From positions 1 through 27,460 of IMG/VR virus record IMGVR_UViG_3300032011_003344: DNA of 27,460 bases; one strand, written 5' to 3'. The notes below the pieces were generated by a model. The model was given only the letters and a program-made list of their open reading frames with translations, did no database searches and was not told where the DNA came from. A program made the translations under genes and the position numbers. The stretch's first letter is position 1; each line of letters opens with the position of its first letter. Of this stretch, positions 1 to 27,460 are shown piece by piece. This DNA comes from a virus.

Positions 1-1315
1 TAGCCTTGGTTGGCTTTACGATGCTCCTTTGATACTCTCCATCGTCCTTGTCCCAGACTTCTTCGCTCATTCTGTCCTCGATAAGAGACATAAGGGTGTT
101 CCAGTGGTTGTCTGAAATTCCTTGTGGAGCGTTTCCGCCAGTCTTCTGTGCAATAGTGTTGAGTGCTGACGCATATTTTGCTTTTTGCTTTGGCGAAGGG
201 TTGTCTGTAAGGTTGTGAACCATGTCTGACAACTTTACACGCAGGGTTGGAATGTCGCCTAGAAGATCTATAACGTAAGCTTGATAGTCTCCGCCCTTTT
301 CGTGAGTAAGAGCACGAACGACTCTGATAACTTCGTCGCCTGCTGCTGGATCTTGAATAGAGCCCTTGATGAACTCTTCCATCTCCTCTACAGAGGAAAC
401 AGTAGAGCCAGGTGCGTCTTCAAGCGAGTCGTGAAGCAATGCTGCTAATTGAGCTACCCTGTCTTTGGGATAGAACTTTGCTGTGATGTTTCTAACCTCG
501 GATGGGTGTGAGAAATACTCAGAACCATCTCTTCTTGACTGTCCAACGTGAGCCATTCTTGCTGTGTTGTAAACATCCTTGAAATCATCTGGTGAAAACT
601 TCTCCCTTAGTGCCATCTTGTTTTCAATCTTGCTCATAAACTTTTCTGTTGCTGGTGAAATCGTTGATGCCACATATGCCACTGTGCCCACAGCGCCCGT
701 CATGAAGCCAAGCCATTTTTCAAAACTTGCGGACTCTGATGCCGCCTTCTTTAAAATATCAAGTGCCAGGAAAGACTTTGCCTGCTCCAAGCCCTTTTCT
801 GCTGCTGCGGATGGTAGTGCATATGCGAGCTTCTTCAGTAACACTGCAACAGTAATCGCCAAGAGCACTTTTTTCCAACTATCTGCTGTCTTGGAGAGAT
901 ACCCAGATGCAGAATTGACATATTCAATAATCTTCTGAGCTATTCCTGTCGAAGATCTCTTAATCTTCTCCAGTGCCTTCCTAACGTTGTTAATCATCGG
1001 ATCGATAACCTCGGACTCTATTAGATCCACAAAGGGTCCGATGGTTTCCGAATTCTTCATCAACTTGTATATGGATTTAAATAGGTTAGGCACCTCTCCA
1101 GCCTTCTGCTTCACCCACTTCTTCATTGTATCCATGAATGCCTCAAAAACCATTTGCTCTGACAAGACATGTTCACGAAGCTCTGCGGTGTATTCTACCG
1201 AGCCGCTTTCTGACAAAGGAACTTGAATGCCGAGAACTTTTGTCACGTAAGAGTGGTTTTGGAGAAGCTCGTTTCTATCTTGGTAGATTCTCCACTGGGA
1301 CATTACATCGTTCAA
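1..1315 (-). CDS. Large protein with RelA/SpoT-type HD hydrolase domain, 3' end outside window
   Basis: An open frame of at least 438 codons runs off the left edge. The C-terminal half is a RelA/SpoT-class HD phosphohydrolase. All known Mn-binding and catalytic positions of the (p)ppGpp hydrolase fold have counterparts: R261, H270, H295-D296, E299-D300, D364 and N368, with spacings close to those in Rel enzymes (for example D364 to N368). Visible motifs are AHVGQSRRDG, LLHDSLED and KLSDMVHNL. Residues 1-235 match nothing I recognise; they include two hydrophobic stretches (about 150-167 and 202-219) that could be membrane-active. No synthetase domain appears in the roughly 65 residues after the HD core. 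The start is a TTG at 1315, 9 bases after a GGAG; an in-frame ATG at 1303 lacks a well-placed SD. The upstream gene stops at 1320. Substrate (ppGpp, NADPH or other) is inferred from the family only. Confidence 0.85.
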   Translation of the reverse strand, partial: MNDVMSQWRIYQDRNELLQNHSYVTKVLGIQVPLSESGSVEYTAELREHVLSEQMVFEAFMDTMKKWVKQKAGEVPNLFKSIYKLMKNSETIGPFVDLIESEVIDPMINNVRKALEKIKRSSTGIAQKIIEYVNSASGYLSKTADSWKKVLLAITVAVLLKKLAYALPSAAAEKGLEQAKSFLALDILKKAASESASFEKWLGFMTGAVGTVAYVASTISPATEKFMSKIENKMALREKFSPDDFKDVYNTARMAHVGQSRRDGSEYFSHPSEVRNITAKFYPKDRVAQLAALLHDSLEDAPGSTVSSVEEMEEFIKGSIQDPAAGDEVIRVVRALTHEKGGDYQAYVIDLLGDIPTLRVKLSDMVHNLTDNPSPKQKAKYASALNTIAQKTGGNAPQGISDNHWNTLMSLIEDRMSEEVWDKDDGEYQRSIVKPTKA

Positions 1316-1319
1316 TTTC

Positions 1320-1742
1320 TTATTCTCCTCTTTCCGTCAGCTTGCTCTTCACGATTCGCCTGACTGCTTCTCTAAGAGATGGATTCCTGTCGGCGACTGA
1401 AGGTATAGCTTCTTCAGGAGATTCTGGAGCGAAGTCCTCTTCTTCTGAAAATCCGAGAGCTTCGAGGGCTGTCTCAATTTCATCCGATAAAGGTTCAGAG
1501 CCTGCCATGGCGGCGAAAATCGACTTGAACTCTTCCATTGCCTCTCCAGCAGACATAACCTCGATATCCCTCTCAGACTTCATCTTCTTGATGGCTTTTG
1601 CAGTAATCTTCGAGAAGTTAACAGATTTGCTGTCCTTCCAGGGAGACTCTTTTCCAGGGTTGAGCCAGGGGCTTGTTTTGGTGGAAGTCCATGCATTCTC
1701 TTTTATATACTTCTTCCAATTATCTAACGGTTTGTTACTCAT
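1320..1742 (-). CDS. Hypothetical protein, 140 aa
   Basis: I do not recognise this protein. The N-terminal 60 residues are basic and rich in Trp, Lys and Ser (three W residues within SPW/NAW-type contexts), followed by a short helix-rich middle and an acidic stretch near residues 95-112 (EEEDFAPESPEE), ending in a basic helix. There is no signal peptide or membrane segment. ATG at 1742 has AGGA 8 bases upstream. Its stop lies 4 bases before the TTG start of the HD-domain gene, so the two are probably translated from one message. A long plus-strand frame across it is only an antisense shadow. Confidence 0.75.
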   Translation of the reverse strand: MSNKPLDNWKKYIKENAWTSTKTSPWLNPGKESPWKDSKSVNFSKITAKAIKKMKSERDIEVMSAGEAMEEFKSIFAAMAGSEPLSDEIETALEALGFSEEEDFAPESPEEAIPSVADRNPSLREAVRRIVKSKLTERGE

Positions 1743-1766
1743 TTTTTTCTTCCTTTTATCTTAGTT

Positions 1767-2003
1767 TTATCTTAGAGATGGATCTTTCGAGGTGGACTTC
1801 AACTTAGGTACTAAATCTTTCTTCAGCTTCAGCAATCTTTCGAATCTTATCTTCTGATCAGAATCGATATACAGAACCTGCGGTTTTTTAAATTCCCCAT
1901 TGATTAACAAATCGTCAAAGTCGTAGAACTTCACCTTAGGTTCTGCTACCACACTACCAGAAATTAGTGGCAGAGTCAACAAGATTATTAATATTTTTTT
2001 CAT
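1767..2003 (-). CDS. Small exported protein with signal peptide, 78 aa
   Basis: The N-terminus is a textbook Sec signal: MKK, a hydrophobic core (ILIILLTLPLI), then SGSVVAEP, consistent with signal peptidase I cleavage after VVA. The mature part is about 57 residues, charged, and rich in Lys and Asp/Phe, with no cysteines. Function is unknown. An export signal in a phage gene this small suggests a role in the periplasm or at the inner membrane, such as envelope remodelling, superinfection exclusion or lysis. Start ATG 2003 has GGAGG 8 bases upstream. It follows another small exported protein by 60 bases. Confidence 0.78.
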   Translation of the reverse strand: MKKILIILLTLPLISGSVVAEPKVKFYDFDDLLINGEFKKPQVLYIDSDQKIRFERLLKLKKDLVPKLKSTSKDPSLR

Positions 2004-2024
2004 AGCTGAAGCCTCCAGGACATA

Positions 2025-2035
2025 ATAAATAGTCT
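2025..2035 (-). promoter_or_regulatory. AT-rich motif AGACTATTTAT upstream of exported protein
   Basis: On the coding strand the motif reads AGACTATTTAT, 22 bases before the ATG at 2003. It lies between short inverted arms (CCAG and CTGG). The same core occurs at 12442-12453 and, in variant form, at 12422-12433 and 2314-2324, always between genes in stretches with no sigma70-type promoter. It may be a late promoter or operator. This is inference from four copies. Confidence 0.25.
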
Positions 2036-2063
2036 GGAAGAGGAGAAAGGGAGGGTTTAAGCG

Positions 2064-2279
2064 CTATCTCTTTACTGAAATATATACCGGGGTAGTTCCG
2101 AAATCTAAAAGCTGTGTTTTCTCAAACTCTGATGACTCCCTGTTCCAAGCTTCATAGTAAACGTTATTCTCTTCGTCCACTGTAACGTTTCTAAGCGGTG
2201 TTGATTGATGAGGCACAGATGCGAACGAGAGCATCGTTGCGCTTGCGAGAACTGCTAATAAAAATGTTAGTTTTTTCAT
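2064..2279 (-). CDS. Small exported protein with signal peptide, 71 aa
   Basis: Starts MKKLTFLLAVLASATMLSFA, a clear Sec signal, with likely cleavage around SFA/SVP. The mature peptide is about 50 residues, polar, with no cysteine and hence no lipobox or disulfide. ATG 2279 has an AAGGA about 9 bases upstream. The 84-base leader in front of it holds GGCTACTTATCAGCC-like sequence (2311-2325) but no recognisable -35/-10. It is followed by another signal-peptide protein. I recognise no family. Confidence 0.75.
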   Translation of the reverse strand: MKKLTFLLAVLASATMLSFASVPHQSTPLRNVTVDEENNVYYEAWNRESSEFEKTQLLDFGTTPVYISVKR

Positions 2280-2363
2280 CTTCTTTATTCCTTTGTTTGA
2301 ATGATGTATTGGCTGATAAGTAGCCTCTAGAAACTCTTTTAGCCGATGTTTTTTTGAACTATT

Positions 2364-2735
2364 TTAATGTTGCTTTAATGACACATTTTGTGCCAACAGT
2401 TGACGCTCAATGAGCAGGAGTCCAGTCATCAGGGAAGTGGCGAGAACATAATCTTCGTCTGCAACAACTATAGAGTTTTCAGGTACTTGCGCCCCTTTAG
2501 AATCCACCTCTTTGCCTATTAAATCGAGAAGTACCTCCTTTGTTCTCAGTGTCCCTACATAGAACTCACAAAGAGTTGCAACCAGAGAGTTCACGTCAGA
2601 ATAATCCTCCATATTAAGCGGCTCTGATGTTGTGGATAAAAGGGTGTTGTATGAAGTCTTTGCGTATTCATCCATCTGAACAATGGCATCTAATAGCTCC
2701 TCTTGAGGTATCACTATTATCTTTTCTTCACTCAT
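2364..2735 (-). CDS. Hypothetical protein, 123 aa
   Basis: Acidic, helix-rich protein starting MSEEKIIVIPQEELL, without cysteines in a metal pattern or a signal peptide. I do not recognise the family. ATG at 2735 has AAGGA 8 bases upstream, located inside the end of the rhodanese gene whose stop is one base away (2737), so translation is very likely coupled. It is the last gene of the run beginning at the 5707-5735 promoter. The 84 bases after it (2280-2363) hold no gene and no convincing terminator. Confidence 0.75.
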   Translation of the reverse strand: MSEEKIIVIPQEELLDAIVQMDEYAKTSYNTLLSTTSEPLNMEDYSDVNSLVATLCEFYVGTLRTKEVLLDLIGKEVDSKGAQVPENSIVVADEDYVLATSLMTGLLLIERQLLAQNVSLKQH

Positions 2736-2736
2736 G

Positions 2737-3051
2737 TTATCTTTCCTTCTCCAGCTCTTTTAGAGAACTTATGTAATCTTCTGCATGCTCATATGTTAAA
2801 ACATTCATCACATCATACCCTTTCCTCTCTAGCACTTCTGTAGCTTGAGTTGCCCTTGTGCCTGACGAGCAGAACACGACGAGTGTCTTATCCTTCGGAA
2901 GTCTCCGCAAAGCCAGCCCGATCGAGCCTGGATATTCTACCACAAGTATTTTTCTATGTGGTACATTGATGGATCCCGGTATACTCTTTTCCTCAAACTC
3001 ACGCTCTGTTCTGACGTCTAATATAAGACATTCCGAGATGTTCAATGTCAT
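2737..3051 (-). CDS. Rhodanese-like sulfurtransferase domain protein, 104 aa
   Basis: A single rhodanese domain. The family landmarks are LDVRTEREFE near residues 11-20, IPGSINVPH near 24-32, and the active-site loop CSSGTRA with Cys61 and Arg66 (the usual C-x-x-G-x-R). Single-domain rhodaneses carry persulfide sulfur on this Cys or act in redox and thiol transfer; the acceptor here is unknown. I place the start at ATG 3051, after GAGGG, giving a protein that begins just before the domain. A longer frame to TTG 3096 would overlap the 57-aa gene that ends at 3074. A glutaredoxin lies two genes upstream in the same run, so a thiol-related job is plausible. Confidence 0.88.
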   Translation of the reverse strand: MTLNISECLILDVRTEREFEEKSIPGSINVPHRKILVVEYPGSIGLALRRLPKDKTLVVFCSSGTRATQATEVLERKGYDVMNVLTYEHAEDYISSLKELEKER

Positions 3052-3073
3052 ACTTTTCTTACCCTCTCGTGCC

Positions 3074-3247
3074 CTACCATGCACTGACAAGTTCAACTTC
3101 TTCTATATGTAAGTAGCGAGGCAGAGTGTCGCCATCGCATATCCAATATATCTCAACAATAGATGCCTCGTTTGGGGCGGTGATGACTATTCCCAGGCGA
3201 GTGCGTCCGTAAGCAAAACAAGGGCAGACAAGCGAGCCGAGCCTCAC
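3074..3247 (-). CDS. Small hypothetical protein, 57 aa (short gene between rhodanese and 165-aa gene)
   Basis: A GTG at 3247 overlaps the TGA of the preceding gene (GTGA), and the frame stays open for 57 codons to TAG at 3074. This fills what would otherwise be a 190-base hole. The product (starts MRLGSLVCPC, ends EEVELVSAW) has the plan of a common kind of very small phage protein: a G-x-L-V start, a central LGIVI strand, an aromatic Y-W strand, a D-G turn and a final YLHIEEVEL strand, suggesting a small beta-barrel of SH3 type. No function is known to me. Start coupling and the protein pattern are the evidence; the codon count is too short for statistical proof. Confidence 0.6.
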   Translation of the reverse strand: MRLGSLVCPCFAYGRTRLGIVITAPNEASIVEIYWICDGDTLPRYLHIEEVELVSAW

Positions 3248-3741
3248 AGAAGTCCTCGACGCCTCACCTTCGTCGGAAGAACCTGTCCCTCGCCCCAGAC
3301 GTATTTGGACTTCCTCTTGTTCGTGACTGCGAGTACTTCTATCACCTTTTTTCCAGCTTTTTCACGAAACGCCACCTTTAGTGCTGCTGGCTGAAGGGTT
3401 CCATACAGAGGCTTGGTAATCCTCTTTTGGAATTTCCTTCTCACAGGAGGCTTATTCAGGAATTTGGCACAGCCCTTGAATATCTCCTCCTTCGTGTACC
3501 CGTCGTCTGTTAGAGACTGCCAGTCAACAGCAATGTAGCCGCATATCACCCAGCGGCTGACTCCGAATCCTGGCAAAGACCAGAACATCGAATTATGATA
3601 TCGAGCACCACGTAGTGTGTCACCGTTTTCAACAGAGTTCATCTTAAGAGAGGGGTATTCGTACAGATCAACGAAACTGCACTCAAACTCTGGACCGTCG
3701 ATATGTAATGGTTCCTCTATCTTCTTTCTTCTTCTCGCCAT
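3244..3741 (-). CDS. Hypothetical basic protein, 165 aa
   Basis: ATG 3741 (MARRRKKIEEP) follows GAGGT by 4 bases and begins 7 bases after the glutaredoxin stop. A frame extension to 3825 would overlap the glutaredoxin by 77 bases and has no SD, so I reject it. The protein is basic at both ends (ARRRKK at the start, KVRRRG at the end) with a central aromatic-rich region (FWSLPGFG, WVICGYIAVDW). It could bind nucleic acid, but no known fold is evident. The next gene starts inside its stop codon. Confidence 0.75.
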   Translation of the reverse strand: MARRRKKIEEPLHIDGPEFECSFVDLYEYPSLKMNSVENGDTLRGARYHNSMFWSLPGFGVSRWVICGYIAVDWQSLTDDGYTKEEIFKGCAKFLNKPPVRRKFQKRITKPLYGTLQPAALKVAFREKAGKKVIEVLAVTNKRKSKYVWGEGQVLPTKVRRRGLL

Positions 3742-3748
3742 CTTTACC

Positions 3749-4027
3749 TCAAATCTCAGATTGAATTCCCAAAAGGTTACATAAGTCCGTGTATCCACCG
3801 ATGAGTCGTCGGACTTCGTCGTCATGCTCGTTTTTCGTTACAGCTATAATTATCGGCACAGTGTTCCACTCCCACAACCTCTGCTCCTGAAGCAGGGACG
3901 GTGAAGCTGCCTCATGTATCACAGCGCAATAGTCCTTCGAGTTCTCCTTTAGGATGTGAAGGGCTTCGTCACAAAAGGGACAATCGTTCCTAATATGAAG
4001 CAAATATGTCGTAAAATCCTCTTGCAT
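3749..4027 (-). CDS. Glutaredoxin-like protein, 92 aa
   Basis: Thioredoxin-fold protein with the dithiol active site C16-P-F-C19, the TVP cis-proline motif (NTVPIIIAV) and a GG near the C-terminus (RLIGGYTDL), in the order expected of glutaredoxin. Phage glutaredoxins commonly reduce ribonucleotide reductase; this phage has a class II reductase (nrdJ at 21487) whose C-terminal cysteines also need an external reductant, so this protein is a candidate donor (inference). ATG 4027 has AAGGGG 7 bases upstream. Confidence 0.88.
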   Translation of the reverse strand: MQEDFTTYLLHIRNDCPFCDEALHILKENSKDYCAVIHEAASPSLLQEQRLWEWNTVPIIIAVTKNEHDDEVRRLIGGYTDLCNLLGIQSEI

Positions 4028-4030
4028 GAA

Positions 4031-4339
4031 TTAGCCCCTTAGCAAATCTCTAGTAGACATTCTAAGCTTCTCTTTGATCTGGTTCGGAGTGCCGACGATC
4101 GTTAGCTCAATCCCCGACTGTCCTCGATCGAGAGTCACCTTGGTGAACGTCTGCCTCGTGTCAAGTCCTGGCGGCATGCTGCCTTCATCCAACCTGTTCA
4201 CCATTCCCGAGTCCTCACGTAGACAGATCACATGGGACGGATTGATTGTCACCTCACGGAGGGTGTACTTCTTCGTCGCAACCGATGAGCCCGAGTAATT
4301 CGAGCGATTTTCAACAACTTCAGTTAGCGTAACTAACAT
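4031..4339 (-). CDS. Hypothetical protein, 102 aa
   Basis: ATG 4339 (MLVTLTEVVEN) has AAGGAG 6 bases upstream, an almost ideal site, so I shorten the frame that could extend to 4402. The SD and start lie within the end of the previous gene (20-base overlap). The product alternates beta strands, for example KKYTLREVTINPSHVICL then KVTLDRGQSGIELTIVG, and ends in a short helix. This layout loosely recalls small FlbD-like beta proteins, but the resemblance is too weak for a name. Confidence 0.75.
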   Translation of the reverse strand: MLVTLTEVVENRSNYSGSSVATKKYTLREVTINPSHVICLREDSGMVNRLDEGSMPPGLDTRQTFTKVTLDRGQSGIELTIVGTPNQIKEKLRMSTRDLLRG

Positions 4340-4559
4340 TTTTTTCTCCTTTTGCCGCATAAGCGAGCAACATATCATTGGGCGCAGTCCAGACTGAGCC
4401 ACGGTAAAACAAATCCGAATGTGTCTGGAACCTCTTCAGCAAGATAGATACATAAGGCTCCTTTAGTTCGCAATACTCTCTTACTGTACCATCATCATTA
4501 ACCTTTGTCAAGATAAAATGTGAAGGAAGATAAACTAAATCTCCTGAACTAAGAGTCAT
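4320..4559 (-). CDS. Hypothetical protein, 79 aa
   Basis: Small protein with an N-terminal beta-type start (SGDLVYLPSHFILTKV) and several aromatic residues, no cysteine pair and no signal. ATG 4559 overlaps the end of the upstream gene by 11 bases with AAGG close by; its own end overlaps the next gene by 20 bases. Position in the packed run supports a real gene. No family recognised. Confidence 0.7.
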   Translation of the reverse strand: MTLSSGDLVYLPSHFILTKVNDDGTVREYCELKEPYVSILLKRFQTHSDLFYRGSVWTAPNDMLLAYAAKGEKNVSYAN

Positions 4560-4872
4560 CGCCTTCGATGCCTTCCACTCTCAAACCTTCGAGATCTTCT
4601 GGTGGTGGGGCTTCATAGTCTTGATGGTTCATAACTTGACTGGCAAGGTGGGCGTAGTACTTATAAGCCTGCATAACGTTTTGAGATAGCAAGTCTATCT
4701 CATAGAGTTCACGCCTGAACTCGTCTACCTTATTGAAAGACTCGTAAATCTTTTCTGGGTGGACATCGTTTAGTTTATTCTCAAGCTGTTTTGCTCTGGT
4801 TGAGATCTCCTGAATACTCTTGGAAATTTCTTTTGGCAATTGCGATATTGAAGTTTGATTTTCGATTTTCAC
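4549..4872 (-). CDS. Hypothetical coiled-coil protein, 107 aa
   Basis: Starts at a GTG whose last two bases are shared with the TGA stop of the preceding gene (GTGA), a translational coupling arrangement used several times in this window. Residues about 5-75 are almost entirely helical with heptad-like spacing of Ile and Leu (ISKSIQEISTRAKQLENKL), and the tail is acidic and Pro-rich (EAPPPEDLEG, EGIEGDDS). Likely an oligomeric coiled coil; role unknown. Confidence 0.72.
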   Translation of the reverse strand: MKIENQTSISQLPKEISKSIQEISTRAKQLENKLNDVHPEKIYESFNKVDEFRRELYEIDLLSQNVMQAYKYYAHLASQVMNHQDYEAPPPEDLEGLRVEGIEGDDS

Positions 4873-5672
4873 TTTTTTGTTCTCCAGGCTTTGATGTTTC
4901 GCTCTTCGGTGACGATAGGAGTGATTTCTCCAATAGGAAGTAGTTGATAAACCTTGTTACCAGAACAAGCGGACAGGGGCGTTGAAAAGTTCGGTGCGAG
5001 CACCATTGCTTTCTTATTTCGCAAGTTTGCGGGAGCAGTAGCTCGAAGCTGAACGAGAGATCCTACTGGATATTTCGGTTCAGAATAGTATCCAGATAAG
5101 ATCTTTTTTGCATACTTGTTTTCGACGATCTTATTGAACTGTGAAAGGGTTGGTACGAAGTTTTCGTTTTCAGTAACTTGGAGTGCAATGTCTCTAAAAT
5201 AAGGAGTTGTAAGGTAGTATTTCGCAGCCATGACAGCCTTTTCACGCAAACCTGTAGATTCGTCGTTATACTTGCTTGCGAAGCGCAGGCGTTCGTTCTG
5301 GACTTCGTCTGAATTTTCTCCCTCAAGTTTTGCAATGATTTGCAACTGACGAGAAGACAGCTTGCGTCCAAACTTTGCCTGATTTAATACAGACTCTGCA
5401 AAACCCTGTGCCCAAGATCTCTTATCTTCGATTCGGGAAATGAGAGTCTGGATACGGGCGATAATAGGATCTTCGAGAAGAGGTGCCCGAGAAGCGACGG
5501 CTTCATCGGAGTATTTTTCCTCTAATTTATCTAACCAGGGGCGTCTGCCAGGAGTTAAGCGCCCCTGGCGTTGATATGCTTCTTGAAGTGATATTGCGAA
5601 GTCATAATCTCGCTTGTTACCCTTGAGGTGGGGGTTCTCAACTAAAGCGTTTAGTCGTTGTGATAATTTCAT
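4869..5672 (-). CDS. Hypothetical protein, 267 aa, first gene behind its own promoter
   Basis: Two-part protein of no recognised family. Residues about 1-175 are helical and charged, with repeated short motifs of the type RLTPGRRPWLDKLEEKY and LSSRQLQIIAKLEGE, each resembling a Q/R-x-x-x-L-x-x-L helix hairpin. The last 90 residues look like a small beta barrel (YPVGSLVQLR followed by KAMVLAPNF and KVYQLLPIGE). I choose ATG 5672, with AAGG 6 bases upstream. An upstream TTG at 5696 would sit at the predicted transcription start from the promoter at 5707-5735. It heads the run of small genes down to 2364. Confidence 0.75.
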   Translation of the reverse strand: MKLSQRLNALVENPHLKGNKRDYDFAISLQEAYQRQGRLTPGRRPWLDKLEEKYSDEAVASRAPLLEDPIIARIQTLISRIEDKRSWAQGFAESVLNQAKFGRKLSSRQLQIIAKLEGENSDEVQNERLRFASKYNDESTGLREKAVMAAKYYLTTPYFRDIALQVTENENFVPTLSQFNKIVENKYAKKILSGYYSEPKYPVGSLVQLRATAPANLRNKKAMVLAPNFSTPLSACSGNKVYQLLPIGEITPIVTEERNIKAWRTKK

Positions 5673-5706
5673 TAGCAACCTTCTTTCAACTCTCAACTAC
5701 ATGATA

Positions 5707-5735
5707 ACTATAACCGATAAGAAGTTATTTGTCAA
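5707..5735 (-). promoter_or_regulatory. Sigma70-type promoter, TTGACA-N17-TATAGT
   Basis: On the coding strand TTGACA (5730-5735) and TATAGT (5707-5712) are separated by exactly 17 bases. Predicted start of transcription is near 5700, giving a leader of about 28 bases with an SD before ATG 5672. The same -10 hexamer and spacing occur at three other unit starts in this window. Confidence 0.8.
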
Positions 5736-5754
5736 GCCTTTTGTGAGATTATTT

Positions 5755-6201
5755 TCACTTTATCATGGAAAAAACTGCGTTTGCTAGAGAGGCAACAACT
5801 CCAGTACCGACGAGCCAGAGAATTTTATTGACGTTCGACATCCTCTCTTTGAGTAATATTATTTCATCTCGTTGGCGTTTGTCTTCTTCGGCAACTTCCT
5901 TGAAGCTTTCCATGTCAAATAAGATTCTTTGCTGCTTTTCCATTGCGGGTTCGACAGTTTTCTCTATGTACTTTGTCCTGTCTTCAGCCGTCTTTTCAAG
6001 ACTAGCAACCCTGGTTACAATTCCCATATTCTGTCCGTCGCCCATGAGCATATATTGTAACTCACTCATGGAAGTCTTTATCGACTGTACATCTTCAACT
6101 AGTCTTTCTATTTTTAGCCCAAGATCAGTAGAAAGGCGGATCTGCTTTTCAACAGTGTCTATTTTTTCACTGAGTGAGGCAAGTAGTTGAACTAACTCCA
6201 T
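5755..6201 (-). CDS. Coiled-coil protein with C-terminal membrane anchor, 148 aa
   Basis: Residues 1-120 form long amphipathic helices rich in Glu, Lys and Leu (SEKIDTVEKQIRL, then REDK-rich segments), and the C-terminus is a single hydrophobic segment (KILWLVGTGVVASLANAVF, about 126-145) ending MIK. This is the layout of a tail-anchored membrane protein with a cytoplasmic coiled coil; similar small phage proteins sit near lysis or virion genes, but I cannot assign a function. The frame can extend to TTG 6213, but ATG 6201 (MELVQLL) is the natural start. The SD is weak (AAAAGAA). A hairpin lies between it and groEL. Confidence 0.75.
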   Translation of the reverse strand: MELVQLLASLSEKIDTVEKQIRLSTDLGLKIERLVEDVQSIKTSMSELQYMLMGDGQNMGIVTRVASLEKTAEDRTKYIEKTVEPAMEKQQRILFDMESFKEVAEEDKRQRDEIILLKERMSNVNKILWLVGTGVVASLANAVFSMIK

Positions 6202-6218
6202 TTCTTTTTGCAATATAA

Positions 6219-6272
6219 CACCCTCTATTTACAAAAGCAAGACTTTTTTATCCTGCTCTTGTAAATAGGGTG
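6219..6272 (-). terminator. Long imperfect hairpin after groEL, possible terminator
   Basis: Arms 6219-6239 and 6254-6272 pair over about 18 positions (CACCC with GGGTG, then TATTTACAA with TTGTAAATA, then AGCA with TGCT), with a two-base bulge and one mismatch and a 14-base loop. It begins 7 bases past the groEL stop. The downstream sequence on the coding strand (TTATATTG) is a poor U-tract, so it could be a weak terminator, an mRNA-stabilising 3' structure or an operator. Confidence 0.5.
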
Positions 6273-6279
6273 AAAAAGA

Positions 6280-7863
6280 CTATTCGGACTCAACAATTCC
6301 GTGGGAAGTTGTAATAAGTGTTCCTGCTGCGGACACAGCGTTTAGAAGGGCGGTTTTTGTTACCTTGAGTGGATCGATGACACCAGCTTGATACAAGTCT
6401 GTAATCTCTCCAGTTGCAAAGTTGTAGCCGGAGCCTGTCTTCGACTCACTGACTGTCTTCTCTGTAAGATCTACCGACATGCCTGCATTGGAAGCCATCT
6501 TGCGGAGTGGTGCCGAGACTGCTGATAAAACAATCCTTGCGCCAAGTGCCTGATCAGCATTGTTTGTCTCCAAAGTGTCAGAATCAGCCACACGCCTAGC
6601 AGCCTGCACAAGAGCCGTTCCGCCTCCAGCCACAGTTCCTTCGTCCTGTCCCGAACGAACGGCTTGAAGAGCATCCTCTGCCCTGTGAAAGGCTTCCATC
6701 ATTTCAATTTCGGTAGTTCCGCCAATCTTGATAATAGCAACGCCAGAAGCAAGACGATTTACACGTCTTTGGATAGCCTCACACTCTTTTAGAGACTCTG
6801 TCTGTTCAATCTCTGTCTTGAGTTGTTCAATTCTTTCCTCGATGACGTCAGGATCTCCTGCTCCTCCGACAAAGGTTGCCCAAGCTTTTTTAGCCTCGCA
6901 TACTTTGACTGTTCCAAGGTGAGAAATATCTGCCTTGGCTAGGGACTGCTTTCCAGCAGGACCGAGAACAGTAGCACCTACTGAGGTAGCCAAGTCTTCA
7001 AGACAGGCTCTTCGTTCTTCACCATAGCCAGGTGCTCTAATAGCTGCGACTTTCATCGTGCCTCGTACAGCATTCATAATAAGTGCTGCGAGTGCTTGAT
7101 CTTGAACGTCCTCTGCTACAACGACAAGTGCTCTACCTTCTCGTGAAGCGACTTGTAGAGCAGGAAAGACTTGCTCGACGGTAGAGATAGCAGTGTCTGA
7201 AACAAGAACAAGTGCGTTCTCGTGTCGCATAGTCCATCTACGCTTGTCTGTTACGAACTGGGGTGAAAGATAGCCTGAATCTACCTGAAAGCCCTCAATA
7301 AGCTCTAATGAAGTTGAAGCAGAGTTTGCTGGCTCAATAGTAATAGCACCATCCTTGCCTGCTTTATCTACAGCCTCGGCAATGAGGTTCCCAAGGTGCT
7401 TGTCTCCATTGGCGGAGATAGTAGCGATGTGCTGAATGTCTGCAAGAGTCTCAATAGGACGAGAGTTTGCTTCCAATTCAGTTGCAATAGCCGTTACAGC
7501 CTTATCCATGCCTCGCTTAATCTCAACAGGTGAAATGCCTGCGGAAAGGTGAGCAGAAGCTTGTCGGAATATCTCGTGAGATAAGATAGTGGAAGTTGTT
7601 GTTCCATCTCCTGCCTCGTCTGCTGTTGCTTGGGCTGCTTGCTTGATAACCTGTGCTCCTAAATTAGCAACAGGATCATCCAGATCTACAAACTGGGCAA
7701 CAGTTACACCGTCTTTGGTGATAACCGGGCGTTCGCCTTTCTTTTGTAGGATAACATTTCTACCCTTGGGTCCGAGAGTAGCACCAACATTTTCTGCTAA
7801 TGTTGTTACACCCTCCAATAGTTTAGTTGATAGTTCTTGGTTATTAGAATAGATTTTGCTCAA
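6280..7863 (-). CDS. groEL: Chaperonin GroEL, 527 aa
   Basis: Full-length class I chaperonin. The ATPase residues are present: D51 in VITKDGVTVA, the GDGTTT loop at 85-90 with D86, and the AEDALQAVRS segment carrying the hydrolysis-linked Asp; VAGGGTAL follows. The apical region is continuous. The C-terminus stops at HGIVESE and lacks the Gly-Gly-Met tail that lines the cavity floor of bacterial GroEL, a point in favour of a phage-adapted form. The start is TTG 7863, with a strong GGAGG 5 bases upstream and no nearby ATG. It has its own promoter (7892-7920) and is separated by 13 kb from the GroES-like gene (20890). It probably folds phage capsid or replication proteins in place of or together with host GroEL. 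Confidence 0.97.
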   Translation of the reverse strand: MSKIYSNNQELSTKLLEGVTTLAENVGATLGPKGRNVILQKKGERPVITKDGVTVAQFVDLDDPVANLGAQVIKQAAQATADEAGDGTTTSTILSHEIFRQASAHLSAGISPVEIKRGMDKAVTAIATELEANSRPIETLADIQHIATISANGDKHLGNLIAEAVDKAGKDGAITIEPANSASTSLELIEGFQVDSGYLSPQFVTDKRRWTMRHENALVLVSDTAISTVEQVFPALQVASREGRALVVVAEDVQDQALAALIMNAVRGTMKVAAIRAPGYGEERRACLEDLATSVGATVLGPAGKQSLAKADISHLGTVKVCEAKKAWATFVGGAGDPDVIEERIEQLKTEIEQTESLKECEAIQRRVNRLASGVAIIKIGGTTEIEMMEAFHRAEDALQAVRSGQDEGTVAGGGTALVQAARRVADSDTLETNNADQALGARIVLSAVSAPLRKMASNAGMSVDLTEKTVSESKTGSGYNFATGEITDLYQAGVIDPLKVTKTALLNAVSAAGTLITTSHGIVESE

Positions 7864-7891
7864 TGAAGCCTCCAGTTTGGTAATCTTTCTT

Positions 7892-7920
7892 ATTATAATG
7901 TAGTTTTTGTGGTTTGTAAA
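7892..7920 (-). promoter_or_regulatory. Sigma70-type promoter for groEL, TTTACA-N17-TATAAT
   Basis: Coding-strand TTTACA (7915-7920) and a perfect TATAAT (7892-7897) are 17 bases apart, directly behind the stop of the preceding gene. The predicted start near 7885 gives a leader of about 22 bases containing the GGAGG of groEL. It differs from the other promoters in having TATAAT in place of TATAGT. Confidence 0.78.
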
Positions 7921-7923
7921 GGA

Positions 7924-9309
7924 TTATTCTTCGAATTTCTTAAATTCTATTTCTTCGCCACCATCGTTGCGACTGAAGGGTGAGATATAGTACCTAACAG
8001 GTAAAGAAACGTTCTGCACACCGCCGAATTCATCAAGATTATAGGAGATGTTCATTGAATCTAAATCGCCTAAAGTCAATTTCCCAGACTGAATGACGTT
8101 ATTTAGATTGGTGACGTCGGCTGCTGTGAAGCCCACCTTGGAACCACCTGAACCATACCTAGTCCTAAAGATAGGCAAATAAGCCTCTATGTCTGGGACT
8201 TGTGGGTTCAAAAAGGCTGCGTGCCCTGAGCCGGGCTCTACGTCCAGCTTGAAGCTGTCACCCTTCTTCTGTAGGGAAAGCTCCCCGATGAAGAGCGACT
8301 GAGCCATGTTCGAACCTTTGCCGTAAATGAGGTAGACTACCTGAGAAGCAATGGACTCATCATCCAGAAGTTGATAATATCCCTTTGAGCTTCGACTACC
8401 TGAGAAAATTCCTCGTTTCCACATAGATTCAGACTGGTTTATAAACCTAGTGGCTGCGATTTTCTGTTTCCTATTTAAACTCTTTATTGTGGATACCATT
8501 GCGGCATACCTTTCGAAACCGACTGCCTTGTGGGAAATCGTAAAGAGAGGCTTGCGATCGGGATCGAGGAGTCCAAAGTCTCCCACAGCAGTCTTGCTGC
8601 TCAATTTATCAATGCTGCCCACATTTTTGAAAACTTGCCCAAGGACTTCAACAGTTGCGGGAGTTTCAGGAGTGATACCTGCTTGCAAGAATTTTTCTTT
8701 TATGATCCCTAAGTGCTCATTTTCGGCTCGAAGCTCCTCTGGCTTCGTCTGTAGCCAAGTAATTTTTGTCTTTGCAACTGCGATCTTTCTGGTATATTCA
8801 CCTATCTCCTTAGCCGATGACATAGACGAAGTTGGAGCCTTCTTTCTATTTGCATCTGCAATATCTTGACGAGTAACTTTGTCTGCCAAGAAAAAAGTAA
8901 ATGTTCCACTATCCCCGCTCAAAGCTTGGCTGACGTAGAGCCGATCGTCAAGTCCATCTTCGGGTAGTTCTCCTAAAGATTTCAGTATACTCTTCGGAAC
9001 CTTGTCTGGACGAACATAATAAAACAGTCGGGAAGCTCTGATAGTGGCTTCTTCTAGTGAGTCCTCCTCCAAAGCGCCAAAACCAGCAGGTGCCGACTTT
9101 GAGCGTGCTTTTGGTGGATCTTCACTATAAGGATCGCCTCCTACCTTCTTGGTGCCCTTGGTGGACAATCGCTTGCCAGCATGCCCTTCAATAGAGCCAG
9201 CTTGCATAGCGTTCTCTAGCTCCAAATCAATCATTTCCATAATCAATTCAGCGTCTATCTTATTCTTTTTAGAATAGTGCTCTTCAATGAGCTTTTCCCA
9301 ATTAGCCAT
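7924..9309 (-). CDS. Uncharacterised phage protein, 461 aa, possible nuclease-like core
   Basis: No confident family. The first 80 residues are polar and low in complexity (basic and Ser/Pro-rich around 45-77). Residues 235-290 contain GDFGLLDPDRKPLFTISHK, that is Asp244, then two strands, then Ser-His-Lys261. An Asp followed by a strand and x-x-K resembles the core of PD-(D/E)xK nucleases, and I recall similar D...ISHK segments in phage proteins, but the usual D/E-x-K triplet is not seen. The C-terminal 150 residues are beta-rich. ATG 9309 has AAGGA 8 bases upstream. It follows clpP-like by 12 bases. Alternatives are a virion or assembly protein. Confidence 0.8.
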   Translation of the reverse strand: MANWEKLIEEHYSKKNKIDAELIMEMIDLELENAMQAGSIEGHAGKRLSTKGTKKVGGDPYSEDPPKARSKSAPAGFGALEEDSLEEATIRASRLFYYVRPDKVPKSILKSLGELPEDGLDDRLYVSQALSGDSGTFTFFLADKVTRQDIADANRKKAPTSSMSSAKEIGEYTRKIAVAKTKITWLQTKPEELRAENEHLGIIKEKFLQAGITPETPATVEVLGQVFKNVGSIDKLSSKTAVGDFGLLDPDRKPLFTISHKAVGFERYAAMVSTIKSLNRKQKIAATRFINQSESMWKRGIFSGSRSSKGYYQLLDDESIASQVVYLIYGKGSNMAQSLFIGELSLQKKGDSFKLDVEPGSGHAAFLNPQVPDIEAYLPIFRTRYGSGGSKVGFTAADVTNLNNVIQSGKLTLGDLDSMNISYNLDEFGGVQNVSLPVRYYISPFSRNDGGEEIEFKKFEE

Positions 9310-9321
9310 TTTAGTTTTCCT

Positions 9322-10065
9322 TTAGATAATGATGTCAGCAATGCCGAAGTCGACTGCTTGTTGTGCGTCTAAGTAAATGTTAACCTTCTTGTCCAACAAC
9401 TTCTTAACCATGCGCTTAGTCATGTCTGTCTCGGCAACAAGAGTTTCAATATATTTTTCTTGAATCCAACGAATCTCTTCCATCTCGTTTTCAAGGTTGT
9501 GCATTGCTCCATGAGTTCCGCCGATAACAGAGTGAATCATAACACGAGTGTTGCGTCCGATTCTTCGAGCGCCCTTGGTACCTGATGCGAGGATAAGAAC
9601 ACCTGCGGACATTACCTTGCCGATGCCGGTTGTAATGATAGGGCATTCTTCCTGAACAACTCTCATCATGTCACAGATGCCGAACATGTCGAGGGCTGAA
9701 CCACCATAAGTCGAAATAACCATCTCGATAGGCTCGATCTTCTCAACAATTTCAGAGTTAGGATCTGATGGATCTTCGAGAAACTTTTTCTTACCTGTCT
9801 CTTTGAGAGTTAACAGTCCAGCGACGATTTCCAGTGCCATTCGCTCGCCGACGTCGCCGATGACTGGAACAACACGGATCTTCTTTTCTGGCGCTGCTGC
9901 GCCGGACATTGGGGGGAGGACAATGATGGACTTGCCGCCGCCTGACAACTGATCGAGGAATTCCTCCTCCATTGCATCAAGTTCTTCTTCAGTAGGCTCA
10001 AGTTCTTCGGTGGCGGCTTGCTCCAACTCTTCAACCTTTTCTTGCTTTTTCTTCTTCTTTGACAT
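9322..10065 (-). CDS. ClpP-like serine protease, 247 aa
   Basis: ClpP/crotonase-fold protease. Family landmarks in order: STYGGSALDMFGICDMM near 118-134, the nucleophile in GKVMSAGV (Ser153), and RVMIHSVIGGTHG with His178. The C-terminal DAQQAVDFGIADII aligns with the ClpP handle and end; by ungapped alignment the triad Asp position is Asn229. The first 45 residues are an extension absent from cellular ClpP: poly-Lys, then a Glu-rich stretch, then SGGGKSII. In phages, ClpP-fold enzymes often serve as prohead proteases or work with host ClpX/ClpA; no Clp ATPase or capsid gene is visible here. It sits downstream of the acidic protein and P-loop protein and 2.2 kb upstream of groEL. ATG 10065 has a modest SD (GGGGA). 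Confidence 0.93.
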   Translation of the reverse strand: MSKKKKKQEKVEELEQAATEELEPTEEELDAMEEEFLDQLSGGGKSIIVLPPMSGAAAPEKKIRVVPVIGDVGERMALEIVAGLLTLKETGKKKFLEDPSDPNSEIVEKIEPIEMVISTYGGSALDMFGICDMMRVVQEECPIITTGIGKVMSAGVLILASGTKGARRIGRNTRVMIHSVIGGTHGAMHNLENEMEEIRWIQEKYIETLVAETDMTKRMVKKLLDKKVNIYLDAQQAVDFGIADIII

Positions 10066-10092
10066 TTTAAATTGTTTCCCCTTGTGATTAAA

Positions 10093-10344
10093 TCACTTTA
10101 ATTTTTGAACATATAGGGCACCATTTTCCCAAAAGAGGTTAACCTCTCCGTCCAGATATGAGCCAATAACATTTAAGTAATTCTTTACCTGAGTGGAATC
10201 AAACTCCCCCTCTTTTGCCTGCTGCACAACCCAGCGTACAACTGAGTATACGAGAAATAGCTTTGCGCCGTGGAAGACGTTTCCTTCTTCCTTGAAGTAT
10301 TTTCCCTCTTTTATGAGATCTAGAATGAACTTCTTTGCTTCCAC
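10093..10344 (-). CDS. Hypothetical protein, 83 aa
   Basis: Starts at GTG 10344 (MEAKKFILDLIKEG); no in-frame ATG fits. Mostly helical with an aromatic central segment (FLVYSVVRWVVQQA) and a beta end (LFWENGALYVQKL). The hydrophobic middle is short and interrupted by Arg, so it is more likely a core helix than a membrane span. No recognised family. It lies 27 bases before clpP-like and 41 after the P-loop gene, with a small GC hairpin in between. Confidence 0.7.
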   Translation of the reverse strand: MEAKKFILDLIKEGKYFKEEGNVFHGAKLFLVYSVVRWVVQQAKEGEFDSTQVKNYLNVIGSYLDGEVNLFWENGALYVQKLK

Positions 10345-10364
10345 CGTCCAACATCCCTAATCTG

Positions 10365-10377
10365 CCGCCTTGGGCGG
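10365..10377 (-). other. Small GC-rich hairpin between P-loop gene and 83-aa gene
   Basis: CCGCC and GGCGG form a five-base GC stem with a three-base loop, 8 bases after the stop of the P-loop gene. On the coding strand the T-run comes before the stem, not after it, so it is not an intrinsic terminator. It may stabilise or separate translation of the two cistrons. Confidence 0.35.
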
Positions 10378-10385
10378 ATAAAAAA

Positions 10386-11612
10386 CTACTTGTCTTTAGT
10401 AAGTAGGATGTTGCGAACCATTTCTTTGATTGTTGAGTGAAGTTCTTCTTCGTTGTACTGTTTTGGTGTGCCGAGTTCACGTGCAGTTGGATCACGCATC
10501 TTGCCATCGTCGCCCTGGACTGACTTGCCAAACTTCTTGCCTGCAACTTTCTGCTTTTTCTGTGCGTTCTTGAACATTCCCTCTGCGCCGCCCATGTCCA
10601 TAACAATTTGGGCTGCTTCTAAGATTTTTGGATTAGAAAGATAATCCTTATCCTCGGCAACAGTGGCAATAGCAAAGTCTGAAAGTCTATTTCCAAGAAA
10701 ACCACCTGATGCCTTTACCAAAGCTCTCATGCCTTCAGCAAGTTTTGCGCCCTTGGGGTTTTTACTTGGACCGAGAAGGGTTTCGAGATCTTTTGTAATC
10801 TTTTTAAGCAACTGGGCTGCATACTCTGGTGTATAAGGAACACCATCTTTGTTTCTTGAAGCGTCTACGTGAGCCTGAGTAAGTGGAATGTCTGTCCTAA
10901 GCTCGCCAGTAGACAAGTTGAAGAAGTTACCGTAGATGTCGTCACCTAAAACGTCCATAAACTCATAGCCATCAGTCTTGCCTGTGAGCAGGGTAAAGTA
11001 ACCTCTGTCCTGCTTAACCTCGTCCTGATATTGCAAGGAAATGTCCTTGGTTGGCTTACCAACAGTCCTGGCACGCTTCTTGTCTGTTTCCACAGAAACA
11101 TCTGTAGGGACGTTTATCATAATAACGCCGATGTCATAACCAGCCGTCTTCAACTCTTCCATTCTGACTGCCATTTTCATAACGTCTTCGCCAGTAGTGT
11201 CAAAAACGATAGGCTTTGCCTGGTTCAGCCAATCAAATGTCTGACTTTGAGTGGCATTTTGCAACTTTTCTCTAAAAGTTTGCTGTTTCTCAAAAGTATC
11301 TAAGTCTTCCTCTTTCGTAGCAAACTTGAGCGACAAGCCGAACTTGCCGAACTCTGCTTCAATCTTCTCATCTGGGTTTGAGGTTTCGAATTCTTTGGGA
11401 ACACCAATTTGCTTTGAAAAGAACGTCTTACCTGCACCTGCTGGACCTAGAATAAAGATAGCCTTAAACGGGTGCTTGAGCTTGTTGATTGCCTCGTCGA
11501 TTCTCTCCTGCTCTGTTAGGATCTTTGGTTCCTCAAGGAGCATCGATTCAGCTTGAGTTTGATGATATGCCTCTTTGATAAGGCTTTTCAGGGTTTTTAC
11601 GTTAATCTTCAT
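10386..11612 (-). CDS. P-loop kinase-like protein, zeta-toxin-like, 408 aa
   Basis: Residues 45-190 form a P-loop kinase domain: IFILGPAGAGKT with Walker A at 56-63, IVFDTTGE with D138 as the likely second-strand acid, then a GYDIGVIMINV strand and a KKRARTVGKP segment, the order seen in zeta-toxin/polynucleotide kinase-type proteins. Substrate is unknown. Both ends carry a short basic helix (KSLIKEAYHQ at the start, STIKEMVRNILL at the end) of the kind seen at the ends of virion-associated proteins in marine phages (my recollection, not a search). Residues 260-345 are an extra helical domain. ATG 11612 has AAGGAG 13 bases upstream, farther than ideal. It follows the terminator of the acidic gene by about 30 bases, so its own promoter is not obvious. 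Confidence 0.82.
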   Translation of the reverse strand: MKINVKTLKSLIKEAYHQTQAESMLLEEPKILTEQERIDEAINKLKHPFKAIFILGPAGAGKTFFSKQIGVPKEFETSNPDEKIEAEFGKFGLSLKFATKEEDLDTFEKQQTFREKLQNATQSQTFDWLNQAKPIVFDTTGEDVMKMAVRMEELKTAGYDIGVIMINVPTDVSVETDKKRARTVGKPTKDISLQYQDEVKQDRGYFTLLTGKTDGYEFMDVLGDDIYGNFFNLSTGELRTDIPLTQAHVDASRNKDGVPYTPEYAAQLLKKITKDLETLLGPSKNPKGAKLAEGMRALVKASGGFLGNRLSDFAIATVAEDKDYLSNPKILEAAQIVMDMGGAEGMFKNAQKKQKVAGKKFGKSVQGDDGKMRDPTARELGTPKQYNEEELHSTIKEMVRNILLTKDK

Positions 11613-11640
11613 TTTATATTTTCTGCTCCTTGTTTTATAT

Positions 11641-11678
11641 TAAATAATAAAAAAGCAGGACATTTTCGTGCCCTGCTT
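11641..11678 (-). terminator. Intrinsic terminator after acidic protein gene
   Basis: On the coding strand AAGCAGGGCA pairs with TGTCCTGCTT (11669-11678 with 11653-11662; one G-T pair) around a CGAAAA loop, followed at once by TTTTTTATTATTTA. This is a strong rho-independent terminator, 36 bases after the acidic gene stop. It implies either that most transcripts end here or that partial read-through sets the ratio of acidic protein to the P-loop protein. Confidence 0.88.
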
Positions 11679-11713
11679 CTTATTCTCTCACACCAAAACC
11701 AAAAGGTTTTTAT

Positions 11714-12379
11714 TTATTTTAGAGAACGAAGTCGGGCAACAACTGCCTTGGTGATTTCTTCGAGTTGCTCTTCGGTAGTCTCGTCAACTTCCTCAGTAGC
11801 CTCTTCCACCTTCTCTTCTTCGTCTTCTTCCATCTTGTAGCCTTCGTCTACCTCTTCGTCTTCGTCCATATCGTAACCTTCGGAGACGGCTGCGTCTTCG
11901 TCGATAACTGCCTGAACTGCTTGAGCGATTCTTTCAGCAAGAGTAGGCTCTACTGTCTCCATCATCTCTTCTTCTTCTGCTGGCTCTGCGTCCATCTCTG
12001 GCTCTGCGTCCATTTCCATCTCTGGCTCTTCAGCAGGTGCCTCTTCTTCAGAATCAACACGCTCGGCAGGAACGCCAGTCTCTGCTTCAATAGCAGCAAG
12101 AACAGCGTCTACAAGTGACTCGATTTTGTCTTGAGGAACTTCTTCAGCAGCAGGTTCTTCCATTGCTGGTTCTTCAGCGCCCATCTCCATCTCTTCTTCT
12201 TCAACAACAACTTCTTCGTTGGTTGCTTCAGTCTCTTCAGTGGTAGTCTCTTCTGTATCTTCAGCCTGGATGTCAAGCTTCTCTGAAATTCTACCAACGA
12301 TGGTACCGAGAGCAGGAATACCTGCGATCGCTGCCATTCTCTTAATTTGTGCTTCTGAAAGCAACTGCTTCGTCTTCAT
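11714..12379 (-). CDS. Highly acidic repeat protein, 221 aa, possible scaffold or prohead core
   Basis: Begins with a compact helical segment (LSEAQIKRMAAIAGIPALG) and is then dominated by Glu, Asp, Ala, Met and Pro. Imperfect internal repeats are visible: EPEMEMDAEPEMDAEPAEEE around residues 119-138, and two EGY-x-M-x-EDEE units around 167-188. A second helix (ERIAQAVQAVIDED) and a basic C-terminal helix (TKAVVARLRSLK) frame the acidic parts. The plan suits a capsid scaffold or core protein that is cut by a protease; the ClpP-like protease downstream fits, but no capsid gene is in view. Start ATG 12379 has GAGGAG 7 bases upstream. A strong terminator follows, as expected for an abundant product. 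Confidence 0.8.
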   Translation of the reverse strand: MKTKQLLSEAQIKRMAAIAGIPALGTIVGRISEKLDIQAEDTEETTTEETEATNEEVVVEEEEMEMGAEEPAMEEPAAEEVPQDKIESLVDAVLAAIEAETGVPAERVDSEEEAPAEEPEMEMDAEPEMDAEPAEEEEMMETVEPTLAERIAQAVQAVIDEDAAVSEGYDMDEDEEVDEGYKMEEDEEEKVEEATEEVDETTEEQLEEITKAVVARLRSLK

Positions 12380-12421
12380 TTTCTTTCTCCTCTTCGGGGG
12401 TTAATTTTGGTGTAAAATTTG

Positions 12422-12453
12422 GCATAAATAGCCGTTCACCTTATAAATAGTCT
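12422..12453 (-). promoter_or_regulatory. Paired CTATTTAT motifs upstream of the acidic gene
   Basis: Two copies of CTATTTAT on the coding strand, within AGACTATTTATAA (12441-12453) and GGCTATTTATGCC (12421-12433), lie 19 bases apart in the 80-base gap between the sigma-like gene and the acidic gene. No -35/-10 pair of the kind used elsewhere in the window is present. They are candidate late promoter or operator elements. The reverse strand of the first reads TATAAATA, the T4 late -10 box, but that would point away from the acidic gene. Confidence 0.3.
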
Positions 12454-12459
12454 ATTTTA

Positions 12460-12714
12460 TCAAAACAGGTCTGCATTTCGAAGTTTTTTGGCGAGCTTTT
12501 TAGTAGCCTCACGCTCTATCTGATCTATTCTGACATGACTCAAGTTCATTCTCAAGCCAATATCACGTAGAGTCATCGGCTTTCCATCAGCCTTGTCGCA
12601 AGCTATTAGAGTGCAGTTCAAGTCTTCCTCAAAATTGATCCAATAACGGCATTCTTTGTTTTCTTCTGGGCAAGAAACTTTATATTTCTTGCAAGTATCA
12701 CTACATTGTCTCAT
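12460..12714 (-). CDS. Cysteine-rich protein with sigma region 4-like helix-turn-helix, 84 aa
   Basis: Residues 47-75 (MTLRDIGLRMNLSHVRIDQI then EREATKKL) match the helix-turn-helix of sigma70 region 4, the part that reads the -35 element. The N-terminal half has six cysteines (4, 8, 15, 22, 34, 39), a likely metal-binding module, followed by YWINFEEDLNCTLIACD. The protein is too small to be a full sigma factor: no region 2 is present. It may be a promoter-specificity subunit, a sigma appropriator or a plain DNA-binding regulator. ATG 12714 overlaps the TGA of the ribbon-helix-helix-like gene (ATGA), so the two are co-translated. Confidence 0.82.
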   Translation of the reverse strand: MRQCSDTCKKYKVSCPEENKECRYWINFEEDLNCTLIACDKADGKPMTLRDIGLRMNLSHVRIDQIEREATKKLAKKLRNADLF

Positions 12715-13043
12715 AAGTCTGGGTGTTCCCTTGCAATCATATCGAAGATGTCTTCTAGCTCTTCGTTTTCTAGGTTGAACTTTTCCTCTATCTCTGCCTG
12801 AGTCTTTTTTGCCTTTTCTTCTCTTTTTTGGACTCTCTTTGTCCTCTTTTGGCTCTTCTTTGGAGACTTCTCATCCATAAGTCGAACTGCCTGTTTCGAG
12901 AATTCATCGCCCTCAAGGAAGCTCGTGATTATCTGTCGGAAGAGCTTTGTTTGCGTCAAGCCGTACTCTCTTAGGCAGATCTTAAACTGAACATGTCGTT
13001 CTACAGTGTCATAGACTATAATCCTTTTACGATCATCCTTCAC
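12711..13043 (-). CDS. Ribbon-helix-helix-like putative DNA-binding protein, 110 aa
   Basis: Residues 5-48 have the strand-helix-turn-helix pattern of ribbon-helix-helix regulators: a short basic strand (RKRIIVYDT), a helix (VERHVQFKICLREYG), LTQTKLFRQIITSFLEGD as the second helix. A Lys/Arg-rich linker (about 58-82) and an acidic helical end follow. GTG 13043 has GGAGG 5 bases upstream and shares bases with the TGA of the GMP reductase-like gene. Coupling to the sigma-like gene by a second overlap suggests a regulatory pair. The family call is by pattern, not search. Confidence 0.7.
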   Translation of the reverse strand: MKDDRKRIIVYDTVERHVQFKICLREYGLTQTKLFRQIITSFLEGDEFSKQAVRLMDEKSPKKSQKRTKRVQKREEKAKKTQAEIEEKFNLENEELEDIFDMIAREHPDL

Positions 13044-14086
13044 GAGTACCTCCCAAAGATATGAGCAGCGGATTCAGCCCTGGAAGCTGCTGATTGTCTG
13101 ATAAACTTAGCTTTGTGACGGAAGTCTTCAAGATTTGTAACGCCAGAGTATGAAAGACTAGAACGAAGTCCTTGATCAATTTCATATAATATTTCAATCG
13201 CCGGTCCTCTGCAAGGGACGGTTGTAGAGACACCTTCAATGGATGAAAACTTACCTCGCCAATCATTTTGTGCAGCTTTTGACGCCATCCCTCTAAAATT
13301 TTTCCGCAAGTTTCCGTCCTTGTCTTCAAAAGTCGAGCCTGGCGTTTCGTCCGTCCCTGAGAGAAGTGAGCCCACCATAACCAAGTCCGCCCCTGCTGCT
13401 AATGCCTTGGCTGCATCTCCAGAACTCCTGATTCCGCCGTCGGCGATGATCATAGTCTCTCCCGCAAGCTCAGACTGGGCGCAATCGAAGATAGTGTGCA
13501 AACCTGGGACGCCGTGTCCAGTCTGGATTCTTGTGGTACAGATAGAGCCTCCTCCGACATTGCATCGAACTGAGTCTGCTCCCCACTTTGCCAATGCTTC
13601 GAAGCCCTCACGAGTTGCGACATTGCCAGCCATCACGTGTAAGTATTCTGGTGCCCAAGACTTAATCGCATCAAGTGCATTCTTCATCAGAAGATGATGT
13701 CCGTGAGCTACGTCTACACAAATAACGCTTGCTCCCGCCGTAACCAACTCCTTTGTTCTCTCAAGGTAGTCTCCCGTTACACCAACGGCTGCGCCAGTGA
13801 GAAAACCGCCGTTTTTGACAGCAGTCTTCATGAGGCTTACCTGTTGATCGACAGTATTGTACCTGTGAATTATACCGAGTCCGCCCATTTTGAACATTGT
13901 TGTTGCCATTGTTGAGCCCGTAATTGTATCCATAGGACTCGAAACAATTGGAAGGGACAAGTGCATATTAGGCTCAAGGTTGACTCCAAGATCTACCTGT
14001 GTTCTCGACTCAATTTGAGAGTACTGAGGTACCAACAGGACGTCATCGTAAGTAATTGCGTCGATCTTGTTGATAATTTTAGCCAT
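13040..14086 (-). CDS. GMP reductase / IMP dehydrogenase family enzyme, 348 aa
   Basis: A TIM-barrel enzyme of the IMPDH/GMPR family without the CBS domains of most bacterial IMPDH. Seen: TYDDVLLVPQYSQ at 12-24, the catalytic loop GGGSICTTRIQTG with Cys183 and Thr185, the phosphate-binding GGIRSSGD near 217-224 and GS near 239-240, and RGMAS at 265-269. Length and the short flap (from RGMAS to SIEG, with Glu284, and no RYFQ-type IMPDH segment) fit GMP reductase, which makes IMP from GMP with NADPH. IMPDH activity cannot be ruled out. ATG 14086 has GGAGGG upstream inside the previous gene, which it overlaps by 8 bases. In a phage it would shift the purine pool, possibly recycling host guanine nucleotides toward adenine nucleotides. 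Confidence 0.92.
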   Translation of the reverse strand: MAKIINKIDAITYDDVLLVPQYSQIESRTQVDLGVNLEPNMHLSLPIVSSPMDTITGSTMATTMFKMGGLGIIHRYNTVDQQVSLMKTAVKNGGFLTGAAVGVTGDYLERTKELVTAGASVICVDVAHGHHLLMKNALDAIKSWAPEYLHVMAGNVATREGFEALAKWGADSVRCNVGGGSICTTRIQTGHGVPGLHTIFDCAQSELAGETMIIADGGIRSSGDAAKALAAGADLVMVGSLLSGTDETPGSTFEDKDGNLRKNFRGMASKAAQNDWRGKFSSIEGVSTTVPCRGPAIEILYEIDQGLRSSLSYSGVTNLEDFRHKAKFIRQSAASRAESAAHIFGRYS

Positions 14087-14393
14087 CTAGGTGCCCTCCC
14101 TTGGGCGGTGATTCTCTCAATATCCTGTCCAACTCAGACTCCTTCTTCTTAATCATATCTTTGATGATATTTTTTGCATCGCTCCAGCATTCAGGACAAT
14201 AAAGGTTTACCTTCCTCTCTTTGCGGCGCTCGACGACGTACCAAGATTGAACCATTTCTCGATTCTTCTTGTCGAAATCCTTGAAACAATTAACGCAAGC
14301 GTTAGGCAAGTGTTCAAACATGCTCATTTTTTGCTTCAATTCCTTCTCTGCATCCTTCTTCTTCTTTCTCCTAATTTTCCTGTCAGCAGACAT
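14079..14393 (-). CDS. Small zinc-ribbon-like protein, 104 aa
   Basis: Two cysteine pairs, CVNC (about residues 33-36) and CPEC (about 66-69), lie 29 residues apart around FDKKNREMVQSWYVV and a basic strand, a layout for a structural zinc ribbon. The ends are very basic (IRRKKKKDAEKELKQK) and helical. The start TAATG overlaps the dUTPase stop with GAGG 4 bases upstream. Function unknown; nucleic-acid binding is possible. Confidence 0.75.
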   Translation of the reverse strand: MSADRKIRRKKKKDAEKELKQKMSMFEHLPNACVNCFKDFDKKNREMVQSWYVVERRKERKVNLYCPECWSDAKNIIKDMIKKKESELDRILRESPPKGGHLDG

Positions 14394-14863
14394 TAATCCT
14401 CACTCTCGTCAGTTGATCCAAGTGCGCCGGAGCCACGATTGCTCATCGAAATCGGATGCCAGTCATAAAGATCACCAGTGTGCGTTTCGAGCGCTCGGAA
14501 GTGAACAACTGGAACCATTACAGCTTGAGCGATTTTGTCGTGCTTTGTCACAAAGCGAGTCTCGGTGCCTACATTGTGAAGGTTCACAAAGACTTCTCCG
14601 TCGTACCCAGAGTCAACGACGCAAGCTCCAACGAGCAAGCCCTGTTTTGCCGCTACTGACGATCGGTTCTTAATTTCAAGCATGTACCCGTGAGGCACGC
14701 CGACTCGGTAGCCGGTTTGCAGGAGTGCCGAAGTGCCAGGTTCTATGCGGATTAAGCCTTCGGGCTCTGGTGGATTGTAAAACAAGTCCAAGCCTGCATC
14801 AGAAGGGTTTGCCCTCTGTGGTGGTTTGGCGTCTGGTCTTACTCGTGAATATTCAATAATCAT
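14393..14863 (-). CDS. dut: dUTP diphosphatase (dUTPase), 156 aa
   Basis: Trimeric-type dUTPase with all five motifs: DAGLDLF (22-28), IKNRSSVA with the phosphate-binding Ser, GACVVDSGYDGEVFVNL with the catalytic Asp region, KIAQAVMVPV, and the Gly-rich C-terminal SNRGSGALGS arm that closes on the substrate. It converts dUTP to dUMP, which both keeps uracil out of DNA and supplies ThyX (20161). Usual length. ATG 14863 has AAGGAG 6 bases upstream and is the first gene behind the promoter at 14891-14919. Confidence 0.96.
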   Translation of the reverse strand: MIIEYSRVRPDAKPPQRANPSDAGLDLFYNPPEPEGLIRIEPGTSALLQTGYRVGVPHGYMLEIKNRSSVAAKQGLLVGACVVDSGYDGEVFVNLHNVGTETRFVTKHDKIAQAVMVPVVHFRALETHTGDLYDWHPISMSNRGSGALGSTDESED

Positions 14864-14890
14864 TTAATTCTCCTTAGTTTATCTTTAACC

Positions 14891-14919
14891 ACTATAACAT
14901 AGTGTTTTTAGTTTTGCAA
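14891..14919 (-). promoter_or_regulatory. Sigma70-type promoter for dut unit, TTGCAA-N17-TATAGT
   Basis: Coding-strand TTGCAA (14914-14919, four of six consensus bases) and TATAGT (14891-14896) with a 17-base spacer and a TGT extension ahead of the -10. It lies just after the dnaE stop and about 28 bases before the dut start, and probably drives dut through the sigma-like gene. Confidence 0.72.
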
Positions 14920-14924
14920 GTGTT

Positions 14925-17900
14925 TTATGCTAATAATTTAAAATTATGTCGTAACGATCTCGTGGAAAAACCCCACTGATCGTGATAGTCCAATCGTGCC
15001 ATATAGGGCTTGTTTAGTTCCACATGATCATTTTCACGAACTCCCCAGCATTTGATTGCATTGAGTGTCGAAGTGGAGTCTATGACTTTCACTATCCAAT
15101 AAACCTTTCCGTTCTTTGTTTTTCTTGGAACGATTTCTCGTGGGATAAACCAGGCAACTGGAACCTCTGGCATGAAGTCTCCAAGTGGAGGAATCATGTT
15201 ATCATCTAACTGCTTCATAACCTCTTCAGACATAACAAGGTGAATAGGAAACATTCCCGTTAGGCTTACTTGATATTCAATCATCTCCTGAGACGTGAAG
15301 TCTCCTTCAGGTGCAAACTTCTCGATGTTCTCGTTGAATCTCTTCTTCGTCTTTGCTCTATCGACTGCAACTGCCGACCAGAAGTGTTTGAGCCCAGTGA
15401 AGCGTTCGTCGACGAGACTGTTGAGGGCTTTTGAACGCACGAGGACGTCGAGAGCCTTCTTGTTTAACTTAGAATAGACAATTCTATCGTGGAATAAGAA
15501 GTCCTCAATAGTCTCGAATGGACGGAAGTTTAATATCTGATCAATAGCGGCGTCGCCGAGTCCCTTAACAGATGAAAAGGGCTGAATAAGCGCTCCGTCG
15601 TCTCCGATAGTCCAATTCTTTGTGGACAAATTAATATCAAGAGGGCGTATTTCAAACCCCATCTTCTTAGCAGTGTTGATGGCACGCTCTTTTCTTGACT
15701 CTGGTTCTTTATCCAAGAATGCAGCCATCCACTCAACTGGATAGTAGTTTAATAGCCAAGCACACTGGTAAGATAGAATAGAGTAGGAAACTGCGTGAGA
15801 CTTATTGAAACCGTAACCTGAGAAGAACTCAAATGTTTCCCAAAGCTTTTCGGCTTCTTTTCTCGTCATATCTTTCTCAACGCAACCATCAACAAACTTG
15901 TGGAAGATTTTCATCTTCTCTTCTGCGCCCTTGCCTGTGCCCTTCTTAGTAAGCAACTTGCGGAGAAGGTTTCCTTCATCGAGGCTAATGTCCTTGCCTA
16001 GCTTGTGAGCAAGAAGAGCAATTTGTTCCTGAAAGATAAGGAAGCCATAAGTTTCTTCTGTAATCTCTCGGATAGTTTCATTAGCATAATTAACGTCATC
16101 AGGGTTGCTCTTTGCTGCAACATAGTTTCTATCAACCTTTGCCGAAAGAGGACCGGGACGGAAGATGGAAGTAATCGCTGAAATATCAATGATGCTTCTG
16201 GGCTTTGCATTTACACAAAAGTTTTGAGCGCCTGTCTCGGTGAACTGAAACACTCCTGCCCACTTGCCTTTATGGAAGATGTTCTCATAAACATCTTGAT
16301 CATCGAAGTCAATAACATCAGGGTGAAGCTTTTCAGCATAGTACTTCTTTACGTCGGCGAAGGTAGGCTTTCTAACTCCGTGATGGCGAGTAAGGATAGA
16401 ACGGATGGCGTCTTCCATCATTCGCAGAGAAGCAAGTCCAAGAATATCAAACTTGATAAAACCCATTGGCTCTAGGTGTCGGACATTTTGTCCTTCGCTC
16501 CAGGGCGTTTGGCGGACTCCTCCTGAGGCAATAAGGGGCATGTGTTTGTGGAGATCGTCTGCGATTACTACACCACCTGCATGGCGGGATGATGAACGAA
16601 CTTGTCCATAAAGAGCTTCAACGTGAGTCTTTACGTGAGGATATTGCTTTAGGAACTTCTGTAAAGTCTCTGAAAACTCCATAACTTCTTCAAATGTCGG
16701 GGTGTAGACACCTGCGGACAAGCCATGCTTTGCTTTTGCTTTTGGTGTAGCCTCTGCAAGCATTCTACCAGTTACGTTATTCACCTCGTTAAAAGGAATC
16801 TTGTAGAACTTGGAAATATCCTTGATAAGAGAGCGCAACTGTAAGGTGTTCCAATTTGTGATAGGAACAACGGTGTTCTCACCCCACTCTTCTACGAGCT
16901 TTTCTTTTAGAAGCATCGGAGAGGCAACGTCATAGTCGATGTCTGGATAGTCTGTTGCATCTGCTCGCAAGAAACGAGAGAAAAGTAGCCCGTACTTAAT
17001 TGGATCAACTTGGGTAATACCGAGAACATAGGCAACAAGTGAACCTGCTGCTGAACCTCTGCCCGGTCCCGTGAGCTGTTCTTGGACTGCTCTGTCCGCA
17101 ATAGCTTTCATAGTAAGGAAATACTTTGAAAAACCTCGTTCCGAAATAACCTCCAATTCTCCTTTGAGTCTGTCAACATATTCTTGGCTATCGGACAAGT
17201 TAAAGTTTCGTAAACCTTCAATGGAAGCTGCAACAAGAGCTTGAGTAGCAGTCTTTCCTGGTGGAACAACAAAGTCAGGTAGGCGGACTTCATCATTGGG
17301 GAAGAAGGTTTCAATCATTTCGTGAGCAATAGTGTGAGTGCTTTTGATAGACTCTAAAATAAGATCGTCGTCATATTCAACGCCTGCATCTTCAGAATAC
17401 TTTTTATAACTCTCCCACATTTGATCGCCATTCTTTGGGTAAAGCTCGTAGCCTACCTCTTCGACATCAACAGGAAGTTCAGAGTCCATCTCTTTACCTT
17501 TACCGAGCCAGCCAAGCTTCTTGTAGAGAATCCTGTCTTTCCAAGTGTCTGGTGTAGGGTAGTGGCTATCGGCTGTAGAGACAAGAGTGATGTTGAACTC
17601 TTTGGCGATTTGGATAACATATTTATTTAAGTCGTGTTGTTCTGGAATGTTATTCCATTGTAACTCTGCGAAGAATCTATCTCCAAAGATAGAAGTCATC
17701 TTGGAGGCGGTTTCTCTCATAGCGTCGAGAATAGCCTCTGAACCCTGCTCCTTGTTTCTCCACATGTCGCCAGCAAAAAGTCCCCCAAGGCACGCTGTGG
17801 ACACAATAACGCCCTCTGAATGCTTTTCTAAAAGAGCATAGTCGATTCTTGGGAAACGATAGAAGTAATCACCCTGAAATGACTTGGAAACCATCTGAAA

Positions 17901-18341
17901 GATGTTCTCTAAACCCGTCTGATTCTGGGCAAGAAGGACAAGATGACTGCGCCTGTTGACGATAGACTTATAAGTTCTTACCTCTGTCTCAACCACAGCG
18001 CCAGAAGTATTATTATCACGCAAGGCTGCGGCGTTCTTCTTATTCTTCTTGGCTTCTTCCATGTCTTCTTTCCACTGTTCAATGGAAGGATGGAAATAAG
18101 CCTCTACACCATAGATAGGCTTAAACTCTTTACCTGACTTGTGCATCTTCTTGGCGTGAAGAACCTGCGCCGCTAATCCATTGAGATTACCATGATCCGT
18201 GAGGGCAAATGCGTCTAGTCCATTCTCATAGGCAGCGGACATGTGCTCATCTGGATATCCAAGTGCGTCAAACGGTGAACCTGCGACAGAATGAGCGTGA
18301 AGCCCTACGAAAGGGATGGTTGATTCTAATCGTTCAGTCAT
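14925..18341 (-). CDS. dnaE: DNA polymerase III alpha subunit (C-family replicase), 1138 aa
   Basis: A complete bacterial-type DnaE. N-terminal PHP domain with its metal ligands apparently intact: H15/H17, D49-H50, E80, H133, C184, D258 and H260, so a PHP exonuclease may be active. Polymerase core: GPGRGSAAGS at 425-434, the catalytic pair in YPDIDYD (D467, D469), RHAGGVV at 586-592 and FIKFDILGL with the third Asp (D632). A helix-hairpin-helix region follows, with YGFNKSHAVSYSILSYQ, and a C-terminal OB-like part. No separate epsilon proofreading or clamp-loader gene is in this window. ATG 18341 has GGAGG 7 bases upstream and overlaps the previous stop (ATGA). It is the last gene of the unit from the 21450 promoter, and is the phage's probable main replicase, working with the DnaB-type helicase at 23907. 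Confidence 0.97.
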   Translation of the reverse strand: MTERLESTIPFVGLHAHSVAGSPFDALGYPDEHMSAAYENGLDAFALTDHGNLNGLAAQVLHAKKMHKSGKEFKPIYGVEAYFHPSIEQWKEDMEEAKKNKKNAAALRDNNTSGAVVETEVRTYKSIVNRRSHLVLLAQNQTGLENIFQMVSKSFQGDYFYRFPRIDYALLEKHSEGVIVSTACLGGLFAGDMWRNKEQGSEAILDAMRETASKMTSIFGDRFFAELQWNNIPEQHDLNKYVIQIAKEFNITLVSTADSHYPTPDTWKDRILYKKLGWLGKGKEMDSELPVDVEEVGYELYPKNGDQMWESYKKYSEDAGVEYDDDLILESIKSTHTIAHEMIETFFPNDEVRLPDFVVPPGKTATQALVAASIEGLRNFNLSDSQEYVDRLKGELEVISERGFSKYFLTMKAIADRAVQEQLTGPGRGSAAGSLVAYVLGITQVDPIKYGLLFSRFLRADATDYPDIDYDVASPMLLKEKLVEEWGENTVVPITNWNTLQLRSLIKDISKFYKIPFNEVNNVTGRMLAEATPKAKAKHGLSAGVYTPTFEEVMEFSETLQKFLKQYPHVKTHVEALYGQVRSSSRHAGGVVIADDLHKHMPLIASGGVRQTPWSEGQNVRHLEPMGFIKFDILGLASLRMMEDAIRSILTRHHGVRKPTFADVKKYYAEKLHPDVIDFDDQDVYENIFHKGKWAGVFQFTETGAQNFCVNAKPRSIIDISAITSIFRPGPLSAKVDRNYVAAKSNPDDVNYANETIREITEETYGFLIFQEQIALLAHKLGKDISLDEGNLLRKLLTKKGTGKGAEEKMKIFHKFVDGCVEKDMTRKEAEKLWETFEFFSGYGFNKSHAVSYSILSYQCAWLLNYYPVEWMAAFLDKEPESRKERAINTAKKMGFEIRPLDINLSTKNWTIGDDGALIQPFSSVKGLGDAAIDQILNFRPFETIEDFLFHDRIVYSKLNKKALDVLVRSKALNSLVDERFTGLKHFWSAVAVDRAKTKKRFNENIEKFAPEGDFTSQEMIEYQVSLTGMFPIHLVMSEEVMKQLDDNMIPPLGDFMPEVPVAWFIPREIVPRKTKNGKVYWIVKVIDSTSTLNAIKCWGVRENDHVELNKPYMARLDYHDQWGFSTRSLRHNFKLLA

Positions 18342-18595
18342 TTATTATCCTCCAGAATAGTGTCGCAAACCTGCTTCATCTCTTGTGCCATCTCCCTAAG
18401 AATTGTGTGATCCTCCTTAACGGCGGATCTTAATTGAATGTAGCCTGCTGTAAGAAACTCATCAAAAAAACTCCTCTGATCGTGAGTCAAATCATGGAAC
18501 CTCATTGGTAACTCCGCATAGTGCTTGATGTGATAGGGAACATCGTCGTATATCGAATCGATCTTGTTCACTAATTTTGAAACGTCTTTTTCCAT
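18338..18595 (-). CDS. Hypothetical protein, 85 aa
   Basis: Helical, charged protein with a His/Tyr-rich early segment (YHIKHYAELPMRFHDL) and a C-terminal amphipathic helix (ILREMAQEMKQVCDTIL). ATG 18595 lies inside the preceding gene (25-base overlap), and its stop overlaps the dnaE start (ATGA). Tight coupling to the polymerase suggests a polymerase or replication partner, but nothing in the sequence proves this. Confidence 0.72.
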   Translation of the reverse strand: MEKDVSKLVNKIDSIYDDVPYHIKHYAELPMRFHDLTHDQRSFFDEFLTAGYIQLRSAVKEDHTILREMAQEMKQVCDTILEDNK

Positions 18596-19431
18596 CTTCT
18601 CTTCTTCCTTTCGAATCTCTCTATTGCTCTTGGCTTGTTAATTTCCAAGGGGCTTGCCATATACTCTCTATACCCCTGCCAGGTATTTATTTGGTAAAAA
18701 CTGTCCAACTCATGTGTCAATACTTCATCTTCATCAATATACAAGTTTGCAAACACTTTGTCAAGAGAAAAATATCGTGCTGGGTTTTTTTCTCCATGTG
18801 CCTGATTATATTCCAATTTCCGAAAATACTTCAATGTCTCTTCTACTTTTTCTTTCGATATCGTAAACCCAGCCTGAATCCCATTTGTAACACCTTTTCC
18901 CTCGTAAGTCAAGCGAAAAGGTTGCTTTGATAAAGATATTGTATTCGTAAGAGCAGCGTTCCTGTACCTCTCTAGCTCCTGTGGATCGAACAGCCCATGC
19001 GGAAACGAAACATAAAACCTTTTCAGTGCAGTCCAGGCAGAAATTTTTGTAGACACCTCGTTCGCCATTGTTGCACCGTAAAGCACTGACCAGGCGAGGC
19101 AATCTCTGCGTTCTCTATCCTTAGAGTGTATTGGTACATAATAAATTGGAATTCGAAAGTGATCGTATTCCTCTTTTATCTTATCCTTATCTATGCTATA
19201 TGGATCCATCACCCATTCTTGCACAAGCTCTTTCACCAATGGCTGAAACTCCATATCACTAATGATCCAGATAGTCTTGCAGCCTGCCATGGTACACTGA
19301 TATACTGCGTTCTGAATAGCGTGATAGTCCTTGGATATGGGCATAAGGCTGTCATGCCACGGAAAGCTATAATCTGACAAAGAAGTCCCTGATATGGGAA
19401 TTATTCCTGCAAGATTTGAATCAAGTTGCAT
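18571..19431 (-). CDS. Predicted nucleotidyltransferase-fold protein of unknown role, 286 aa
   Basis: The N-terminal third looks like the nucleotide-binding start of a sugar-nucleotidyltransferase/GT-A type fold: AGIIPISG at 8-15, PWHDSLMPI at 24-32, then a helix and AGCKTIWIISDM at 49-60 (strand ending in an acidic residue). This resembles the G-x-G, hub-motif and second-strand pattern of NTP transferases, but the canonical K/R signature after the first Gly loop is missing, so activity is uncertain. Later conserved-looking parts are IPIYYVPIHSKDRERRDCLA and YVSFPHGLFDP. I recall near-identical unnamed proteins in other large phages. ATG 19431 overlaps the preceding gene by 11 bases. It may form a functional pair with that gene. 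Confidence 0.78.
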   Translation of the reverse strand: MQLDSNLAGIIPISGTSLSDYSFPWHDSLMPISKDYHAIQNAVYQCTMAGCKTIWIISDMEFQPLVKELVQEWVMDPYSIDKDKIKEEYDHFRIPIYYVPIHSKDRERRDCLAWSVLYGATMANEVSTKISAWTALKRFYVSFPHGLFDPQELERYRNAALTNTISLSKQPFRLTYEGKGVTNGIQAGFTISKEKVEETLKYFRKLEYNQAHGEKNPARYFSLDKVFANLYIDEDEVLTHELDSFYQINTWQGYREYMASPLEINKPRAIERFERKKRRWKKTFQN

Positions 19432-20161
19432 CTTTAAATTTCTCCATTAGAAAGTTCAGGTATGAATGTGTACTCGATTTAGGCTTGATTTGGGGATCGT
19501 GTACAAATGTGATCCTGTCGGTGTCCTGGTGGACGTGTCTCCCAAGGGGAGTTATCGTCCTATAAGATGACTCTATCTTGGGCAATGCGTTTGTGCGTTC
19601 TGACAGTAACTCCTCTACACGGAACCTTGCATAAAGCTCTGAATACTCTTCTGTGTTCAGTTCTTCAGACTCAAGGACACTCACTGCACAGACGTCTCTC
19701 AAGTCGGGGCGATCTGCCCTTGATGATTTGTAGAATTTCACGCTCTCTACAAAACTCTGCCCTGTTCCAAAATCTTCTACAGAAGGGGGAAGTATACCTC
19801 GGACATCCATATAATCGTGAACCAATGCCTTGGTTGAAGTTGACATTGATGGCATTGGCAGTCCGAGTAGAGTATCGTCGAAAACAAAAAGATTTTGACA
19901 TGTCACTTCATGTCGCTTGCTCGAAGTTAACAGAGAAACACCCTGTTCGTCGGATTGAAGCCTAATTGAAATAACTTTTTCAGCAAAAGGAATTAGTCCG
20001 GCGAGGGATAAGAAAAAATATGTCTCGTGCCAGTTCGCTACTTTGGACGCCTCATAAAACGGAGGGAGTTCAGGTTTGCTATAAATGAGTGCATAGCCAT
20101 TCCTCATTGCGAAGAACAGAGAATCTAATGTTGCACCGATGACAAGATTCTCATGATGCAT
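19421..20161 (-). CDS. Uncharacterised protein with Rossmann-like N-terminus, 246 aa
   Basis: Begins MHHENLVIGATLDSLFFAMR followed by NGYALIY, that is strand, small-residue turn, helix, strand, which is the start of a Rossmann-type fold, though the G-x-G-x-x-G of FAD/NAD enzymes is reduced to G-A-T. The rest is mixed, with a basic C-terminus. I recognise no family. The true start is probably ATG 20161, which overlaps the thyX stop as TGATG and has AGGA 6 bases upstream; a TTG one codon earlier is also in frame. Overlap with the next gene (11 bases) suggests the two products work together. Confidence 0.75.
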   Translation of the reverse strand: MHHENLVIGATLDSLFFAMRNGYALIYSKPELPPFYEASKVANWHETYFFLSLAGLIPFAEKVISIRLQSDEQGVSLLTSSKRHEVTCQNLFVFDDTLLGLPMPSMSTSTKALVHDYMDVRGILPPSVEDFGTGQSFVESVKFYKSSRADRPDLRDVCAVSVLESEELNTEEYSELYARFRVEELLSERTNALPKIESSYRTITPLGRHVHQDTDRITFVHDPQIKPKSSTHSYLNFLMEKFKDAT

Positions 20162-20889
20162 CAATGTTCCTGTCGGTTGGCTCGGTAGGCTGCGATGGTG
20201 TGTGGGTAGTGTGGTTCGATTAATTCCAGCATTGCCTTTGCGACTTGCTGAATCTCGAACTGGGCTCCTTCGTGATCCCGAAGCCCAATAAACTTCAGAG
20301 CGTTCAGCAGAGAAGTTGAGCCAATATATGTCGTATAGAGATTTTGGGGAAGGACTCCTCTTGCCTGCTCTCTACAGACACCCTTTTCTAAAAGAGTATT
20401 GAACAAATCAAGGCAAGACTTGTGATGCCATCTAATAGCTTCATCTGCCGGGCGGGGCGAAGAGGGTACGAGAGATGAACCGCTGTAATCTCTCAAATCT
20501 GGATTAATGCCATCTTCGTTGCTTGCTTGCCTATTGCTCTCATGTTGAGTCCTGAAAGACTTTGGCTCATAGAACTGAATGTCTACATCAGTGTAGCGAC
20601 GTGAAATCTCGTTATAGCTCCAAGTTCTATGTCGGTGGTGTTGGGAGCGAACAAAAAGAGGGACAACAAACTTAAACGTCAAGAAGCAGTGTTCCAGCGT
20701 AGAAGTGTGTTTGTGCTTTACAAGATAGTTAATAAGTTTTTTATCTTTCTCGTCAAGCTCTTTTTTCTCAACGCCGAAACTCACCCTTGCAGCATTAACA
20801 ACGGATAAGTCGTTTCCTACTGCTTGGACAAGCTCTACTTTACCGATATTATCTCCGTAGAGATATAGTGTATTTCCCTCTTTGCTCAT
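20161..20889 (-). CDS. thyX: Flavin-dependent thymidylate synthase ThyX, 242 aa
   Basis: The ThyX signature R-H-R-x7-S is present as RHRTWSYNEIS (R86 to S96), followed by RRY. The upstream VVNAARVSFG segment and C-terminal LRDHEGAQFEIQQVA fit the family, with the usual length. The enzyme makes dTMP from dUMP using methylene-tetrahydrofolate, FAD and NADPH, and would take dUMP made by the dUTPase. ATG 20889 has GAGG 5 bases upstream. It follows the GroES-like gene without a gap and overlaps the next gene by 1 base. Confidence 0.96.
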   Translation of the reverse strand: MSKEGNTLYLYGDNIGKVELVQAVGNDLSVVNAARVSFGVEKKELDEKDKKLINYLVKHKHTSTLEHCFLTFKFVVPLFVRSQHHRHRTWSYNEISRRYTDVDIQFYEPKSFRTQHESNRQASNEDGINPDLRDYSGSSLVPSSPRPADEAIRWHHKSCLDLFNTLLEKGVCREQARGVLPQNLYTTYIGSTSLLNALKFIGLRDHEGAQFEIQQVAKAMLELIEPHYPHTIAAYRANRQEH

Positions 20890-21159
20890 CTATCCCTCAA
20901 CATAACCTAAGACATAATTTTCAGAAACAAGACTTACTTTGTTGCCAGCAACTTCAACTTGCTGCAACATATTCGAAGGAAAGACTATATAACTGCCCTG
21001 CTTCCACTCAGTATTGCAATCTTGGGAGACTGCCACAACCTTCGCAACCTCGAACTCTGCTTTTGGCTGAAAGCCCTCGGGCAAGAGAACATCTTTCTGC
21101 TCTTCTTGCTCCGAAGCCTTTAGTTCCAATAAAAGATTTCTATTGGTAGGTGTGAACAT
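20890..21159 (-). CDS. GroES/gp31-like cochaperonin, 89 aa
   Basis: Small beta protein with GroES features in order: TPTNRNLLLELK as the first strand, a mobile loop with the hydrophobic VLLPEGF in the place of the GroES IVL tripeptide region, FEVAKVVAVSQ, GSYIVFPS for the GDxVxF strand, and VSENYVLGYVEG for the final strand (bacterial form: SESDILAIVEA). Sequence is divergent, more like T4 gp31-type cochaperonins than cellular GroES. It is the natural partner for the phage GroEL at 6280. Its ATG overlaps the stop region of the preceding 85-aa gene, with a weak SD, so translation may depend on coupling. Confidence 0.82.
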   Translation of the reverse strand: MFTPTNRNLLLELKASEQEEQKDVLLPEGFQPKAEFEVAKVVAVSQDCNTEWKQGSYIVFPSNMLQQVEVAGNKVSLVSENYVLGYVEG

Positions 21160-21417
21160 CTACTTTACTCGCTTTACTGTTGCGTAGAAGTCCATAAGTT
21201 GCTCTGGATCAACGTTGTTCTTAATCATTCGGAATGCCTTCACGGCAAGGGAAATCTCATCCTTCTCCAGCCAGCCATTCTCGACATAATTGGACTTCAA
21301 AGCTCGCTTCTGCTCCTTGAAGGGCTCCATTGCATCCTCAATAGCTGCGAGTGAGGCAACATAGTTTACGATATGATCTTCTTTTTGCTCTTCGAGCGTC
21401 TTTACTGAATCAGTCAT
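21160..21417 (-). CDS. Hypothetical protein, 85 aa, first gene of the dnaE unit
   Basis: Entirely helical and charged: an N-terminal helix, then KEQKRALKSNY, a turn at ENGWLEKDEI and a basic C-terminal helix. The helix-turn-helix-like layout with E-x-Q/K-K-x-x-x-K repeats recalls small nucleoid-type proteins such as GapR, but this is a loose likeness only. It has AAGGAG upstream of ATG 21417 and is the first gene behind a strong promoter, so it may be made early and in quantity. Confidence 0.72.
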   Translation of the reverse strand: MTDSVKTLEEQKEDHIVNYVASLAAIEDAMEPFKEQKRALKSNYVENGWLEKDEISLAVKAFRMIKNNVDPEQLMDFYATVKRVK

Positions 21418-21449
21418 AATATTCTCCTTATTGTTTGACTGTGTGCCTT

Positions 21450-21478
21450 ACTATAGCACGATTAATATCTAATGTCAA
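21450..21478 (-). promoter_or_regulatory. Sigma70-type promoter, TTGACA-N17-TATAGT
   Basis: Coding-strand TTGACA (21473-21478) and TATAGT (21450-21455), 17 bases apart, with a TGC extended -10. It starts 8 bases after the nrdJ stop. The predicted transcript begins about 25 bases before the ATG at 21417 and covers seven closely linked genes through dnaE. Confidence 0.85.
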
Positions 21479-21486
21479 GAGTTTTT

Positions 21487-23904
21487 TTACCCACACTGGG
21501 CGTAGCCACAATCTTTACAAGTCTTGCAGCCGTCTTGGTAAATCATCCCCGTAGTGCTTCCACACTCTGGACAAGTCTTATCACTCACTTCGGTTCCATC
21601 AACAATGTAGTTCTTTAAGATTCTGGAAACACACTTTGAGAATGAGAACATGTCGCTGCCCTTATCCTTTTGTAGTTGCTCTACCATAAACCTTACCTCT
21701 GAACCATGTCGCAAACCAAGTGAAATCATTCTTGTAAAAGCTGAATTGTTCGGGTTATCGAACACCTTTACAACATCTTTTATAACACCGTCTTCACCGA
21801 AAGTCAAGTCATATCTGTTATCTTTTGTTTTAAAAGAATTCTTTTTCAAAGAGCCTGACTTGTGCTTCTTTGGAATCTCGATAAGGCTTGACTCTCCACC
21901 GAGAATCTCGTAAGGCTTGCCGTCCATCTTACCAACAAGGATTGTCCAAGGCTTACCTTGAATGCTTGTGTGGTGAATGTCGCACTCCAACTCTTCTGGG
22001 CGCTTGGGTGCTGAACGCTGTGGAAACTCCTCTGTTGTAGTTGCCTCGTTGTTCGTAACTAAAACGCCTGAACGTGATCCGTCAACATAAACTGTGATTC
22101 CCTTTAACCCTCGTTTCCAACCTTCTCGATAAAGTCGTTCAACTACTGCTGGCTCTGTGCCTGCTGGTAAGTTGATGGTTGATGAGATAGCGTGATCGAT
22201 AGAGTTCTGAATAGCTTCTTGAATCTCCACTCGCTTCATCCAGTCAATTTGATCCGACTCAACAAAGAAGCTTGGAAGCTCCTGCCCTGGGTTTTGAGCT
22301 AACCACTCTTGTGCGTTGTGGTGAAATACCTGAAACTCTTTCCAGCCGTCGCCCAACTCATCTACAAAGTCTGGCGTGATGTCTACCTCGTCGTGAGATA
22401 ACTTGCGGCGTCTAATGTAGGAGTTCCTGAACACTGGCTCCAAGCCTGAACTTGTCTGGGACATAATAGAAACTGAACCAGTTGGAGCGTTCGTCAAGAT
22501 AGAAATGTTTCTTCTACCGTGACGGGCAATGTTTTCTTTTAAGTCTTGAGGAAGACGTTGGATAAAAGCATTATTTTGCTCTTTACCCCAGTTGAAAACA
22601 GGAAATGAGCCACGCTCTGTTGCAAGGTTTAAGGACTCGCCATAAGCAGTGTTACGAAGTGTCTCGTAAATGCCTGTAATAACTTTAATGGCTTCGTCGC
22701 TGTCGTAGGCAAGGTTCATTCTAGCAAGAGCATCAGCCAAGCCGTGAGTTCCCAAGCCAGTCCTTCTTCCGTCAGCAGCAGCAGATAATAGCTTCGTCCA
22801 AAGCTCTGTCTCGTCTGGAGTGTCGGCTGCGTCGAGAATCTTGTTTAACTTCTCTAGCTCTAGCTCAACCAAGTCGTCTGAAAGTCGCATAGCAGTTGAA
22901 ACCGTCTCTGTAAACTTCTGGAAGTCGAACCTTGCTTGTCCTGTGAAAGCATTGTCAACAAAATTCTTTAGGTTCACTGAAATAAGACGACAAGAGTCAT
23001 AAGCTGAAAGAGGAATCTCCGCACAAGGGTTTGTGCAAATAGTTGCGAAACCTTCTTCCTTATATTCATTTGCTGGTAAGTTGTCGCAAATGTTGTCCCA
23101 CATTAGAATACCTGGCTCTGCTGTCTCTGTTGCTGACTGAACAATCTGATCCCAAACTTCACGAGCACGAACTTCCTTTGTGTAGATTGGCTCGTCGCTT
23201 CCGATGGGGAAGTGAAGGTTGTAAGTCTCGTCAGCTTCTACTGCTCGCATAAAGTCGTTAGTAATCTTTACTGAAACGTTAGCACCTGTAACCTTTGTCA
23301 AGTCGTGTTTCATCTTTACGAAGTGTGCGATGTCTGGATGGCGAACATCCATAGAAATCATTAGAGCGCCTCGTCTGCCGTTCTGCCCAATCATTCTACA
23401 AACATAAGAATAAAAGTCTGCAAACGACCAAGCGCCGGTTGTTGTGCCTGCCGAATTGTTAACGACAGAGCCGTCTGGACGTAATTCACTAATGTCCAAG
23501 CCAACGCCGCATCGGCGTTTGAACAGGTTCGCTAAATCTCGCCCTGAGTTGATGATAGAGGAAACGTTGTCCTCGGGTGAAGAAACTACTACGCAGTTTG
23601 ATAAAGAAACATTTACGTGGTTGTTTCCGATGCCCATCATAGGCGAACCTTGAGGGACAATGTAAGCAAAGTTGTCGAGATGATTAAAAATCTTCTCTTC
23701 GGTTAGGGCACGAGGACCTCCGAACTTTGTTTCCATTCTAGCAAACTCCGACGCAAGACGCTTGTGCATGTCCCGTGGAGTCAGTTCTTGAAAGTTGCCT
23801 TCTCTATCTTTGAGGCAATATTTCGTCATAAAGACGTTGGTGGCGAGTTCATCGCCTTGGAAGTAATCTAAGGTTGCCTTCCTTACCTGTTCTTCTGTAT
23901 ACAT
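21487..23904 (-). CDS. nrdJ: Adenosylcobalamin-dependent (class II) ribonucleotide reductase, 805 aa
   Basis: Full-length class II reductase. The thiyl cysteine is in NPCAE (C294, with N292 and E296 as radical-site partners). The redox pair is Cys104 in LSNCVVV and Cys305 in DSCRLISVNL, 11 residues after C294 as in this family. GTEPAVVERLYREGWKRGLK and ITVYVDGSR are typical barrel-end segments. The C-terminus is a Cys-rich ribbon (778, 781, 793, 796, 799 and 804) that should relay electrons. It works without oxygen dependence or an NrdB subunit but requires B12 from the host or medium. ATG 23904 follows the helicase stop by two bases, with AAGGAG 11 bases upstream. Confidence 0.97.
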   Translation of the reverse strand: MYTEEQVRKATLDYFQGDELATNVFMTKYCLKDREGNFQELTPRDMHKRLASEFARMETKFGGPRALTEEKIFNHLDNFAYIVPQGSPMMGIGNNHVNVSLSNCVVVSSPEDNVSSIINSGRDLANLFKRRCGVGLDISELRPDGSVVNNSAGTTTGAWSFADFYSYVCRMIGQNGRRGALMISMDVRHPDIAHFVKMKHDLTKVTGANVSVKITNDFMRAVEADETYNLHFPIGSDEPIYTKEVRAREVWDQIVQSATETAEPGILMWDNICDNLPANEYKEEGFATICTNPCAEIPLSAYDSCRLISVNLKNFVDNAFTGQARFDFQKFTETVSTAMRLSDDLVELELEKLNKILDAADTPDETELWTKLLSAAADGRRTGLGTHGLADALARMNLAYDSDEAIKVITGIYETLRNTAYGESLNLATERGSFPVFNWGKEQNNAFIQRLPQDLKENIARHGRRNISILTNAPTGSVSIMSQTSSGLEPVFRNSYIRRRKLSHDEVDITPDFVDELGDGWKEFQVFHHNAQEWLAQNPGQELPSFFVESDQIDWMKRVEIQEAIQNSIDHAISSTINLPAGTEPAVVERLYREGWKRGLKGITVYVDGSRSGVLVTNNEATTTEEFPQRSAPKRPEELECDIHHTSIQGKPWTILVGKMDGKPYEILGGESSLIEIPKKHKSGSLKKNSFKTKDNRYDLTFGEDGVIKDVVKVFDNPNNSAFTRMISLGLRHGSEVRFMVEQLQKDKGSDMFSFSKCVSRILKNYIVDGTEVSDKTCPECGSTTGMIYQDGCKTCKDCGYAQCG

Positions 23905-23906
23905 TA

Positions 23907-25316
23907 TTAGCTGCTCTCCTTGCTTTCTCTTATCTTCTTTTTGTGCTCTCTGTATCTATCTTTTAGTGATTGTGCCTGGTTCTTCACGATTTGACTTGAA
24001 GCCTGGGCTATTGTCTCACCAGTCGTCGCAGACATTCTTATCTTGACGTTACTGGTGTCCATAAAAATTGGGTAAACGAGTCCATCCGGACCATTGCGAT
24101 TCTTGGCTACAAAAATCCTTCCAGAATTGGTGTTCTTATCTTCGACTGTTCTTGAAATCGAGAAAATAAAGTCTGCGACGAAGCACTTGTTGAAAGCTTC
24201 TGAAATAGACTCCATTGTAATAACTTCGGCATTCAAACCTGACCTATTCGTTTGTGATGCTGTCCAGACAGGGCAGCTATAAATCTGTGCGATGGCTCGC
24301 AACTCTTCATAAATAGATTCCAGTTCATTTCTTTTCTCCCTTTGGGTAGAAATCGGCTTTAATAAGTCTCCATAATCAACAATTACCATCCCAATGTCTT
24401 CGCCCTTTCTCACCAATTTCTCAAGGTGAGTTTTCAGAGTGTTGGTGTTAGCTGACTTGGTTGGATACTCTTTCACAATAAGCTTGCCTTCAATCTCTTG
24501 AATCCTGTCGAACACTGCTTCTTTGTTAGCGAATACATTTTGAAGTGGGATCCCTGTAATACAACTGTCATACCTAGTGGCGACAACCGTATCTGCAAGC
24601 TCAAGGGTGTAATGGACAACCGTCTTGCCTGAAAGCAAGCCTTGAACTCCAAGGTGAACGAGTGCCATTGATTTACCCGCCCCAGTTGGGGCAATGCAGA
24701 CGCCAAGTTCGCCTGAACCAAGTCCTCCTCTGGAAATAGAATCAAGAGACTGCCAACCTGTTGTGACAGGATCCCTGGACTTTAGCTCGAATCGCTTTTC
24801 GAAGTCAACAATGTAATCATAGCCAAACTCGTTACTTGAACCCAGATTGATTGATTCAGTCATAGTCTTGGCTATCTCGTCAAAACTAGCCGTCTTTACA
24901 AGCTCGACGCACTTTATCATCGCCTTTTTTACATTCTGCTTACGGCAAAACTCAAGAGAAGTGTCTTTTATATAAGGCGCAGTTGCAAAATCTTCTGGTG
25001 AAGCCGACACTCTTGAGTAGAAGTCTCTTATTTGCTTCTGAGACATCTCGTTTTCACCGTCCAATTCTGCACGAACGATAGTCATCATCGTCTCTCGATT
25101 TGGGTGTACACCGTATTTCTCACGATAACCGAAAACAAGCTTTACGAACGAGCGAAGATAGCCTAATTCTAGAAAGTCATAATCAAACACCTCGATAACC
25201 TGATCTGCAAAAACTCGATCGTCCAGGATAAGCTGTACCAACCCCTCTTGGAACTTCGTGCCGTAGTGTGAGAAGTCGGATTTTTCTTTTTCAGTCATCA
25301 TTGCTTTTGCAGCCAT
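23907..25316 (-). CDS. Replicative DNA helicase, DnaB/gp41-like, 469 aa
   Basis: RecA-type hexameric helicase. Walker A is IAPTGAGKS near residues 208-216; Walker B is MVIVDYGD near 311-318, followed by a WTASQTNRSG segment with the sensor Gln and an EAFNKCFVADFIFSISR strand. The N-terminal 150 residues are helical, as in DnaB and T4 gp41. It would unwind DNA for the DnaE replicase. The frame extends to GTG 25346, but the promoter at 25347-25375 would start transcription just inside that codon, so I choose ATG 25316, with AGGT 6 bases upstream. Its TAA lies two bases ahead of nrdJ. Confidence 0.93.
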   Translation of the reverse strand: MAAKAMMTEKEKSDFSHYGTKFQEGLVQLILDDRVFADQVIEVFDYDFLELGYLRSFVKLVFGYREKYGVHPNRETMMTIVRAELDGENEMSQKQIRDFYSRVSASPEDFATAPYIKDTSLEFCRKQNVKKAMIKCVELVKTASFDEIAKTMTESINLGSSNEFGYDYIVDFEKRFELKSRDPVTTGWQSLDSISRGGLGSGELGVCIAPTGAGKSMALVHLGVQGLLSGKTVVHYTLELADTVVATRYDSCITGIPLQNVFANKEAVFDRIQEIEGKLIVKEYPTKSANTNTLKTHLEKLVRKGEDIGMVIVDYGDLLKPISTQREKRNELESIYEELRAIAQIYSCPVWTASQTNRSGLNAEVITMESISEAFNKCFVADFIFSISRTVEDKNTNSGRIFVAKNRNGPDGLVYPIFMDTSNVKIRMSATTGETIAQASSQIVKNQAQSLKDRYREHKKKIRESKESS

Positions 25317-25346
25317 TTCTTTACCTATTTGTTTTTTTATAGTCAC

Positions 25347-25375
25347 AGGATAACATATTTGCTATCAGTTGTCAA
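25347..25375 (-). promoter_or_regulatory. Probable sigma70-type promoter for helicase and nrdJ, TTGACA-N17-TATCCT
   Basis: Coding-strand TTGACA (25370-25375) is complete and overlaps the last codons of the exonuclease gene. The -10 TATCCT (25347-25352) has four of six consensus bases and a TGT extension. Spacing is 17 bases. The predicted start near 25340 leaves a leader of about 24 bases to ATG 25316. Confidence 0.62.
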
Positions 25376-26327
25376 CACAGATTCTTCTAAAAGTAGAATA
25401 TAGTTCGCTCCAGTTACCTGCTCCGAAGCCGTCTATAATCATCATCTTCTCAACTTCTGTCTTATTAAACATAAACTGAAAGTTGTCCAAGGCATATCGA
25501 ATCTTATTCCTATCCTGAACTGAAATAAGCGGAGAGTAAAGTTGCATAATGCTATAGTTCTTCTTGATAAGCTCTTCGTTCTCGCTAATGGCTGTGTGAG
25601 CCTTTAGTTGATTCTCAACGCCTTCGCAGAACTCCACCACTTCACTAATGGTTACATCTCTATCCTCGATAAGGAAAGGAATTCGCTTGGCGATGGTTGC
25701 AAGCCCAACTCCACCTACGCCTGGTAGGTTGTCTGACTTATCGCCTGCAATAGCTCTTGCAAGGGCAAAGTTCTTTGGGTGAATGCCGAACTCCTCGATG
25801 ATTCTTGGCTTGTTCTTTATCTGCTTCTGGATAGGGCGGTGGACAACTGTCTCGTCGTCGCAAAGCTGATAGAAGTCCTTATCAGAAGAAACAATAATTT
25901 TGTGCCAACCCTTATAAGTTGGATCTTGGACTGCGAGTGAAATCAGATCGTCTGCCTCAACTCCGTTTAGCATCATTTGAATAATTGGCGTCTCATTCAA
26001 ATAAGTTATGAGCCTTTGCTGTTGCCAGATCTTGTTGTCGTCGTTCTGTTGCGGCGTTAAAATATTCTGAGATCTGTTGAGTCTAATTGGCTTCCTGCCT
26101 GCCTTATAGCTCTTGGAGATGCTTCGACGCTTCTGAGAGCCGCCTGCGCCATCCCAGCAGATTATTACCTGATCTGGCTTGGACTCTCTACATAGCTTTT
26201 GTAAAATCTTAAAAAAGCCTTTTACTCCACCGATGGGTGCGCCATTCGTGGATAGACTTGGATCTACGATGTATGAACGATAAAAGTTATTCGTTCCGTC
26301 TATTACTAACACTCGCTTCTTGCTCAT
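25365..26327 (-). CDS. 5'-3' exonuclease / flap endonuclease (FEN family), 320 aa
   Basis: Member of the T4 RNase H/T5 flap nuclease/Pol I 5' nuclease family. Metal-binding acids lie in the expected order: D10 in VLVIDGTNNFYRS, D59 in CWDG, E124 and D126-D127 in VEADDL, D149 and D151 in SSDKDF, and D196/D199 in AGDKSDN, followed by the helix-hairpin-helix LPGVGGVGLATI. It should remove Okazaki RNA primers and flaps. No polymerase domain is attached. I choose ATG 26327, which has GGAG 6 bases upstream; a TTG at 26339 lies in that SD. The upstream gap holds a combined terminator and promoter. Confidence 0.94.
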   Translation of the reverse strand: MSKKRVLVIDGTNNFYRSYIVDPSLSTNGAPIGGVKGFFKILQKLCRESKPDQVIICWDGAGGSQKRRSISKSYKAGRKPIRLNRSQNILTPQQNDDNKIWQQQRLITYLNETPIIQMMLNGVEADDLISLAVQDPTYKGWHKIIVSSDKDFYQLCDDETVVHRPIQKQIKNKPRIIEEFGIHPKNFALARAIAGDKSDNLPGVGGVGLATIAKRIPFLIEDRDVTISEVVEFCEGVENQLKAHTAISENEELIKKNYSIMQLYSPLISVQDRNKIRYALDNFQFMFNKTEVEKMMIIDGFGAGNWSELYSTFRRICVDN

Positions 26328-26343
26328 TCTTTTCTCCAATAAA

Positions 26344-26381
26344 AAGCCCCTAGTTGACTTACTATATCAAACTAGGGGCTT
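26344..26381 (-). terminator. Intrinsic terminator after recA-like gene
   Basis: A perfect 12-base stem (AAGCCCCTAGTT at 26344-26355 with AACTAGGGGCTT at 26370-26381) encloses a 14-base loop and is followed on the coding strand by TTTATT after the terminal TT. It lies 26 bases past the recA-like stop. The loop contains the -10 box of the next promoter. Confidence 0.9.
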
Positions 26382-26389
26382 GGTGTCAA
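26361..26389 (-). promoter_or_regulatory. Sigma70-type promoter inside the terminator, TTGACA-N17-TATAGT
   Basis: Coding-strand TTGACA (26384-26389) precedes the hairpin by 2 bases, the 17-base spacer is the upstream stem arm plus part of the loop, and TATAGT (26361-26366) with a TGA extension sits in the loop. Transcripts should start near 26354, within the downstream stem arm, and carry the exonuclease SD. Confidence 0.82.
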
Positions 26390-26407
26390 GAAGAATCGTA
26401 AAATAAA

Positions 26408-27460
26408 TTACTTTTCTTCGTCCTCGTAAAAGTCCTCGGCTGCGCCTTCTCGTTTATCAAACTTGAGAATAACCTCTTCGTCGATAAGCTCCAAGACTCG
26501 TGCTCTGAACTTTTCATTCTTTAACTTGTCCATCCAAGTTGTCTTCTGGAACTTTTCTTGCGTTCCGTCAGAATGAGTGAGAGTATACCAGGCTCCTCCA
26601 ACGTTTAAGCTGTCAGAACTCTTAATAGCCTCCAGCCAGCTTTCTTCGTCTTGGACTCCGACTTCTCCACCCCACATAATCTTGAACTCACAGATTCTAC
26701 CCTGCGTTCCAAAACGAGACTTCTCAATCTTGCACTTGACTTGATTACCAACTCGGTAGCCGTGATCGTCAAGAATGAAAGAAGCCTTACCTTTACGAGC
26801 AGTTAGAAAGATGCGAAGACTATAAGTGTAGTGCATCGCCTTTCCACCTGGTGTAAAGTAAGGGTTTGTCATTGCTTCCGCAACGTTGCTCGTGATGTTT
26901 GTCTTCAACTGATTTAGAACAAGAAAGGTTGCTTCCGCATTCGCAAGAGGCACGACAAGTTTAGACATTCCCTTTGATAAGATTCTAGGCTTCACAGCCA
27001 TTGAACTCAAAGGGTTGAAGTCTCCCTTGATGTCTGTCTCACTTGGAGTTAGCGCAAGGCTGTCCCAAATAAAAACAAACTTCTCATCTGGAAAGTTTGC
27101 GAGCAAGTCTTCTACTCTTTCCAAAACCTTTTCAACAGATTCAGTCTGAACATAAACTACGTCGTCCACCGTGATTCCTGCTAGTTCCCAGAACTCTGGA
27201 CTAATAGCATTTTCGGAATCAAAATAGACAACCACTCTTCCTTGCTTTTGAGCGTTGGCTGCTACCTGTGCCGCCAAGAAAGATTTACCTGTTGCTTCAA
27301 GTCCAGCAATCTCTGTTACTCTACCGACTGGGATTCCTCCTAAATGCCCTCGGCAAATAATGCTATCCAGCCAGCGAGCACCAGTGGGAATCCACTCTGT
27401 AACCTCGCTTGGGTTGTCTTCAGTCAAGTTGTAGGCAACATTCTGTCCTGACTTCTTGTT
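26408..27460 (-). CDS. RecA/UvsX-type recombinase, 5' end outside window
   Basis: Strand-exchange ATPase. Walker A is GLEATGKS and Walker B is FVFIWDS followed by LALTPSETDIKGD, closely like the RecA order. Next are FLVLNQLK (the QxK-type sensor) and a GG-K-A-M-H-Y-T-Y segment similar to the RecA GG-x-A-x-x-F/Y region. The C-terminus is acidic (DFYEDEEK), as in RecA and UvsX tails. The frame remains open for 11 codons beyond the TTG at 27427 to the window edge, so the true start lies outside and TTG 27427 is probably internal. It should serve recombination-dependent replication and repair. A terminator follows its stop. Confidence 0.93.
   Translation of the reverse strand, partial: NKKSGQNVAYNLTEDNPSEVTEWIPTGARWLDSIICRGHLGGIPVGRVTEIAGLEATGKSFLAAQVAANAQKQGRVVVYFDSENAISPEFWELAGITVDDVVYVQTESVEKVLERVEDLLANFPDEKFVFIWDSLALTPSETDIKGDFNPLSSMAVKPRILSKGMSKLVVPLANAEATFLVLNQLKTNITSNVAEAMTNPYFTPGGKAMHYTYSLRIFLTARKGKASFILDDHGYRVGNQVKCKIEKSRFGTQGRICEFKIMWGGEVGVQDEESWLEAIKSSDSLNVGGAWYTLTHSDGTQEKFQKTTWMDKLKNEKFRARVLELIDEEVILKFDKREGAAEDFYEDEEK

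Follow-up and report, generated by a model that had tools for sequence, protein, structure and literature searches.

What does a RelA/SpoT-type hydrolase domain do in a long viral protein, and could it be carried inside the virion? The question arose from a reading frame at the left edge of the window, meaning the whole stretch of DNA analysed here, which is an entire IMG/VR record and a fragment of 27,460 bases. The original prediction had described an HD hydrolase domain fused to a long N-terminal region, and had named delivery as part of the virion as one possible role.

The HD gene and its enzyme family

The frame was real and was located on the minus strand (1315..2). The gene starts with a TTG at 1315 and runs for 438 codons without a stop, leaving the contig at position 2. 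As predicted, part of the protein lies beyond the window. Contig IMGVR_UViG_3300032047_002378 (L002) showed 100% identity over the 438 aa, continued past the window edge and supplied the full C-terminus in an intact ORF of 568 aa, which disposes of a frame broken just outside the window. L002 may share a sampling campaign with the window record, so its independence as an observation is uncertain. The 568-aa protein consists of an N-terminal region (residues 1-236), the HD domain (residues 239-414, pI 5.3) and a C-terminal part that is basic (pI 10.0) and includes a module with Cys. The two hydrophobic stretches reported earlier in the N-terminal region were both found. The features of the gene are as follows.

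2..1315, minus strand: the HD ORF, with 438 aa inside the window; its full 568-aa form is at L002:8001-9707
1325..1330, minus strand: Shine-Dalgarno-like GAGGAG, 9 nt before the TTG at 1315, read from the sequence
1268..1315, minus strand: N-terminus MNDVMSQWRIYQDRNE, a W..Y variant of the tags MKLIMESWRDYQNEQQ, MTELLENWRDYQETQ and ITDNWQKYLREN of neighbour genes in the lineage
608..1315, minus strand: orphan N-terminal region, residues 1-236, pI 9.0
812..868, minus strand: hydrophobic stretch 1, residues 150-168, VLLAITVAVLLKKLAYALP
656..712, minus strand: hydrophobic stretch 2, residues 202-220, LGFMTGAVGTVAYVASTIS
602..610, minus strand: LRE, residues 236-238, of L/I-x-E type, at the N-terminal boundary of the HD domain
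74..601, minus strand: predicted RelA/SpoT-type HD hydrolase domain, residues 239-414 (profiles, PDB match, alignment and model)
77..85, minus strand: LIE, residues 411-413, likewise of L/I-x-E type, at the C-terminal boundary of the HD domain

Because profile, PDB sequence and fold matches agree, the HD domain is assigned by sequence and model to the RSH/SAH hydrolases. The HD homology is beyond chance: the protein was matched by PHROG 990, 'metal-dependent phosphohydrolase' (E 2.5e-21), and by the NCBIfam RelA/SpoT models (2.9e-11). Pfam HD_4 gave 2.2e-5 on the window HD protein, slightly below the cut-off, and was above the cut-off in the related proteins from L003 and L004; in the complete ORF of L002, HD models were the sole significant Pfam matches, the others being weak and sub-threshold. 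Tth Rel was the best hit in the PDB sequence search (1e-10), followed by Rel and RelA, with MESH1 weaker. An AlphaFold2 model of the domain, built from eight sequences, had a pLDDT of 88.8, and its top PDB folds were Tth Rel with ppGpp, C. glutamicum RelH and MESH1; P. aeruginosa SAH ranked lower. The fold matches included a (p)ppApp hydrolase, and the characterised enzymes that rank among the best folds are only ~18-26% identical to the domain. Taken against the chance that the domain belongs to an unrelated HD family, the SpoT-type assignment held through PHROG 990, NCBIfam, and Tth Rel in both sequence and fold.

The catalytic residues listed earlier (H270, H295-D296, E299-D300, D364 and N368) were correct at every position. 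All seven were invariant in an alignment of 8 phage proteins (58-100% identity), in which position n of the first sequence is residue n+235. The HD fold and the H...HD...ED...D..HN set by which an RSH/SAH HD domain is recognised were thus both present, as they are in MESH1, RelH, Pa SAH and the hydrolase half of RelA/SpoT/Rel. The RelA_SpoT synthetase domain (PF04607) was not found in the HD ORF or in five related phage records (control positive in 12/14 genomes), which indicates that the protein is no fragment of a long RSH and not evidently the antitoxin of a toxSAS pair. A hydrolase without a synthetase domain is the arrangement of the small alarmone hydrolases (MESH1, RelH, Pa SAH). Known SAHs are compact, at about 180-200 aa, whereas the window HD domain is one module of a multi-part protein of 568 aa; the relatives in L047 (192 aa) and L091 (206 aa) come close to the compact form.

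(p)ppGpp is the candidate substrate; the conserved core does not reveal specificity, and characterised SAHs cleave (p)ppApp and NADPH too (PMC9765508; PMC7644958). PHROG 990 and the phage SAHs of PVP-SE1 and SSU5 are phage HD hydrolases of the same family. The bacterial genomes searched gave only two distant matches (28-29% identity), which makes the close HD family phage-borne in the collections searched.

Changing flanks and short terminal motifs

A long fused N-terminal region does occur in the window copy, but it is not the defining trait of the protein; seven phage relatives have the HD domain and lack the 235-residue region. Sequence comparison instead resolves the 'fusion' as a modular array, in which the eight phage HD proteins share the HD domain and differ in nearly all of their flanks. 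The L003 and L086 proteins start with ...ITDNWQKYLREN... and the HD domain follows directly, those of L004 and L044 start with MKINRRQIRKLILE and MKIAKYQLRKFIRE, each then followed by the HD domain, and in the 619-aa protein of L046 it is preceded by ...LRKIIKERLK. The L047 and L091 proteins are nearly stand-alone HD domains, with the C-terminal ends ...IRLLIRETLLF and ...LKSVIREMIFYSMAKK, respectively. C-terminal modules are shuffled as well: the gene after the HD gene in L002 begins with MTELLENWRDYQETQ, and a 664-aa protein of L086 unites the window Cys module with modules of this next gene. No relatives of the 235-residue region were found by phmmer over all fetched loci and the viral_contigs scan, except in the identical contig. 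Homology of these 235 residues to the tagged neighbour genes was considered and rejected, the alignment being limited to the first 16 residues.

The termini were compared with the capsid-targeting sequence (CTS) of phage T4. The N-terminal decapeptide of IPIII, MKTYQEFIAE, is sufficient for packaging, with residues 4 and 7 serving targeting and residues 8 and 10 processing; targeting persisted when processing was lost (PMC9026906). The protease gp21 cleaves after L/I-x-E, Alt undergoes trimming at each end, and CTSs have been suggested as a general packaging route for various proteins in T4-like phages (PMC9026906). According to a review, a 10-residue propeptide is removed from gp24 (PMC9958956). 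In the T4 proteins read from NC_000866, IPII and IPIII start with MKTYQEFIAE and gp24 with MAKINELLRE, and gp23 has ...FLTE at residue 65. The pattern [LIVMFYW]..[LIVMFYW][LIVM].E, representing CTS positions 4, 7, 8 and 10, was used as the CTS-like motif. In T4 it was found in 4/9 head-core and shell proteins versus 4/60 others (p = 0.008), and Alt did not match it; given these T4 counts, the pattern is informative, yet neither complete nor clean. The motif is a short one and also turns up by chance in enzymes such as GroEL, and L/I-x-E sites are common.

In 7/8 phage HD proteins, a CTS-like motif was located no more than 22 residues from the HD domain, where random stretches drawn from the same proteomes would give 0.43. 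It was N-terminal in L003/L086, L004 and L044, internal in L046 and C-terminal in L047 and L091. The probability of this result is 8e-9 if the proteins are taken as independent, and the eight are related; despite this kinship, tags at non-homologous places would require several separate gains. The N-terminal tags of L003, L004, L044 and L086 contain an L/I-x-E cleavage site. The tags of the set include MKIAKYQLRKFIRE, MTNKITDNWQKYLRE and, in the window, MNDVMSQWRIYQDRNE. Phage HD proteins without a tag beside the HD domain are also known, in Aeromonas GomatiRiver_11 and BcepSaruman. As a side observation, homologous proteins from two other phages (L057 12866-13456 and L075 5491-6168; 34% identity over 149 aa) sit behind the differing CTS-like tags MNLLREYIRQLLTE and MENWRKFLNE, the same cargo with a swapped tag.

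The window copy is the weakest member of the HD set, since no strict CTS-like match was found in its HD protein and the cleavage residues are missing. Its N-terminus (MSQWRIYQD) has W..Y at CTS positions 4/7 and is not closed by [LI]xE, an LRE being present at the HD boundary; MNDVMSQWRIYQDRNE and MKLIMESWRDYQNEQQ, the latter from a tagged gene of L003, give a gap-free alignment. Two near-matches in the C-terminal part, EELRGRVREA and EALRTRVREA, scored 9.1 and 9.7 on a matrix built from the N-termini of other phages. Such scores arise at ~1 per thousand enzyme positions and are modestly unusual at this protein length, so the two are only suggestive as tags. Cutting at LRE 236-238 and LIE 411-413, sites of a common kind, would release an HD module of ~20 kDa. 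For the suggestion of delivery in the virion, the recurrence of a T4-CTS-like motif beside the HD domain thus gives comparative support, while the window copy itself has no strict motif.

Tagged genes, the prohead protease and the window contig

The window record is a fragment without head genes. A gp21-type prohead protease (PF03420) was found in the HD carriers G007 and G009 and in the RecA relative G003, a near relative of the window phage (E 4e-26 to 5e-33). It was not found in the partial HD-carrying records G010 and G011 (71 and 75 kb). The gene right after or close after gp21 carries a similar N-terminus in G007, G009 and G003. Genome-wide, the N-terminal motif was present in 29/175 genes of G007 versus 7.2 in shuffled sequences (maximum 16 among 200 shuffles), in 15/161 of G003 versus 6.0 and in 13/116 of G009 versus 3.8, with genes called by a simple custom gene caller. 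The HD protein of G007 has the N-terminus MKIAKYQLRKFIRE, and its gene lies within a run of tagged genes (11/16, versus 18/159 elsewhere, p = 1e-6). These tagged neighbours had no Pfam family and no convincing PHROG match. No T4-type late-promoter signal was found before the tagged genes of these phages.

Two paralogous tagged proteins of L044 (11322-12059 and 12056-12751; 37% identical) have R..., SSW and EKE motifs. An ADP-ribosyltransferase, suggested by eye for L044:11322-12059 (R / SSW / EKE), was not adopted: Pfam and PDB sequence searches were silent, ADPrib_exo_Tox was not found, and the model (pLDDT 36) was unusable, leaving the assignment a guess.

The other genes of interest on the window contig are as follows.

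1320..1742, minus strand: upstream gene, 140 aa, with the N-terminal CTS-like motif MSNKPLDNWKKYIKEN
6280-7863, minus strand: full-length GroEL, 527 aa, 3.5e-166
7924..9309, minus strand: 461-aa protein of unknown family, with the CTS-like N-terminus MANWEKLIEE
9322-10065: ClpP-family protein
10386..11612, minus strand: P-loop kinase (Zeta_toxin/AAA_33) with the CTS-like N-terminus MKINVKTLKSLIKEA, a second candidate packaged enzyme
11714-12379, minus strand: 221-aa protein, very acidic and of low complexity, start MKTKQLLSEA, possibly scaffold-like
13040-14086, minus strand: IMP dehydrogenase/GMP reductase family enzyme, 348 aa, best match TIGR01302 (2.5e-80)
14925-18341, minus strand: DNA polymerase III alpha (bacterial-type)
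20161-20889, minus strand: ThyX
20890-21159, minus strand: small GroES-type co-chaperonin-like protein, by eye, with no NCBIfam match
21487-23904, minus strand: adenosylcobalamin-type ribonucleotide reductase

In G007, the gene at 75088, after a putative major capsid gene, encodes a P-loop protein that differs from the window kinase and carries a similar motif. The window DNA polymerase III alpha is ~30% identical to its best cultured-phage matches, and it occurs, together with ThyX and the ribonucleotide reductase, in a lineage whose relatives possess a head module of T4 type. The window IMPDH is too short to hold a CBS regulatory domain, and its alignment is with PDB IMPDH chains that are themselves short (about 360 aa). 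The CBS part of IMPDH is the site of nucleotide regulation. An IMPDH free of this regulation would fit a purine/alarmone theme alongside an alarmone hydrolase, which is suggestive only.

Possible roles of the HD protein

For the packaging, cleavage, ejection, substrate and purpose of the HD protein, we infer from sequence the following scheme, to which we give just short of an even chance: an SAH-type HD enzyme is packed in a T4-type head by means of CTS-like tags, trimmed, and ejected with the DNA, removing alarmone. The enzyme would be a Mn-dependent 3'-pyrophosphohydrolase of (p)ppGpp, and perhaps of (p)ppApp or NADPH too, mounted as a head-core 'internal protein' in a phage with a T4-type head. 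Its terminal CTS-like motifs would recruit it into the prohead core at head assembly, and its L/I-x-E sites would be the points of trimming by a gp21-type protease. The mature enzyme would then leave the head together with the DNA and, in the new host, may clear alarmone already there or made in the first minutes. This would keep transcription, translation and GTP synthesis going before phage gene expression.

Phage SAH-type enzymes are known, as are packaged enzymes in T4-type heads (Alt). Like T4 IPI/IPII/IPIII and Alt, the tagged HD proteins have a short terminal hydrophobic motif ending in L/I-x-E, with similar tags on unrelated cargos, and a gp21-type protease, here in related genomes. 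Alt is, moreover, an enzyme trimmed at both ends; for the HD protein, packaging is a proposal. Unlike the T4 internal proteins, the cargo would be an alarmone hydrolase, multi-module proteins have tags in their interior as well, and the window copy has no cleavage consensus. L047 and L091 differ from the SAHs they resemble by the CTS-like motif at their end. The polyvalent proteins of phages and plasmids are likewise multi-domain and proposed to enter with DNA, and some have alarmone-related domains, but these are RelA/SpoT synthetases, with an activity opposite to that of the window HD domain; the term 'HD domain' was not found in the text of that report (PMC5512222). The literature searched, which covered few subscription journals, gave no description of a packaged alarmone hydrolase.

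An ordinary phage alarmone hydrolase, expressed during infection and acting in the cytoplasm, with flanks that are recombination debris or aids to oligomerisation or localisation, is a serious candidate that we hold to be rather doubtful. Stand-alone phage HD hydrolases with no HD-adjacent tag are common (e.g. the Aeromonas and BcepSaruman proteins), the SAHs of PVP-SE1 and SSU5 counter a toxic alarmone synthetase in vivo (PMC7644958), and the missing strict tag of the window copy agrees with such a role. It leaves unexplained, however, the 7/8 tags at different ends, the clustering of tagged genes and the similar N-termini beside gp21. It is unlikely that the protein is packaged and acts on some other nucleotide, i.e. 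NADPH as in MESH1, the (p)ppApp of toxic synthetases or a defence signal nucleotide. The presence of MESH1 and a (p)ppApp hydrolase among the folds, and the low identity to characterised enzymes, would allow this, but in both sequence and fold the top matches are HD domains of long RSHs, the best one bound to ppGpp.

That the HD domain is dead and retained as a structural part of the head core seems very improbable: the modular, possibly structural context and basic flanks (pI 9-10) are in keeping with it, but the metal-binding and catalytic residues are invariant in 8 proteins, down to 58% identity, which argues against a purely structural domain, as this would not need them. Hardly credible is an antitoxin of a phage-borne toxSAS-type pair, a role that SAH enzymes do serve (PMC7644958), as no adjacent toxic synthetase gene was found as a partner, RelA_SpoT was not seen in the five related records or among the window ORFs, and PADLOC gave no match.

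For packaging of the HD enzyme in the head, the more general proposal, which is tentative and falls noticeably short of even, is that phages with T4-type heads carry a virion alarmone hydrolase behind exchangeable tags, among other tagged cargo, injected before phage expression against the stringent response or alarmone-based defence. If true, the phage would act on the starvation signal of its host at time zero. The tag could then reveal, from sequence alone, which proteins uncultured T4-type phages inject, and the tagged neighbours in G007 would be candidate host-takeover proteins.
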